Origin: an alpha proteobacterium MED-G09
GTDB taxonomy: Bacteria > Pseudomonadota > Alphaproteobacteria > MED-G09
Direction of reading: 5' to 3'
Assembly: GCA_905182015.1 (NCBI GenBank)
Contig: CAJIZT010000003.1
Coordinates: 1-64,000 of the forward strand
DNA length: 64,000 bases
Each line of letters opens with the position of its first letter. The first letter of the stretch is position 1. A program made the position numbers and the translations under genes. The notes under the pieces were generated by a model. That model saw nothing but the letters and a program-made list of their open reading frames with translations, searched no databases and had not been told where the DNA came from. Below, in pieces: positions 1 to 64,000 of the stretch.

Positions 1-19
1 AAAAAAAAGGAGACAATTA

Positions 20-2395
20 TTGATTTTATTTAATCGTTTATTCATGGGTTTAGTAATATTAAGCTTACTAGCCTTTACTAGTTTTTCAACAGTTTCAGCT
101 CAAGATGGGGAACAAGCATCTAGCCTTGGAATTGAAGAAATAATTGTTACAGCAAGGAAAAGAGAGGAGTCACTTCAAGATGTTCCTATCGCCATCACTG
201 CAGTAACCGAGCAACTTCAAGATGCAACAATTAGAAATATTGCTGATTTAAGTGCATTTGCACCTAATGTTGTTATTGGTGAAACTTCAGTAAGAGCACG
301 TGGGTCAGCTATTACAGTAAGAGGTATCAATTCAAGTGAATCGGATAAATCTTTGGATCCAAAAATTTTAGTCGAACTCGATGGTGTTGCTATAGGAACA
401 AACTCTGGTCAAATAATTGAAAATTTTGATTTAGAGAGAATTGAAATTCTAAGAGGACCCCAGGGTACATTATTTGGTAAAAATACTAATGGCGGTGTTA
501 TCCGTGTTATGAGGTCCAGACCTACCGGAGAATATGGAGGAAAAGTAGAGATGACAATTGGCGATAATGGCCAAGAAGAGTTTAGGGCTTTAATAAATAC
601 CCCGATAATAGAAGATATTCTTGCTCTAAAAGTATTTGGAACTACAATAAAAAATGACGGTCATATTTATAATACATTTTTAAAAGTTGATGGACCAAAA
701 AAAGATTATGTAAATTATGGTGCAACTTTTCTTTATACACCTAATGAAAGATTTGAAGCTCTTCTTACTGTGGAGACATACGACGATTCAAGTGATGTTG
801 GTGCATGGACAAATGAAAATGATGATTCTACTTTAATTTGTGCACTTTATGATCCAGAAAAAGGTGTTCCTGCGCTTGTAGCTCAATACAATCCAGGAAG
901 ACATTCTACTTGTAAAAGTACAGCAGGTCTTGGTCCGACTGAAAACGCCACAAATGACACTAACCCTGGGCAATTTAATACTGATGCATATACGTTAAAT
1001 ATGTCCTATGACTTAAGCGATACCATGACTTTAACTTATGTTGGTGGGTACCGTGAGGAAGGCGAGCAGACTACCTGGGAATATGACGGTACGGCTATGC
1101 CTTGGATTTGGATTGACGCATTTAATGCTTATGAACAAGAGAGTCATGAGGTTCGTTTAGAAATAGTAACTGATAAAGCGAGTATAACGGCTGGCGCATA
1201 TTTTTGGGATAGTACTTATAGGCAAGATTGGGTTACAAGAGGAAATTTTTGGTCAACTTTAGTTTCTCCAGATCTTTATCCAATTTGTGAACAATTTGGT
1301 TTAGGAGCTATTCGTTGTGAACCTGGTCTTGGTTCAACATTGGGTCCAAACTATGCTCAAAAGCTACTTCAGACTCAAGGAACAGAGTCTCAGGCGATAT
1401 TTGCTAATGTTGATTATGCTGCAACTGAAAAAATTGGAATTACGTTTGGTCTAAGATATACTGAAGAGGAAAAGACATTTACAGGCGGCCAGTCCTATAT
1501 GACAACTCTTGAAAGAGCATATCTTGATAATTTTGCAAGCATTGGTCTACCTGGTGAGGTTGGCTTAGTAACATTACCAAAAAAATATGACGAAATATCA
1601 GGTAGGTTAGGAGCTACATATCAACATTCTGAAAATATAATGTTCTATGCATCTTATTCTCAAGGCTTCCAAAGTGGAGGGTTCTTTGGTCGTAATCAAA
1701 ATATTACGGACTTTAAAAACACTTACGATCCTGAATTTGCAAAAACACTTGAGATTGGAATGAAAAGCTTGCTCATGGACAAAAGAGTTCAATTAAATAT
1801 TGCCGCATTCAGAAATGACTTTGAAGACAAACAAGAAGACACAATCAAATTAGACCCTTCCACTAAGACAGTTGTAACGGTTATTGATAATGTTGCAGGT
1901 GTTTTATATCAAGGTCTTGAAATCGAAACAAGATTTCTTGTAAGTGAAAGTTTTGATGCCTTTGTAAGCGTTGGTTTGCTTGATGCAGAGTATGATGGTT
2001 TTATTGCTGACTTAGATGGTGCGAATGCTGAAGGGTTGGTGGAGCCAACCAATAATGATTATCTAACACCAAAATATGCTCCAGAAATGACAGCTTCATT
2101 TGGTGGAACTTATACTACAAAATTAGGTGATGGAGAATTACAGCTTTTTGCAAAGTATAGTTTTGTTGACGAAGTTTATACAATTACCGACAATAGAGAT
2201 GTTGGTAAGATATCTTCAACAGAAAAAATTGATGCTTCTGTCACCTTTATAAAAGATAATTATAAAATTAGTCTCTTTGGAAGAAATCTTACAGATGAAA
2301 TTACTACCCCTGTAAGGGATATATCTAGCCTTATGATATTTGGCTCACCTTCTGTTGGAACAGTTTATGGAATTACGCTTTCAGCTAACTTCTAA
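20..2395 (+). CDS. TonB-dependent outer-membrane receptor
   Basis: This is an outer-membrane active-transport receptor of 791 residues. An N-terminal signal peptide (about residues 1-27, ending VSAQ) is followed by a TonB-box-like stretch (IEEIIVTARKREE), a plug domain with the usual RGPQGTLFGKN motif near residue 145, and a long beta-barrel ending in Phe, as expected for outer-membrane proteins. I chose the TTG start at 20 because an AAGGAGA Shine-Dalgarno lies about 7 nt upstream. The ligand cannot be told from sequence. Receptors of this iron-complex/OAR-like group in marine bacteria take up many substrates. The glyoxalase and SDR genes downstream are separated from it by a terminator, so they need not be co-transcribed. 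Confidence 0.9.
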   Translation: MILFNRLFMGLVILSLLAFTSFSTVSAQDGEQASSLGIEEIIVTARKREESLQDVPIAITAVTEQLQDATIRNIADLSAFAPNVVIGETSVRARGSAITVRGINSSESDKSLDPKILVELDGVAIGTNSGQIIENFDLERIEILRGPQGTLFGKNTNGGVIRVMRSRPTGEYGGKVEMTIGDNGQEEFRALINTPIIEDILALKVFGTTIKNDGHIYNTFLKVDGPKKDYVNYGATFLYTPNERFEALLTVETYDDSSDVGAWTNENDDSTLICALYDPEKGVPALVAQYNPGRHSTCKSTAGLGPTENATNDTNPGQFNTDAYTLNMSYDLSDTMTLTYVGGYREEGEQTTWEYDGTAMPWIWIDAFNAYEQESHEVRLEIVTDKASITAGAYFWDSTYRQDWVTRGNFWSTLVSPDLYPICEQFGLGAIRCEPGLGSTLGPNYAQKLLQTQGTESQAIFANVDYAATEKIGITFGLRYTEEEKTFTGGQSYMTTLERAYLDNFASIGLPGEVGLVTLPKKYDEISGRLGATYQHSENIMFYASYSQGFQSGGFFGRNQNITDFKNTYDPEFAKTLEIGMKSLLMDKRVQLNIAAFRNDFEDKQEDTIKLDPSTKTVVTVIDNVAGVLYQGLEIETRFLVSESFDAFVSVGLLDAEYDGFIADLDGANAEGLVEPTNNDYLTPKYAPEMTASFGGTYTTKLGDGELQLFAKYSFVDEVYTITDNRDVGKISSTEKIDASVTFIKDNYKISLFGRNLTDEITTPVRDISSLMIFGSPSVGTVYGITLSANF

Positions 2396-2415
2396 GCTTA
2401 AAAAAATAAAAAATT

Positions 2416-2446
2416 AAAAGGGCTGTACTATGTATAGCCCTTTTTT
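2416..2446 (+). terminator. Rho-independent terminator after the TonB receptor
   Basis: A 9-bp perfect stem (AAAAGGGCT at 2416-2424 with AGCCCTTTT at 2436-2444) closes an 11-nt loop and runs into a T tract. It lies about 20 nt past the receptor stop codon. Confidence 0.85.
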
Positions 2447-2490
2447 ATTATCTAACATATAATCTTATCTTAATTTAAAGGAGAAAAGCT

Positions 2491-3006
2491 ATGAAAGAAA
2501 TGTCACAGACACCTGATGAAGAAACTTTAAGTTATATCTTTAATCAGACAATGCTTAGAATTAAAGACCCTGAGAAATCATTGGATTTTTATACCAGAAT
2601 TTTAGGAATGACTATTTTAAAAAAATTAGATTTCCAAGATTATAGCTTTTCTTTATTTTTTTTAGCTTATTTAAGACCTAGTGATGATCCCGTTCCGGAG
2701 GATAAAAAGGATAGATTTGCTTATGCCCTAAATCAAAAAGCTGTCCTTGAATTGACACATAACTGGGGAACAGAAAAAGATAAGAATTTTTCTCATCATG
2801 ATGGTAATTCAGACCCTAGGGGTTTTGGTCATATTGGCATTACAGTTCCAGATGTTTATAAAGCTTGTGAAAGGTTTGAATCCCTTGGAGTAGAATTTCA
2901 AAAAAAACCTGATGATGGAAATATGAAAGGATTAGCGTTTATTAAAGATCCTGATGGATATTGGATTGAAATTTTATCATCAAAGGTCTTAGCGAGTACA
3001 ATTTAG
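2491..3006 (+). CDS. gloA: Glyoxalase I (lactoylglutathione lyase), eukaryote-like type
   Basis: It isomerises the hemithioacetal of methylglyoxal and glutathione to S-lactoylglutathione in the cytoplasm. The 171-residue protein follows the animal GLO1 pattern closely, with motifs [41 protein letters not shown] and DPDGYWIEI. The likely metal ligands are Gln19, Glu87, His114 and Glu160. Gln at the first position is the zinc-type eukaryotic set, whereas the E. coli nickel enzyme has His there. An AAAGGAG sequence sits 7 nt before the ATG. It is the first gene of a short unit with the following SDR (28-nt gap). Confidence 0.93.
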
Positions 3007-3034
3007 ATAAAATAATTAAAAGAAAGGAAGAGAA

Positions 3035-3814
3035 ATGTCAGTACTAGATTTATTTAAACTTGAAGGTCAAGTGGCTGTTGTAACTGGATCAGGAAAAGGA
3101 ATAGGAAAAGGAATTGCTATTGCTCTTGCTCAGGCTGGAGCAGATATTGTTCTTGCATCAAGGAGCGAAGATGAGCTAAAGAAAGTGGCGAAAGAAATAG
3201 AGGCTATTGGAAGAAAGGCCTTGGTAGTACCAACAGATGTAACCGATATAAAATCAATGGAAAACTTAGGTCAAAAGGCTGTTGATGGATTTGGAAAACT
3301 CTCAATATGGGTTAATAATGCAGGTGGGCTTCCTGATGGAACCCCAAGATACCTTACAAGGACATCCCCTGAACAATTTAATGCACAGCTTGATCTGAAT
3401 ATAAAGGCTGCATGGTCAGGCTGTGTTGTCGCAGCAAGTCATATGAGTAGCGAAGGTGGCTCTATTATCAATATTTCATCTACGTCTTCAAAAAATATGG
3501 GTCCAAATATTAAAAATGGTCCTTATGGAGCATCAAAGGCAGCAATTAATAGTTTAACTTCAACATTTTCTCTTGAGTTAGCGCCCCACATCAGAGTGAA
3601 TGCGGTTGCACCTGGTCCAATACCAACTGAAAATTTTATAGAATCTATGGGAATCGATTCGAGTGAAAAAGAGGAAAAACTAAAGAAACAAATTAATATT
3701 CCGCTGAAAAGATGGGGTAAACCAGAGGATATTGGTGCGGCAGTTGTATTTATGGCAGCACCCTCTTCAGGATGGATAACAGGACAATGCTTGTTTGTTT
3801 CTGGTGGTCTTTAA
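3035..3814 (+). CDS. Short-chain dehydrogenase/reductase (SDR)
   Basis: This is an NAD(P)-dependent oxidoreductase of the classical SDR family, 259 residues. The cofactor motif TGSGKGIG is at 17-24, NNAG near 94-97, the catalytic Ser near 148-149, and Tyr164/Lys168 lie in YGASK. It ends with the family's C-terminal TGQ...SGG motif. Sequence resembles 7-alpha-hydroxysteroid dehydrogenase and FabG-like enzymes, but the substrate is unknown. It follows glyoxalase I on the same strand. Its stop codon shares the tetranucleotide TTAA with the stop of the convergent histidine kinase gene. Confidence 0.88.
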   Translation: MSVLDLFKLEGQVAVVTGSGKGIGKGIAIALAQAGADIVLASRSEDELKKVAKEIEAIGRKALVVPTDVTDIKSMENLGQKAVDGFGKLSIWVNNAGGLPDGTPRYLTRTSPEQFNAQLDLNIKAAWSGCVVAASHMSSEGGSIINISSTSSKNMGPNIKNGPYGASKAAINSLTSTFSLELAPHIRVNAVAPGPIPTENFIESMGIDSSEKEEKLKKQINIPLKRWGKPEDIGAAVVFMAAPSSGWITGQCLFVSGGL

Positions 3815-5205
3815 AGGTCTGAGGGTAGTTCAATTCTAACTATCAAGCCCTTGGGCTTTGAATCCAATAGTATAATCTTTCCTTTATGAAACCTTACACT
3901 AGACGCAACAAGACTAAGGCCCAGTCCAGTGCCTTGGGCACTTCTGCTGGCATCTAACCTAGTAAACCTATCAAGAACCCTATTCTTATCCTCATCAGGA
4001 ATACCAGGTCCACTGTCTGACACCCACAATATTAAATCTCTTTTATCAATTTTAGCTCCAATATTGATTTTATTCTTTTCAGGACCATATTTAATAGCAT
4101 TATCAATAAGGTTAGAAACAGCCTGTGATAATAAATTTTTATTACCATTTATAAAAATTTCTTCATCGGATTGGTTAATTAAAGTAATATCCCTTTCTTC
4201 TGCTAGAGGTTCCCATAAACCAATTGCATTTTGTATCAATATATTGATATTGATTTTCTCTTTATCAAGCCCTAAAGACCCTGATTCTACTCTAGAGATG
4301 GCTAATAAAGAGTTAAAAGTATTGATAACTACATCAATATCCTTAATAACCTCTTCAATAGAATCCTTGTAATTCTTAGAGCTTGGATTGGACATTAGCG
4401 TAACTTCTAAATTTGTTCTTATTTTATTTAAAGGCGTTCTTAGATCATGGGCAATATTATCACTTACGTCCTTCATTCCTGTCATAAGCTTATTTAATCT
4501 ATCCAGCATAGTATTGAGGTTTATTGAAAGCTCATTAAGCTCATCATTAGTTGACCCAGTGGGTAATCGTTGAAGCAAATCACCTTCCATTATCTCAATA
4601 CTTGTTTTGTTGATAGCTGAAATTCTACTAAGAACATTACGACTTAAAACATAGCCACCTATAAGTCCAAGAATAAGAATAAGAAATGTAGCGCTAATGA
4701 TCGTATTCAAAAATCTTTCTTTTAAGTACACTTCATTACTAACATCTCTTCCAATAATAAGATTATAACTATTAAGAACAATAAATTCCTTTCCACGAAA
4801 AAATTTCTTTCTTGGAGGGGGGTTATTTGCATTAGTATTCTTGTTATTTTCAACAGAAGAAAATGACACCCAATCGTCATTTAGTCTTTTTAAATTCCAC
4901 AAAGAATCAGAATCATTGAAATTACCGGCAACAATTAAACCCTTGCTATCTCTAAGTGTATAAAGGTTTGCATTGGGAATTTTAGATAATTCGTTAATGC
5001 TTCGAGCAAGGCCATTAACGCCTCTTCTTTGGTAAACGCGATCCAACATTTTACTTTCTTGAATAATATCATCATCAGCTCTAACCTGAAGATCTCTTGC
5101 GGTGGTCCAATACAGATAAAATGCAATTAGACAAAAGGAAATAATTAGAAAGGTTGTATAAATGAAAATTAATCGAAAGCTTGTTAAGCGAAATAAACTA
5201 GCCAT
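3811..5205 (-). CDS. Sensor histidine kinase
   Basis: This is the membrane sensor of a two-component pair, 464 residues. Transmembrane segments lie at about 9-33 and 166-188 and bracket a periplasmic sensor region with no recognised domain. A HAMP segment follows, then the dimerisation domain with the phospho-acceptor His253 in DNIAHDLRTPLN. The ATPase domain has NLIDNAIKY (N box), DSGPGIP (G1) and GTGLGLSLV (G2). It overlaps the upstream response-regulator gene by 8 nt, so the two are translationally coupled. The signal it senses cannot be inferred. Confidence 0.93.
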   Translation of the reverse strand: MASLFRLTSFRLIFIYTTFLIISFCLIAFYLYWTTARDLQVRADDDIIQESKMLDRVYQRRGVNGLARSINELSKIPNANLYTLRDSKGLIVAGNFNDSDSLWNLKRLNDDWVSFSSVENNKNTNANNPPPRKKFFRGKEFIVLNSYNLIIGRDVSNEVYLKERFLNTIISATFLILILGLIGGYVLSRNVLSRISAINKTSIEIMEGDLLQRLPTGSTNDELNELSINLNTMLDRLNKLMTGMKDVSDNIAHDLRTPLNKIRTNLEVTLMSNPSSKNYKDSIEEVIKDIDVVINTFNSLLAISRVESGSLGLDKEKININILIQNAIGLWEPLAEERDITLINQSDEEIFINGNKNLLSQAVSNLIDNAIKYGPEKNKINIGAKIDKRDLILWVSDSGPGIPDEDKNRVLDRFTRLDASRSAQGTGLGLSLVASSVRFHKGKIILLDSKPKGLIVRIELPSDL

Positions 5206-5878
5206 TACTTCTTAAGGCGTACCCCGCCCCCCTTTCAGTAAAAAGCATTTGATTTTCATCAAATGGTTTATCAATTTTTGAACGTAAGCGAGATATATGA
5301 ACATCAATAACATTAGTTTGAGGGTCGAAATGATACTCCCAAACTCCCTCTAGCAACATAGTTCGGGTTACTACTTGGTTTGACCTTCTCATCAGAAATT
5401 CTAAGAGTCTAAATTCTTGTGGTTGTAATTCAATTTTTATTTCGGATCGATGAACCTCCCTTGTTAAAAGATTCATTGTTAAATTCCCTACCTTTATAAA
5501 AACTTCTTTTTCATCAGGGCTAGCACGTCTGTGAAGAACCTCAATTCTAGCTAATAACTCTGAAAAAGAAAATGGCTTGGCCAAATAATCATCGGCGCCT
5601 GCTTTGAGCCCTATAACTTTTTCATCTACCTCGCCCAAGGCCGATAGAATCAATACAGGAGTGTTGATATTATCATCTCTTAATTTTATAATAAGAGATA
5701 ATCCGTCAAGCTTTGGAAGCATTCTATCTACGACTATTATATCAAATTTAGACGATAAAGCCATTTCTAAGCCCATTTCACCATCAGAAGCATGATCCAC
5801 AACATGCCCACTTTCCTTTAATCCCTTCACAACATACTTAGCTGCAGCAATGTCATCCTCAATAAGCAAAATATGCAT
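5198..5878 (-). CDS. OmpR-family response regulator
   Basis: This is a cytoplasmic DNA-binding regulator of 226 residues and the partner of the adjacent kinase. The receiver domain has the acidic pair E7-D8-D9, phospho-acceptor Asp51 (VVDRMLP) and the conserved Lys near 101 (AKPF). The C-terminal winged helix (about 125-222) contains the typical segments LQPQEFRLLEFLMRR and VDVHISRLRSKID. GGAGAAA precedes the ATG. The 208-bp gap upstream, shared with a divergent CoA-transferase gene, carries an inverted repeat that could be its operator. Confidence 0.94.
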   Translation of the reverse strand: MHILLIEDDIAAAKYVVKGLKESGHVVDHASDGEMGLEMALSSKFDIIVVDRMLPKLDGLSLIIKLRDDNINTPVLILSALGEVDEKVIGLKAGADDYLAKPFSFSELLARIEVLHRRASPDEKEVFIKVGNLTMNLLTREVHRSEIKIELQPQEFRLLEFLMRRSNQVVTRTMLLEGVWEYHFDPQTNVIDVHISRLRSKIDKPFDENQMLFTERGAGYALRSNG

Positions 5879-5931
5879 TTTTTTCTCCGTTTATTAGGAT
5901 AATATATATATACAAGAAAAGTTAGTGATTA

Positions 5932-5986
5932 ATTTGACTGCACCTATATTTTTCTGGGGAGCTAAGATATACAAGTACAGTCAAAT
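5932..5986. promoter_or_regulatory. 9-bp inverted repeat in a divergent promoter region
   Basis: ATTTGACTG (5932-5940) and its perfect complement CAGTCAAAT (5978-5986) flank a 37-nt spacer in the 208-bp gap between the response regulator and the CoA-transferase gene. Each arm contains a -35-like TTGACT facing inward. It may be a pair of regulator half-sites or divergent promoter elements. The rest of the gap shows no gene. Confidence 0.4.
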
Positions 5987-6086
5987 GTTTTTAATAAGAT
6001 GATAATGCAGTATTATTGTTTACTACGACATTTCTGTATTATTAATTATTTGTAATGTTTAGGTACTATTTAATAAGGGGTTAAGA

Positions 6087-7271
6087 TTGGATATTTTAAA
6101 AGATATAAGAGTGTTAGATTTTGGTAGATATATTGCTGGCCCTTATTGTGCAGCGCTTTTAGGAGACCTAGGCGCGGAGGTTATAAGAGTTGAAAGACTA
6201 AGTGGCTCAGAAGACAGGTTTGTTCACCCCTTGAAGGATGATGGCGGTGAAGGAGCAATGTTTATGCAAATGAATCGAAATAAAAAAGGAATAACACTTA
6301 ATCCAACAAAGGAAGGGGCCTCTGACATAGTTGAAAAATTAGTTAAATCTGCAGATGTTGTTGTTGCTAATTTACCCCCTCAAACACTTAAAAGAATGGG
6401 AATAGATTACGAAACAATTTCGAAATATAACCCCGGTATAATACTAACAACCGTTTCTGCATTTGGTGCCGGAGGGCCTTATTCTGAAAGAGTTGGTTTT
6501 GATGGTGTTGGTCAAGCAATGTCAGGGGCCGCATACCTAACAGGTAATGATGATACGCCAATAAAAGCGTATTCTCCCTATATTGACTATGGAACAGCAT
6601 CATTAACAGCAATGGGAACGCTTGCAGCTATAATTGAAAAAGGTAAAACAGGAAAAGGGCAGATCGTTGAAGGGGCTCTTTTCGCTACATCTTTAGCATT
6701 TATGAATACACATTTAATTGAACAGTCTATTACAAAAAAAAATAGAAAAGCAATCGGAAACCGAAGCCCCTATGCTGGACCTGTTGATATGGTGCAAACA
6801 AAGGATGGTTGGATAGTTGTTCAGGTTTTAGGTGATACTCTTTTTAAGAGGTGGGCAAATCTTATAGGTGCTAAAGATCTCTTAACTGATGAAAGGTTTA
6901 AGACAGATAGTGATAGGGGAATTAATGGAAAAATTTTAAGCAAAAAGACTAGTGAGTGGGCCTCTCAATTCACAAATAAGGATGCCTTGGATCTACTTGC
7001 TGAGGCAAGCGTTCCAGCCGGGCCCGTTAATGACTTGCAAAGTGCACTAGATGATCCGCACGTAAAGGCTATGAATTTTTTTCAAGATATAGAATATCCT
7101 GGAGTACCTGGTAAATCTCCTGTTATGGGCTTGCCAATTAAATTGTCTAACTCTGATAATACAATAAAAAAGCGACCTCCACTTTTGGGTGAGCATACGG
7201 ATGAACTACTCCTTAGCTTAGGCTATGATACTGATAAAATTAAAGAATTTAGAGATAAAAGAATTATTTAA
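6087..7271 (+). CDS. Class III CoA-transferase (CaiB/BaiF family)
   Basis: It transfers CoA between acyl-CoA donors and carboxylic acids. The 394-residue length is typical of the family. The N-terminal Rossmann-like motif (VLDFGRYIAGPYCAALLGDLGAEVI) is present, and the conserved aspartate that forms the glutamyl/aspartyl anhydride appears to be Asp167 (YIDYG). I accept the TTG start because AAGGGG lies 6 nt upstream and the family motif begins within ten residues. The substrate is not predictable. It is convergent with the nitroreductase gene and their stop codons share TTAA. Confidence 0.9.
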   Translation: MDILKDIRVLDFGRYIAGPYCAALLGDLGAEVIRVERLSGSEDRFVHPLKDDGGEGAMFMQMNRNKKGITLNPTKEGASDIVEKLVKSADVVVANLPPQTLKRMGIDYETISKYNPGIILTTVSAFGAGGPYSERVGFDGVGQAMSGAAYLTGNDDTPIKAYSPYIDYGTASLTAMGTLAAIIEKGKTGKGQIVEGALFATSLAFMNTHLIEQSITKKNRKAIGNRSPYAGPVDMVQTKDGWIVVQVLGDTLFKRWANLIGAKDLLTDERFKTDSDRGINGKILSKKTSEWASQFTNKDALDLLAEASVPAGPVNDLQSALDDPHVKAMNFFQDIEYPGVPGKSPVMGLPIKLSNSDNTIKKRPPLLGEHTDELLLSLGYDTDKIKEFRDKRII

Positions 7272-7963
7272 AGACCAATAAACTTTGTAAATTTATCAAC
7301 ATCTTCTCTTTCACTTCTGAAAGCGTTAATTGGATTTGTTGGATCGGCATACCCTAGGCCCATACCGCAGAATAGCATAAGATCATCTGGTATTTCTAGA
7401 AACTCTCCAACAGACTTGTGCCATATTGCCCAAGCTTCCTGTGGAGCAGTATGTAAACCACTCTCCCTAGCTAAAAGCATTATCGATTGGATAAACATCC
7501 CTAAGTCAGACCATTGCCCTTCCTGCATATTTCTATCGATTGCGAAAAATAAAGCCACTGGAGCCCCAAAGAATTCAAAGTTTTTCATAAACTGTTGTAT
7601 TCTCCCAATTTTATTTTCTCTCGATATATCTAAAACACCATACATAGCTTCTCCAACATCCCTTCTCCTTTGCTCGTATGGATTTTTAAGATTAGGGGGG
7701 TATATTTTATATTCAGTTCCTTCTCCTCGTGGATTCTCGGAGGCTTTACCTTTAATATCATCTTTAAACTTCCTTAAAGGATCACCCGAAACTACCCAGA
7801 CTCTCCAAGGTTGAAGGTTTCCGCCTGAAGGGGATCTCCTGGCCTTATTTAAAATGTCAAAAATAATATCTTTCTTAATCTCTGTATCCAAGAATGCCCT
7901 GCACGTCATTCTTGAATCCAGGGCGTCACTTACACTTTTTGATTTACCAAATTTATCTTTCAT
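7268..7963 (-). CDS. Nitroreductase-family FMN oxidoreductase
   Basis: This is an FMN-dependent NAD(P)H oxidoreductase of 231 residues. The N-terminal phosphate-binding motif (SRMTCRAFLDTEI) and the segment RRSPSGGNLQPWRVWVV are typical of the nitroreductase fold, as is the later GMGLGYAD. An AGGGGAG sequence precedes the ATG by 9 nt. It follows the ABC permease gene by 16 nt and is probably the last gene of the VOC/ABC operon. The true substrate could be a flavin, nitroaromatic, quinone or enone, and context does not decide. Confidence 0.87.
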   Translation of the reverse strand: MKDKFGKSKSVSDALDSRMTCRAFLDTEIKKDIIFDILNKARRSPSGGNLQPWRVWVVSGDPLRKFKDDIKGKASENPRGEGTEYKIYPPNLKNPYEQRRRDVGEAMYGVLDISRENKIGRIQQFMKNFEFFGAPVALFFAIDRNMQEGQWSDLGMFIQSIMLLARESGLHTAPQEAWAIWHKSVGEFLEIPDDLMLFCGMGLGYADPTNPINAFRSEREDVDKFTKFIGL

Positions 7964-7979
7964 TACTTATACTCCCCTA

Positions 7980-8756
7980 TTAAAAAGTAGAGCTATCATG
8001 CCATCTTTTAAGCAGTATTTTTTCTAAAAATGACATTAAAAGAAATAAAAATACTCCTAAAATCACTAACAAAATCAATGCAGCAAATAGCTTTGCCATA
8101 TCAAGGCGATTACCCGCTTCAATTATTCTCCAAGCTAATCCAGTTGATGTTCCTGAGCCAGCAACAAATTCAGCCACAACCGCACCTATAAGTGAAAGGC
8201 CAATAGATGTTTTCATTCCTGTAAGAATGAAGGGGAGAGCAAAAGGTATTTGAAGCTTAACTAACCTTTGATATCGGCTTGCTCCATACAAACTAAAAAG
8301 TTCATGAAGATTTTTATTAACAGACTTAATTCCTAAATTTGTATTGGCTAAGACCGGAAAGAAAGCAACTAATGTTGCTAAAATTAATATCGCAAATTCG
8401 GCATTATCTAGGCCAACCCAAATTAATATAAGGGGAGCAATAGCTACAACTGGGGTAACCTGAAAAATTACAGCAATAGGGTATAGAGATAACTCAACAA
8501 ATCGTGATTGGGAGAAAAGTATTGCTAAGGAAATGGCTAACGATGATGCCAAAATAAATGCCAAAATCGTTATCTTAAATGTTACAAAAGCTGATGATAA
8601 AAGATCATTATAATTTAACAGCAAAGATAAGGCAATATCTGATGGAGCAGGAAGTATATATAATGGTGTCTTGTTATATATCACCAAACATTCCCATAAA
8701 ATCAATAAAAAGAGAAAAGTTAAAGTTGGGGCAATAAAGGATATATATTTTCTCAC
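7980..8756 (-). CDS. ABC transporter permease (SsuC/TauC/ThiX-type)
   Basis: This inner-membrane permease of 258 residues has about six hydrophobic segments and the binding-protein-dependent transport signature near 160-190 (LFSLYGASRYQRLVKLQIPFA). The family transports sulfonates, nitrate, pyrimidines or related small organics. The start is GTG, which overlaps the stop of the ATPase gene by 4 nt (GTGA). With the ATPase and the lipoprotein upstream it forms a complete importer. The substrate is unknown. Confidence 0.9.
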   Translation of the reverse strand: MRKYISFIAPTLTFLFLLILWECLVIYNKTPLYILPAPSDIALSLLLNYNDLLSSAFVTFKITILAFILASSLAISLAILFSQSRFVELSLYPIAVIFQVTPVVAIAPLILIWVGLDNAEFAILILATLVAFFPVLANTNLGIKSVNKNLHELFSLYGASRYQRLVKLQIPFALPFILTGMKTSIGLSLIGAVVAEFVAGSGTSTGLAWRIIEAGNRLDMAKLFAALILLVILGVFLFLLMSFLEKILLKRWHDSSTF

Positions 8757-9481
8757 TTGCCTTCTCCCTCTTGTCTGAGAATACCACTTAAGTATCTTAC
8801 TTGAGACATAAACTCTTCCGTTTGATCAAAATTATTATTAACTTTTCTTTTAATTACCACATCTTCGACAACTGTCCCGGGAGAAGATGACATTACGATA
8901 ACTCGTTCAGATAAATAAACAGCCTCTGTTACAGAATGAGTAACAAATAAAACAGTAATATTATTAACCTTCCATAGCTCCAAAAGATCATCCTCAAGCT
9001 TTCTTCTTGTGACCTCATCAAGAGCAGAAAAGGGTTCGTCGAGTAATAGAAGGGAAGCGCCTTGAATCATAGCCCTCGCTATCGATACTCTCATTTTTTG
9101 GCCTCCAGATAACTCGTTTGGAAAGGAATTTTCTTTTCCGTCAAGTCCCACTCTCGAAAGCCACATAAGTGATTTATCTTTAGGCTTTGAGATATTTTTG
9201 TTTGTTAACTCCAGGGGCAGGAGAATGTTATCAATTACAGTCCTCCAAGGAAGCAAGGTGGAATCTTGAAAAACAAAACCCATTTTTGGTTTCACACAAT
9301 CTTCATAACTTATAAGACCTGAAGATTCCTTTATTAAACCAGAGGCTAACCTTAAAATAGTTGATTTACCCGACCCTGACGGACCAATTATTGAAACAAA
9401 GCTATTATTCTTAATCTTTAGATTAATGGGACCTAACACTGGCTCTTCATAATTTTTAACAATGTTATTAAAAATTAACAT
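8753..9481 (-). CDS. ABC transporter ATP-binding protein
   Basis: This is the cytoplasmic ATPase of the importer, 242 residues. It has Walker A GPSGSGKST (about 33-41), a Q-loop near VFQD, the signature LSGGQKMR, Walker B LLLLDEPFSALDE and the switch His (VTHSVTEAV). It belongs to the SsuB/TauB/ThiZ class. Its ATG overlaps the stop of the solute-binding gene (TAATG), indicating coupled translation. Confidence 0.93.
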   Translation of the reverse strand: MLIFNNIVKNYEEPVLGPINLKIKNNSFVSIIGPSGSGKSTILRLASGLIKESSGLISYEDCVKPKMGFVFQDSTLLPWRTVIDNILLPLELTNKNISKPKDKSLMWLSRVGLDGKENSFPNELSGGQKMRVSIARAMIQGASLLLLDEPFSALDEVTRRKLEDDLLELWKVNNITVLFVTHSVTEAVYLSERVIVMSSSPGTVVEDVVIKRKVNNNFDQTEEFMSQVRYLSGILRQEGEGK

Positions 9482-10476
9482 TAGTTGCTCTCTTCAATAA
9501 ATTCCAAGGTAAAGGAATTCTTCCACTGCAAATCTTTTTTATAAACACCATTTCTAGACATTGTTGTAAAAAAATCATTCCATTTTTTTTCAGTCATTAA
9601 ACCTATATTTCGACCTTGGGAAATTTCATTCGAAATTAAATTATAGGATCTTATTTTTTTTATCGCTTGCAGCAAAATATCTTCTTTCATTTCTGTATTC
9701 TCAATCATTATTAATTCATTACCCAGCGTTGGATCTTCGTATATATACTGTCTCCAACCCTCAATACTTGCATCTACAAATTTTTTAACAATCATTGGCT
9801 GATCATCAATTATTTTCTGAGACGCTAACACCATCGCTCCATAACTAGGATACCCATAATCAGAAAGAAGAAAAATCTTAGGAGCTAAACCCGTTTCTTT
9901 TTCTACTAAAAATGGTTCTGAAGTAAGATAACCTTGCTGAATAGAAGATTTATTACTTAAGAAAGGGGCTAAACTAAATGTTTTTTTTCTAATCTGACTA
10001 TCGTCAAATCCATACTTAAATTTCAACCAAAGCCAGAATGCTCCAATACTCGCATCAGAAATCATTATCGGTAAACCAACCATATCTTCTAAACTCTCAA
10101 CATTCGAGCTTAAGTGAGTCATTATAATTTGAGGGTCTTTTTGAAAAATTGCCATAATAGCTTTTCCGGGTATCTTGTTTTCAGCCATATTTAATGGAAT
10201 AAAGCTATTAGAACCAATACCAAACTCCACAGTATTTGATGCTATGAGTCTTGGAACGTTGACATTAGAATTACCTTGAATAATTTTTACATTTAAGCCT
10301 TTCTCTGTATATAAGCCAGCGGCCAAAGCTTGGTAAAAACCACCCTGCTCGGCCTGAGCCTTCCAGTCCGTAGCAAAGACAACCTTAATAAGATTATTTT
10401 CCTCAACTATATCATCGCTCTGCTCTGTACAGGCACTTAATGTTATTAACAAAATAATTAATATTTTTTTTATCAA
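9481..10476 (-). CDS. ABC solute-binding lipoprotein (NMT1/THI5-like)
   Basis: This is the periplasmic ligand-binding component, 331 residues. A lipobox (LITLSAC, Cys16) follows a short hydrophobic signal, so it should be membrane-anchored. The opening ATDWKAQAEQGGFYQALAAG and the following GLNVKIIQG are typical of NMT1/ThiY/SsuA-like proteins. The start is TTG, supported by GGAGG six nt upstream and by 4-nt overlap with the VOC stop (TTGA). ThiY (pyrimidine precursor) and RibY (riboflavin) are related families, but no TPP or FMN riboswitch precedes this operon, so I leave the ligand open. Confidence 0.88.
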   Translation of the reverse strand: MIKKILIILLITLSACTEQSDDIVEENNLIKVVFATDWKAQAEQGGFYQALAAGLYTEKGLNVKIIQGNSNVNVPRLIASNTVEFGIGSNSFIPLNMAENKIPGKAIMAIFQKDPQIIMTHLSSNVESLEDMVGLPIMISDASIGAFWLWLKFKYGFDDSQIRKKTFSLAPFLSNKSSIQQGYLTSEPFLVEKETGLAPKIFLLSDYGYPSYGAMVLASQKIIDDQPMIVKKFVDASIEGWRQYIYEDPTLGNELIMIENTEMKEDILLQAIKKIRSYNLISNEISQGRNIGLMTEKKWNDFFTTMSRNGVYKKDLQWKNSFTLEFIEESN

Positions 10477-11306
10477 GAAACGCCTCCATCTTGGCCAATT
10501 AAAATTGTTGGGATACCTAGAGGGGGTTCATTTAATGTCGCAACTAAGGTACCAACTTTTCTACCTTTTCTAATTTTAGAAAAAATAAAGCCTTTTTTAA
10601 CAAGATTCTCATAAGATTTTATAAAATTATCAGTATGCCATCCAAGTCCGTAGTAATTACATTTTCCGACAAAATCTTCGCCCTCAATAACCTCCAGAGT
10701 AACCCCTTTAAGCCTAAAAAATAGCATACGCCCAGACCATTCTTTAAAAGTTTTATCTAAAGCGAGCCTTATTCCTAGGTCTTTTTCAAATAAATTTAGC
10801 ATTTTATTAGAGTCCTTTGTTAGAATAACAACTTGATTCACAGATGTAATATTTTCATAACCCTCGCCCTTCTCTTCTTTAGGAAAAATATGTGAATTAT
10901 CACTGATAGTGATATTCAGATTTGTAACTAAATTTTCGTCAAGACCGAATAGGTTTAACCTAGTGATACTTTTATCATTGCCCTGGAAGGTAAACATATT
11001 CTTTTCTCCAACCAAAACTCCTGATAGTTTTAAATTTTTATGATCTCTGGCTATATCATCTGAAATAAAGTCTAACCCAAACAAGCCCTCGCCATTTCTC
11101 CTTAAATCTTCAGACCACAGGCCATCTTCGTAAGGGCTAATGATACTTATATTAACATTGCCAATATCAAAAATATGAATTTTTATACCAAGCTCGCTAG
11201 AAAAACCTTGATAGCTTGGCGCCTTACAAAAGAAAATAGAGAAAGCTTTGCTTGATTTATCAATATCTTTTGCAGCAAGAAAAATATTTTTAACCTGACT
11301 AATCAT
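10473..11306 (-). CDS. Two-domain VOC (glyoxalase/dioxygenase fold) protein
   Basis: The 277-residue protein appears to contain two vicinal-oxygen-chelate modules, about residues 5-120 and 150-275. The second begins VNQVVILTKDSNKMLNLFEKDLGI, the usual VOC opening. Members include extradiol dioxygenases, glyoxalases and binding or resistance proteins. It is the first gene of the leftward operon and overlaps the binding-protein gene by 4 nt, which suggests it acts on the imported compound. No strong Shine-Dalgarno was seen. The substrate and the catalytic metal ligands cannot be assigned with confidence. Confidence 0.7.
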   Translation of the reverse strand: MISQVKNIFLAAKDIDKSSKAFSIFFCKAPSYQGFSSELGIKIHIFDIGNVNISIISPYEDGLWSEDLRRNGEGLFGLDFISDDIARDHKNLKLSGVLVGEKNMFTFQGNDKSITRLNLFGLDENLVTNLNITISDNSHIFPKEEKGEGYENITSVNQVVILTKDSNKMLNLFEKDLGIRLALDKTFKEWSGRMLFFRLKGVTLEVIEGEDFVGKCNYYGLGWHTDNFIKSYENLVKKGFIFSKIRKGRKVGTLVATLNEPPLGIPTILIGQDGGVS

Positions 11307-11317
11307 TTCGTTAGCGA

Positions 11318-11384
11318 TAATACATTATTTTACGTTTCTTGATCCTTTTTCTTTTATAAAAAGAAAGCAATTGCTAATGTATTA
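11318..11384. promoter_or_regulatory. Inverted repeat spanning a divergent promoter
   Basis: TAATACATT (11318-11326) and AATGTATTA (11376-11384) are perfect complements. They sit just outside the start codons of the divergent VOC gene (11306) and the FAD oxidase gene (11387). The second arm ends 2 nt before the oxidase ATG, which has no Shine-Dalgarno. They may be mirrored promoter -10 elements or regulator half-sites. Confidence 0.35.
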
Positions 11385-11386
11385 AT

Positions 11387-12793
11387 ATGAAAAAAGAAAT
11401 ACTAAATAAAATTCAAAAAGTTGTTGGTAAATCAAATATTATTCTACAAGAAGATGATATGCATAATTACCTTACCGAGTGGAGAGGAGTCTATAGCGGA
11501 AAAGCTGCGGCAGTAATAAAGCCAAAATCAACAAATGAAGTCTCAAGGGTGCTGAAAATTGCATATGAATATAATATTCCAATTATTACTCAAGGTGGGA
11601 ATACCGGTCTTGTGGGAGGTCAGATACCGTTTGATAAAAATCACCTTCTGCTAAGTCTAGAAAAACTAAATAAAGTTAGGGAAGTAAATAATATAGATCG
11701 TTCTATTACAGCAGAGGCTGGGATAAAGTTATCTGAATTACAAAATATTTGTATGAAAAATAATCTTTTCTTCCCGCTATCATTGGCATCAGAAGGCAGT
11801 TGCACAATAGGAGGAAATATAGCAACAAATGCAGGAGGAGTTGGGGTACTGTATTACGGAAATACTAGAGAATTAGTGCTAGGGCTTGAGGTGGTTCTCC
11901 CTGATGGTAAAATAATAAATAACTTACAAGCACTTGTTAAGGATAATACTGGGTATTCAATTAAAAATTTATTTATTGGCTCTGAAGGAACTCTAGGGGT
12001 TATAACGGCGGCTACAGTAAAAGCTTTTCCTCAACCAAAAGAAAAGTATACTGCATTTTTAAAGATTAATTCACCAAACAAATCAATTAAAGCATTAAGA
12101 ATTATTCAGGAAAGTATCTCGACGCCATTAACTGCATTTGAGCTAATGAATAATCGCTCCATCCAATTCGTTATAAGGCATATACCTAAAACCTTTGCTC
12201 CATTTTCTAAATTCAAATGGATGGTTTTAGTTGAATTTTCATCCTTAGAATCTTCTGATCTTGAAAAAGAAAGGATAGAAAAAACTCTTAATGGATTAAT
12301 TGATCTAGGCTTAGTCGAGGATGCAGTTTTATCAAACTCAAAAAGTCAGTCAAAAAACATGTGGAAGTTAAGAGAGAGTATTTCAGAAGCGCAAAAAAAA
12401 GAAGGAGGGAGTATTAAAAATGATATTTCAGTTCCAATAAAGTTCATCAATAAGTTCATTCATGATGCCACCTCAATTAGTAAAAAAAATATCCCTGATT
12501 CTCGATGCGTTATATTTGGACATATTGGAGATGGAAATATTCATTTCAATATTTCTCAACCACCTAAGGCTGAAAAGCAAGAATTTTTAAAAAAAGAAAA
12601 TCATCTTAGGAAAAAAATTGTAGAATTAACAATGAGTCTGGATGGGTCGTTTAGCGCTGAGCATGGCATAGGATTAGCCAGAAAAGGTGACTTAAAAAAA
12701 TATAAAAAAGATAAACTAATCCTTATGAAGGGAATAAAGGAATCTATCGATAAAAAAAATATTATGAATCCTGGAAAAATTTTTGATTACTGA
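11387..12793 (+). CDS. FAD-linked D-2-hydroxyacid dehydrogenase (GlcD/D2HGDH type)
   Basis: It oxidises a D-2-hydroxyacid such as glycolate, D-lactate or D-2-hydroxyglutarate to the 2-oxoacid. The 468-residue protein has the PCMH-type FAD domain (TQGGNTGLVGGQIP near 65-80, GSCTIGGNIATNAGG near 140-155) and the C-terminal FAD-oxidase domain with FGHIGDGNIHFNIS and SAEHGIGLARKG. No GlcE or GlcF is adjacent, so a single-subunit D-2-hydroxyglutarate or D-lactate dehydrogenase is as likely as glycolate oxidase. Its end overlaps the convergent Lrp gene by 7 nt. Confidence 0.88.
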   Translation: MKKEILNKIQKVVGKSNIILQEDDMHNYLTEWRGVYSGKAAAVIKPKSTNEVSRVLKIAYEYNIPIITQGGNTGLVGGQIPFDKNHLLLSLEKLNKVREVNNIDRSITAEAGIKLSELQNICMKNNLFFPLSLASEGSCTIGGNIATNAGGVGVLYYGNTRELVLGLEVVLPDGKIINNLQALVKDNTGYSIKNLFIGSEGTLGVITAATVKAFPQPKEKYTAFLKINSPNKSIKALRIIQESISTPLTAFELMNNRSIQFVIRHIPKTFAPFSKFKWMVLVEFSSLESSDLEKERIEKTLNGLIDLGLVEDAVLSNSKSQSKNMWKLRESISEAQKKEGGSIKNDISVPIKFINKFIHDATSISKKNIPDSRCVIFGHIGDGNIHFNISQPPKAEKQEFLKKENHLRKKIVELTMSLDGSFSAEHGIGLARKGDLKKYKKDKLILMKGIKESIDKKNIMNPGKIFDY

Positions 12794-13269
12794 TTTCTTA
12801 AGTCAATAGGAATACCTGGAGAATATTTAGACTCCCGTATTGTTAGCGAAGTTTTCACGCTTGAAACATTAGGTGCTGACGTTAACTCATTAGTTAAAAA
12901 ACTTTGAAATGCCGTTAGATCAGGTGCAACGCATTTTAGTATAAAATCTATCTCCCCATTAAGCATGTGACATTCCCTTACGTAAGGTAACAATGAGACT
13001 CTCTCCTCAAACAGCCGTAGGTCCGACTCAGCTTGATTATGTAAACCTACCATGGCAAAAACCGTAACTTCAAAACCTAATTTATCTGATGCTAAATCAG
13101 CATGATAGCCCTTAATAAATCCGCTTTTTTCTAGAGATCTAACTCTCCTTAGACAAGGAGGGGCCGATAATTCTACTTTCTCAGCAAGCTCGACATTTGT
13201 TATTCTTCCGTTTTCTTGAAGAATTGAAAGAATTTTAATATCAATTTTATCTAAGCTATCTCGTTTCAT
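12787..13269 (-). CDS. Lrp/AsnC-family transcriptional regulator
   Basis: This is a DNA-binding regulator that usually responds to amino acids. I start it at the ATG at 13269 (MKRDSLDKIDIKIL), giving 160 residues, the normal family length. The longer open frame would overlap the divergent gene's start. The helix-turn-helix lies at about 25-45 (NGRITNVELAEKVELSAPPCLRRV), followed by the RAM ligand-binding domain with the typical EVTVFAMVGL and GEIDFILKC. No strong Shine-Dalgarno was seen. Likely targets are its own promoter and the neighbouring operons, but this is inference. Confidence 0.88.
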   Translation of the reverse strand: MKRDSLDKIDIKILSILQENGRITNVELAEKVELSAPPCLRRVRSLEKSGFIKGYHADLASDKLGFEVTVFAMVGLHNQAESDLRLFEERVSLLPYVRECHMLNGEIDFILKCVAPDLTAFQSFLTNELTSAPNVSSVKTSLTIRESKYSPGIPIDLRNQ

Positions 13270-13329
13270 ATAAATTATGTTATACATTGTGATATAATCA
13301 CGCAAGATTATTACAAGGATAAATTTAAA

Positions 13330-14283
13330 ATGACAAACCAAGGTGATTTAAATTGCTGGATAATATCCTCAGGCTTAATAGGTTGTGAGAATCAATGCAT
13401 TGGTCTTGCTGAAAAATTAAATCTTGATTATGAGATTAAGAAAATAAACCCATCTATACTTTTATCAATCATTGCTCCTTACGGAATACCAAGAAAAAGT
13501 GATGAGACCCAAGCCCCATGGCCCGATATTGTAATTGGAGCTGGAAGAAGAACTATTCCATATGTGAGGTATATTAAAAAGAAATCCAAAGACTCCTGCT
13601 TTACAGTCTATCTTCAGGATCCAAAAATAAATACAAATAATTTTGATCTTGTGTGGGCGCCTTATCACGATAATCTTAAGGGAGATAATGTTATATCCAC
13701 ATTACTTTCTCCAGGAAGGGTGTCTAATGAACTTTTAAGGCTTGAAAAAGAAAAATGGAGTAAAGAACTGACTAAGCTTCCGAAGCCATATTTAACAATT
13801 TTAATAGGCGGAAAAAGTAAGGGTTTTAAATTTTCTAATGATGAGTGCTTACATGTATTGGATTCAATATCAAAAGTGATTAAATCAGGATGGACTCCCC
13901 TAATATCGACCTCAAGGAGAACTCCAAAGAAGTTAATTAAGAGTATCAAGAGTTTGATAGCCAATAAACCCCACTACCTCTATGATACTAAAGGTAACAA
14001 TCCTTACTATGCCTTCTTAGAAATATCTGATGTCGCTTTGGTTACTCCCGATTCTGTTAATATGATAAGCGAAACACTTACAGCAAATCTTTCCACTTAT
14101 ATTTTTGATTTAAACTGTAAATCAAGAAAAATTAATAATTTTTTATCCTCTTTAATAAAAAAAAAATATATAAAGAAATTTGAAAAAAATATTGAAATTT
14201 TTGATGTAAAAGTAATTAACGCTACAGAACAAATCGCAAATCATATAAGTAATACAAATACTCATTTAAAAAGTATTCATTAA
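13330..14283 (+). CDS. ELM1/DUF1022-family protein
   Basis: The 317-residue protein resembles the mitochondrial-fission ELM1 family (GT-B-like glycosyltransferase fold) that is common in Alphaproteobacteria. Supporting segments are WIISSGLIGCENQCIGLAE at the N terminus, PDIVIGAGRRTIPYVRYIK, TVYLQDPKI, LTILIGGKSKGF and ALVTPDSVNMISE. The bacterial function is not established. The family name comes from plant ELM1, which recruits a dynamin. AAGGAT precedes the ATG. It lies upstream of trxB on the same strand (44-nt gap). Confidence 0.78.
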   Translation: MTNQGDLNCWIISSGLIGCENQCIGLAEKLNLDYEIKKINPSILLSIIAPYGIPRKSDETQAPWPDIVIGAGRRTIPYVRYIKKKSKDSCFTVYLQDPKINTNNFDLVWAPYHDNLKGDNVISTLLSPGRVSNELLRLEKEKWSKELTKLPKPYLTILIGGKSKGFKFSNDECLHVLDSISKVIKSGWTPLISTSRRTPKKLIKSIKSLIANKPHYLYDTKGNNPYYAFLEISDVALVTPDSVNMISETLTANLSTYIFDLNCKSRKINNFLSSLIKKKYIKKFEKNIEIFDVKVINATEQIANHISNTNTHLKSIH

Positions 14284-14327
14284 AAATAAGAATCCCCTAT
14301 AATAAAAATAATTAAAAAGAGATATAA

Positions 14328-15275
14328 ATGTCAGAAATTATTCATTCAAAATTACTAATACTTGGTTCTGGACCTGCTGGATATACAGCCGCAATATATG
14401 CATCACGAGCTATGTTAGAGCCAATCTTGTTAACGGGGATTGAGCCAGGTGGTCAAATGACTATTACAACGGACGTAGAAAACTATCCTGGGTTTTCTGA
14501 TGTCGTCCAAGGCCCTTGGCTTATGGAAGAGATGCGTGATCAGGCAAAAAAAGTTGGTACAAAAATTATCTTAGATACAATTATTGATGTAGATCTCTCA
14601 AAAAGGCCTTTTATCTTAAAGTCAGATTCTGATGTCGTCTATTCTTGCGATTCTTTGATAATATCTACCGGCGCTCAGGCAAAATGGCTGGGGCTAGAAT
14701 CAGAGGCTAAATATAAAGGTTATGGCGTTTCAGCATGTGCGACATGTGACGGGTTCTTTTATAAAGATAAGAAAGTTGTTGTTGTTGGTGGAGGCAATAC
14801 CGCTGTTGAAGAGGCTTTATTTTTAACAAACTTTGCTAAAAAAGTAACACTTATTCATAGACGAAAAGAATTGAGGGCAGAAAAAATTCTTCAGAAGAAA
14901 CTCTTTGACCACCCAAAGATTGAAGTAATTTGGGATTCAGAAATTAAGGAAATTTTAGGAAGCGACAATCCTCCAAGTGTGGAAAATATAACAGTAAGAA
15001 ATATGATCTCGAATGCGGAATCACAAATTGACGTAGATGGTGTTTTTATTGCAATAGGCCACAGCCCATCATCCAAAATATTTAAAGATAAATTAAAAAT
15101 TAGTGATACCGGTTATATATTAACTGATCCAGACTCAACGGCAACATCAATCACAGGTGTTTTTGCAGCCGGTGATGTTACTGATGATAAATACAGACAA
15201 GCTGTAACAGCTGCTGGAATGGGATGTATGGCCGCATTAGAAGTCGAGAGTTTACTTTCCTCAGAGGAAAGTTAA
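14328..15275 (+). CDS. trxB: Thioredoxin reductase
   Basis: This NADPH- and FAD-dependent enzyme reduces thioredoxin. The 315-residue length is standard. It has the FAD motif GSGPAGYTAAIYASRA near 12-27, the redox-active CATC in SACATCDGFFY near 138-148, the NADPH motif VVVGGGNTAVEEA, and the C-terminal FAAGDVTDDKYRQAVTAAGMGC. A separate AhpF-type reductase lies at about 46-47.5 kb, and this one is the true TrxB. The gene ends 1 nt before the convergent lipoprotein gene. Confidence 0.95.
   Translation: MSEIIHSKLLILGSGPAGYTAAIYASRAMLEPILLTGIEPGGQMTITTDVENYPGFSDVVQGPWLMEEMRDQAKKVGTKIILDTIIDVDLSKRPFILKSDSDVVYSCDSLIISTGAQAKWLGLESEAKYKGYGVSACATCDGFFYKDKKVVVVGGGNTAVEEALFLTNFAKKVTLIHRRKELRAEKILQKKLFDHPKIEVIWDSEIKEILGSDNPPSVENITVRNMISNAESQIDVDGVFIAIGHSPSSKIFKDKLKISDTGYILTDPDSTATSITGVFAAGDVTDDKYRQAVTAAGMGCMAALEVESLLSSEES
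15254..15272 (+). terminator. Hairpin within the 3' end of trxB
   Basis: ACTTTCCT and AGGAAAGT form a perfect 8-bp stem with a 3-nt loop, immediately before the trxB stop codon and followed by AT-rich sequence ending in TTTT. With only 1 nt between the convergent genes it may act as a bidirectional terminator or mRNA-end stabiliser. The T tract is imperfect. Confidence 0.45.
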
Positions 15276-15276
15276 A

Positions 15277-15693
15277 TCATTTTAAAACTTTTGAGGGTGA
15301 GTTTAATACCTGACTCTCAAGATTAGGGCTCGCTTCCTCAACATCTCTCATCTCAGAATCAATAACCTCTTTAATATTAGGAATTGCCTCTGCAACACCT
15401 GATCCTGTCATCAAGCTAACTTCAGACGAACTAAAATCATCTGTTTGATCTTGACCAAATAAAATTGATTGTAGTTGTCGATTTGGTTCCTGAGAGTTTG
15501 GCCTGATTTCACCTTCAGCAGGTGGTCTTAGATTATATTCCGGCGGAACAATCAAAGGAGGCTTTGTAAGTATTGTAAATTCATCAGGCGGCATCTTATT
15601 AGTACCAAGAACATCAGATAACTCACTTCCGCACCCTGAAAGCAAAGACACATTAGATAAAAGAATTAAGCTAAAAAATAATCTCGAAAACAT
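15277..15693 (-). CDS. DUF3035 lipoprotein, BamF-like
   Basis: This is a predicted outer-membrane lipoprotein of 138 residues with lipobox LLSGC (Cys21). The segment PPDEFTILTKPPLIVPPEY followed by NLRPP is the signature of the alphaproteobacterial DUF3035 family. From memory, some members have been described as BamF, an accessory of the BAM outer-membrane protein assembly complex. The remainder is low in recognisable structure. AAGGAGG precedes the ATG. It lies 10 nt downstream of lspA, whose product should process its own signal peptide. Confidence 0.8.
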   Translation of the reverse strand: MFSRLFFSLILLSNVSLLSGCGSELSDVLGTNKMPPDEFTILTKPPLIVPPEYNLRPPAEGEIRPNSQEPNRQLQSILFGQDQTDDFSSSEVSLMTGSGVAEAIPNIKEVIDSEMRDVEEASPNLESQVLNSPSKVLK

Positions 15694-15703
15694 TACAGCC
15701 TCC

Positions 15704-16189
15704 TTAAGAGTTTCTATAGGAATCTTTTAAGGAATATATTAAAATAAACAATCCACCAAAGACTATTGCTATGTCAGCAATGTTAAATACATACCAGTAA
15801 TAATCAAAAACATGAAGAGAAATAAAATCAATAACCTTCCCATATAAAATCCTATCAATCACATTTCCTAATGCACCACCTATTATTAAACAAAGAGAAA
15901 AGGAAACAAGTTGAGAATTTGAATTTTTTATCCAATAAATCAAATAAGAAATTATTAAACCTGACAGCACAACAAGAATCCATCGCTGAATCTCCCCTCC
16001 GCCACCAAAAATACCATAACTAATACCCGGATTATAAACCATTATAAAATCCATAAAGGGAGTAACATACAGCCGTCCCTTAGATTCTAAATTAAAAGAA
16101 TAAAGTAAAAAAAACTTGCTAGAGAAATCAATAATAAAAATACTTAAGCTTACTAAGAAAAAATTTAAATTAAATACCTTATTGTTCAC
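15704..16189 (-). CDS. lspA: Lipoprotein signal peptidase (signal peptidase II)
   Basis: This inner-membrane aspartyl protease cleaves prolipoproteins before the lipidated cysteine. The 161-residue protein has four transmembrane segments. Its two catalytic Asp motifs are GNVIDRILYGKVIDF and FNIADIAIV. The start is GTG at 16189, with AAGGA 7 nt upstream, and it overlaps ileS by 11 nt. The order ribF-ileS-lspA is widely conserved. Confidence 0.95.
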   Translation of the reverse strand: MNNKVFNLNFFLVSLSIFIIDFSSKFFLLYSFNLESKGRLYVTPFMDFIMVYNPGISYGIFGGGGEIQRWILVVLSGLIISYLIYWIKNSNSQLVSFSLCLIIGGALGNVIDRILYGKVIDFISLHVFDYYWYVFNIADIAIVFGGLFILIYSLKDSYRNS

Positions 16190-19022
16190 TTATTTTCCTT
16201 ATAACCGCAGCGTCTCTTATGCTTAAATCGGGGTAATCCGGATCAGTTCCTACCTCAGGTAAAATCTTCCAAGAGCGACTGCATTTTCCGCCTTCCGAAA
16301 GACCGCAAACTACTGAAACCATTTTCATATCACCAGTCTTAAAGGCATTATCCGGACCTTCACCCTCCTTTAAAACCGCTTGAGATGTTATGAATATTTC
16401 AGCTAAATCAATATTTTTAAAAATTTCAGAATACTCTTTGTCTGAAATAAAAACAGTTGGAAATGCCTCAAGGCTTGATCCAATTCTTTTTTCTTTTCTT
16501 TCTAATTCAATAGCACCTGTTACAACTTTTCTTACAGATCTAATTTTCTCCCATTTATCAAATAACGAATTATTTATCCATTTTTCATTTGGGAGAGGAA
16601 AATTTGACTCGTGAATAGATGTCTTAATATCTGGAAATCTAGATTGCATAACTTCTTCAGCTGTAAAGCAGAGAATAGGAGAAAACAATGTGGTTAAATA
16701 ATTAAAAAGAATATCTAAGACTGTTCTGGCTGCTCTTCTTGGTATTGCCTTTGGACTGTCGCAATAGAGTGAATCCTTTCTTATATCAAAATAAAAAGAT
16801 GACAAATCAAGATTTGAAAAATTTAATAAGGTTTGAAAAACAAACTTTAAATCATATTCCTTGTAACCTTTTTTTACCTTTCTATCGATAATTGATAGTT
16901 TATGTAAAATATACTTTTCTAATTCAGGCATTTCATCATATGAAACTACTTCATCTTGATTAAAGTTGTGTAAATTACCTAAAAGAAAACGAAAAGTGTT
17001 CCTAATCTTTCTATAGGATTCAACATTGGCTTTCATTATTTCTTCACCAACCCTAAGGTCCTCAGTGAAATCTGATGAAACTACCCACAGCCTAACAACA
17101 TCTGCGCCATATTTATCTATGAGATCATCCGGAAGGATAACGTTGCCAAGAGATTTTGACATTTTTCGTCCATTCTTATCCATAACAAAGCCATGAGTTA
17201 GGACTTGCTTAAAAGGAGCCTTTCCTCTGGTACCACAGGATACTACTAGGGAGGATTGAAACCATCCACGGTGCTGATCAGAGCCCTCTAGATATAAATT
17301 AGCTGGTGACCCCAACCCATCCTCGCCTTCCAATACAAATGAATGAGTTGAACCAGAATCGAACCAGACATCCAGAATATCATTAACCTTTTCCCACTCA
17401 TCCGCAATATATTTATCACCCAGATACTCTTGTGCTTTGGTACTAAACCAGGCATCAGAACCGGTTTCATTAAATGATTTAGAGATTCTATCATTAACCT
17501 CCTGATCCCTAAGTGGTTCACCAGTTCCTTTGTTTACAAATATAGCCAAGGGAACACCCCATGCTCTTTGTCTAGAGACCACCCAATCAGGTCGTGATTC
17601 CACCATTGATCTAATACGATTCTTTCCTCTTTCAGGAATCCACTGAACCTCGTCTATTGCCTTCAAAGATTTACTTCTTAATTCATTCTCTTCCATTGAA
17701 ATAAACCATTGCGGTGTATTTCTAAAAATCAGAGGAGCCTTAGAGCGCCAGCTATGCGGATATTGATGACGCAACTTACCTTTGGCGAATAAATTACCTG
17801 ATTTTATTAATTCAGAAATTACAGACCCTGTTGCATCACCCATAGAGCCATCTGAATTATAAACTCTTTTACCTGAAAATAACTTTACATTCTCCAAATA
17901 AACTCCTTCGTCATCTAAAATAAAAGGAGGTTTTATACCGTTTTTAATTGCTAGCTCATAGTCGTCCTGACCATGACTGGGTGCAATATGAACAAAACCT
18001 GTCCCAGCATCATCAGTTAGAAAGTCTCCTTCAAGAAGGGGAATATTAAAATCATAACCACCATCTTTAAACGGATGATCACATACTAAATTATCAAATG
18101 TATGAATCTCTTTTATAAAAGATAAATTTGATTTTGAAGCCTTCTCTACATTATCTAAAAGACCAGAATTAATAATAATTCTCATTCCGGGTGTAGCTAA
18201 ACTCCCATCATCAACTGAGCTTACCTCATATAGCCCATAGCTAAAACGAGAGGAATATGCAATTGCTCTATTAGCGGGAATAGTCCATGGGGTTGTAGTC
18301 CAAATCAAAATGCTTGCGCCTTTAAGGTCATCATCATCACTTTTAATAGGAAAATTAACCCATATAGTAGGCGAAACATGCTCCAAATACTCAACCTCTG
18401 CTTCTGCTAGAGCAGTTTTCTCTACAACCGACCACATTATAGGCTTTGAACCTCTATAAAGGTCTCCTGCCATCAAGAATTTATGAAATTCCTTTACAAT
18501 TGCTGATTCAGAGGAAAACTCCATTGTGGTATAAGGGTTAGCCCAGTTACCTAAAACCCCAAGTCTCATAAATTGTTTCTTTTGAATTTCAATCCATTTC
18601 TTAGCAAAAATACGGCATTCTTCTCTAAAGTCATTAATAGGAATTTCTTCTTTATTTTTACCTTCATCTCTAAATTTTTCTTCAACCTTCCATTCAATCG
18701 GTAGACCATGACAATCCCATCCTGGTCTATACTCGGCATTAAACCCTTCTAGCTGCTTAGATCTAACTATAACATCCTTAAGGATTTTATTTAAAGCAGT
18801 ACCCATATGGAGATTACCATTTGCATAAGGAGGTCCATCATGAAGTATAAACTTCTCCTTACCCTCCGAGGATTCTCTTATTTTAGAAAATAAATTATCC
18901 TTTTCCCATCTTTCTAAAAACCCAGGCTCCCTTTCTGATAAGTTGGCCCTCATAGGTAAATCTGTTTTTGGCAACAAAAGAGTCTCTTTGTAATCTATTG
19001 TATTTTTAATATTATCTGACAT
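16179..19022 (-). CDS. ileS: Isoleucyl-tRNA synthetase
   Basis: This class I enzyme charges tRNA-Ile. The 947-residue protein has the HIGH-type motif in DGPPYANGNLHMGTALNK near 60-78, the CP1 editing domain (WTTTPWTIPANRAIAY), the KMSKS motif in DKNGRKMSKSLGN, and a tRNA-binding C-terminal region. It belongs to the bacterial IleS1 form. The end contains a Cys (GKCSRSWKI) that appears to be a reduced version of the zinc-binding tail. It lies 20 nt after ribF and overlaps lspA. Confidence 0.97.
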   Translation of the reverse strand: MSDNIKNTIDYKETLLLPKTDLPMRANLSEREPGFLERWEKDNLFSKIRESSEGKEKFILHDGPPYANGNLHMGTALNKILKDVIVRSKQLEGFNAEYRPGWDCHGLPIEWKVEEKFRDEGKNKEEIPINDFREECRIFAKKWIEIQKKQFMRLGVLGNWANPYTTMEFSSESAIVKEFHKFLMAGDLYRGSKPIMWSVVEKTALAEAEVEYLEHVSPTIWVNFPIKSDDDDLKGASILIWTTTPWTIPANRAIAYSSRFSYGLYEVSSVDDGSLATPGMRIIINSGLLDNVEKASKSNLSFIKEIHTFDNLVCDHPFKDGGYDFNIPLLEGDFLTDDAGTGFVHIAPSHGQDDYELAIKNGIKPPFILDDEGVYLENVKLFSGKRVYNSDGSMGDATGSVISELIKSGNLFAKGKLRHQYPHSWRSKAPLIFRNTPQWFISMEENELRSKSLKAIDEVQWIPERGKNRIRSMVESRPDWVVSRQRAWGVPLAIFVNKGTGEPLRDQEVNDRISKSFNETGSDAWFSTKAQEYLGDKYIADEWEKVNDILDVWFDSGSTHSFVLEGEDGLGSPANLYLEGSDQHRGWFQSSLVVSCGTRGKAPFKQVLTHGFVMDKNGRKMSKSLGNVILPDDLIDKYGADVVRLWVVSSDFTEDLRVGEEIMKANVESYRKIRNTFRFLLGNLHNFNQDEVVSYDEMPELEKYILHKLSIIDRKVKKGYKEYDLKFVFQTLLNFSNLDLSSFYFDIRKDSLYCDSPKAIPRRAARTVLDILFNYLTTLFSPILCFTAEEVMQSRFPDIKTSIHESNFPLPNEKWINNSLFDKWEKIRSVRKVVTGAIELERKEKRIGSSLEAFPTVFISDKEYSEIFKNIDLAEIFITSQAVLKEGEGPDNAFKTGDMKMVSVVCGLSEGGKCSRSWKILPEVGTDPDYPDLSIRDAAVIRKISEQ

Positions 19023-19042
19023 GGCTCGCCTATTAAGAAAAT

Positions 19043-19975
19043 TTAATTTTTATTCCTATTTATTAATTCAATAGCTTTAGTTGAATCAATCTTTATTTGT
19101 TTTTTTAATGAATCTACTCCTTCAAATTTCTTTTCTTTTCTAATAAAGTCAACAAAAGAAACAATAATCTCAACTTCATACAGATCGTCTGAAAAATCAA
19201 AAATATGAACCTCAAGAAGGGGTTGTATACCCTCAAAAGTTGGTCTCACTCCTAGATTAGCCACACCACTATAAGAAACACCCATAACGTCGACAGTAAC
19301 AGCATAGACTCCAAATAATGGTTTAATCCAGCCCTCCATTGAAATATTTGCTGTTGGAAATCCTATCGTTCTACCCCTTTGGTCCCCCTTTAAAACCATA
19401 CCTTTTACAGTCCAATCATCACCCAGAATTTTATTCGCCTTCAATACCTCGCCAGTTTTCAAAAAACTCCTAATATTTGATGATGACAGAACAGAATCGC
19501 CATTCGTCACTTGATCAATAACAGACAATTGTATTTCAAGATTCTTACATATTTCTGTTAGTACAGAAACATCTCCACTTCTATTTTTCCCAAATTTAAA
19601 ATTATACCCAACAATTAGGTGAGAGACTCCAATTGCCCTATGGATAATTTTATCTACAAAATCGTAGGGTGAGAGATTTGACATATGTAAATCAAAATCT
19701 AAAATACCTAGAAAATCCAAACCTTGCCGTTCCAGTAAATACGACCTAGTTTTTATATCAGATATAATAAAATCTTCATTCTCTGGGCGGAAAAATTTAC
19801 GCGGGTGAGGTTCAAAAATTAACACCCCTGAAGAAATTTTTTTTTCATTAGCTATTGAGATAGCTTTTAAAATAATTTCCTTGTGGCCTAAATGTACTCC
19901 ATCGAAATTACCCAAAGCAAATACTCCTCCGCGGGCGGAGGTAAAATCTTTAGTATTATTTCTAAAAATTCTCAT
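19043..19975 (-). CDS. ribF: Bifunctional riboflavin kinase/FMN adenylyltransferase
   Basis: It converts riboflavin to FMN and then to FAD. The 310-residue protein has the N-terminal nucleotidyltransferase motif GNFDGVHLGHKEII (about 22-35) and the C-terminal kinase with GDQRGRTIGFPTANIS and GVANLGVRPTF. It starts the ribF-ileS-lspA unit. The short AT-rich gap upstream (20 bp or more) shows no riboswitch. Confidence 0.95.
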   Translation of the reverse strand: MRIFRNNTKDFTSARGGVFALGNFDGVHLGHKEIILKAISIANEKKISSGVLIFEPHPRKFFRPENEDFIISDIKTRSYLLERQGLDFLGILDFDLHMSNLSPYDFVDKIIHRAIGVSHLIVGYNFKFGKNRSGDVSVLTEICKNLEIQLSVIDQVTNGDSVLSSSNIRSFLKTGEVLKANKILGDDWTVKGMVLKGDQRGRTIGFPTANISMEGWIKPLFGVYAVTVDVMGVSYSGVANLGVRPTFEGIQPLLEVHIFDFSDDLYEVEIIVSFVDFIRKEKKFEGVDSLKKQIKIDSTKAIELINRNKN

Positions 19976-20014
19976 TAATTAATGACCATTAAAAATTTAT
20001 TATATTAATATTTA

Positions 20015-20863
20015 TTAAACTAATTCACCGATATAGTAAGTCGGGAAAATATTCTTTTTATTCATTGAATCAAATATGTCTTTATTTTTCTGTCCTGAAA
20101 AAAGTCCACCCAAAACCAATAAGCTATCAAGATTATAGTTATTAGCACCTTTAATGTCGGTATCAATTCCATCGCCAATAACAATTGTAGACACTGAGGC
20201 GTTATTAGAAATCTCTTTAATTAGAGCCATTGCTTCATCAAAAATAGGAGAAAAAGGTTTACCGATATTTATCGTTTCACCACCTATTGATTTGTATTTT
20301 TCAGATATTGCACCTGCGCAAGGAATTAAATCTTTTCCACGCTGAACCCAAATATCTGGATTAGCGCATAGTAATTTAAGGCCCCTTTTCTTTCCTACCT
20401 CAAGTAATGGTAAATAACTTTCATCATTTTCTATTCTATCATCAAAAAGCCCTGTTACAAAAATAAAATCTGCATCGTCAAACTCAACCCTTTCAACGTC
20501 AACACCCTCAAACACATTAAGGTCCCTATCAGGTCCAATATGATAACACCGAGATCCGAGCTCTTTTTTATTCAAGATAGTCTGGGTTAAATCTCCAGAC
20601 GTAATAATTCCATCATAGCACCGTTCATCTAGGCCCATATTTTTTAATATAAGCTTAATTTCATTTCCTGGTCTTGGGGCATTGGAAACCAATATTACCG
20701 GATACCCAATTTTTTTATACTTTAGCAAACACTCAACGCTTGAGCTAAATAACTTGTGCCCATTATGAATAACTCCCCAAATATCACATATAATTGAATC
20801 ATATTTTTCATTGATTTCAGAAAAATTATTAACTTCAATAGGCTTTTGTATGTTTAAGGTCAT
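20015..20863 (-). CDS. HAD-superfamily class IIA hydrolase
   Basis: This is a predicted cytoplasmic phosphatase of 282 residues. The nucleophile motif reads YDSIICDIWGVIHNGHKLF near 21-39, followed by ILVSNAPRP (motif II) and VIGDGIDTDIKGANNY (motif IV). The DxWGV form of motif I matches the TIGR01459 group, which in many Alphaproteobacteria lies just upstream of ribF, as here. The substrate is unknown. NagD-like nucleotide phosphatases and phosphoglycolate phosphatases are relatives. Confidence 0.85.
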   Translation of the reverse strand: MTLNIQKPIEVNNFSEINEKYDSIICDIWGVIHNGHKLFSSSVECLLKYKKIGYPVILVSNAPRPGNEIKLILKNMGLDERCYDGIITSGDLTQTILNKKELGSRCYHIGPDRDLNVFEGVDVERVEFDDADFIFVTGLFDDRIENDESYLPLLEVGKKRGLKLLCANPDIWVQRGKDLIPCAGAISEKYKSIGGETINIGKPFSPIFDEAMALIKEISNNASVSTIVIGDGIDTDIKGANNYNLDSLLVLGGLFSGQKNKDIFDSMNKKNIFPTYYIGELV

Positions 20864-20955
20864 GAAGGATTCACTAATATAATGTAACTAATTCGTCAAC
20901 TATTGGCTTCAATTAGTTTTAAAGCTCTGTTACTCTAACTCACCGGAGGGAAGGA

Positions 20956-21720
20956 ATGGAATTATTTAATTTAACTGGAAAAAGGGCTTTAGTTACTGGC
21001 TCAACGAAAGGAATTGGTAAGGCAATAGCCAAAAGACTAGCAGAACATGGTGCAAAAGTAGTAATTTCAAGCAGGAAGGAGGATATGTGTTTAAAGGTGA
21101 GAGATGAAATTAATGAAGATTTCCCTAATCACGCAATCTCGATTCCTTGTAATATTAATGAAAAAAATCAATTAGAGAATCTTGTAAAAAAAACTAATAA
21201 AGCATTTGGAGGTATTGATATCTTAATATGTAATGCTGCACTGAATCCTTTTTTTGGTTCCTCAATGGATATTTCAGACGAAGCCTTTGATAAGATATTA
21301 AACGCTAATATAAAATCTAACCATTGGTTATCAAACCTTGTATTACCTCAAATGAAGGATAGAAAAGATGGTAGTATTGTAATAATTTCATCGATCGGAG
21401 GTTTAAAAGGGTCTGAAATGTTAGGAGCTTACTCAATCTCAAAAGCTGCAGATATGCAGCTAGTAAGAAATATTGCTGTAGAACACGGTCCAAGTAATAT
21501 TAGGGCAAACTGTATATCCCCCGGAATTGTTAAAACCCGCTTTGCTGAAGCCTTATGGAGCAATCCAGATATTCTAGATAAAACAACATCTCGAGCCCCT
21601 TTAAGAAGAATAGGTTCTCCAGATGAGATTGCTGGGGCTGCTATTTATTTAGCTAGTCCTGCAGGAGCATTTATAACCGGTCAAAATATCATAATTGACG
21701 GTGGTGTTACAATTTCATAG
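20956..21720 (+). CDS. Short-chain dehydrogenase/reductase
   Basis: This classical SDR has 254 residues. TGSTKGIG is at 14-21, the catalytic Ser at 145-146, Tyr159 and Lys163 in YSISK, and the C-terminal ITGQNIIIDGG. A strong GGAGGGAAGGA Shine-Dalgarno precedes the ATG. It is followed after 7 nt by a 2-hydroxyacid dehydrogenase and then a small unknown gene, so the three are probably one operon. The substrate is unknown. Confidence 0.88.
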   Translation: MELFNLTGKRALVTGSTKGIGKAIAKRLAEHGAKVVISSRKEDMCLKVRDEINEDFPNHAISIPCNINEKNQLENLVKKTNKAFGGIDILICNAALNPFFGSSMDISDEAFDKILNANIKSNHWLSNLVLPQMKDRKDGSIVIISSIGGLKGSEMLGAYSISKAADMQLVRNIAVEHGPSNIRANCISPGIVKTRFAEALWSNPDILDKTTSRAPLRRIGSPDEIAGAAIYLASPAGAFITGQNIIIDGGVTIS

Positions 21721-21727
21721 GTGAAAA

Positions 21728-22756
21728 ATGAATCTTTTAATACTTGGAAAAAAAGGTGAAGCTATACAGCGCGGCCTTGAAAAAGGTCTTGATAAATCTT
21801 GGAAGATTTATAATTGGAATCCATCCGAAGGTTCTGAAAATCTTGTTAGGTTACTCAATAACGCTGATGTAGCAATAACAGGATCAGATGCTTTAATTTA
21901 TGGTAATATTTTTAAATACATCTCCTCATCAAAAAACTTAAAGTTACTTCAGATTCCATTCGCTGGTGTCGAGTGGCTTAAGCCTGATTTACTGCCAAAA
22001 GAATTAATGGTTGCGAACGCAGCTGGCCATGAAGTAGCTATGGCTGAATATATCACAGGTGCTATACTGGCTTTAAGTCTGGAACTTGTGTCTACAAACA
22101 ATAACTTTAAGCTAGGCTCATGGGAAAAAACAGGTACACTATCCGACCCTGATAGTATGCATGATGAAATTTATGGCAAATCAGTTGGGATTTTAGGTTA
22201 TGGACAAATTGGTGTTGAGACAGCCAAAAGAGTAAAATCATTAGGGATGACGACATATGGCATTAATAGAAATGCTAAAAAAGAAACCCCAGAAAACCTA
22301 GACTGGCACGGCAGTATTGATGAACTAGATTTTATTTTATCCAATAGTGATTTCCTAGTTCTGGCGTGTGATTTAAATCAAAGTACTCATAATATAATTA
22401 ATAAAAAAACTTTATCCAAAATGAAAAAAAATAGTTTTTTAATAAACGTTGCCAGGGGTGATATTTGCAATGAAGAGGATTTATATAGATGCCTGGAAAA
22501 CAAAAATATTGCTGGCGCCGCCATTGACACTTGGTGGATTTACCCAAATCGACCAAAAAAGGGCTTTTTACCTGAAAAAAAACCTCGTCCTTCTGATTTT
22601 CCTTTCCACGAATTAAATAATGTTATAATGACTCCGCATAATTCAGCACATACTATTGATTCTGATGTAAGGCGTTCAAAGTCAATTTTGAAAAATCTAC
22701 AAGACTTTAAAAAAGGAAAAAAACCATCAGGATTTGTTTTTTACGGAAAAAATTAA
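21728..22756 (+). CDS. D-isomer-specific 2-hydroxyacid dehydrogenase
   Basis: This NAD(P)-dependent dehydrogenase has 342 residues. Its Rossmann motif is GILGYGQIGVETAKR near 155-169. The catalytic Arg is in INVARGDICNEEDL and the catalytic His in MTPHNSAH. The region before it (LLQIPFAGVEWL) is the substrate-side lobe. The family includes glyoxylate/hydroxypyruvate reductase and phosphoglycerate dehydrogenase. A true SerA is present elsewhere in the window, so this one probably acts on a different 2-oxoacid. It shares an operon with the preceding SDR. Confidence 0.85.
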   Translation: MNLLILGKKGEAIQRGLEKGLDKSWKIYNWNPSEGSENLVRLLNNADVAITGSDALIYGNIFKYISSSKNLKLLQIPFAGVEWLKPDLLPKELMVANAAGHEVAMAEYITGAILALSLELVSTNNNFKLGSWEKTGTLSDPDSMHDEIYGKSVGILGYGQIGVETAKRVKSLGMTTYGINRNAKKETPENLDWHGSIDELDFILSNSDFLVLACDLNQSTHNIINKKTLSKMKKNSFLINVARGDICNEEDLYRCLENKNIAGAAIDTWWIYPNRPKKGFLPEKKPRPSDFPFHELNNVIMTPHNSAHTIDSDVRRSKSILKNLQDFKKGKKPSGFVFYGKN

Positions 22757-22794
22757 AATTGTATGATACTATATACCCAAACAAGAGAGAAAAA

Positions 22795-23016
22795 ATGAAC
22801 TCAGAAAGTGATAAAAAAGTTGAACGAATAACAGTCTTAGCCAAAGATTTTACCCCTGCTGCAATGGAATTTCATAGAAAAAATATGAGCGCTAGAGGTT
22901 ATAGGATGGAGGGCACAATTGTTCCCAGAAAATTCCAAATGATCGATGGTGTTGAAGATGCAAAAGATTTATTTTCTGGCGAAGAATACTTCGCCGTTAC
23001 TTTTGTTAAAGAATAA
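22795..23016 (+). CDS. Small hypothetical protein
   Basis: This 73-residue protein is not recognised. I start it at the ATG at 22795 (MNSESDKKVERI), preceded by AAGAGAG, rather than the in-frame TTG at 22759 that has no Shine-Dalgarno. It reads as a soluble alpha/beta protein (ITVLAKDFTPAAMEFHRKNM, then ARGYRMEGTI and EEYFAVTFVKE), without transmembrane segments or cysteines. It directly follows the 2-hydroxyacid dehydrogenase gene, so it may be co-transcribed. Confidence 0.6.
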   Translation: MNSESDKKVERITVLAKDFTPAAMEFHRKNMSARGYRMEGTIVPRKFQMIDGVEDAKDLFSGEEYFAVTFVKE

Positions 23017-23020
23017 AATA

Positions 23021-23767
23021 TTATTCTAGTATCTTACTTTTCATTGTATCGATTGTTTTAGAGCTCACATAAAGCTCATTCAAGATGAAGTCTTCTACCT
23101 TTTTATGCCTGCTATAGATTTCATTAAAGGCAGCATTTATGTAATCAACTCTTGCTTCAAATAAGGGCTTAAGAATTTCAGATCTAGAATCGCGCCAATC
23201 TTCACTAATCACAGGACCTTTATAAAAATCATTGGTTAACAAATAATCTTCTATGATGGCTTCTTTCCTTACGCCCATTAAACTTAAAAGAAGTAATGAG
23301 CCGTAACCGGTTCGATCTTTACCCGCAAAACAATGAAAAACTAAGGGTATATCTCCATGGGCAACAGTATTGATAAAATCACGATATTTTTCTTTATGTT
23401 GATTTACATACAGAACATAATGCTCTTGCAGCTCATCAGCTAATTCCTGGCTGGTAACGCCCTCCCTCGTCGACAAGTCCTTTAAATCTTGTTTACCTAA
23501 AGTTTTAATAGGAAGATGTCTCAACGTAGGCGAAGAAAGGGCTGTAAAAGGTGAGGGGTTTTCTTCCGCCTCAACATCACTTCGGAAATCACAAACGGTT
23601 TTTATACCAATTTTTTGAATTTTTTTTATATCGCTATCAGTCAAGTATGAGAGGCTGTCTGATCTATAAATTAAACCATACTTTAGCTTCATTCCATCTT
23701 GAGTTTCATAGCCACCTAAATCTCTAAAATTAGATGCACCTTCGAGATTTAAAAGTCTACTAGTCAT
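23021..23767 (-). CDS. Tyrosine/dual-specificity-type phosphatase
   Basis: This 248-residue protein carries the CX5R phosphatase loop HCFAGKDRTG, with Asp/Phe segments typical of the bacterial tyrosine-protein phosphatase family (N-terminal FRDLGGYETQDG and YRSDSL). Related proteins act on phosphotyrosine or phosphoinositides. AAGGAGACAGG precedes the ATG. No partner kinase is nearby. The tRNA-Met gene lies 10 nt upstream on the same strand. Confidence 0.85.
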   Translation of the reverse strand: MTSRLLNLEGASNFRDLGGYETQDGMKLKYGLIYRSDSLSYLTDSDIKKIQKIGIKTVCDFRSDVEAEENPSPFTALSSPTLRHLPIKTLGKQDLKDLSTREGVTSQELADELQEHYVLYVNQHKEKYRDFINTVAHGDIPLVFHCFAGKDRTGYGSLLLLSLMGVRKEAIIEDYLLTNDFYKGPVISEDWRDSRSEILKPLFEARVDYINAAFNEIYSRHKKVEDFILNELYVSSKTIDTMKSKILE

Positions 23768-23777
23768 CCTGTCTCCT

Positions 23778-23854
23778 TGGTAGCGGGGGAGGGATTTGAA
23801 CCCCCGACACGCGGATTATGATTCCGCTGCTCTAACCAACTGAGCTACCCCGCC
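23778..23854 (-). tRNA. tRNA-Met (CAT), elongator type
   Basis: The 77-nt sequence read on the minus strand folds as a cloverleaf. The acceptor is GGCGGGG/CCCCGCT with one G-T pair, the D arm is GCTC...GAGC, and the anticodon stem is GCGGA/TCCGC with loop ATCATAA (anticodon CAT). The T loop is TTCAAAT and CCA is encoded. The acceptor and anticodon stems fit alphaproteobacterial elongator tRNA-Met rather than lysidine-modified tRNA-Ile2. Confidence 0.95.
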
Positions 23855-23896
23855 ATAGAATTTATATAGTTCAATAAAGCTGTTAATAACATGATG

Positions 23897-25027
23897 TCAA
23901 GATAAACGATTATCGTATATCCATCCCCCACCTAAAACCCTTGAAGAATTATGATTGTCATAAAAGACACATGCCTGACCAGGTGAAATACCTTCGCGTA
24001 ACCCAGATTCTAGTTTTATACTGACCTTTCCACCTTCAGAAATAATGTCTGCACTTTCAAGATTAAGAGTTGAACCCATTTTAACTTTTACTTTGTAAGT
24101 TTCATTGGTGAAATCATCATCACCTATCCAGTTTACATCCCTAAGATAAAGCATCTCTTTTCTTAAATCGTCTTTTGATCCTACAGTTACCTCTAATGTT
24201 TTTGGATTAATATCAATCACATAAAGTGGATCCCCTGTGGCTACTCCTAATCCTCGCCTCTGCCCTATTGTAAAATTAATAATTCCATTGTGATCAGCCA
24301 GGGTTTCACCTTTTTTTGATATAATTTTACCTTTTTCATAACCCTCAGGTTTTAATCTAGACAAGACATCAGAATATTTTCCATCTGGAACAAAACAAAT
24401 ATCCTGACTATCAGGCTTGTTAGAAACTTCTAACCCTGCTTCCTCGGCAATTTTACGGATTTCTAGTTTTGTAAACTCGCCAAGAGGAAATCTGAGAAAC
24501 TCAAGCTGCTCTCGAGTTGTTTTGAATAAGAAATAGCTTTGATCTCTCTCAATATCTCTCGCCCGATACATTTCCCTTCCTTTTTCACCCCGCTGAGAAG
24601 AAATATAATGACCAGTCACTAATGCATCAGCATCAAGGTCCTTGGCGAAATTAAATAAGTCATCAAATTTTACTCTTTCATTACACAAAACACAGGGAAT
24701 AGGTGTTTCACCTCTTTCATAAGAAAGTGCAAAATCATCGATTACCTTTTCTTTAAAAATTTTTTCATAGTCTAAAACGTAGTGAGGGATATCTAAAAAT
24801 GAGGCAACTTTCTTTGCATCATAAATATCCTGACCTGCACAGCAAGAACCTTTCTTTTTTGGAGAAGAACCTGAATCATAAAGCTGAAGAGTAACACCGA
24901 TAACTTCGTAACCAGAGGACTTGGCAAGCGTTGCAGCAACAGAAGAGTCAACCCCGCCGGACATCGCCACAACGACCCTTCCTTTTTTTGAGTTGCCCCC
25001 AATATCAAGATTAATTTTTGGTATCAT
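23897..25027 (-). CDS. mnmA: tRNA-specific 2-thiouridylase
   Basis: It makes 2-thiouridine at position 34 of tRNA-Lys, -Glu and -Gln. The 376-residue protein has the P-loop VVVAMSGGVDSSVAA (about 18-32), the catalytic cysteines in PIPCVLCNERVKF and SQDICFV, the ATP-binding FTIGQRRGLGV and the C-terminal GQACVFYD. It is followed by tRNA-Met after about 40 nt on the same strand. Confidence 0.95.
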   Translation of the reverse strand: MIPKINLDIGGNSKKGRVVVAMSGGVDSSVAATLAKSSGYEVIGVTLQLYDSGSSPKKKGSCCAGQDIYDAKKVASFLDIPHYVLDYEKIFKEKVIDDFALSYERGETPIPCVLCNERVKFDDLFNFAKDLDADALVTGHYISSQRGEKGREMYRARDIERDQSYFLFKTTREQLEFLRFPLGEFTKLEIRKIAEEAGLEVSNKPDSQDICFVPDGKYSDVLSRLKPEGYEKGKIISKKGETLADHNGIINFTIGQRRGLGVATGDPLYVIDINPKTLEVTVGSKDDLRKEMLYLRDVNWIGDDDFTNETYKVKVKMGSTLNLESADIISEGGKVSIKLESGLREGISPGQACVFYDNHNSSRVLGGGWIYDNRLS

Positions 25028-25137
25028 ACCAATTAGATATAAAATTTATTCAATTAATGCAATTAATTAAGGAAGTAATCTCTTAATGAAATGATTATTT
25101 ATTTCACTTAGCTGCTAAAATTGATAATAATCTCCGT

Positions 25138-25920
25138 ATGAAAGAAAAAAACATGCCCTTAGAATTGGTTAATTTAGCATTTAAGGCAGGCAGCTTGATA
25201 ATGAATATTTATCAAAAGGACTTTGGTGTAAACCTAAAAGAAGATAACTCACCTGTAACTATTGCTGACCAAAAAGCAGAAAAGTTAATACTTAGTGCGC
25301 TGGACGATATTTTTCCTAATATTCCGGTAATCTCAGAGGAAGCTTATTCAATAGGTTTTGTTCCGAAATTTGATAAAAAATTTTTTTTGGTAGACCCGTT
25401 GGATGGAACTAAAGAATTTATAAAAAGAAATGGTGAATTCACAGTTAATATTGGTTTAATTGAAGACAATATTGCAAAATTAGGTGTTGTTTATGCTCCA
25501 GAAAAAGGGTTTATGTATTTTTGCGATGAGAATAATAATGCCTTTGAACTAAAAATTAAACCTAACTTCTCTGGTTCAATTTCAGAAGCCAAGAGAATTA
25601 GAGTTAACTCTTCAAGGATAAGTGATCTGACGGCAATAACTAGTAGGTCTCATAACAATCAAGAAACTACAGATTTTTTAAAAGACTATAAAATAAAAGA
25701 AACCCTTTTTGCTGGATCATCTTATAAATTTTGTCTTATAGCTTCAGGAAAGGCTGATATTTATCCGCGGTTAGCACCAACATGTGAGTGGGATACAGCG
25801 GCGGGTCATGCAGTTTTAAAGGCCGCGGGAGGCAATATATACTCATTAGACGGCAATGAGCTAACCTATGGATTTAAAGAAAAAAAATTTATTAACCCTT
25901 CTTTTTTAGCAAGGAATTAA
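25138..25920 (+). CDS. cysQ: 3'(2'),5'-bisphosphate nucleotidase (CysQ family)
   Basis: It hydrolyses 3'-phosphoadenosine 5'-phosphate, a by-product of sulfur assimilation. The 260-residue inositol-monophosphatase-fold protein has metal-binding motifs in VTIADQKAE, ISEEAY, DPLDGTKEFIKR and CEWDTAAGHAVLKAAGG, all at the expected spacing. The Shine-Dalgarno is weak. An in-frame ATG five codons in is an alternative start. It is divergent from mnmA. Confidence 0.92.
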   Translation: MKEKNMPLELVNLAFKAGSLIMNIYQKDFGVNLKEDNSPVTIADQKAEKLILSALDDIFPNIPVISEEAYSIGFVPKFDKKFFLVDPLDGTKEFIKRNGEFTVNIGLIEDNIAKLGVVYAPEKGFMYFCDENNNAFELKIKPNFSGSISEAKRIRVNSSRISDLTAITSRSHNNQETTDFLKDYKIKETLFAGSSYKFCLIASGKADIYPRLAPTCEWDTAAGHAVLKAAGGNIYSLDGNELTYGFKEKKFINPSFLARN

Positions 25921-25975
25921 TTAAAAAAAGATTATAAGCTAAATTTTTAAAACCAAAATATTACAAGGAAGCAAA

Positions 25976-28174
25976 ATGAGTCATCCAACTTTAGGAACTA
26001 AAAGTGCATCAACTGTTAATATTATTTTAGCTTTAATAATTTTTTTTATTATCCTTGTACAAACAGCATCTATAAATAAACCAGAAATAAAAAAAGATAT
26101 CCCCCTACCAAGTCATAATACTAAAATAATAGTAAACCAGGGAATTGGTGATATTGATACTCAAAGAATTATAAATGCTAATCAAGAGCCTCATAATTGG
26201 CTCTCTCATGGAAGGGATTATAACGAACAAAGGTACTCGCCGCTAAATAAAATTAACAAAGCCACCATAGACAATCTAAAGCTTGAATGGTCATTCGACA
26301 TGGATACTACAAGAGGGCTTGAAGCAACTCCAATAGTTGATAATGGTATTATGTTTGTCACAAGCGCATGGAGTATTATTTATGCTATTGACGCAAAAAC
26401 TGGAGAGGAAATATGGAGGTATGATCCAGAGGTACCTAGAGCATGGTCAAAGAAAGCTTGCTGTGATGTTGTAAATAGAGGTGCTGCAGTTTGGAAAGGA
26501 TTTGTTTTCTTTGCAACTTTAGATGGTCGCTTATTAAAATTGAAGGCAGGCACAGGTGCCGTTGTTTGGGAAATCAATACCATCATAAATAGAGAGCTTG
26601 ATTACACCATAACTGGCGCGCCTAGAATCGCTAACAATAAAATTTTTATTGGTAATGGAGGGGCAGACATGGGAGGGGTTAGAGGTTATGTAACCGCCTA
26701 TGATACTAATACCGGAAAATTAATTTGGCGATTTTATACTATTCCAGGCAATCCATCTCTTCCGTTTGAACATGAAGAGCTAGAAGATGCGGCAAAGACA
26801 TGGAGCGGTCAATGGTGGTTAAAGGGTGGTGGTGGAACAGTTTGGAATTCTATAGTATATGATCCTGATTTTAATCAAATCTATCTAGGAACTGGGAATG
26901 GTCAGCCTTGGAATATTGAATTAAGGTCACCTGGCGGAGGAGACAATCTCTATCTATCGTCAATCGTTGCATTGGATGCAGATACTGGAAATATGAACTG
27001 GTACTATCAAACAACACCAGAGGATAAGTGGGACTTTACAGCAACTCAAGATATCATGCTTGCGGATATGGTTGTTGATGGGGTCGATCAGAAGGTTTTA
27101 ATGCAAGCACCAAAGAATGGTTTTTTTTACGTTATAAACAGAAAGAGTGGAAAGCTATTAAGGGCTCATAATTATGTTCCAACAAATTGGGCTACCCACG
27201 TTGACTTAACAACTGGAAGGCCCGTAGTTAATAAAGGTAAAGATTATACCAAGAAGCCTGAATGGGTTTTACCCGGAAGTTATGGTGGCCACAATTGGCA
27301 AGCCATGTCATACGATCCTAATTTAGGGTTAGTTTATATCCCCACCCATGAAGTAGCAGCGGTTTATGTCCCCTTGAAGGGGCACTATAAAATGAAACCA
27401 GGGACGTTTAACACTGGAACAGATTTTTATGTAAATGATGCGGCTGCAACAATGTCAGGTATACCGCCTATCACTGGAGCAATTAAGGCATTCAACCCCT
27501 TAACTGGAGAAACAGTATGGTCTGTAGCGCATAATCATTTTTGGAACGGAGGGACTTTATCAACAGCAGGGGGAATTACTCTTCAAGGAAATTCATCTGG
27601 GCGTTTTGTCGCCTATGACTCAGAAGACGGATCAATTTTATGGAGCAAGGAAGTTCAAACAGGAATGATTGCACCACCCATTACATATGAGGTGGATGGT
27701 GAGCAATATATAGCTATACTTGCTGGCGATGGTGGTGCAGGGAATTCAGTGGGGGATAACTTTGGTGCTGATAAAGAAATAGCTGCAGTACTTTACGGAA
27801 ACAACGGCAGATTATTGTCCTTTAAGATAAACGGAAGGTCAAAACTACCCATTCTGAACAAAAGGGATCAAATAATTCCAGAACAACCCTTGATGAGCGC
27901 AGGCGCAGAGGATATTTTGATGGGAGAAAAACTTTATTCAAACTATTGTGGCGCTTGTCATGGTGCTGGAGTTCGAGGAAAAGCAATCGTCGACCTAAGA
28001 CACCTTACAAAAGAAAAACATGAAATATTTAATGATATCGTTTTAGGTGGGATGCTAGAAGAAAGTGGTATGGCAAACTTTTCAAGCCTTATAAACAAAA
28101 AGGAAACTGAACAAATTCATTCTTACATAATAAATACAGCAACCAAAGCAAGATCAAAGCAACTCAATAAATAA
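25976..28174 (+). CDS. Quinohemoprotein alcohol dehydrogenase (PQQ plus cytochrome c)
   Basis: This is a periplasmic PQQ-dependent alcohol or aldehyde dehydrogenase of 732 residues. A single N-terminal hydrophobic segment (about 16-34) looks like an anchor rather than a cleaved signal. The eight-bladed propeller contains the vicinal disulfide Cys162-Cys163, repeated tryptophan-docking motifs (GxIxWxYxTTP-like) and PEDKWDFTATQD, which carries the catalytic Asp. No Asp follows two residues later, so calcium rather than lanthanide use is expected. A short cytochrome c domain with CGACH (658-662) lies at the C terminus. AAGGAAG precedes the ATG. PQQ biosynthesis genes are not in the window. Confidence 0.9.
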   Translation: MSHPTLGTKSASTVNIILALIIFFIILVQTASINKPEIKKDIPLPSHNTKIIVNQGIGDIDTQRIINANQEPHNWLSHGRDYNEQRYSPLNKINKATIDNLKLEWSFDMDTTRGLEATPIVDNGIMFVTSAWSIIYAIDAKTGEEIWRYDPEVPRAWSKKACCDVVNRGAAVWKGFVFFATLDGRLLKLKAGTGAVVWEINTIINRELDYTITGAPRIANNKIFIGNGGADMGGVRGYVTAYDTNTGKLIWRFYTIPGNPSLPFEHEELEDAAKTWSGQWWLKGGGGTVWNSIVYDPDFNQIYLGTGNGQPWNIELRSPGGGDNLYLSSIVALDADTGNMNWYYQTTPEDKWDFTATQDIMLADMVVDGVDQKVLMQAPKNGFFYVINRKSGKLLRAHNYVPTNWATHVDLTTGRPVVNKGKDYTKKPEWVLPGSYGGHNWQAMSYDPNLGLVYIPTHEVAAVYVPLKGHYKMKPGTFNTGTDFYVNDAAATMSGIPPITGAIKAFNPLTGETVWSVAHNHFWNGGTLSTAGGITLQGNSSGRFVAYDSEDGSILWSKEVQTGMIAPPITYEVDGEQYIAILAGDGGAGNSVGDNFGADKEIAAVLYGNNGRLLSFKINGRSKLPILNKRDQIIPEQPLMSAGAEDILMGEKLYSNYCGACHGAGVRGKAIVDLRHLTKEKHEIFNDIVLGGMLEESGMANFSSLINKKETEQIHSYIINTATKARSKQLNK

Positions 28175-28729
28175 TTATTTTTTTGGAAGAGAAATTCTAT
28201 TTATTTCTTCAAATTCTATTCCAATCTCTCCAGAAAGATTGTTGTATCTGTCCGCACCCCTTTGCAAATCTTCAGGCAAGTCGCCATCGAATGGTTTAAT
28301 TTCAAGATTTGTAAAGCGGACTGCCAGAGGTGTTCCATTTTTAGTGATCTTTTCAATTTCTGTGATCTTTTCATAAATTAATGGGTTGAAAAAAATCTCA
28401 AGTAATCGAGGCTCATCTTTAATAAAACCTTTATTATCGACAGGTTGTAACAAAAGATAAATTTTTCCTTTAGTGTTATTTATTTTATCGGGCTCATTAA
28501 CTCCATGCCATAAAATTTTATAAGGCTTACTATCTTTAGTAAGATGATTGTCCTTATAAGGCCTACCCTGCATTTCACGAACAGATGTATAGGACGTTAT
28601 GAAAAATAGAAGCGATAAAATCGTAAAAAATATTTTTACTTTAGTCGAAAATTTAGTAAAAAAATTCAAACTTAATAAAAGAGAAAATAAAATTGCATAT
28701 GACACGCCTATCATGAGAGGGTTAAGCAT
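28175..28729 (-). CDS. Membrane protein, third gene of the ExbB/ExbD-like cassette
   Basis: I do not recognise a named family. The 184-residue protein has two hydrophobic segments (about 3-22 and 31-48), followed by a soluble region of about 130 residues with KILWHGVNEPDKINNTKGKI, IYLLLQPV and FFNPLIYEKI. It follows the ExbD-like gene by 2 nt, and GGTGGAG precedes the ATG. The constant gene arrangement suggests it works with the two upstream membrane proteins. It ends exactly where the convergent alcohol dehydrogenase gene ends. Confidence 0.65.
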   Translation of the reverse strand: MLNPLMIGVSYAILFSLLLSLNFFTKFSTKVKIFFTILSLLFFITSYTSVREMQGRPYKDNHLTKDSKPYKILWHGVNEPDKINNTKGKIYLLLQPVDNKGFIKDEPRLLEIFFNPLIYEKITEIEKITKNGTPLAVRFTNLEIKPFDGDLPEDLQRGADRYNNLSGEIGIEFEEINRISLPKK

Positions 28730-28731
28730 AT

Positions 28732-29358
28732 CTATTTTACTCCACCTGATATAATTGGTTTTTGTAGATAATTTAAATCAGCGACAATACCTTTATTGTC
28801 TAATAAGAATCTTACTGCCGTTACCTCTTCACCAGTTCTTTTTAAATAATAATCACCAAAATATACAACCTCTAATTTTGGATTAATTTTCTCAATCTTT
28901 ACCTTCACTTTAAGCGGGGTAATAAAGTTAGATTTATAATATAATAAATTAACAACATACTCCCCTGACATAAACCCTCTAATTGTTACCACCTCTTGGT
29001 TAGATGGATTCTCCACCTCAACCCCATCAATAATTAAACGATCCGCAAGTGTTCCCCTGTCATCACGGTCTAGATGCATTAAACCTGCTTGTTGTCTCTG
29101 AAAATACACTATATTACCTTTTGGATCTTCAACTATAAGGTCCACATCATCCGGATGATGATCTTCCCACTCTGCTGAAATTATAAACTCTGCTTTAGAT
29201 TCTATATTTCCACCATCCTGAGGATTCTGAATTAAAGAAAATGCTATAAAAAACATAAAAGCAAAACCTAGCAATGCATTAAATAAAAGGTCCGTAAAGG
29301 CATCACCGCTATTATCTTCATGAAATAATATTTTTTTACTCAATGTCATCTTCCACAT
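28732..29358 (-). CDS. ExbD/TolR-like membrane-anchored protein with an extracytoplasmic domain
   Basis: The 208-residue protein has a short cytoplasmic N terminus and one transmembrane segment (DLLFNALLGFAFMFFIAF, about 22-39) of ExbD/TolR/MotB type, with an Asp at its cytoplasmic edge. A periplasmic domain of about 160 residues follows. That domain has DDVDLIVEDPKGNIVYF, AGLMHLDRDDRG, NPSNQEVVTIRGFMSGEYVVN, which reads like a beta-sandwich. It overlaps the ExbB-like gene by 23 nt, or by 14 nt if the ATG at 29349 is used. This is not a classic ExbD, because the usual C-terminal domain is replaced. Confidence 0.7.
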   Translation of the reverse strand: MWKMTLSKKILFHEDNSGDAFTDLLFNALLGFAFMFFIAFSLIQNPQDGGNIESKAEFIISAEWEDHHPDDVDLIVEDPKGNIVYFQRQQAGLMHLDRDDRGTLADRLIIDGVEVENPSNQEVVTIRGFMSGEYVVNLLYYKSNFITPLKVKVKIEKINPKLEVVYFGDYYLKRTGEEVTAVRFLLDNKGIVADLNYLQKPIISGGVK

Positions 29359-29968
29359 AGAAAGCTAGATCATTTAATAACGATGTGATTGAAATAGCGC
29401 TAATATGAAACTGAATACGCAGCAGGGTATTAACAACAATACCAGTTAAAGTTGTGTATAAGGCTACAGCCATTCCAGAGCTCATTGATGCTAATGCAAT
29501 TTTTAAATTATCAGCGCTCGTGTTATCTAGACTTGCTATAGGTTGTAACATTAAAATAAAACCAATAATTGTTCCTAATAAACCTAATTTTAATGCAATT
29601 TCTGCAGCCAAGATCCCATAGCTCAACCTTTTATCAAGGTCTGATTCCAAAGCATTTAAAAGAATATCCTTATCTTCGCCAGCCCTTAGTCCATTAAAAA
29701 ACTTAGTAGTGGATAAGCCTCTTTTATTGAAATCCAAGGTATTAAAGGAGTCTTTTTCATCTGAAATGGTTTTTGATAAAATTAACCAGTAACCACTAGT
29801 AATCAACCATAAAAAACCAATAATTTTTGAAATGTGACTCTTATCACCTTCTATAATGATAGAAAGAAGGCTCCTTTCGTTTAAAAGCCAAAACCCAAAA
29901 ATAATAATCATGAAAAATAATAATGACCTAAGAATCCCAAGTGATTGAATTGATTGTCTTGATGACAT
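29336..29968 (-). CDS. MotA/TolQ/ExbB-like proton-channel protein
   Basis: This 210-residue inner-membrane protein has four hydrophobic segments (about 12-27, 44-63, 125-147, 165-187). The last two contain the family hallmarks LGLLGTIIGFILML and SGMAVALYTTLTGIVVN, which form the ion path in ExbB/TolQ. AAAGGAAC precedes the ATG. It is the first of three coupled genes, followed by an ExbD-like protein with an unusual periplasmic domain. No TonB or Tol-Pal gene is adjacent, so what it energises is unknown. Confidence 0.8.
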   Translation of the reverse strand: MSSRQSIQSLGILRSLLFFMIIIFGFWLLNERSLLSIIIEGDKSHISKIIGFLWLITSGYWLILSKTISDEKDSFNTLDFNKRGLSTTKFFNGLRAGEDKDILLNALESDLDKRLSYGILAAEIALKLGLLGTIIGFILMLQPIASLDNTSADNLKIALASMSSGMAVALYTTLTGIVVNTLLRIQFHISAISITSLLNDLAFYVEDDIE

Positions 29969-30021
29969 ATTTTGTTCCTTTGATTATTATTTAATAATAA
30001 ATTAAGAGTATCAAATTAATA

Positions 30022-30040
30022 TTTATATTGTGAATATAAA
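30022..30040. promoter_or_regulatory. Operator-like palindrome
   Basis: TTTATATT (30022-30029), GTG, AATATAAA (30033-30040) is a perfect 8-bp inverted repeat in the 107-bp gap between the divergent ExbB-like and amidohydrolase genes. It may be a regulator site. The AT richness of the region lowers confidence. Confidence 0.35.
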
Positions 30041-30075
30041 CTAATTTAGTCATTATAAAACCCTGAGGTGTTAAT

Positions 30076-31410
30076 ATGAAAGAAAAAATCCTTATCGAGA
30101 ACGGAACAATCATTGATGGAACTGGCTCAAAGGAATATGTAGATAGTGTTCTTATCGAAAATGGTATAATTTCAGCGATAGGTAAAGACGCTGAAGCATT
30201 TTCTAGTGATGCAACTCTCAAAAAAATCAATGCTGCAGGACAAACAGTTATGCCTGGCCTTATTGATTCTCATTGCCATATAACTTTTGATGAACCAACC
30301 TCAAACGATGAACTTTTTTTTCATCGCCGTGAAGGTCTGGCAGCAATAGTCGCAGCACATAATGCTCGAAAGGTTTTACTATCGGGTGTAACTGGTTTTC
30401 TAGATGCAGATTGTATCTTCGATACTGGCGTTGATCTAAGAGATGCTATTGAATCTGGCTATGTTGAAGGACCAAGGATGTCTTCAGGAGGGAATGCTCT
30501 CTTAACATCTGTAGGAGGTACTGCTGGGCGACTGATACCTGATGATGGCTTAAGGGGTTATGCAAAGGTCGTTCATGATAAAGATGACATAGTGAGGGAA
30601 ATAAGAAGACAAATTAAAAATGGAGTTGATTGGATTAAAATCCATGTTACCGGATTAGTGCCAAGGCAAAAAGATGCAGGCGAGATTTCTGCATGGTCAT
30701 ATGAAGAACTTAAACTGGCATGTGATGTTGCTCACGACCTTGGAGTTCCGGTTGTTGGGCATTGTAGAAACGCAAAAAGTATTATTGATAGTGTAAGCGC
30801 AGGCATGGATATGGTTCTTCATGCAACCTTCATGAATGAAGAAGCCTTTGAAACTGTGTGTGAACATAAAACTCCACTGGTACCAACATTTACATTTCAA
30901 GCAAATCTAGCTGATTTTGGTGAAAAAGTTGGCGCCGATGAAAGACTCAAGGATATCTTTAAGAGAGAAATAGAAGAAAGTTCTGAAATGTTAAAAAGAG
31001 TTCATGACGCCGGAGTGCCAATCTTATGCGGAACTGAGAGTGGTTTTTCATTAACTCCTTATGGTGAGTGGCATTATAGAGAAATGGAAGTTTTCGTTAA
31101 AGAAATCGGTCTAACAAATTTAGAGGCTATTCAGTGCGCTACACAAAAGAATTCTTTTGCTCTGAAAATGGAAGGCAAGGTTGGAACAATAGAAAAGGGA
31201 ATGCTGGCTGATATACTCATAGTGGATGGAAATCCTTTAGATGATATAACAATTTTAGGTAATAAATCTAAATTATCACATATTTTTCTTGATGGAAAAG
31301 AAGTGGATCAAAAAATTAAAGTCCCTAATGTTGAAAAAATCCCAGGATGGAGGGTTTCTCCTTACTCCTCGTCAATTCTGACACAAGATTTAGCAAAAAA
31401 AGATAGTTAA
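30076..31410 (+). CDS. Metal-dependent amidohydrolase
   Basis: This hydrolase has the TIM-barrel amidohydrolase fold, 444 residues, of the imidazolonepropionase/prolidase-like group. Metal ligands are in PGLIDSHCHITF (about 63-73), VVGHCRNAKS and LHATFMN, with the terminal GTESGF Asp/Glu position. The frame also has the flanking composite beta-sandwich (IENGTIIDGTGSKEYVDSVLI at the N terminus). GAGGTG precedes the ATG. Its last codon overlaps the ATG of the first P450 (TAATG). This makes it the head of a probable catabolic operon. The substrate is unknown. Confidence 0.87.
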   Translation: MKEKILIENGTIIDGTGSKEYVDSVLIENGIISAIGKDAEAFSSDATLKKINAAGQTVMPGLIDSHCHITFDEPTSNDELFFHRREGLAAIVAAHNARKVLLSGVTGFLDADCIFDTGVDLRDAIESGYVEGPRMSSGGNALLTSVGGTAGRLIPDDGLRGYAKVVHDKDDIVREIRRQIKNGVDWIKIHVTGLVPRQKDAGEISAWSYEELKLACDVAHDLGVPVVGHCRNAKSIIDSVSAGMDMVLHATFMNEEAFETVCEHKTPLVPTFTFQANLADFGEKVGADERLKDIFKREIEESSEMLKRVHDAGVPILCGTESGFSLTPYGEWHYREMEVFVKEIGLTNLEAIQCATQKNSFALKMEGKVGTIEKGMLADILIVDGNPLDDITILGNKSKLSHIFLDGKEVDQKIKVPNVEKIPGWRVSPYSSSILTQDLAKKDS

Positions 31411-32606
31411 TGGTAGATCATATTTTTACAGATTATAACGAAGCAACTAGCGCCCTAAGAATTAAAGACCTCAAGCAGTCACTTTATGACGATGGTGAGA
31501 TTATTATGGATCAAGTATTAGTTTGCCTACATGGTGATGAGCATAAAAAAAGAAGGAAATTAGAAAATAAAATATTTACTAGAGACGTGTTTCAGTATTA
31601 TGAAAATACCATCTTCCCCAAAACCATAAACAAGACATTAGAGCCATATAAAAAATCCGGGAAGATGGATCTGGTAGATTATGGATTTCGGGTTCTCTTA
31701 AATCTTACAGCAGATTTCTCGGGCATAGATAGGCCAGAGAAATCTATAAGCGAAACTGAAACACTTTTAAGATTATTAAAAGTTTTTGCCTCTGGAGCAA
31801 CACTCCATCACTCAACAAGGGATCATGAGGAGGTAAAGTCTGAAGTAAGAGACGCATTAAAAGAGTTCGATCAGAAATTTCTTATTCCTTCGATTAGTAG
31901 AAGAAAAATGATTATTAATAAAGAATCTTCTGATGAACTTCCGAATGATATTCTAACGATATTATTGGCAAATGAAGACCAGTTGAATCTTCCGTATGAT
32001 GTTTTGCAAAGAGAAATAGCTTTTTATCTTTTGGCTGGAGCCCAAACCTCAATTCATTCATTAGTTCACGCCTTTCATGAAATGCATAATTGGTTAAAGG
32101 ATAATCCAGAAAGAAAAAGTAGTATAAAAAATGATCCAATTTTTATACAAAAATGCTTTTTGGAAAGTACACGTTTACATCCATCTAGTCCTGTAGCATT
32201 AAGAAAGCCCGTATGCCCTGTTAAGCTTCCAGGAGACAAAGATGCTCAGCCAGACGATAATGTTGTGATCGATTTATACAAATCCAATCGTGATAAAAAA
32301 ATATTTGGTGATGATGCTGATAAATTTAATCCTGATCGAAAAACTCCTGATGGTCAAAATTTATATGGATTGTCGTTTGGTCTGGGAATGCATTCTTGTA
32401 TTGGAAGAAATCTAGCTGCTGGTGTAAATTCAAAACCGGATACCAATCCAGATAATCATCACTATGGAACAGTGACAATGATAATGAGAAAGTTAATTTC
32501 TTGCGATGCATTTCCCGATCCAAATAATACTCCAAAAATGGATGAGAAAACAAAAAGGCCAAACTGGGGATATTATCCAATTACCTTTAATGCTAAAGGA
32601 GGTTAA
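31410..32606 (+). CDS. Cytochrome P450 (first of two paralogues)
   Basis: This is a soluble heme-thiolate monooxygenase of 398 residues. The ExxR pair is Glu252/Arg255 in ESTRLHPSSPVALR and the heme-ligand Cys330 lies in FGLGMHSCIGR. The I-helix reads AGAQTS (209-214), where most P450s have an acidic residue before Thr, so the usual proton-relay acid is missing. Its closest visible relative is the next gene. No ferredoxin or reductase gene is adjacent. It is translationally coupled to the amidohydrolase. Confidence 0.9.
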   Translation: MVDHIFTDYNEATSALRIKDLKQSLYDDGEIIMDQVLVCLHGDEHKKRRKLENKIFTRDVFQYYENTIFPKTINKTLEPYKKSGKMDLVDYGFRVLLNLTADFSGIDRPEKSISETETLLRLLKVFASGATLHHSTRDHEEVKSEVRDALKEFDQKFLIPSISRRKMIINKESSDELPNDILTILLANEDQLNLPYDVLQREIAFYLLAGAQTSIHSLVHAFHEMHNWLKDNPERKSSIKNDPIFIQKCFLESTRLHPSSPVALRKPVCPVKLPGDKDAQPDDNVVIDLYKSNRDKKIFGDDADKFNPDRKTPDGQNLYGLSFGLGMHSCIGRNLAAGVNSKPDTNPDNHHYGTVTMIMRKLISCDAFPDPNNTPKMDEKTKRPNWGYYPITFNAKGG

Positions 32607-32608
32607 TA

Positions 32609-33811
32609 GTGAGTAAATTTGAGATCTCTGATTACAATACCATCAAATCTGTCTTGGTTAATAGGAATCTTAAACAAGCTCTTTATGACAAAGGCAAGGT
32701 TATAATGGATGGCGTTCTTCTTACTCTTCATGGTGATGATCATAGAAAAAGAAAAAAATTAGAACATAAAATATTTCAAAGAGATTTTTTTAAATATTAT
32801 GAGCATGAGTTATTTCCAAGAACTCTAAATGAAACAATTAAACCATTTCTAGATAAAGGAAGTGCTGATCTATTAGACTTTGGTTATAGAATAACCATGA
32901 ATCTCACAGCAGACTTTGCTGGAATAGATCGATCTAAAAAAACACCTGAAGAAACTGAAGATCTTTTATCATTGGTAAAAATATTTAGCCAAGGAGCAAC
33001 CCTTGTTCACTCTAAAAGATCTCACGAGGAAGTGAATCAAGAGGTTTTAAAGGCTTTGGATATATTTGAAGAAAAATTCCTTTTACCATCAAAAAAAAGG
33101 CGTGAAGTCTTAATAAAACAATACAAAAATAATGAAATCAGAGAGGCTGATTTACCTAGGGATGTTTTAACCATACTAATGATCAACGAAGATAATATCC
33201 CCCTTAATGATGATTTGATTAAAAGAGAAATAGCCTTCTATTTACAAGCAGGGTCTCATAGTACGGCTAACTCAATGACCCATGCCTTACATGAAATTTT
33301 TACTTGGGGAGAAAGCAACCCTTCAGAGCTCAATAGACTAAAAAATGACAAACTTTTTTTACAAACGTGTGTTCATGAAAGTATGAGGCTACATCCAGCA
33401 AGCCCTGTGGCATGGCGAAAATCGCAATGTCCCGTTGAAATAGAAAATAATTTAATACTAAAGAAAGATGATTTAGTTATTATGGACCTGCACAAGGCAA
33501 ATCAAGATAAGGATATTTTTGGAACAGATTCAGATATCTTTAATCCTCATAGAGTTATTCCTAAAAATCAATTTCTATGGGGTCTTACTTTTGGAATAGG
33601 ACTTCATATGTGCTTTGGAAGAGACCTAGATGGAGGCGTTGTTTCAAATGAAAATACTGACCCCAGCAAACATCAATATGGTATAGTTACGTTGTTAGTA
33701 AAAAAAATTCTAGATGAAAAAGGTCTTCCAGACCCTAAAAGTAATCCAGAAGTTGATGTTAATACAGAAAGACCAAACTGGGGATCATACCCAATTATAT
33801 TTGGAGAATAA
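32609..33811 (+). CDS. Cytochrome P450 (second paralogue)
   Basis: This 400-residue P450 is collinear with the preceding one over its whole length. Shared motifs include LHGDxHxKRxKLExKIFxRD, NLTADFxGIDR and TERPNWGxYPI-like ends. ExxR is Glu257/Arg260 and the heme Cys335 lies in FGIGLHMCFGR. The I-helix is AGSHST (214-219), again lacking the acidic residue. The start is GTG with a very strong AAAGGAGG six nt upstream. The two probably arose by tandem duplication and then diverged in the active site. Confidence 0.9.
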   Translation: MSKFEISDYNTIKSVLVNRNLKQALYDKGKVIMDGVLLTLHGDDHRKRKKLEHKIFQRDFFKYYEHELFPRTLNETIKPFLDKGSADLLDFGYRITMNLTADFAGIDRSKKTPEETEDLLSLVKIFSQGATLVHSKRSHEEVNQEVLKALDIFEEKFLLPSKKRREVLIKQYKNNEIREADLPRDVLTILMINEDNIPLNDDLIKREIAFYLQAGSHSTANSMTHALHEIFTWGESNPSELNRLKNDKLFLQTCVHESMRLHPASPVAWRKSQCPVEIENNLILKKDDLVIMDLHKANQDKDIFGTDSDIFNPHRVIPKNQFLWGLTFGIGLHMCFGRDLDGGVVSNENTDPSKHQYGIVTLLVKKILDEKGLPDPKSNPEVDVNTERPNWGSYPIIFGE

Positions 33812-33813
33812 AA

Positions 33814-34554
33814 ATGAAAAGTGCAATAGTTACAGGTTCTGGTGCAGGAATAGGCGAATCTATATCAAAAAAACTAAGTGAAAATGGCTATAGAGTTGGA
33901 ATGCTTGATCTAAATGAAGATAATGTAGTTAATGCATCAAAAAAAATAGAAAATAGTACACCCCTCTTTGGGGATGTCACTAAAGAAGATTCTATCTCCA
34001 GGGCCTTTGAAAAGTTCGGTGAAACTCCTGATCTGTTGGTGAATAATGCTGGTTTAGTGCTTTTCAACCCTCTTGAAGAACATAGTATTGCTGACTTTAG
34101 CAAAAGCTTAAATATTAATCTTTTGGGGTCCTTTATTACCTCTAGGATATTATCGGAGGGAATGATAAAAAGAGGGAGCGGATCTATTATCAATATGTCG
34201 TCAATTAACGGAATAAACCCAGGACCGGGAACCGGTGCCTACCCTGCTGCAAAAGCTGGTATAATTTCAATGACACAGCAAATGGCAATAGAGTGGGGTA
34301 AATTTGGGTTACGAATTAACTGTATATCACCAGGCTTTATCGATGCCGGAATGTCAAAACCAATTTATGCTGATCCTAAGGTTAGAAAGTTAAGGGGTGG
34401 AGCCGTACCAAGCGGAAGGTTGGGGGAGGCTGATGATATAGCGAATGCAGTATTATTTTTAGATTCCGAAAACGCATCATATGTTAATGGTCACAACTTA
34501 GTTGTGGATGGCGGTGTAAGCAATAGTGTAATTGCTCAGCTACCAAGAGAGTAA
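33814..34554 (+). CDS. Short-chain dehydrogenase/reductase
   Basis: This classical SDR has 246 residues. TGSGAGIG is at 7-14, NNAG near 77-80, Ser130, Tyr143 and Lys147 (YPAAK), and the C-terminal YVNGHNLVVDGG. It lies 2 nt after the second P450 and overlaps the ThuA-like gene (TAATG). Co-transcription suggests it oxidises an alcohol produced by the P450s, which is inference only. Confidence 0.88.
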   Translation: MKSAIVTGSGAGIGESISKKLSENGYRVGMLDLNEDNVVNASKKIENSTPLFGDVTKEDSISRAFEKFGETPDLLVNNAGLVLFNPLEEHSIADFSKSLNINLLGSFITSRILSEGMIKRGSGSIINMSSINGINPGPGTGAYPAAKAGIISMTQQMAIEWGKFGLRINCISPGFIDAGMSKPIYADPKVRKLRGGAVPSGRLGEADDIANAVLFLDSENASYVNGHNLVVDGGVSNSVIAQLPRE

Positions 34555-35240
34555 TGAAGAAAAACCTCATACTTACTGGTGGAATTTTTCATCCTTTTGA
34601 TGAGACATCAAAAACTCTAGAAGAAATTTTAAATACCTTGGGTTATGAATCTGAAATAACATTAGATATTGAGGAGGGAATAAAAAATATTCATAATTTT
34701 GATTTGGTAACATTCAATGCTTTACGTTGGAGAATGCTAAATCATGAGAAATATATTCCTTACCTTGATGAATGGCAATTTAGCCTGTCATCGAATGCAA
34801 AAAAAATCCTCGATAGATATATAAAAACAGGTGGGTCAATGATTGCGTTTCATACATCATCAATTTGTTTTGATGATTGGGACGGTTGGTCTAAGTTACT
34901 AGGCGGAAAATGGGTTTGGGATAAATCTTTTCATCCCCCGCTAGGTACAATTGAGGTAAACCCGGTTGATAGTCATTTCCTGGTTAAACACTTAAAAAAA
35001 TTTGATTTGAACGATGAAGTTTACCATAACCTTCTTCTAGAACCAGAATCAAAACCATTTCTTCTAGCAAAAACAAAGGATTCCAGCGAAGAGCATATCG
35101 TGGGGTGGACATATAGCTATCAACAAGGAAAAGTTGTCTACAATGCCCTGGGTCACGATTCGAATTCTTTACTTAAAACAGAAATGATAGAAATCATTAA
35201 AAAATCTGTAGAATGGGTCTCTGGAGAAAAAAATGCTTGA
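34554..35240 (+). CDS. ThuA-like domain protein
   Basis: This 228-residue protein resembles the ThuA (trehalose-utilisation) class I glutamine-amidotransferase-like fold. Supporting segments are LTGGIFHPFDETSKTL at the N terminus, a central GGSMIAFHTSSICFDDW, LGGKWVWDKSFHPPLG and GWTYSYQQGKVVYNALGHD near the C terminus. ThuA proteins act in sugar metabolism, but the biochemical activity is poorly defined. It is translationally coupled on both sides to SDR genes. Confidence 0.72.
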   Translation: MKKNLILTGGIFHPFDETSKTLEEILNTLGYESEITLDIEEGIKNIHNFDLVTFNALRWRMLNHEKYIPYLDEWQFSLSSNAKKILDRYIKTGGSMIAFHTSSICFDDWDGWSKLLGGKWVWDKSFHPPLGTIEVNPVDSHFLVKHLKKFDLNDEVYHNLLLEPESKPFLLAKTKDSSEEHIVGWTYSYQQGKVVYNALGHDSNSLLKTEMIEIIKKSVEWVSGEKNA

Positions 35241-35994
35241 TATAAAAGATATGTCTATAATTATTACAGGTGGTTGCTCTGGACTTGGATATGGTATGGC
35301 AAAGCGATTTAGTTCAGAAGGAGCAAAGGTTACAATATGCGGGAGAAGAAAAGACAAAGTACTTGAAGCTCAAGATAATTTGGGTTCGAATGTTAAGGCG
35401 GTTGTTGCAGATATTACAGATATTGAAGATAGAAAAAAATTAATTCAGGCATCAGTTGATCATGGGGGCAAGCTCGATACGCTCATTAACAATGCTGGAA
35501 ATATGTACAAAGGGAAAATTGATCAGCTAGACCAGGCTGAGCTTATTAATATTTTTAATACCAATGTTATTTCAGGGATGATGCTCTTGGGGGAATCAAA
35601 AAAATATTTAGCTGAGACTAAAGGGGTTAATATCTTTATTGGGTCAGTTCATAATAGGAGGGCTTTTCCTGAAGCATCCCCTTATGCTGCAACAAAAGGA
35701 GCTCTTGAAACACTCACTAAAGTCTTGGCTGCTGAATTAGGTGCAGAAAAAATACGAGTTAATTGTGTCGTTCCGGGTGGTGTTTTTACAGAAATTAATC
35801 AAAGGGCAGGACTTTTTGACGATGAATCGGCTAAACGAAGGTTGGAAGGAATGGCTTCAATGCATGCCTTAGGAAGGATTGGGACTGCTGAAGAAATTGC
35901 TGAAGCGGTAGAATATCTCATTTGCTCAGAATGGACCACAGGAGCGATACTTGATGTGGATGGCGGCCTTGGGTTGGGACTAAACAACGTTTAG
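35233..35994 (+). CDS. Short-chain dehydrogenase/reductase
   Basis: This classical SDR has 253 residues. TGGCSGLG is at 12-19, NNAG near 86-89, Ser138, Tyr151 and Lys155 (YAATK), and TGAILDVDGG at the end. It overlaps the ThuA-like gene by 8 nt and is the last gene of the rightward operon that starts with the amidohydrolase. It ends 1 nt before the convergent SDR gene. Confidence 0.87.
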   Translation: MLDIKDMSIIITGGCSGLGYGMAKRFSSEGAKVTICGRRKDKVLEAQDNLGSNVKAVVADITDIEDRKKLIQASVDHGGKLDTLINNAGNMYKGKIDQLDQAELINIFNTNVISGMMLLGESKKYLAETKGVNIFIGSVHNRRAFPEASPYAATKGALETLTKVLAAELGAEKIRVNCVVPGGVFTEINQRAGLFDDESAKRRLEGMASMHALGRIGTAEEIAEAVEYLICSEWTTGAILDVDGGLGLGLNNV

Positions 35995-35995
35995 T

Positions 35996-36787
35996 TTAAA
36001 TTGGTAAATTAGATACACCGCCATCTACGGCGATTGATTGACCCGTAATATAACTTGCTTTCTCAGATGCTAAAAAAGCAACTAGTGAAGCTAGTTCTTC
36101 AGGTCTTCCGACACGTTTTGCAGGAATATTATCTGCTATAGAATCAACTATTTTATCTTTTGTAGTATTGAGATCTCTCGCTTGAGAGGCAACCAGAGCA
36201 TCGACCCTTTCAGTTTTTGTAAAACCAGGACAAACATTATTTATTAAAATATTATCTGATGCCATTTGATTTGAAAGAGTTTTTGCCCACCCATGTACTG
36301 ACATTCTGATGCCATTTGATAAAATTAAATTATCAATCGGTTGCTTCGCTGATACTGAGCTAATGTTGATAATTCGTCCCCACTTATTTCTTTTCATTGA
36401 GGGAAGAACTGCTCGAGTCATCCTTACAGCTGAAAGAAATGTTGATTCAAAGGTAGATAACCAATCATCGTCAGTTAATTCTTCAAAGAAACCAGCCTTA
36501 GGGCCCCCCGTGTTGTTAACTAAAATATCAACTCTTCCGTATTTTTCTATTACTCTCCTAACCATGATCTCAATATCGTTTGAAGAATTAAGATCTGTTA
36601 CAAAAGACATGACATCTGTATCAGTTGCTTCCTTAATATCTTTTTCAGATTTATTGATTTTATTTTTATCTCTGGAACAAATAACTAATTTTACACCTTC
36701 ATTTCCTAAAGCTATAGCAGATGCCTTTCCAAGGCCTTGACTCGCCGCTGTTACAATTGCAATTTTATTATTGAGTCCTAAATCCAT
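35996..36787 (-). CDS. SDR-family protein without the usual YxxxK
   Basis: This SDR-fold protein has 263 residues, with cofactor motif TAASQGLG (13-20), [10 protein letters not shown] and Ser142-143 in NISSVSAKQ. Where the catalytic YxxxK is expected, the sequence reads LSNGIR (155-160), so the Tyr and Lys are replaced. An SN...R variant is known to me in some 3-oxoacyl-reductase-like SDRs. The protein ends with [12 protein letters not shown], so the cofactor fold is intact. GGAG precedes the ATG. It diverges from the CoxL-type gene. Confidence 0.82.
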
Positions 36788-36893
36788 TTTAGCTCCAAAT
36801 TTTATAGTTTATTATATATATAATGAATCATAACTAATATAATCTTTAAAACATAAAAATTAATATTTATTTTATTACCGAGGAAATGCAAAT

Positions 36894-39248
36894 ATGTCTG
36901 AAAATGGAATAGGCTCGTCAGTTTTAAGAAAAGAAGACTTTCGATTTATTACTGGGAAAGGTCAATATACTGATGATATCACTCAGCCAAATCAGTTATA
37001 TGCATACTTTTTACGATCCCCAGTGGCACATGCGAACTTAATTTCAGTAACTACTGATGAAGCTCTTAATTCTCCAGGTGTTATCTCTGTTTATACAGGT
37101 AGGGATATTGACGCCTCACTTCCTTGTGGTTGGGAAGCACCTACAAAAGAAGGTACGCCGTCAATGCATGAGCCCCCCTGGCCTATTTTTGCTCAAGAAA
37201 AAATTAGGTTTGTAGGTGAGCTAATTGCAGTTGTTATTGCAGAGACAGTTAATCAAGCAAAAGATGCGTGCGAATTAATTAATATGGAATATGAAGACCT
37301 TCCAGCCGTCGTATCACCCCAAAAAGCACTTGAGGATGGGGCCCCTAGTATTTGGAGTGAGATACCAAATAATTTATGTTTTGAGTGGGAGATTGGTAAT
37401 AAGGATGATACAGACAAAGCATTTGAAGGAGCCGAGCATCACATAACGGTCAATTTAAAAAATAATCGTTTAGTTCCAAATGCCATGGAGCCCAGGTCTT
37501 ATATTGGAAACTTTGAAGAAGGTAAGGGGGAATACACCCTTCATACAACGACTCAACTTCCTCATATTATTAGAATGCTTGTATGTACCGTCTTAGGTTT
37601 AGAAGAGCATAAGGTTAGGGTTATTTCTTTGGACGTAGGAGGTGGTTTTGGATCTAAAGCTTTCCACTACGCAGAAGAGGCAATCGTAACTTGGGTTGCA
37701 GGAAAACTAGCTCGTCCAATTAAATGGACATCGGAAAGAAGCGAGGCCTTTATTAGCGATCGACATGGTCGAGATCATGTAACTAAAGCAGAGGCGGCTC
37801 TTGATAAGGAAGGAAATTTTTTAGCAATGAGGGTTAATACTATTGCTTCATTGGGGGGCTATCTGTCCGGATCAGGTCCAGCCATTCCAACCTTTTTTTA
37901 TGGTCCATTAATTCCGGGGCCTTATAAAACTCCAAATTATTACTGTGATGTAAAGGGTGTTTTTACCAATACGGTTCCTGTAGATGCTTATAGGGGTGCC
38001 GGAAGACCTGAGGCGACTTACGTTACAGAAAGACTAGTTGAGGCCGCAGCAGAAAAAACTGGGATTAACGCAATTGAACTTAGACGAAAAAACTTCATTC
38101 AACCAAATCAATTTCCATACTCATCACCAGGTACCCTTACCTACGACTCGGGTGATTATGACGCTACCCTGACCTCCGCTCTTTCTGCAATCAATTACGA
38201 TGGTTATGAATCAAGAAAGCTGCAGTCATTAGAAAAAGGGAAAGTTAGGGGTTTGGGTATATCATGTTATATTGAGGCATGCGGTGTAGCTCCATCAAAA
38301 ATGACTTTGGAGGCCGGAGGACGAGGTGGGTACTACGAATCCTCAACAGTAAGGGTAAATCCAACTGGCTCAATCACTGTATTTACCGGCTCTCATTCAC
38401 ACGGACAGGGTCATGAGACAGTTTTTGCTCAAATTGTTCATGATACTTTAGGTGTGCCATTTGAATCAGTAGATGTTGTGCATGGTGATACAGGAAGAGT
38501 TCCTTATGGTGTAGGGACTGTCGGCTCTCGATCTCTTGCTGTAGGTGGCCCCGCATTAATGAGGTCGTTGGATAAGATAATAAACAAAGGAAAAGAAATA
38601 GCAGCCCATCTTTTAGAGACATCTTCTGATGAGATAATTTTTGAGAATGGTGAATTCTCAATTAAAGAGACAAATAAATTTGTTAGCTTGGCGGATGTTA
38701 TTGGGGCGGCATACGTCCCTGGAAACTATCCTCTTGATAGATTAGAGCCAGGACTTGAAGAAACATCATTTTATGACCCACCAAACTTAACATTCCCAGC
38801 AGGTGCTCATATTTGTGAGATTGAGATTGAACCTGAAACTGGAAAAATTGATATTGTGAATTATGCCGTGTCTGATGATTTCGGCATCATAATGAACCCA
38901 ATGATAGTTGAAGGGCAAGTTCATGGTGGGGTTGCCCAAGGAATAGGGCAGGCAATGCTAGAGCATTGTATATATGAGGAGGGCACAGCTCAATTGATAA
39001 ATGGTTCCTTTATGGATTACGCTATGCCAAGAGCTGATAATATTCCTTCTATGATTGTAAAAACAGAGGTTACACCATCGCTTCACGGGTTAGGTGTCAA
39101 AGGGTGCGGAGAAGCAGGAGCAATTGCAGCTCCTCCAGCGGTTCTTCATGCCGTACTTGATGCATTAAAGCCTCTGGGAGTTAAGGATTTTGATATGCCA
39201 GCTACACCAAATAAAATTTGGCAGGCTATTCAGGATGCTAAAAAATAA
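36894..39248 (+). CDS. Xanthine dehydrogenase/CO dehydrogenase large-subunit family
   Basis: This is a molybdenum-hydroxylase catalytic subunit of 784 residues. Molybdopterin-cytosine-dinucleotide contacts include GGGFGSKAF, AYRGAGRPE (365-371) and SHSHGQGHETVFAQI. The catalytic Glu lies in GVKGCGEAGAIAAP. AYRGAGR is the form II CoxL-like motif, whereas the true CO dehydrogenase has AYxCSFR. It is therefore unlikely to oxidise CO at high rate. The FAD (CoxM) and 2Fe-2S (CoxS) subunits expected for this family are not in the window. GAGGAAATGC precedes the ATG. Confidence 0.9.
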   Translation: MSENGIGSSVLRKEDFRFITGKGQYTDDITQPNQLYAYFLRSPVAHANLISVTTDEALNSPGVISVYTGRDIDASLPCGWEAPTKEGTPSMHEPPWPIFAQEKIRFVGELIAVVIAETVNQAKDACELINMEYEDLPAVVSPQKALEDGAPSIWSEIPNNLCFEWEIGNKDDTDKAFEGAEHHITVNLKNNRLVPNAMEPRSYIGNFEEGKGEYTLHTTTQLPHIIRMLVCTVLGLEEHKVRVISLDVGGGFGSKAFHYAEEAIVTWVAGKLARPIKWTSERSEAFISDRHGRDHVTKAEAALDKEGNFLAMRVNTIASLGGYLSGSGPAIPTFFYGPLIPGPYKTPNYYCDVKGVFTNTVPVDAYRGAGRPEATYVTERLVEAAAEKTGINAIELRRKNFIQPNQFPYSSPGTLTYDSGDYDATLTSALSAINYDGYESRKLQSLEKGKVRGLGISCYIEACGVAPSKMTLEAGGRGGYYESSTVRVNPTGSITVFTGSHSHGQGHETVFAQIVHDTLGVPFESVDVVHGDTGRVPYGVGTVGSRSLAVGGPALMRSLDKIINKGKEIAAHLLETSSDEIIFENGEFSIKETNKFVSLADVIGAAYVPGNYPLDRLEPGLEETSFYDPPNLTFPAGAHICEIEIEPETGKIDIVNYAVSDDFGIIMNPMIVEGQVHGGVAQGIGQAMLEHCIYEEGTAQLINGSFMDYAMPRADNIPSMIVKTEVTPSLHGLGVKGCGEAGAIAAPPAVLHAVLDALKPLGVKDFDMPATPNKIWQAIQDAKK

Positions 39249-39252
39249 GCGA

Positions 39253-39675
39253 CTAAGACCAAGGTTTTATAACGACAAGTATAACAATAAAAATCATTAT
39301 TAATGTTGGTACTTCATTAATTATTCGAAAAAATTTTGAGGAAAATTTGTTTGAATTATTCTTAAAATTCTGAACACATTTTTTAAGAAATATATGAAAA
39401 ATAGTCATCACCGCCACAAGCGTTAATTTTATAATAAGCCACAGATGAAACCCTGTATTGTAAAATAAAACTAACCCCGAAAACCAGACCACCATCATAG
39501 CGGGGCTCATAATAAAACGAAATAGCCTATCTTCCATAACCTTAAAGATAACGTTAACTGATTCATCATTTGATTTTTCTGAATGATATACAAATAACCT
39601 AGGTAAATATAAAAGTCCGGCCATCCAGGAGATTACGGCTATAATATGTATTACTTTAAACCAAATTATAAACAT
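39253..39675 (-). CDS. hemJ: Protoporphyrinogen IX oxidase, HemJ type
   Basis: This inner-membrane enzyme oxidises protoporphyrinogen IX to protoporphyrin IX and replaces HemG/HemY in many Alphaproteobacteria. I start it at the ATG at 39675, which overlaps the hemF stop (TAATG), rather than the upstream in-frame GTG. This gives 140 residues. The N terminus FKVIHIIAVISWMAGLLYLP carries the conserved His and Trp. The remaining hydrophobic segments give about four transmembrane helices. It is the last gene of the heme operon. Confidence 0.92.
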   Translation of the reverse strand: MFIIWFKVIHIIAVISWMAGLLYLPRLFVYHSEKSNDESVNVIFKVMEDRLFRFIMSPAMMVVWFSGLVLFYNTGFHLWLIIKLTLVAVMTIFHIFLKKCVQNFKNNSNKFSSKFFRIINEVPTLIMIFIVILVVIKPWS

Positions 39676-40505
39676 TACTTCCACTTGGCAGTTGGGGGCA
39701 TGGACATTAAAATAGCTTCTGTAGAGCCACCTGTCTTAAGCCCAAATAATGTTCCTCGATCCCACAAAAGATTAAACTCAACATACCTTCCTCTTTTATA
39801 TAATTGGATGTCTTTTTCTTCTTTAGACCATTTCTTACTCATTCGTTTTTCGATAATGGCAGACATCGTATCCAACGTATCTTCACCAAAATCATGGATA
39901 AAACTAAAGTCAGAGTCAAAATCATTATTATTTAGATGATCAAAAAATATCCCTCCTTCGCCTCTTGGCTCATTTCGGTGAGGTAAATAAAAATATTCAT
40001 CGCATTGTTTTTTAAAGTCGCCGTAATAGCTTTCATTGTGTTTATTACAAACTTTTTCTATAGAATTATGAAAAATTTCGACATCTTCCTTATTGGGAAT
40101 TGCCGGAGTCATATCGGATCCACCTCCAAACCATGTTTTTCCAGTTTCAATAAATCGAGTATTAAAGTGAAATGCTGGAACAAAAGGTGATTGCATGTGA
40201 GCTACAACACTTATTCCGCTTGCCCAATAACTTGCACTTTTTTCTGTCCCTGATATTTGATTACGAAAATCTTCTTTAAACGAACCTTTAACAGTTGATA
40301 TATTGACGCCAACCTTTTCAAAAATATTACCTTTAAGAGTACTCATCTCACCTCCACCTTCTCCAGAGTGATTCCAATTTTTTCTTGAAAATTTTGTACC
40401 ATCAATTTCTTCGAATTTCTTACAAAACCGTTCCCTTAGATCAGTAAACCAATCTTTAGCTATTTTCTTTTTTCTATCAGAGTTGCTATTTACTAAATTA
40501 CTCAT
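39675..40505 (-). CDS. hemF: Coproporphyrinogen III oxidase, oxygen-dependent
   Basis: It decarboxylates coproporphyrinogen III to protoporphyrinogen IX using O2. The 276-residue protein has FEKVGVNISTVKG, FVPAFHFNTRFIETG, TWFGGGSDMTPAI and RGRYVEFNLLWDRGTLFGL, all hallmarks of HemF. Its ATG overlaps the hemE stop (ATGA). Being oxygen-dependent, it needs aerobic growth. No hemN is in the window. Confidence 0.96.
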   Translation of the reverse strand: MSNLVNSNSDRKKKIAKDWFTDLRERFCKKFEEIDGTKFSRKNWNHSGEGGGEMSTLKGNIFEKVGVNISTVKGSFKEDFRNQISGTEKSASYWASGISVVAHMQSPFVPAFHFNTRFIETGKTWFGGGSDMTPAIPNKEDVEIFHNSIEKVCNKHNESYYGDFKKQCDEYFYLPHRNEPRGEGGIFFDHLNNNDFDSDFSFIHDFGEDTLDTMSAIIEKRMSKKWSKEEKDIQLYKRGRYVEFNLLWDRGTLFGLKTGGSTEAILMSMPPTAKWK

Positions 40506-41536
40506 TTAAAAGTTTCTCTAATAGTCTTAATAAAATGCCTTACATTCTTTTCAGGTGTTGTTTTAAGGATTCCATGGCCTAGTCCACATACCCAGCCAGC
40601 TCGATCTTCCATAGTCAATCCAACAATTGGCCTTAAGTAGGAATCCAAGTCACGCCTATAATCGTCAAATGGTTTTGTTAAACTCTCTTGATTAAAATTA
40701 CCTTGAATAAAACCTTTTTTAATCTTTTTAAACCAATCCTTAATTGGATATGTGTGGTCAACTCCAACACCCGATAAGGCGCTCATATTATTAAGAGCGT
40801 CATTTTCAAGATAAAAATCATAGTCAAAGGGATATTTTGCAAAATATCCAACCTTATTGTCAAAAGGTAATATTAAATTAGTATATACAGTCTCAGAATA
40901 CTTCTTGTAATTCTCTATACTTCCCATACGTGAAGCATCAGTATCAAAGATCATAACAACTTCAGCACCTGATTGAATTTGAAGTTCAATATTTTTTCTA
41001 AGAAGAGGAAATATTGCATTTCCTAAAAGTTTTTTAATAAAGGGATTATTCAGACCATCATGATAATCGACTCCTTTATTCATCCCCGTTCCATAAGATG
41101 CAACCGTCCAAGGTCCGCCAATAAAACCTATTAGACTTTTATCTTCTGGCAGTATTTCTCTGGTTATTTTTAATGCATCACCCTGGAATTTTAAATCAAG
41201 AATAGCCTCATCAACTGATCTTAACTCCTCGATATTTGAGGGGTCAATAAACTTACTAAAAATGGGCCCAGGATCATACTTAAGACCCATGCCAAGAGCT
41301 TCGAGTGGAAAGAGGATATCGCTGAATAATATTGAGACATCAAAGTCAAAATCATCTATCGGTCCTAAAGCAGTTTTAGCAGATAATTCTGGGTCTTTAC
41401 ATAGCTGTTCAAATGTATAACTCTTTTTCAAATTCTGGTAATGCGAATGGTATCGACCTGCTTGGCGCATAAACCAAACTGGCGGTACTTTCTGAGGAAT
41501 ACGATTTAAGGCATTAGAGAAAAGTAAATTTGTCAT
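40502..41536 (-). CDS. hemE: Uroporphyrinogen decarboxylase
   Basis: It converts uroporphyrinogen III to coproporphyrinogen III. I start it at the ATG at 41536, overlapping the hemB stop (TAATG), which gives 344 residues. The longer frame begins inside hemB. Diagnostic motifs are PPVWFMRQAGRYH near the N terminus, FSDILFPLEALG, FIGGPWTVASYG and FDTDASRMG. It is the third gene of the heme operon. Confidence 0.95.
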   Translation of the reverse strand: MTNLLFSNALNRIPQKVPPVWFMRQAGRYHSHYQNLKKSYTFEQLCKDPELSAKTALGPIDDFDFDVSILFSDILFPLEALGMGLKYDPGPIFSKFIDPSNIEELRSVDEAILDLKFQGDALKITREILPEDKSLIGFIGGPWTVASYGTGMNKGVDYHDGLNNPFIKKLLGNAIFPLLRKNIELQIQSGAEVVMIFDTDASRMGSIENYKKYSETVYTNLILPFDNKVGYFAKYPFDYDFYLENDALNNMSALSGVGVDHTYPIKDWFKKIKKGFIQGNFNQESLTKPFDDYRRDLDSYLRPIVGLTMEDRAGWVCGLGHGILKTTPEKNVRHFIKTIRETFK

Positions 41537-42501
41537 TAAAATCCTATGTTTTTTGCTAACCGGGCACCATATGTAATTATAAATTGTGCTTCTGCCCTTC
41601 TCATAACGTGCCATGTTTCCTCAAGGGAATTCTCTAAATTCAATAATCCTCTTTCTTCTGAAAGACAAAGTCCTGCATACTCCCCGCTTACCTGATAAGA
41701 GCCAACCATTAATCCAGTTTTAATTTTAATATCTCTAATTAGATCAATTGAGGTCATACCGGGCTTAACCATTAACATATCAGCGCCTTCTTCAGCACAC
41801 CTTATACTTGCTCGAATAGCCTCTGATCTATTTCTGTAATCTAGTTGATACTGTTTTCTATCTCCAAATGAAGGAGTTGAATTAGCGGCATTCCTAAATG
41901 GTCCATAAAAATTACTAGAAAATTTTGTACTATAGCTAACTATAGGTGTCATAGAAAAATTTGATTTATCTAATGTATCTCGTATTCTTAAGGTGCGTCC
42001 ATCCATCATGTCGCTAGGCGCGATGATATCTGATCCAGCCTCTGCATAAGCAAGTGCAATAGATGATATTTCTAATAACGTCTTATCTAAATCTATCGAC
42101 CCTTTTGCATCAAAAAGACAACAATGTCCGTGACTAGTTAAAGAGCAAAGGCAGACATCAGTCCACAAATTAATATCATGCCGAAACCGATCCTTAATAG
42201 AGCTTATAACCTTCTGATGATATTCCAAATTAAACGAATCAATAGATTTAGATTTTGATGAAATAAATAATAAAAAATTATTTACCCCACTGTTAATATC
42301 ATTATCAATTTGCCTAATAGTATCCTCAATATTCATCACAAAATTATCCTTGAGACCTTCAATTTTTTCTTTCTCGTCAACTAATTCACTAGTAAATAAA
42401 GGTTGGACAAAGTGTGCTATCGTAAAATTCGTCTCTGAGCACAGATCTCTAAGAAACTTATTACTCTTCATACGATGAAGATTTTTTTTAATTTCACTCA
42501 T
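41536..42501 (-). CDS. hemB: Delta-aminolevulinic acid dehydratase (porphobilinogen synthase)
   Basis: It condenses two 5-aminolevulinate molecules to porphobilinogen. I start it at the ATG at 42501, which overlaps the end of the hemCD gene by 8 nt, for 321 residues. Key segments are DVCLCSLTSHGHCCLFD (metal-site region), ASDMMDGRTLRIRD, EGADMLMVKPGM with the Schiff-base Lys, and YQVSGEYAG. The cysteines CLCSLTSHGHC suggest a zinc-type active site, although I have not aligned it. Confidence 0.93.
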   Translation of the reverse strand: MSEIKKNLHRMKSNKFLRDLCSETNFTIAHFVQPLFTSELVDEKEKIEGLKDNFVMNIEDTIRQIDNDINSGVNNFLLFISSKSKSIDSFNLEYHQKVISSIKDRFRHDINLWTDVCLCSLTSHGHCCLFDAKGSIDLDKTLLEISSIALAYAEAGSDIIAPSDMMDGRTLRIRDTLDKSNFSMTPIVSYSTKFSSNFYGPFRNAANSTPSFGDRKQYQLDYRNRSEAIRASIRCAEEGADMLMVKPGMTSIDLIRDIKIKTGLMVGSYQVSGEYAGLCLSEERGLLNLENSLEETWHVMRRAEAQFIITYGARLAKNIGF

Positions 42502-44002
42502 TGATAATTCCACTTTTCCAGTCATTATAGCTCAAAAACACCTTAATGTGATCTTCCGTAACATTCTTTTTTATAATTTCATAGGTATTGCCCGGACCAC
42601 ATGAATGAAATTTATTAATAATATCCGGAAACTCCTCTAGGGCATATAAAAATGCAGACCCGCTCATCCAAAAGAAATGAGTTTTTTTTGATAAATCATC
42701 CTTTATCTTATTTCTTATTAGTTTGTAGGTGGGAAGCTTTTCTTTAATAAAAAACTCCATAGAGTCTTCGTGCGTTAGTTTTAGCCAATCATTATTATTA
42801 GACAATAGACTTACCTGAGGATCCTCGGCTTCGCCTAGGCTATCAAAAGTCCCATTAACCCAAAAACCTTTCTTTGCTAAATTAAACCAAGTCTGGACAC
42901 CACTTGTCCATAAGTTATTTGAGGAATCCAAATCGAGCACACCTTCGAGCACATTACCGCGTGAAGCTAGAATATTTTTATTTTTAAGAGCTGAAATTTT
43001 TAAAAGGCTGTCTTTTAGATTAGCTCGCGAAAATAAGTTATAAGACTTGAGGTCAGAAGGAAAAATATCTCTCTCATCTATATTGCCCCAACTAACCTTA
43101 TTCTTACTTACCCTGTTTATAACCCTTTTATCCAATATCTCACCTTCATCTGAAATACCCTTAAGTGAAAAAATATCTCCAAAAGTTCTTTTTTGATTAC
43201 TAACTCCAATTTTTTGATGGCACCCTCCTCCAAACCTTGAAAGGGTATCCCTCTCAACCTGAACAGCATTAAATGTATCTAAATTATTAATATCTTTGAT
43301 TATATTAATGATTTCATGCCTCTTCTCATTAACCTCAATTGCTAAAGCGCCCTGCGCTGGTGCACATGGATTTTCCGATAAGGGTAGTACCATCCACTCG
43401 ACGTTCTTAAGGAGACTTCTTATCTTTTTTGACAAGCTTTTATCGCTATTTATTAAAATTCTATCTAAAGCAGCTTTAGCAAGAACAATACCATCCGATT
43501 TACCTGCAATAAATTTATCTAATCTAGTTGGGATGTTACCCCTAATATCTGAGAAAATTATTTCATCCACCTCGATTGGAAGTGCTTGAGGTAAAAAAGA
43601 ATTAATATTGTAAGACCTTCTTGGAGAAGATGTTGAAATATCAATAGATTTACTTTTCTTAATTAAACCAAGATTACTTTTTTTTACTAAGAGGATGTCC
43701 CTCATATCGGCCCTAGGTAATGTCCCGGCGATCACCGTCCCTTTATCTAACTTAACCGGTAGATCCTTCCAAGAGTGTACTGCTAAATCAGCATCACCAA
43801 CGATAAGAGCATCCCTTAGGTCCGTTGTAAATACTCCCGCTTCAGGCATCTTGCTTAGTGGGGTAGAAAGATCGATATCTCCTCTAGTTTCCTTGTGAAC
43901 ATACTCAATATTATATTCGGGATACATCTCTTTAATAGCTTTACCAACAAGATTTGCTTGAATAACAGCTAAATCACTTTTTCTGGAAATAATTTTAATC
44001 AT
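42494..44002 (-). CDS. hemC: Porphobilinogen deaminase fused to a uroporphyrinogen-III synthase-like domain
   Basis: The N-terminal 310 residues are HemC (hydroxymethylbilane synthase): SRKSDLAVIQA, DLAVHSWKDLP, SPRRSYNI, IRGNIPTRLDKF and the dipyrromethane-cofactor Cys261 in FGGGCHQKIG. The rest (about 320-502) is a second domain with NKNILASRG, LWTSGVQTWFNLAKKGFWVNG and FHSCGPGNTYEI. It has the size and placement of HemD, and no other hemD is in the cluster, so I infer a HemC-HemD fusion. I start it at the ATG at 44002, where the motif begins. An ATG five codons upstream is possible. Confidence 0.85.
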   Translation of the reverse strand: MIKIISRKSDLAVIQANLVGKAIKEMYPEYNIEYVHKETRGDIDLSTPLSKMPEAGVFTTDLRDALIVGDADLAVHSWKDLPVKLDKGTVIAGTLPRADMRDILLVKKSNLGLIKKSKSIDISTSSPRRSYNINSFLPQALPIEVDEIIFSDIRGNIPTRLDKFIAGKSDGIVLAKAALDRILINSDKSLSKKIRSLLKNVEWMVLPLSENPCAPAQGALAIEVNEKRHEIINIIKDINNLDTFNAVQVERDTLSRFGGGCHQKIGVSNQKRTFGDIFSLKGISDEGEILDKRVINRVSKNKVSWGNIDERDIFPSDLKSYNLFSRANLKDSLLKISALKNKNILASRGNVLEGVLDLDSSNNLWTSGVQTWFNLAKKGFWVNGTFDSLGEAEDPQVSLLSNNNDWLKLTHEDSMEFFIKEKLPTYKLIRNKIKDDLSKKTHFFWMSGSAFLYALEEFPDIINKFHSCGPGNTYEIIKKNVTEDHIKVFLSYNDWKSGIINE

Positions 44003-44064
44003 AAAGTAATTTCTCATGAATTTATTTTAAAGTATCGACTTATTTTACCCTTCTTGATAGAAAT

Positions 44065-44083
44065 ATGCGACATAATGTCTAAA
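44065..44083. promoter_or_regulatory. Conserved 19-bp operator, copy 1 (hemA/hemC intergenic region)
   Basis: ATGCGACATAATGTCTAAA lies in the 165-bp region between the divergent hemCD and hemA genes. Its core GACAT-A-ATGTC is a perfect palindrome. It is nearly identical (18 of 19 positions) to the reverse complement of the site at 45922-45940 upstream of the pseudoazurin gene. It is probably a regulator site, but I cannot assign the regulator. Confidence 0.6.
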
Positions 44084-44123
44084 AGTTTTTTTAGGATATT
44101 ATTTCTACTTATTTTATCTTAAT

Positions 44124-44145
44124 TAATAGTACGGTTATACTATTA
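44124..44145. promoter_or_regulatory. Inverted repeat in the hemA leader
   Basis: TAATAGT and ACTATTA (7-bp arms, 8-nt spacer) lie 22 nt before the hemA start. The right arm overlaps a TATACT-like -10 element, so it could be an operator or a hairpin in the hemA leader. Confidence 0.3.
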
Positions 44146-44167
44146 TGGATCTTAGGGAGCAACAAAA

Positions 44168-45403
44168 TTGAACTACGAAGATTTCTTTAAAGATAAATTA
44201 AATGATCTCAAGAATGAGGGCCTTTATAGAACCTTCCGTGAAATTGATCGTCACCAAAATCTTTTCCCTAAAGCTCTTGAATATAACAAGGGAAAGAATA
44301 GGGAGGTTGAAATTTGGTGTTCCAACGATTATTTAAATATGAGCCAGCACCCCGAAGTAATGCAAACATGTATTGATGTTATTTCAGAGCTTGGAACAGG
44401 ATCAGGCGGTACTAGAAATATATCAGGTACATCGTCATATCATGTAGGGCTAGAAAAGTGCTTAGCAGAGCTACATCGTAAGGAGTCAGCCCTAGTTTTT
44501 CCTTCTGCTTACACTGCTAACCAATCCACTATTTCAATTCTATGTAAGAATATTGATGGAATTGAAATATTTTCCGACGAACTAAATCATGCGTCTTTAA
44601 TTGAAGGAATTAGAAACAGTAAAGCCAAATACAGCATCTTTAAACATAATGATGTTGAGGATCTTGATAGACTTTTAAAAAAGTCAGATAAGGATTCACC
44701 AAAATTAATTATTTGCGAATCCATTTATTCAATGGAAGGAATAAGATCTCCGCTAAAAGAAATAGTAAGGCTAGCAAAGGAATATAGCGCTCTTACTTAT
44801 TTAGATGAAGTTCACTCTGTTGGTCTTTACGGCCCTGAGGGAAGTGGCGTTGCAGCAGAGCTAGGAATATCAAATGATATAGATATTATTAACGGGACCT
44901 TATCAAAGGCTTTTGGTCAAATGGGAGGATATATTGCAGCAAATAGTCAAATAATTGACTATATAAGAAGTTTCGCGCCAGGATTTATATTTACATCCTC
45001 AATAAATCCATCAGTTGCAGCTGCATCCATCAAAAGTATAGAAATATCAAAAGTGGCAGAAACTCTCAGATTGAAAATAAAACAAAACTCTTCATTAATT
45101 AGAGAGGGCTTAAGATCAATCAATGTTCCTTTTATTAGTAATGACAGCCATATAATTCCAATCCTAGTTGACGGACCACTCCAATGTAAAAAAATATCAA
45201 AACTACTTTTAGATGATTTTGGTATTTATATTCAGCCTGTTTTTTACCCTACTGTTCCAAGGGGTGAGGAGAGACTAAGAGTTACTATCACTCCAAAGCA
45301 TAAGAAAAATGATATCGATAACTTTATTTCTTGTATCGATAAAGCTTGGGATATTTTAGAACTCAAACGAGAAAATAATAAAAATGTGCATTCTCTTGCT
45401 TAA
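44168..45403 (+). CDS. hemA: 5-Aminolevulinate synthase (C4 pathway)
   Basis: It condenses glycine and succinyl-CoA to 5-aminolevulinate, the first committed step of heme synthesis. The 411-residue PLP enzyme has WCSNDYLNMSQHP, GTGSGGTRNISGTS, YLDEVHSVGLYG and the PLP-Lys in GTLSKAFGQMGGY. I accept the TTG start, since AGGGAG lies about 8 nt upstream and the family N terminus fits. It diverges from the hemCD-hemB-hemE-hemF-hemJ operon, with a shared intergenic region carrying a palindromic site. Confidence 0.96.
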   Translation: MNYEDFFKDKLNDLKNEGLYRTFREIDRHQNLFPKALEYNKGKNREVEIWCSNDYLNMSQHPEVMQTCIDVISELGTGSGGTRNISGTSSYHVGLEKCLAELHRKESALVFPSAYTANQSTISILCKNIDGIEIFSDELNHASLIEGIRNSKAKYSIFKHNDVEDLDRLLKKSDKDSPKLIICESIYSMEGIRSPLKEIVRLAKEYSALTYLDEVHSVGLYGPEGSGVAAELGISNDIDIINGTLSKAFGQMGGYIAANSQIIDYIRSFAPGFIFTSSINPSVAAASIKSIEISKVAETLRLKIKQNSSLIREGLRSINVPFISNDSHIIPILVDGPLQCKKISKLLLDDFGIYIQPVFYPTVPRGEERLRVTITPKHKKNDIDNFISCIDKAWDILELKRENNKNVHSLA

Positions 45404-45406
45404 GTA

Positions 45407-45838
45407 CTAGGAATTAAGTGCAGTAAGGATACTAGCTAACCTCTTTTTACTTTTTCCTCCCACTCTTGAAGTCATTATTGAATCAATGTTGTCCTTATTT
45501 TCGCCAACTACTACTACCGCAATCATACCCATGCTCTTATGAGGAGTACATTGATAAAGGTAAATACCGGGAACATTAAATGTATATTCTACATCAACAC
45601 TTAATTTACTTTTAAAAGCATCAACTCCATTAGGCGTAGTAAGAAATTGAACATTATGACCTTTGCTAGAAGCAAGCCACTTAACGGTATCGCCTGACTG
45701 AACATTAACAACAGATTGAGAATAAACCATGCTTTCCTTACCCAATCTATTTAGCATTTCAACCTCAATGGTTGCAGCCATTAAAGAATTTCCCGAAACT
45801 GAAAGGGTTAGACCAATTAATAGTAAAAATTTATACAT
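45407..45838 (-). CDS. Pseudoazurin-type blue copper protein
   Basis: This is a periplasmic single-copper electron carrier of 143 residues with a signal peptide (about 1-22). The copper ligands are His61 (GHN), Cys97, His100 (CTPH) and Met105 (SMGM), at pseudoazurin spacing. IEVEMLNRLGKESMVYSQ is the usual mature N terminus. In other bacteria pseudoazurin donates electrons to nitrite or nitrous-oxide reductases or to cytochrome oxidases. None of those genes is in this window. GGAGAAA precedes the ATG. An operator-like site lies about 85-100 nt upstream. Confidence 0.9.
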   Translation of the reverse strand: MYKFLLLIGLTLSVSGNSLMAATIEVEMLNRLGKESMVYSQSVVNVQSGDTVKWLASSKGHNVQFLTTPNGVDAFKSKLSVDVEYTFNVPGIYLYQCTPHKSMGMIAVVVVGENKDNIDSIMTSRVGGKSKKRLASILTALNS

Positions 45839-45921
45839 TTTTTCTCCGTCCTAAGCGTTTATAATAAATAAATATAAATATTTTATCTTAATAATTTTTA
45901 CAATTCATTCACTAAATACTG

Positions 45922-45940
45922 TTTAGACAATATGTCGCAT
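45922..45940. promoter_or_regulatory. Conserved 19-bp operator, copy 2 (upstream of pseudoazurin)
   Basis: On the minus strand this reads ATGCGACATATTGTCTAAA, differing from the hemA/hemC site by one base. It lies between the end of ahpF and the pseudoazurin gene, 84 nt upstream of the pseudoazurin ATG, and so most likely controls that gene. Confidence 0.6.
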
Positions 45941-45971
45941 AAAGATTTTATTATCTTATGAATATAAAAAA

Positions 45972-47552
45972 CTATGAAGAATACGAGACTTTCTCCTCGA
46001 TTTTATTTTTCTGTAAATATTCTGCTGCAGTTATGGAGGCTTTAGCACCTTCCCCCATTGAGATAATAATTTGTTTGTGCGGAACGGTAGTAACGTCACC
46101 ACAAGCAAAAATACCAGGGCAAGAGGTTTCCCCCTTTTCACTCACAATAACCTCTCCATAACCATTTAACTCAACAGTATCTTTTAAAAATTTACTATTT
46201 GGAATAAGGCCAATTTGTACAAAAATACCATCTGTATTCAAACTAGTTACTTTACCACTTTCTCTGTCCTTATAAGAAATCGAAGAAACCTTTCCATTAA
46301 TAGAGTGAATTTCTTTACACTCGACATTGCATAGGATATCAATATTTTCTCTAGAAATAGCCTGATCTATAAGAATTTTATCAGCTTTTAGGTTTGGTAG
46401 GAATTCTAAAACTTTAACTGATTTTACTATACCTGATAGATCAAGTGCAGCTTCGATTCCTGAATTACCGCCCCCAACAACGCAAATATCTTTATTCTTA
46501 AAAAAAGGGCCATCACAATGTGGGCAATAAGCAACGCCATTTCCTAAATTTTCTTTTTCGCCAGGAATATTCAACTCCCGCCAATTTGCACCAGTTGCAA
46601 TAATAACTGTTTTACTTTTAATAATTTCACCTGATGATAGTTTAATATTCTTTACTTCTCCGTTAGTTATTTCTGTTACTCTTTGATGTTCTTTTAATGA
46701 AACATCATAATCATTTAAATGATTATACATCGCTCCCGTTAACTCTGGTCCGGTTGTTTTTGAAACAGAGGTAAGATTCTCTATCCCCATCGTGTCCTTA
46801 ACCTGGCCTCCCATTATCTCGGCGATTAACGTAACCTTCAATCCCTTTCTAGCGCTATAAATTGCTGCACTAATACCTGCTGGACCACCGCCAACTATAG
46901 TGACGTCCTGAAGCGGAAGAGAAGCAAACTTATTCTTTGTAAGGTAGGGATATAATTGCTTTAATTTATCTACGATTTTTGCCATATCCACTCTTCCGTT
47001 CAAAAAGAGCTCGCCATTTAAATAGACACTTGGAACACCCTGGATATTTCTTTTATCTATTATTTCTTGAAAAAATCCGCCATCAATCATCTCGTTGCTA
47101 ATATTTTTATTTAAAACGGCGAATTTATTAAGAGCTTGAACAACTTCAGGGCAATTTTGACAACTTAAGCTTATAAAAACTTCAAACTTCAGATCTTCTT
47201 TAATATTAGAGATTAGCTCTATTATAGAATGATCTAGCTTTATATCTGACCCCCCACACTGAAGTAATGCTAGGATAAATGAATTAAATTCATGCCCCCC
47301 AGGTATCCCAGAAAATATTACACCAGATAATCGACCGTCAATCTCAAGGGTAAAACTAACAGGGCTTTTTAATGAACCACCTAAATCCCTTTCTTCAAAA
47401 GTAATCTTATCAGAGACATTTGAAACTGCCTTTAAAAACTCAACAAGCTCATTTCTTTTGTCATGAACCCCTGTCTGCAAAAGAAATTTAACTTTATTTT
47501 GCATATCAGAAGTATAGCCTTTTAAAGTACTTATTATTTCGTCAGTTATCAT
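45972..47552 (-). CDS. ahpF: Alkyl hydroperoxide reductase subunit F
   Basis: This NADH-dependent flavoprotein reduces AhpC. The 526-residue protein has the N-terminal tandem thioredoxin-fold domain with CQNC ([14 protein letters not shown] near 130-143). The FAD/NAD domains follow, with the redox motif [10 protein letters not shown] and the C-terminal [26 protein letters not shown]. It lies 61 nt downstream of ahpC. A hairpin in that gap probably reduces its expression relative to ahpC. Confidence 0.95.
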
Positions 47553-47583
47553 ATGTATTACCTATAATTTAAATTATTAAAAT

Positions 47584-47605
47584 CAAGGCACCTGGAGGCA
47601 TCTTG
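47584..47605 (-). terminator. Attenuating hairpin between ahpC and ahpF
   Basis: On the minus strand CAAGATGCC and GGTGCCTTG form a 9-bp stem with one mismatch and two G-T pairs around a 4-nt loop, followed by ATTTTAATAATTT. It lies between the ahpC stop and the ahpF start and may partially terminate transcription. Confidence 0.4.
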
Positions 47606-47613
47606 AAAAAAAA

Positions 47614-48177
47614 CTAAATCTTACCAACTAAATCCAGTGAAGGAGCTAATGTGGCCTCGCCCTCTTTCCATTTTGCAGGACAAACCTCATCAGGGTGCTC
47701 TCGAACATACTGAGCTGCTTTAACCTTACGCATTAGGTCTCCTGCATCTCTTCCGACGCCTTCAGAGGTAACTTCCATCGCTTGAATAATACCTTCTGGA
47801 TCAACAATAAAGGTCCCTCGATCTGCTCTACCTTCATTATCCCTTAATACTTCAAAATTATTTGAAATTTCAAATGTATTATCACTAATCATCGGGTATT
47901 TGATTTTATTAATAGTATCCGAAGAATCATGCCAAGCTTTATGACAAAAATGGCTATCTGTGGAGATACTATAAATTTCTACTCCCAGAGCCTTGAATTC
48001 GTCGTAATAGTCAGCGACATCACCTAGCTCAGTCGGGCAAACAAAAGTAAAGTCAGCAGGGTAAAAGAAAAAGACAGACCACTGGCCCTTAAGGTCATCA
48101 CTATTTATTTTTATAAACTCACCATCTTTAAATGCATCAGCGTTAAAAGGTTTAATTTGTGTATTGACTAGTCCCAT
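47614..48177 (-). CDS. ahpC: Peroxiredoxin, alkyl hydroperoxide reductase subunit C
   Basis: This typical 2-Cys peroxiredoxin has 187 residues. The peroxidatic Cys47 is in ADFTFVCPTEL and the resolving Cys166 in DEVCPAKW. The C terminus has the expected extended tail. GGAG precedes the ATG. Two inverted-repeat elements lie upstream (48210-48264). Together with ahpF it forms the main NADH-driven hydroperoxide reductase. Confidence 0.97.
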   Translation of the reverse strand: MGLVNTQIKPFNADAFKDGEFIKINSDDLKGQWSVFFFYPADFTFVCPTELGDVADYYDEFKALGVEIYSISTDSHFCHKAWHDSSDTINKIKYPMISDNTFEISNNFEVLRDNEGRADRGTFIVDPEGIIQAMEVTSEGVGRDAGDLMRKVKAAQYVREHPDEVCPAKWKEGEATLAPSLDLVGKI

Positions 48178-48209
48178 AATTATTCTCCAATAGTCTATTA
48201 ATTAATAAG

Positions 48210-48264
48210 AATGACTATTAGAATCATTAAAAGTATTTGTCAATACAGTTTAGAATTAATCTAA
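48210..48264. promoter_or_regulatory. Operator-like repeats upstream of ahpC
   Basis: AATGACTATTAGAATCATT (48210-48228, AATGA/TCATT arms) resembles a degenerate Fur/Irr-type box. TTAGAATTAATCTAA (48250-48264) has TTAGA/TCTAA arms with a 5-nt centre. Both lie 33-87 nt upstream of the ahpC start. The factor (Fur, Irr or OxyR) cannot be decided from sequence. Confidence 0.4.
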
Positions 48265-48287
48265 TCTAATTTATTGAGAAGGTAAAT

Positions 48288-48384
48288 GGGGCCAGAGGTT
48301 GGACTCTGACCCCGGTGTTGTATACTTTATTTAAGTATACAACTTATCTAACTCTGTATTGTCCTGGGGGGGGTATAATAGGAC
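48288..48384. repeat. Cluster of three hairpins, one REP-like
   Basis: Three inverted repeats lie in a row. GGGGCCAGAG/CTCTGACCCC (48288-48313, one mismatch) resembles REP sequences linked with tyrosine transposases. GTTGTATACTT/AAGTATACAAC (48317-48343) is a perfect 11-bp stem with a 5-nt loop. GTCCT/AGGAC (48361-48384) encloses a run of eight Gs. No transposase gene is adjacent. The first two may be a terminator pair or a mobile-element remnant. Confidence 0.45.
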
Positions 48385-48401
48385 CAGACATCAGATAAAC
48401 T

Positions 48402-48872
48402 TTAATTTATTGCTTTTAATTGGTCATTATTACCGTAAAACGAATAAATATTATCATTGTATTTCTCATGGATAATAAGATCACTACTCAAGAATTTTTT
48501 TCCTAGCCTATAGCCAGAATTAAAAAAATGCTCTGCATCAGATTCAGGAAAATATGGTCCAAAAATACTACGAAGTTCTTCTGTCATATCTTTTTGAGCT
48601 AACGAAACAATCTCTATCAATAAGTCTTCAGTTTTGCTGGTAGAAGGGGATGTCATGAAATCACTTCTTAGATGACATTTATTAACATGCGAGAGGCCCA
48701 TCATTAAAGTATGAAAATCTCTTACACAATCATCAAGTTTAGCAGCTTTGAAAGTATGATCTATTAATATTAAAGGTGTATTACATCTAAATACATGAGC
48801 TTTAACCTAAAACCTTGAACATAATATTAAAATATTTTCAGCAGTTCCTAAATTCTTGATATTTTTTTTCAT
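48402..48872 (-). pseudogene. Unknown gene interrupted by one in-frame amber codon
   Basis: From an ATG at 48872, preceded by AGAGGGA, the frame runs 157 codons to 48402 with a single TAG at 48807-48809 (codon 22). The frame stays coding-like on both sides: MKKNIKNLGTAENILILCSRF, then VKAHVFRCNTPLILIDHTF and KAAKLDDCVRDFHTLMMGLS. Without the first part, the best remaining ATG gives only a 100-residue product from 48704. It starts 29 nt past the TonB receptor stop, so it was probably co-transcribed. I do not recognise the family. It may be a nonsense mutant or amber readthrough. Confidence 0.6.
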
Positions 48873-48901
48873 TTAATCCCTCTTCTACCTTATTTTTATA
48901 A

Positions 48902-51103
48902 TTAAAATGCAGCCCTAATACCAACGAGTACTGTTTGTGGTTTGCCAGGACGTTTACCAGCGGGGTGCCAAGAAACACTATATTCTTCATCAAAGAGATT
49001 CTGAATATTGATAGTGAAATCAATTTCTGGCGTACCAGAATAATATCCACTTAAATCGATAAGAGTTCTATCTTCGATTTGATATGGATCGTATCCAGAG
49101 CCACCACTTGTGCGCATTTTATCTTTAAAGTTAAGTGTTGCGTCCATACCCCAATTATCAGCTCTTAATCCAACGTTTATGTTAAGAATATTTTCAGGCA
49201 TGTAAGCAAATTCGTCACCACTTTGAACTTCACCCCACAGACCATATCCACTTTTGAAACTATCTGAAAATTCAGTTTCTTGATATGTGTATGCGATTGA
49301 AACAGGAGCTTGAAGACCCCTTAAATCAAATACCCAAGCAGCAGAAACTTCTAAACCAGAAACTTCAGCTTCACCAGCTGAGAATGAATCACCGATATCA
49401 CCAGCGCAACCAGTAGAAGCTGTGCAAGTACCAGTAAGATTTTCATAATCACTCATAAAAGCAATTGCTGAAAGACTAACTCCACTACCGATATAACGGA
49501 AGCCAAATTCAGAGTTAGTAGACTCTTCAAAGATCGAAGATTTAACTGATGTTGGAGAGAATCCTTTGTAAATTCCACCAAGAATTTGCAGTGTATCATT
49601 TACTTGATATGTAACACCAAAACTAGGCATAACTTCGTCATATGAAACAGCACTGATTGTTGGAGAAGTAGCTCTGCTAGGGTCGCTTTTACCGTAATCA
49701 ACTCTACGACTTTCAATATCTTCCATTCTTAAACCAAGAAGAACAGAAGTTTTACCAATAGTTATTTGGTTTGAAATATACATAGAAGTAGCTTCAGCTT
49801 GTTCAAGACGATTAGAATCTGAGCCAGGAGCACCAGGTTTATATTTTGATGGGTCACCAGATGTATTAACATAATAATAATCAGCAAACTGATAACGATC
49901 CATTTCATCTTCATGTTCTCTAAAGCCTACTTCAATATCATGAGTGGCAGAACCAGTCACAAGAGAGGTTTTTAAAGTCATTTGGAAACCTTTAGTGAAG
50001 TACTCACGGTTGTTGGCTTTTACTTTCCAATCACAATCAGATGAGCTGCATTCGCCGCCTTTTGCTGAAAGCATTTGGGTAGGATATTTAGCAGGATCTT
50101 TAAGAAGTGAACCAATTTTCACACCCCCAACCTTATCTAATTTATACCAATTCCTTGCAGTCTCGGTATTGTAGATGGCAGTAGTTAATGTGGTATTTTC
50201 GCTAAATTTAACAACATGTGTAAATACACCCTGAAGATGTTCATTATCCATATTATCTAATTGACTAGCTGCATAACGAGAATATGGATTAAGATTATAA
50301 TCAGCGTCTGTTAAACCCAAGTAAGTTTCATTTGAATTTTCATCAGTCCATTCAGCTTTAACTTGAAAGGATTGCTCCAAACCCATAATCACATCCTGGA
50401 ATCTTAATTTAGCAACATAGGATTCGATCTCATAACCTACATCTGTTCCCGTAGATATACTTTTAAAACCATCTCCTTCTTCTTGAAGTGTCTCAACTAA
50501 GAAACCCCATTTACCTGATGTTCCACCCATTGTTAAGTGAACAACAGACTGAGCATCAGTTCCAAATCTTGCCTTAAGAGTGCCACTAAATTCTTGTGGA
50601 ATTCTTGATGAGATCATATTAATTGATCCACCAACAGTTCTAGGGCCATATTTAATAGCAGCAGGACCTTTGACTATTTCAATTGATTCCATTCGTGTTG
50701 CTCTTGGAAAGTAATAAGCTGATGGTGAAGCATATGCAGCTGGAGCGATAAGGATACCATCTTCCATAACTGTAATTTTACCATTTCTTTCTGTTTGAGC
50801 TCCACGAAGGCCAATATTTGGTCTCAAACCAAGGCCATCTTCTTCTTGAAAATTTATACCAGGAATTTGTTGAAGCATTCTTTGAATGTCCATGTAATTG
50901 TGTGCAGCCAAATCTTCTTTATCTAAAAAAGATACTGAACCAGGCACTTTGAATATATCACTTTTGCTACTAACAACTAAAAGTTCGTCTACAGCATCCA
51001 ATGGAGCTGATGGTAAGTTGTCTTGAGCAAAAATATTAATTGGCATTGATAGATTAAATACCAATGCAATAAGTAAAAACTTTGTTAGGTTAGTTTTTGT
51101 CAT
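48902..51103 (-). CDS. TonB-dependent receptor, FecA-like (iron uptake)
   Basis: This outer-membrane receptor of 733 residues has a signal peptide (about 1-26). Its plug has features shared with the FecA/ferric-citrate group: QQIPGINFQEEDG, GLRPNIGLRGAQTER, MEDGILIAPAAYASPSAYYFP and IVKGPAAIKYGPRTVGG. A long beta-barrel ends in ...GIRAAF. Tandem Fur-like boxes lie upstream, and the FTR1 iron permease and a decayed iron protein gene lie just beyond. Iron-complex uptake is therefore likely. The exact chelate is unknown. Confidence 0.88.
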   Translation of the reverse strand: MTKTNLTKFLLIALVFNLSMPINIFAQDNLPSAPLDAVDELLVVSSKSDIFKVPGSVSFLDKEDLAAHNYMDIQRMLQQIPGINFQEEDGLGLRPNIGLRGAQTERNGKITVMEDGILIAPAAYASPSAYYFPRATRMESIEIVKGPAAIKYGPRTVGGSINMISSRIPQEFSGTLKARFGTDAQSVVHLTMGGTSGKWGFLVETLQEEGDGFKSISTGTDVGYEIESYVAKLRFQDVIMGLEQSFQVKAEWTDENSNETYLGLTDADYNLNPYSRYAASQLDNMDNEHLQGVFTHVVKFSENTTLTTAIYNTETARNWYKLDKVGGVKIGSLLKDPAKYPTQMLSAKGGECSSSDCDWKVKANNREYFTKGFQMTLKTSLVTGSATHDIEVGFREHEDEMDRYQFADYYYVNTSGDPSKYKPGAPGSDSNRLEQAEATSMYISNQITIGKTSVLLGLRMEDIESRRVDYGKSDPSRATSPTISAVSYDEVMPSFGVTYQVNDTLQILGGIYKGFSPTSVKSSIFEESTNSEFGFRYIGSGVSLSAIAFMSDYENLTGTCTASTGCAGDIGDSFSAGEAEVSGLEVSAAWVFDLRGLQAPVSIAYTYQETEFSDSFKSGYGLWGEVQSGDEFAYMPENILNINVGLRADNWGMDATLNFKDKMRTSGGSGYDPYQIEDRTLIDLSGYYSGTPEIDFTINIQNLFDEEYSVSWHPAGKRPGKPQTVLVGIRAAF

Positions 51104-51140
51104 AGTTTTTTTCCCAATTTATAATAAATTGTTTATGTTA

Positions 51141-51186
51141 ATAATAATTATTCGCAAGTTATAATGTAATTGATAATCATTCGCAA
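51141..51186. promoter_or_regulatory. Two tandem Fur-like boxes
   Basis: AATTGATAATCATTCGCAA (51168-51186) and the related ATAATAATTATTCGCAA (51141-51157) lie upstream of the receptor. The core ATnATTCGCAA recurs at a spacing of 29 bp. On the gene's strand the first reads TTGCGAATGATTATCAATT, which resembles the Fur box (GATAATGATAATCATTATC). Iron-responsive repression is therefore expected. Confidence 0.65.
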
Positions 51187-51248
51187 TATAAAAATACAAA
51201 AAATTTAATTATTTTTTTTATTAAGCTTATTTCGTTGAAATATAGATG

Positions 51249-51796
51249 TTAACGTCTAGATAGGTTTGCCCATTTTTCAAAATTTTGATCTTTATAGATA
51301 AAGCTTTCTTCTGTAATTAGATTATTATTAACCTCTTTTCTCCAATCATAATGAAATCCAACATCACTTTTCTTGGGGGCGATATCCTAAAAACAACAGT
51401 ATAGAGATCGCTTATTTTTCCGGGTAGTTTTATGTTGTTTGCATAGTGGAAGTTATCAGACATATTTAAATGAGGAATTAAGTTATAAGTAGCCTCATCT
51501 CGGCTATTTTGACTTATAATTTTTGCTGTTATATTTAAATATGTTATAAACCCTCCCTCAATGGACCCCTTTGGTCCATTAGCCGACCATGTAACTAAAG
51601 CCTCTATATGAATGTCGGATTCACTTTCTTTTAAATATAATTCTGTTGGTTTAATACTACCCTTAATGGCACACTCAAAAATAATATTGGCCCCAGGAGA
51701 AATTCATTCTTTTCCTATAATCATTTCTTCAGAATGAAGTAAATTAAAATTTGCAAAAATAATTACTAACAAAAAATAGTTTATATAAAATCTCAT
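51249..51796 (-). pseudogene. P19/Tp34-type periplasmic iron protein, broken
   Basis: The frame from the ATG at 51796 encodes a signal peptide (about 1-22), then MIIGKE, an in-frame TGA at 51704-51706, and then ISPGANIIFECAIKG and following residues. ESDIHIEALVTWSANGPKGS, IPHLNMSDNFHYANNIKLPG and DLYTVVFRISPP are features of the P19/Tp34/FetP iron-transport family (PF10634). After the run of five Cs (51375-51379 on the plus strand) the frame must shift by one base to continue as SDVGFHYDWRKEVNNN and end at 51249. The length of 548 nt is not a multiple of three, consistent with one lost base. Confidence 0.8.
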
Positions 51797-51890
51797 TTTC
51801 ACCTCATTATCTCATTATAAAGCTTATAAAAATGTTATAATTATTTTATTGATCATTATAGCTTCATAGAATAGAAAAGTATTATAGTTG

Positions 51891-51908
51891 AGAATGATAA
51901 TCAATACT
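51891..51908. promoter_or_regulatory. Fur-like box upstream of FTR1
   Basis: GAGAATGATAATCAATAC lies 21 nt upstream of the FTR1 ATG and matches most of the Fur consensus core AATGATAATCATT. It also lies in the region shared with the divergent P19-like pseudogene. Confidence 0.7.
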
Positions 51909-51928
51909 AAATATAAAAGAGGTCAGTC

Positions 51929-52825
51929 ATGAATGAGTTTATTATTACGTTTAGAGAGTGTCTGGAGGCATCCCTAATAGTTGGGATAATTTATACAGTT
52001 CTTGATAAAAATAATTTGTCATATGAGAAAAATATTCTTTGGCTTGGTGTTTTGTCGTCTTTGACGGCAAGTGTAATAGTTGGAATTGGACTTGCATCAA
52101 TCAACAGCGCCGTTGGCAACACCTTATACGAAAAGTTATTTGAAGTTATATTTATGTATATAACAGCGGGCATATTATTTTATGTTATCTTTTGGTTGTC
52201 AAAACATGTGAGCGATCGAAGGGAAATAGAAAGCTCCGTTAAAGCAGCTGTCGCAGGATCGAGCCTTGCATTGTTTCTATTGGTATTTTTTTCTATTTTA
52301 AGGGAAGGGTTTGAAACTGCTTTATTTCTTATTGCAAGCTTTTCAAGTACTGGAATATTTTCATACTTAGGATTCTTTGGTGGCGCAGTTCTTGCAATTT
52401 TAATAGGTTATTTAGTCGTTATTCAAGGTAGAAAAATTAACTTAAGAACATTCTTTAAAGCAACTACCTTACTATTGGTATTTTTTGCAGCTGGTATGGT
52501 GGCTTACGGAACTCACGAAGCTGAAGAGTATCTTGTAAAAAGCAATACATTAGAGAAAATTAATATCACAAGAGTTTGGAATATTTACGAGCCAGCAAAA
52601 GAGATAGATTCAATAAGACATGAAATATTTTATTCTTACAATGATTCAGATGAAAAATATTACCATATGCTCCATGATAAAGGCTCTGTAGGGTTATTTC
52701 TGAAAGGCTTCTTTGGATATAACAGTAACCCAAATTGGATTGAACTTATTCTATGGTTAGTTTCGTTATTTTTTGGATTAAAGATGTGGTCTACATTCTA
52801 CGCTGTTGGTAGAAATAAAACCTGA
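51929..52825 (+). CDS. FTR1-family iron permease
   Basis: This inner-membrane high-affinity iron permease of 298 residues has about seven transmembrane segments. Both conserved REXXE iron-binding motifs are present: R9-E-C-L-E13 and R125-E-G-F-E129. Relatives include EfeU and yeast Ftr1p. In many bacteria FTR1 pairs with a periplasmic P19-type protein, and here the divergent P19-like gene is broken. No multicopper oxidase is in the window. It ends inside the antisense small membrane gene. Confidence 0.93.
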   Translation: MNEFIITFRECLEASLIVGIIYTVLDKNNLSYEKNILWLGVLSSLTASVIVGIGLASINSAVGNTLYEKLFEVIFMYITAGILFYVIFWLSKHVSDRREIESSVKAAVAGSSLALFLLVFFSILREGFETALFLIASFSSTGIFSYLGFFGGAVLAILIGYLVVIQGRKINLRTFFKATTLLLVFFAAGMVAYGTHEAEEYLVKSNTLEKINITRVWNIYEPAKEIDSIRHEIFYSYNDSDEKYYHMLHDKGSVGLFLKGFFGYNSNPNWIELILWLVSLFFGLKMWSTFYAVGRNKT

Positions 52826-52938
52826 TAAACTATAGTTGTAATAATAATAAAGAATCCTAGAATAAGAATTATTCCTAAAATAATGACAATTTTCTTTAAA
52901 AAGATATAGTTATTGTTTAATTTTGGTTCTTTGGTCAT
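52798..52938 (-). CDS. Small single-pass membrane protein (DUF6476-like)
   Basis: This 46-residue protein (ATG at 52938, or one codon earlier at 52941) reads MTKEPKLNNN, then a hydrophobic segment at about 12-40 (LKKIVIILGIILILGFFI), then VYQVLFLPTA. It resembles a small alphaproteobacterial membrane family that sits divergent to the rluD-rpoH pair. Its end overlaps the 3' end of the FTR1 gene by 28 nt antisense. Function is unknown. Confidence 0.6.
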   Translation of the reverse strand: MTKEPKLNNNYIFLKKIVIILGIILILGFFIIITTIVYQVLFLPTA

Positions 52939-52950
52939 CATGAAGGTTCC

Positions 52951-53943
52951 ATGGAAAAAACAATATCACATAAAGTAACAAATGAAGATTCTGGAAAACG
53001 CATAGATCAGTTTATTGCACAAAAAGCAGATGGTATTAGCAGAACCAGAATAAAGAATCTTATCTTGGAGGGGTCACTTCATTTATTAAATAAAACTATT
53101 GAAACAATAAGCGATCCTTCTTATAAGGTTAAGGAGGATGATGTTTATCAACTTCTAATTCCAGAAGCAAGGGACCCCATTCCCAAAGGTGAAGACATTC
53201 CTTTGAATATTGTTTTTGAAGATAATGACCTAATAGTTATAAATAAACCTAAAGGTTTAGTGGTTCACCCTGCCCCCGGTAACCCTAATAAAACTCTGGT
53301 AAATGCCCTAATCAAACATTGTGGTTCAAGTTTATCTGGGATAGGCGGAGAAAAAAGACCTGGAATTGTTCATCGTCTAGATAAGGATACTAGCGGATTA
53401 ATTGTTGTTGCTAAAAATGATAAATCACACAACGGGTTATCAGAACAATTTAAAAATCACGGTAGAGATGGCAAATTAGTTCGATCTTACCAGGCTATCG
53501 TCTGGGGTGTACCAAAATTTTCTTCTGGAACAATTCAAACATTCCTAGGAAGATCCTCCAAGAATAGAAAAAAAATAGCTGTTTTTAATGCTGAAAAACC
53601 CGGAAGAAGAATTGCAATCACCCATTGGAAAATAATAAAAAAAGATATTACAAATAATATTTCCTTAATTGAATGTAAATTGGAGACTGGAAGAACACAT
53701 CAAATACGAGTTCATCTAGATGATATATCACACCCTATCATAGGCGATCCGTTGTACGGACAGGGTTATAAGACTCGCATAAGCAAATTAACCGGTAAAA
53801 TGATAAATGCTGTCGAATCTCTTGGGAACAAGCAAGCATTACACGCTAATAGTTTGGGCTTTGAGCACCCTGCAACAAAAGAAATTCTTGTATTCCAACT
53901 AGACCCCCCTAAAGAAATGTTAAATGTAATTAAATTAATTTAA
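52951..53943 (+). CDS. rluD: 23S rRNA pseudouridine synthase, RluD/RluC type
   Basis: It isomerises uridines in 23S rRNA. The 330-residue protein has an N-terminal S4 RNA-binding domain (SGKRIDQFIAQKADGISRTRIKNLI) and the catalytic domain with VVHPAPGNPNKTLVNAL, the catalytic Asp in HRLDKDTSGLIVVAK, and LETGRTHQIRVHL. It lies upstream of rpoH, an arrangement common in Alphaproteobacteria. Confidence 0.93.
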   Translation: MEKTISHKVTNEDSGKRIDQFIAQKADGISRTRIKNLILEGSLHLLNKTIETISDPSYKVKEDDVYQLLIPEARDPIPKGEDIPLNIVFEDNDLIVINKPKGLVVHPAPGNPNKTLVNALIKHCGSSLSGIGGEKRPGIVHRLDKDTSGLIVVAKNDKSHNGLSEQFKNHGRDGKLVRSYQAIVWGVPKFSSGTIQTFLGRSSKNRKKIAVFNAEKPGRRIAITHWKIIKKDITNNISLIECKLETGRTHQIRVHLDDISHPIIGDPLYGQGYKTRISKLTGKMINAVESLGNKQALHANSLGFEHPATKEILVFQLDPPKEMLNVIKLI

Positions 53944-54011
53944 CCCTTCCCCCCTTTACACGGAACAAAAATATACCCATATAATAATAATAAACAGAAT
54001 GAGAGAGAAAC

Positions 54012-54893
54012 ATGAATCTTCCTGCTCTATCAGGCGATATTGGATTAAAAAATTATCTCGAAGAGATAAAAAAGTTCCCAATGCTTAGTGCTACAGAAGA
54101 ATATACGTTGGCTAACCGTTGGCAAGTTCATAAAGATACTGATGCTGCGCACCAATTGGTCACAAGCCACCTTAGGTTGGTTGCAAAAATCGCAATGGGA
54201 TATAAAGGTTATGGCCTACCTATAACTGATATTATTTCAGAAGGTAATATTGGCCTAATGCAAGCAGCGCAAAAATTTGATCCGGAAAAGGGTTTTCGAT
54301 TAACAACGTATGCTATGTGGTGGATAAAAGCCGCTATGCAAGAATATGTCTTAAGGTCTTGGTCGTTAGTAAAAATAGGAACAACAGCTGTTCAAAAAAA
54401 ATTATTTTTCAACCTGAGGAGCGCGAAAAATAGAATACAAGCCTATGAGCATGGTGATCTAAAGCCAGAAAATTTAAAGAAACTTTCAACTCAACTTAAC
54501 GTTCCTGAAAAAGAAGTTGTTAATATGAACAGAAGGCTCTCAGGAGGAGATCCCTCTTTAAACGCACCAATAAGCTCTGATGGTGAGAAGAGTGGCGAAT
54601 GGCAAGAGTGGTTAATATCTGACGAAGCAAATCAAGAGGAGGCCTACTCAGAACAGGAAGAGGATGGACTTAGAAAGGAGTTAATAAATGAATCTCTTCT
54701 CGTTTTAAATAAAAGGGAGCTAGATATAATACAAACTAGAAAACTTACTGATTCCCCTTCAACACTTGAGGAATTAAGTATTAAATACGATATTAGCCGA
54801 GAGAGAGTTAGGCAGATAGAGGTAAGGGCCTTAGAAAAGGTGAAAGAAGCTCTTGAAAAAAATATGAATGATAAAAATATTGTAGATATTTAA
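54012..54893 (+). CDS. rpoH: RNA polymerase heat-shock sigma factor RpoH
   Basis: This 293-residue sigma-32 type factor has region 2 (HLRLVAKIAMGYKGYGLPITDIISEGNIGLMQA), the aromatic WWIKAAMQEYVLRSWSLVKIGT segment, the RpoH box QKKLFFNLR near 135-143, and region 4 with SRERVRQIEVRALEKVKEAL. The 68-bp upstream gap from rluD contains a plausible promoter (AT-rich), with GAGAGAG before the ATG. Its stop shares TTAA with that of the convergent kinase-like gene. Confidence 0.95.
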   Translation: MNLPALSGDIGLKNYLEEIKKFPMLSATEEYTLANRWQVHKDTDAAHQLVTSHLRLVAKIAMGYKGYGLPITDIISEGNIGLMQAAQKFDPEKGFRLTTYAMWWIKAAMQEYVLRSWSLVKIGTTAVQKKLFFNLRSAKNRIQAYEHGDLKPENLKKLSTQLNVPEKEVVNMNRRLSGGDPSLNAPISSDGEKSGEWQEWLISDEANQEEAYSEQEEDGLRKELINESLLVLNKRELDIIQTRKLTDSPSTLEELSIKYDISRERVRQIEVRALEKVKEALEKNMNDKNIVDI

Positions 54894-55618
54894 ATTTTAC
54901 TTATCGCAAACCACATCTCTTCCAGTATCTCAAATAAATTATCCAAAAAAGAATCCTTATTTTTCGAAGGAATTAGATACTCTCTATCGAACTTAGAGTA
55001 TCCGTACGCAGAAAACTCCCAATCTATAATTCTCAGGCCTTTACTAGTTTTGATTATATTAGATGGTGATAAATCATGATGACACAATACTGGATTCCAA
55101 TCTTCATTTTGAAAGTCTTTTAAATGAGGATAAAAATCCTTTAATTTTTTAGATATTTTTTTGTTAATGCCGCTTCTTTCTAAAAGAAAAACCTCATATT
55201 TCTTTATGTGATCAAAATAGTTAAATTTAGGTAAGTCAATATCCATACCCTGGTACATAGAAATTAAATTAGTTAAATATTCTTTATTCTTCTCTGTTAC
55301 TCCATTAGGTAACAAAGGCAAGCCTTCAATAAACTCAGTTATTAAAAAATTATAGGAAGGATCACAATACACAACTTTTGGTCCAATCTCGCTATCTTTA
55401 AGTACATTAAGTATCTTTAACTCTCTGCTACGATCAATATTGTAATTTTTGGATTTTTCTGAATTTAAACGTAATACATACTTTCTAATACCGTCCTGAA
55501 CCAGGTAACTTACATTTGTTCTCCCAGCACCCAGCCTTTCAAAATAAATTTTTCTTAGATTAATATCAAATCCAGGGATGTTCCCTAAGATTTTTTCAAT
55601 ATGATGTTGATTGCTCAT
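54890..55618 (-). CDS. Aminoglycoside-phosphotransferase/choline-kinase-like protein (likely thiamine salvage)
   Basis: This 242-residue protein is of the APH/choline-kinase/ThiK fold. It has the catalytic motif CHHDLSPSNI followed by IIDWEFSAYG, with Asp and Asn placed for metal and phosphate. It is the third gene behind a TPP riboswitch and a TonB receptor, so it most likely phosphorylates thiamine or a precursor (ThiK-like). Choline or ethanolamine are alternatives. It overlaps the PnuT-like gene by 23 nt, indicating coupled expression. Confidence 0.75.
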   Translation of the reverse strand: MSNQHHIEKILGNIPGFDINLRKIYFERLGAGRTNVSYLVQDGIRKYVLRLNSEKSKNYNIDRSRELKILNVLKDSEIGPKVVYCDPSYNFLITEFIEGLPLLPNGVTEKNKEYLTNLISMYQGMDIDLPKFNYFDHIKKYEVFLLERSGINKKISKKLKDFYPHLKDFQNEDWNPVLCHHDLSPSNIIKTSKGLRIIDWEFSAYGYSKFDREYLIPSKNKDSFLDNLFEILEEMWFAISKI

Positions 55619-56165
55619 GATAAGTTTTTCGCCAATTAAAATAGCCTATGATAGAAATTATTTGATAACAGAACAATAGTAGTGCTGTTAGATAAAGCTC
55701 TCTATCTAAATTAAGAAAAATACCAACGGTATTAATTACTATCCAATAGAGCCAATTTGATAGTACTTTTTGTGTGACCATATAGGTTGTAACAACAGAG
55801 GCCCATGTTGTAAAAGAATCCAGATAAGGTCTGACAGCGTCGGTATTACTTAAAAAATAACCTGAAGAAAAAGTTAAAATAAAGATTATAGTGATAACGA
55901 AAAAGTGCTCACTTGAAGACCAATTTGTTATTGGAGAGAGATTATCTTTTTCTCTTTTACTCCATTCCCTCCAACCATAAACAGCCATTGATAGATAATA
56001 AAAATTTAAAAGAGATTCCATATACAGAGCAACGTCCCAATATAAAAAAGTATAGATAGCAGTACTAATAAATGCTGCATACCAGCATGATATTCTCTGT
56101 TTCGTTGCCAGAAAAAGGTATAATAATGCAAATATAACAGCAAATATTTCAAAAAAAATCATCAT
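55596..56165 (-). CDS. pnuT: PnuC-family transporter, probably PnuT (thiamine)
   Basis: This inner-membrane permease of 189 residues has about six hydrophobic segments (FFEIFAVIFALLYLFLATKQ at the N terminus) and YGWREWSKR. It belongs to the PnuC family, in which PnuT moves thiamine. The riboswitch and the receptor upstream support thiamine rather than nicotinamide riboside. It follows the receptor gene by 12 nt. The symbol rests on context, not on substrate residues that I could align. Confidence 0.8.
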   Translation of the reverse strand: MMIFFEIFAVIFALLYLFLATKQRISCWYAAFISTAIYTFLYWDVALYMESLLNFYYLSMAVYGWREWSKREKDNLSPITNWSSSEHFFVITIIFILTFSSGYFLSNTDAVRPYLDSFTTWASVVTTYMVTQKVLSNWLYWIVINTVGIFLNLDRELYLTALLLFCYQIISIIGYFNWRKTYHEQSTSY

Positions 56166-56177
56166 AAATATTATATA

Positions 56178-58376
56178 TTAAAAACTCTTCTTTCCGCTAA
56201 CCCCTATAACCCTTGGTGCTGCATATTGATTGTAGGGCTCAGTAACATAAAATTTTCTTGGGTCATTACCAAAACTTCCAAAACCCCTGGTTTTATAATC
56301 TTCATCAGTTAAATTTTTACCAAATAAACTTATTTCCCAAGAATCTAACTTATATCCGATAAGAAAATTTAAAAGAGTATAACTATCTGATTGAGCATCG
56401 TGTCTGTCAGAAAAATAGAATTTATCTTTTGACTCAACATTAAGGTTGATAAAGATGTTTTCATTAAGCTGATAGTTTAGAAAGAAGTTGAATTGATAAT
56501 TTGGTGCGTGAGACTGATCTCTTCCTGATAAATTAACAGCTACACCATTCGATGGATCAGCATCAACGTGAGAGTAACTTGCAAAGTTTTTAAATTCAGT
56601 CTCAAGAATACCTAGTGAGGAAGAAATTTCAAGCTTATCGTTAATGAGCCATAAAAGCTCTAACTCAAACCCATAATTACTTCCCGAAGCTGCATTACCA
56701 ATGTAATCAGCAAAGGTGCATGGGCATTCACCTCCCTCAATTTCACTTGCTATAGAAGAAACAAAACTTTGTTTTGTTTGAACGTCGTCACGATCTTGAT
56801 AAAAAAGTGATGCTTGTACAAAAAAAGTATTATCAATTAAGCTAGTTTTTATTCCCAGCTCATAATTCCACATTGATTCGGATTCGTAATTAAGGTTCTC
56901 CTGGTTAATTTTACCGTCGATATTAACACCCCCCGGTTTAAAACCTCGTGATATCAATGCATAGGCCATTGTTTTTTCATTGAATTTATTTTGTATTGCG
57001 ATTTTTCCACCCCAAAAATTTTCAGAGTCAGAATACTCATTATTAAAGAGACAGCTTTCAGGTCTGGGGTAAACAGCTATACAAAAAAATCCTTCCGGAA
57101 TAGGTCCATTGTTATCTAAATAATCGACTTTTCTTTTTTCAAATCTTAGGCCTACTGTAATTTTAATTTCATTACTAATATTGCTATCGATCTGGCTATA
57201 AATAGCAGAACTTCTTGTATCAAAAGAACTCTTAAAATCATTTTCAAGGTATGTATATTCCCTAACTAAATTTATATCCTGATCTCTATTATAAATACCA
57301 ATAACCCATGGAAAATTTTCTGAGCCAGAGATATATCGAATGTCTAAAGAATGATTTTTATTATCTCGTTCAAAGCTATCAAAAGAAGAATACCACCAGT
57401 CAAATCCATGTATAGAAAAAGCGCATGGTGAGTCATTGCAAATACCAATATTGCTCCAATCTTCATCGTATGCATATTCAAGATCTGATTTGGCATAACT
57501 GACTAAAGTTTCAATACGACTATTATTTTTAAAAGTTTTTTCTATTTTTAGTGATGCTGCCGAAGTCTTTTGTCTGTCATGCCCTGGCTTATCAGAATAA
57601 GTTATCCTAGTGTTATCGAGACTAAAAGCATCATAGCCATTATCAATATCTGCATTAAATATATTTAAGGTTAAATTAATATTATTAATACTTTTAGTGA
57701 ATTTTGCTTTTGCAATCGTTTCGTCTAAATTATTAGTGTTATCTTTATTTAAATAAATATTATCGACATAACCATTACTTTTCGAACTATTTATTCCAAT
57801 TCTATATCCAAAATTACTATCAGAAGATCCGCTTATTATCGCGCCAATACTTCTCCCACCATATTCTGAAATCAATCCCGTTATTTCAGAATAAAAATTC
57901 TCGGTGGGATTATTACTGACCATATTAACTAGCCCCGCAAGAGCATTCGCACCATACAAAGTTCCTTGCGGACCCCTTAATATCTCAACTTGTTTAATAT
58001 CAAATGTCGAAGCTCCTAGCGCTATGCCTGTAAAGTCTATACCGTCAATGATAACCCCTACAGAATAATTAACTGGCTCAGTAAATTCACTTCTTTCACC
58101 AGTACCTCTGATTTGATAAAATTTCCCTCTTGATGAGCCGGTTGAGTAATTTACATTTGGTGTCATAGACAACAAATCTTCAAGATGACTAGCATTTCTT
58201 TGTTTAATATCCTTGGCACTTAATACTGAGACACTAAATGGGAGGTTAAATAGGCTACCCTTATTGAATTCTGCTGTAACAAGGATTTCATCGATTCCTG
58301 TATTTGATTGCACTTCTTCAGCAACCAAGTGGAGGCAATTTATAATTAAAAACGATACAAGAAAAAAATACTTCAT
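56178..58376 (-). CDS. TonB-dependent receptor, thiamine-regulated
   Basis: This outer-membrane receptor of 732 residues has a signal peptide (about 1-19), the TonB-box-like IDEILVTAEF, a plug with RGPQGTLYGANALAGLVNM, and a barrel with a Phe end. A TPP riboswitch lies immediately upstream, and a PnuT-like permease and a ThiK-like kinase lie downstream, so thiamine or a thiamine-related compound is the likely ligand. GGAG before the ATG falls within a hairpin. Confidence 0.88.
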   Translation of the reverse strand: MKYFFLVSFLIINCLHLVAEEVQSNTGIDEILVTAEFNKGSLFNLPFSVSVLSAKDIKQRNASHLEDLLSMTPNVNYSTGSSRGKFYQIRGTGERSEFTEPVNYSVGVIIDGIDFTGIALGASTFDIKQVEILRGPQGTLYGANALAGLVNMVSNNPTENFYSEITGLISEYGGRSIGAIISGSSDSNFGYRIGINSSKSNGYVDNIYLNKDNTNNLDETIAKAKFTKSINNINLTLNIFNADIDNGYDAFSLDNTRITYSDKPGHDRQKTSAASLKIEKTFKNNSRIETLVSYAKSDLEYAYDEDWSNIGICNDSPCAFSIHGFDWWYSSFDSFERDNKNHSLDIRYISGSENFPWVIGIYNRDQDINLVREYTYLENDFKSSFDTRSSAIYSQIDSNISNEIKITVGLRFEKRKVDYLDNNGPIPEGFFCIAVYPRPESCLFNNEYSDSENFWGGKIAIQNKFNEKTMAYALISRGFKPGGVNIDGKINQENLNYESESMWNYELGIKTSLIDNTFFVQASLFYQDRDDVQTKQSFVSSIASEIEGGECPCTFADYIGNAASGSNYGFELELLWLINDKLEISSSLGILETEFKNFASYSHVDADPSNGVAVNLSGRDQSHAPNYQFNFFLNYQLNENIFINLNVESKDKFYFSDRHDAQSDSYTLLNFLIGYKLDSWEISLFGKNLTDEDYKTRGFGSFGNDPRKFYVTEPYNQYAAPRVIGVSGKKSF

Positions 58377-58385
58377 TAAAAACTC

Positions 58386-58427
58386 CTACAGATTATTAAG
58401 CAGAAACGATTATTAATGCAGCTGTAG
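58386..58427 (-). promoter_or_regulatory. Hairpin next to the receptor Shine-Dalgarno (candidate expression platform)
   Basis: On the minus strand CTACAG (58422-58427) and CTGTAG (58386-58391) pair. The second arm runs into GGAG, the Shine-Dalgarno of the thiamine receptor gene. The upstream riboswitch 3' part contains GTAGG, which could compete for CTAC. This suggests control of translation by TPP, which is inference from pairing. Confidence 0.5.
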
Positions 58428-58437
58428 AGAAAATAAT

Positions 58438-58518
58438 CCATTCCTACGCCGGCATTAACCGGATCAGGTTCAAAGGGATAGGAAAATCCATCTCAGCCTT
58501 AAAGGCACCCCTTGGACA
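58438..58518 (-). ncRNA. TPP riboswitch (THI element)
   Basis: Read on the minus strand the sequence contains the conserved core GGGGTGCC, GGCTGAGATGG, CCCTTTGAACCTGATC and CCGGTTAATGCCGGCGTAGG. These are the P2/P4 helices and ligand-binding loops of the THI box. It lies about 60 nt before the TonB receptor ATG. It should bind thiamine pyrophosphate and reduce expression of the three-gene uptake operon. The ends are approximate. Confidence 0.95.
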
Positions 58519-58562
58519 AGAGGATAAATACAACTATTTAAAATTTCTTGCAAGAAGTTTTT

Positions 58563-61456
<2,894 letters not shown>

Positions 61457-61465
61457 TGTAAACTC

Positions 61466-62635
61466 CTAACTTAAGATAATTTCATTAACCGCTTGATTAT
61501 AAGCCCAGTTAATCCAAGGCAACAGTGCCTTTACATCACTTGCTTCTACAGTTGCGCCAGTCCAAATTCGTAACCCTGGGGGAGCACTCCGGTGATTGAC
61601 AATATCATACGCAGCACCCTCATTTTCCAACAAAGTACCTATTTTTTTTGCTATCTCTCTTTGTTTTTCCTCATTTTGATTAACAACCCGAGGATCGCTA
61701 AACATTAAACAAACTGATGTATTTGATCTATTTGATGGCTCGCTACACAAAAATTCTATAAAATCTGAATCACCAACCCAGTCTTTTATCAGATTAAAGC
61801 TGCTATTTGCTCTATTAATACACGCCTCTAGCCCTCCAATTTTTCTAACCCAATTTAGCGCATCTAAATAATCTTCGACACAAAGCATAGAGGGGGTGTT
61901 AAGCGTTTCGCCCTTGAAGATACCGTCAATAACTTTATTGGACTTTGTTAGCCTAAAAATTTTTGGTATTGGCCATTTTGGAGAAAATTTTTCAAGGTGT
62001 TTTAGAGCCTTAGGGCTTAAAACTATAATCCCATGAGCGGCTTCCCCGCCTAAAACTTTCTGCCAACTAAAGGTAATAACATCTAATTTATCCCATTCAA
62101 CTTTTTGAGCAAATACAGCGGATGTAGCGTCGCACAAGACAAGGCCTTTTCGTTCCAATGGAATCCAGTCAGCATTTGGGACTTTTACACCTGAGGTAGT
62201 TCCGTTCCAAGTAAAGATAACGTCATTATCAAAATTTATCTTTGAAAAATCCGGTGCTTCGCCAAACTCGGCAGTATGAGTATTTGAGTTAGTTAACTTT
62301 AGCTGCTCAAGAATATCTTTCTTCCAATCATTTCCAAAAACTTCCCAAGCCAAAATCTCAACTGGTTTAGACCCAAGAAGATTCCACATAGCCATCTCAA
62401 TTGCGCCTGTGTCAGAGCCCGCAACAATGCCTACCTTATAGCCATCAGGAATCTCTAATAACTCAATTGTATCATCGATAGATTTTTGAAGTTTTTCTTT
62501 ACCTTTTTTACTACGGTGACTTCGCCCTAAGAGAGCTCCATCAAGAGAGTTTACGCTCCATCCCGGTCTTTTCGTACAAGGCCCAGATGAGAAATTAATA
62601 CACTCTGGCTTAATATTTGGTTTTATATCATTCAT
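61466..62635 (-). CDS. serC: Phosphoserine aminotransferase
   Basis: It converts 3-phosphohydroxypyruvate to phosphoserine with PLP. The 389-residue length and motifs fit the alphaproteobacterial SerC form (FSSGPCTKRPGWS, GRSHRSKKGKEKL, VAGSDTGAIEMAMW, and the PLP-Lys in FSWQKVLGGEAAHG). GGAAGGA lies before the ATG inside a structured leader. It heads the serC-serA unit. Confidence 0.96.
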   Translation of the reverse strand: MNDIKPNIKPECINFSSGPCTKRPGWSVNSLDGALLGRSHRSKKGKEKLQKSIDDTIELLEIPDGYKVGIVAGSDTGAIEMAMWNLLGSKPVEILAWEVFGNDWKKDILEQLKLTNSNTHTAEFGEAPDFSKINFDNDVIFTWNGTTSGVKVPNADWIPLERKGLVLCDATSAVFAQKVEWDKLDVITFSWQKVLGGEAAHGIIVLSPKALKHLEKFSPKWPIPKIFRLTKSNKVIDGIFKGETLNTPSMLCVEDYLDALNWVRKIGGLEACINRANSSFNLIKDWVGDSDFIEFLCSEPSNRSNTSVCLMFSDPRVVNQNEEKQREIAKKIGTLLENEGAAYDIVNHRSAPPGLRIWTGATVEASDVKALLPWINWAYNQAVNEIILS

Positions 62636-62641
62636 TTTAAT

Positions 62642-62690
62642 CTATCCTTCCAGATAGTAGCCCCCCGTTGGGGAGGGGTAACCCACCTAA
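62642..62690 (-). ncRNA. Structured leader of serC (serC-motif-like)
   Basis: On the minus strand, just before the serC ATG, there is a CTATC/GATAG hairpin whose loop holds the GGAAGGA Shine-Dalgarno region. A G/C-rich segment precedes it (CCCCTCCCC then GGGGGG) and could pair either internally or with GGTGGG further upstream. An RNA motif upstream of serC has been described in Alphaproteobacteria. I recognise the position and hairpins but cannot confirm the match. Confidence 0.5.
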
Positions 62691-62708
62691 GGAGATATAA
62701 TTTAATAA

Positions 62709-62729
62709 AGTTTTAGTCAAACTAAAACT
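62709..62729 (-). terminator. Terminator-like hairpin after glmM
   Basis: AGTTTTAGT and ACTAAAACT form a perfect 9-bp stem with a 3-nt loop, 17 nt past the glmM stop on the minus strand, followed by TTATTAAATTAT. The stem is AT-rich, so termination may be modest. Confidence 0.5.
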
Positions 62730-62745
62730 GATAAAATTCGAAACT

Positions 62746-64000
62746 TTAGTTACTCTTCTCCATTAGATGTTTTATTGAATCGCTTAGCTTGCCAGCGACG
62801 CTATCTGCTAATTTACTATCTAAACTTTCTACCATAATTCTCATAATGGGCTCAGTTCCGCTTTTTCTGACTACAACCCTTCCATCATCTCTTAAAAGGT
62901 CATCAGCATCTCTAGTGATTTTTTGAATTTCACTATCAGTCAATGTATTCTTGCCATTTAGAGGAATGGTGATATTTTTTTGAGGGTATAGGTCAAACAA
63001 ATTAACTATTTCACTTACTGGTTTTCCACTAGCGCACATAATGGAAAGAACCTGAAGCGAAGCGATAAGACCATCGCCTGTTTTACCAAAATTGCTCATT
63101 ATTATATGACCGGAAGGTTCTCCTCCGATATTTGAATTAGCCTCTCTCATGCCTTCAGCTAAGTATCTATCCCCGACATTTGTTCTAGTTAAATTCAATC
63201 CAATTCCTGATAAATATTTTTCTAGTCCTATATTAGCCATAATTGTTGATACAACAGATTTGTTATTTAATAATTTTCTTTCATTCAAATTTTTTATTAT
63301 TAGCGCGAGTAACAAATTTCCGTCAACTTCATTGCCTTTCTCATCAATAACAATAACTCTGTCGGCATCACCATCAAGAGCAATCCCGATATCAGCACCC
63401 TCTTCAAGAACTCTTTTCTTAAGATTTTTTGTATTTGTTGATCCACAATTTAAATTAATATTCTTGCCGTTTGGTTGGTTACCTAAAACAATTACATTTG
63501 CTCCCAACTCCCAAAATGTTTCAGGTGCTACTTTATATGAAGCTCCATTAGCACAATCCAAAACAATTTTGATATCGTCAAGCATAATATCCTTAGGAAA
63601 GGATCTTTTTGCATATTCAATATATCTTGCCTGAGCATTATCTATTCTTTTTGCCTTGCCAATATATTTAGATTTTGGAAATTCTAAAAGGCTCTCAGAA
63701 AGAATTAATTCTTCAATTTTTAGTTCATTTTCATCCGATAACTTATAACCATCAGGACCAAATAACTTAAACCCATTGTCTTCATAGGTATTGTGAGATG
63801 CCGTTATCATTACCCCAAGGTCAGCTCTTAAGGCTTGGGTGAGAAATGCAACCCCCGGAGTCGGCAATGGCCCAAATAAAAGTACATCCATCCCTACAGA
63901 GGTAAATCCAGAGGTTAGTGCTGTCTCCAGCATATACCCTGATACTCTAGTATCTTTACCTATGACTACTCGATGAATGTGAGGACCACGAGTAAACACT
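62746..64000 (-). CDS. glmM: Phosphoglucosamine mutase, N terminus beyond the window
   Basis: It converts glucosamine-6-phosphate to glucosamine-1-phosphate for peptidoglycan and lipopolysaccharide synthesis. 417 residues are present and roughly 35-45 N-terminal residues lie beyond the right edge. The phosphoserine is in GVMITASHNTYEDNG, the metal site in ALDGDADRVIVID, the sugar-binding loop GEPSGH, and the phosphate-binding RKSGTEPIMRIMVE. The in-frame GTG at 63999 is not the true start. Confidence 0.95.
   Translation of the reverse strand, partial: VFTRGPHIHRVVIGKDTRVSGYMLETALTSGFTSVGMDVLLFGPLPTPGVAFLTQALRADLGVMITASHNTYEDNGFKLFGPDGYKLSDENELKIEELILSESLLEFPKSKYIGKAKRIDNAQARYIEYAKRSFPKDIMLDDIKIVLDCANGASYKVAPETFWELGANVIVLGNQPNGKNINLNCGSTNTKNLKKRVLEEGADIGIALDGDADRVIVIDEKGNEVDGNLLLALIIKNLNERKLLNNKSVVSTIMANIGLEKYLSGIGLNLTRTNVGDRYLAEGMREANSNIGGEPSGHIIMSNFGKTGDGLIASLQVLSIMCASGKPVSEIVNLFDLYPQKNITIPLNGKNTLTDSEIQKITRDADDLLRDDGRVVVRKSGTEPIMRIMVESLDSKLADSVAGKLSDSIKHLMEKSN

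Follow-up and report, generated by a model that had tools for sequence, protein, structure and literature searches.

A conserved three-gene cassette that looks like a relative of ion-driven stators, and its genetic link to PQQ-dependent alcohol dehydrogenase

Stator-type motors are known to drive flagella, gliding, TonB import, the Tol-Pal system, type IX secretion and phage defence. Among their channel subunits, ExbB and TolQ have three helices and MotA has four. We analysed a window of 64,000 nucleotides from an alphaproteobacterium of the MED-G09 lineage (assembly GCA_905182015.1, contig CAJIZT010000003.1, positions 1 to 64,000), in which three consecutive open reading frames (ORFs), here termed A, B and C, run in this order on the minus strand from position 29968 to 28175. 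A and B share 23 nt, and a gap of 2 nt separates B from C. The preliminary description of this locus had placed three overlapping or nearly touching genes here, and both their boundaries and their spacing were confirmed.

Gene A (29336 to 29968, minus strand; 210 aa) encodes a channel subunit of the MotA/TolQ/ExbB family, as seen from its match to PF01618 (42.5 bits, E 6.6e-11, cut-off 22.9) and from its hydropathy, which predicts four membrane segments. It had been taken for an ExbB/TolQ-type channel; the PF01618 match agrees with this, but the four hydrophobic segments are as in MotA, instead of the expected three. The protein carries a GxxGT motif (GLLGT) in TM3 and a TT motif in TM4, comprising T133, T172 and T173, which are conserved in 127/127, 123/127 and 127/127 aligned homologues, respectively. 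A stayed far below every subtype cut-off (score/cut-off: MotP 24.5/373, exbB2 15.2/135, tolQ 12.8/221, ZorA 19.6/100), and a sequence search of the PDB gave no significant match for it. Judged by its profile scores, A is a member of the PF01618 superfamily outside ExbB, TolQ, MotA, PomA and ZorA proper.

Gene B (28732 to 29358, minus strand) encodes 208 aa, modelled by AlphaFold (pLDDT 88) as a helix, a short linker of low confidence and a beta-sandwich. The membrane helix spans residues 16-42 (29233 to 29313, minus strand) and the predicted periplasmic beta-sandwich residues 58-196 (28771 to 29187, minus strand), which bears out the beta-rich, non-canonical periplasmic domain suggested earlier. 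Within the helix, Asp23 (29290-29292, minus strand) occupies a nearly invariant alignment column (57/60 aligned rows, the remaining three having an Asp three residues earlier) and is the putative ion-binding Asp of ExbD/TolR/MotB-type partners. W64, D71, D73, R98, D99, E122, R127 and N137 are invariant in 61/61 sequences. The single helix with its membrane Asp is in line with the earlier assignment of B to the ExbD/TolR type; however, PF02472 was missing from B of the window (searched to E 10) and from the families listed for its 61 homologues, and hhalign gave a probability of 0.7% for B against the genome's own ExbD. An OmpA-like peptidoglycan-binding domain was likewise found neither in B of the window nor among the families listed for the 61 homologues. 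B keeps the membrane Asp of ExbD/MotB-type subunits but is not an ExbD/TolR protein. No Pfam, NCBIfam or PADLOC family matched it, nothing significant was found in the PDB by sequence with B or its profile, and a PDB fold search returned no match at E <= 0.001; the top-scoring Foldseek rows had TM values below 0.2 and were dismissed as chance. DUF2135, considered as a family for B, was matched by 6/61 homologues only (best E 0.017) and was kept as a lead, not as an assignment. Against PHROG 1735, a phage family without assigned function, B scored E 4.8e-5, and we observed a weak likeness of its domain to phrog_1735 and to a virion structural protein (PDB 11pb_C) through a DDVD-V--P-G motif.

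Gene C (28175 to 28729, minus strand) encodes 184 aa and had been described as a two-helix membrane protein, in agreement with its AlphaFold model (pLDDT 85), which has two N-terminal helices (in residues 2-53) followed by a small alpha/beta domain. As with B, the profile search yielded no Pfam, NCBIfam or PADLOC family, the matches of C to ORMDL and DUF4131 being weak and below cut-off; a PDB fold search gave no match at E <= 0.001. DUF4131, which we take to be the N-terminal region of ComEC, was weakly matched by 18/70 C homologues (best E 1.4e-4), and the weak fold matches of C included B subunits of toxins (PltB and ArtB, for example), a group with OB folds. The two kinds of match, both weak, agree with each other, and the small domain is possibly OB-like. 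The loop between the helices has a mean net charge of +1.3 and is positive in 60% of sequences; since a positive loop makes the C-terminal domain lean to the periplasm, the small domain is probably periplasmic.

The trio resembles ExbB/ExbD and TolQ/TolR in its tandem of a PF01618 channel subunit and a single-helix partner with a membrane Asp, but differs from them in that B has a predicted beta-sandwich in place of PF02472, A has four segments and lies far under the exbB2 and tolQ cut-offs, a two-helix protein (C) is added, and TonB, TolA and Pal are absent; the cassette contains no TonB gene, and C matched no TonB profile. MotA/MotB and PomA/PomB share with it the four-segment channel, the GxxGT and threonine motifs and the membrane Asp in the partner, whereas B has no OmpA-like domain, A is far under the MotA/PomA equivalog cut-offs, and the trio lies outside flagellar clusters (with one case, L149, of a FliG-like gene downstream). 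To the ZorAB proteins of Zorya the likeness is limited to A, which weakly matches ZorA profiles (best E 6.6e-5); at 210 aa against profiles of 383-699 aa, A has no long tail, a defence context is missing, and neither B nor C matched PADLOC. The MotAB homologues termed generic ion transporters (GIT; PMC12505986) likewise fall into the broad class of uncharacterised non-flagellar relatives of stators; that survey names DUF3450/DUF2341 appendages on A, and neither the trio, nor the B domain, nor a PQQ link appeared in the searched passages, and the searched passages of a review of 5:2 motors (PMC9389320) do not describe the trio either. Taken together, the trio looks like an undescribed ion-driven stator relative that is not ExbBD, TolQR, MotAB or Zorya, and the separate energised envelope machine of the preliminary description is supported, where "energised" is suggested by the family of A and by residue conservation.

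The preliminary description had reckoned with the possibility that the three genes do not occur together elsewhere. Relatives of B were found in 24/61 related genomes and in 61/387 genomes of the window's class, and when 84,980 species genomes were scanned, at least 406 related sites came up. The top 80 of these, nearly all in metagenome-assembled or single-cell genomes, belong to Alphaproteobacteria (PS1 clade, Rhodobiaceae), Gammaproteobacteria (SAR86, Pseudomonadales) and a few Myxococcota. In 111/126 related loci A, B and C lie side by side within 300 nt on one strand, with median overlaps of 11 nt (A-B) and 4 nt (B-C), and most of the other 15 reflect contig ends, ORF calls that extend too far, copies in which the genes are reordered or split, or lone copies of B; rearranged copies include A-C-B (L026), B-A-B-C (L161) and one with an inserted gene (L044). 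The three genes form a cassette, and this cassette is conserved in marine and soil bacteria that are only distantly related. On viral contigs no relatives were found, and on plasmid records B occurred only on Azospirillum replicons, the two regions retrieved carrying no annotation. ORF calls were noisy in the GC-rich distant loci, and neighbourhoods there were interpreted for the trio only.

Several variations were observed around the cassette. Additional, lone B genes, with neither A nor C next to them, were seen in L164, L179, L181, L182 and L183 (genomes G331, G391 and G088); in L164 and L181 the lone B adjoins a substrate-binding protein and PedC, and one of the B copies in L164 is missing the first part of the membrane helix, with its Asp. 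A conserved lipoprotein family with YFPL near its N-terminus directly follows C in L031, L165, L168, L171, L173, L176 and L177, which represent one branch of the near subfamily (with three copies in L168). The FliG-like gene mentioned above, recognised by eye, directly follows a trio of the distant type in one genome (L149:8873-9895). In the window itself, two adjacent ORFs of ~400 aa at 31410-33811 look by eye like cytochrome P450 paralogues; their neighbours, likewise judged by eye, are a gene for a short-chain dehydrogenase and an amidohydrolase-like one.

The preliminary description had left the output of the machine open, with no TonB, Pal or flagellar partner adjacent. The absence of TonB stands, but a conserved neighbour had been overlooked: a PQQ-dependent alcohol dehydrogenase (PQQ-ADH) with a C-terminal cytochrome c domain (25976 to 28174, plus strand; 732 aa), whose stop codon abuts that of C in a convergent pair. 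The enzyme scored 611.6 bits against TIGR03075 (cut-off 480) and has a CxxCH at residue 658 and a WDFT motif; a DYD-type motif is associated with lanthanide enzymes, and because this partner has WDFT in its place, a lanthanide-specific role was rejected for the window. Of the 80 nearest loci, 67, from Alpha- and Gammaproteobacteria and Myxococcota, have a convergent PQQ-ADH-cytochrome c gene directly downstream of the trio, with a gap mostly <150 nt, and the next most frequent neighbour cluster was present in 19/90 loci. Other arrangements exist as well: L170 has a same-strand run of A-B-C-X-PQQ_ABC_repeats-PQQ_ABC_bind-PedC-cytochrome c, three of them above curated cut-offs; in L029, L161, L163, L167 and L175 a PQQ-ADH flanks the trio at its opposite end, and L032 has tandem PQQ-ADHs upstream; and PQQ_ABC_ATP or PedC is found near the trio in L017/L029, L164 and L181 (PQQ_ABC_ATP in L017, PedC in L164 and L181). 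The trio is found in common operons or neighbourhoods with components of the ped-type systems (PQQ-ADH, PQQ_ABC_ATP/bind/repeats and PedC); PedA1A2BC among these systems is an ABC importer and not ion-driven (PMC6839425). The searched passages of the 2026 ped-cluster review (PMC12997753) contain no mention of ExbB or TolQ, and among titles and abstracts of the open-access literature none was found linking ExbB-type proteins with PQQ-ADH.

At the level of genomes of the class, PQQ-ADH (E < 1e-100) is present in 25/27 genomes with the near subfamily versus 67/331 (20%) without any trio (Fisher P 2.6e-14, uncorrected for shared ancestry); the two genomes with a near-type trio and no PQQ-ADH are G136 and G289. 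All of the 11 near-subfamily genomes without a PQQ-ADH at the usual place have one above cut-off elsewhere (11/11). The trio of the near subfamily is genetically linked to PQQ-ADH, and this linkage is recurrent; the neighbour is the best clue to the trio's output. In most of the distant subfamily, which comprises Azospirillum and other Rhodospirillales-type genomes, no recurrent linkage to PQQ-ADH or to PQQ_ABC/PedC was found. Because this subfamily is mostly without a PQQ gene beside the trio, and 17/29 of its genomes have no PQQ-ADH, PQQ is not the whole function. In a quick tree, with some long branches, both main clades include PQQ contexts; those besides the convergent pair lie basally in the near clade and at two points of the distant clade. 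The convergent pair itself is essentially one clade, so its conservation does not amount to 67 independent events, and convergent genes are not co-transcribed, which speaks against the tie to PQQ.

We propose that A, B and C would assemble in the inner membrane into a complex akin to the ion-driven stators, in which a ring of A probably surrounds an axle of B, presumably as a 5:2 assembly, with C as an accessory. Ion flow through A and B, involving Asp23 of B and the threonines conserved in A, would set B in motion. With its linker (~residues 43-57), B seems unable to extend as far as the outer membrane; given this short linker and a cassette devoid of any TonB-like protein, the target of the B domain is probably a partner at the inner membrane's periplasmic face. 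For the near subfamily, which includes the trio of the window, this partner would most likely be the periplasmic PQQ-dependent alcohol oxidation system, and the job may be the handling of PQQ or a metal cofactor, activation of the holoenzyme, or movement of substrate. We regard it as very probable that the trio is a motor and as fairly probable that it is functionally tied to PQQ; the full reading, an ion-driven A/B complex with an accessory C that in the near subfamily acts on the PQQ oxidation system, is held tentatively, at a little under an even chance. That the exact work is cofactor handling or enzyme activation is put forward with low confidence, and an ion-motive-force motor doing mechanical work on PQQ-ADHs, by loading, activating or recycling them, is unlikely. 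We know of no energised machine for loading, activating or recycling PQQ-dependent alcohol dehydrogenases.

The trio could instead be a general-purpose ion-driven machine of the envelope, working on the cell wall, the outer membrane or lipoproteins, with its link to PQQ-ADH an ancient co-inheritance within one clade. The distant subfamily without PQQ genes and the branch in which a lipoprotein gene comes fourth would fit such a machine, and they indicate that the trio is either older and broader than a PQQ role or has adopted one. The source genome (1.35 Mb, 97.9% complete) is compatible with it too: it encodes one PF02472 protein and three PF01618 proteins including A, no separate TolQ/TolR pair was found in it, and with the sole PF02472 protein located elsewhere an extra envelope motor might be useful. 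However, PQQ contexts are repeated and varied, among them PQQ/ped-type operons on the same strand and two points of the distant clade, and the near-subfamily trio co-occurs with PQQ-ADH at the genome level; we consider a general-purpose machine rather unlikely.

Quite unlikely, in our view, is a TonB-like energiser that would power the outer-membrane import of PQQ, alcohols or a metal for the dehydrogenase. PqqC is absent in 9/9 convergent-pair genomes of the class and in 47/47 genomes reached via convergent loci (many of them incomplete), and because of this absence the convergent-pair bacteria probably take up external PQQ; import of PQQ by a TonB-dependent receptor, PqqU, is known (PMC12124388), and passages of the ped-cluster review call the passage of lanthanides across the outer membrane of Pseudomonas unresolved (PMC12997753). 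In the source genome (G000), PQQ-dependent dehydrogenases are encoded and PqqC was not found. Yet among the tested PQQ-ADH genomes without the trio only 23/46 have PqqC; since half of them also lack it, its absence is no evidence for PQQ import by the trio, and the notion that the trio explains PQQ auxotrophy was rejected as stated. PqqC absence seems to follow enzyme type, by inspection mostly the long cytochrome-fused enzymes, and trio-bearing PQQ producers exist (20/25). Further points against an import energiser are the short linker of B and the lack of a TonB-like protein in the cassette, the lack of a receptor gene among the recurrent neighbours, and the WDFT instead of a DYD-type lanthanide motif in the window enzyme. 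Moreover, the source genome already has a Ton system of its own: its only ExbD (PF02472) and the two other PF01618 proteins are clustered on contig C11, away from the trio, with a TonB-like ORF (assigned by eye) after the ExbB/ExbB/ExbD cluster, and there are 16 matches to the TonB-receptor family. Together with the missing PF02472 and the hhalign result, this location answers the question, raised in the preliminary description, of whether B might be a known ExbD/TolR with a TonB partner: B cannot be so assigned. Very unlikely, finally, is a membrane scaffold or sensor in which A and B no longer conduct ions, for although ion flow through A and B is deduced from their sequences and lone B copies occur in some genomes, the membrane Asp and the threonines of A are almost invariant in very divergent sequences, and a mere scaffold would need neither.

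A conserved trio of the stator kind tied to alcohol oxidation in abundant ocean groups such as PS1 and SAR86 would extend the range of tasks performed by such motors by a new class, and the reading proposed here gives proteins without a family assignment a testable function. The trio may also explain how PQQ users that are seemingly unable to make PQQ run their dehydrogenases.
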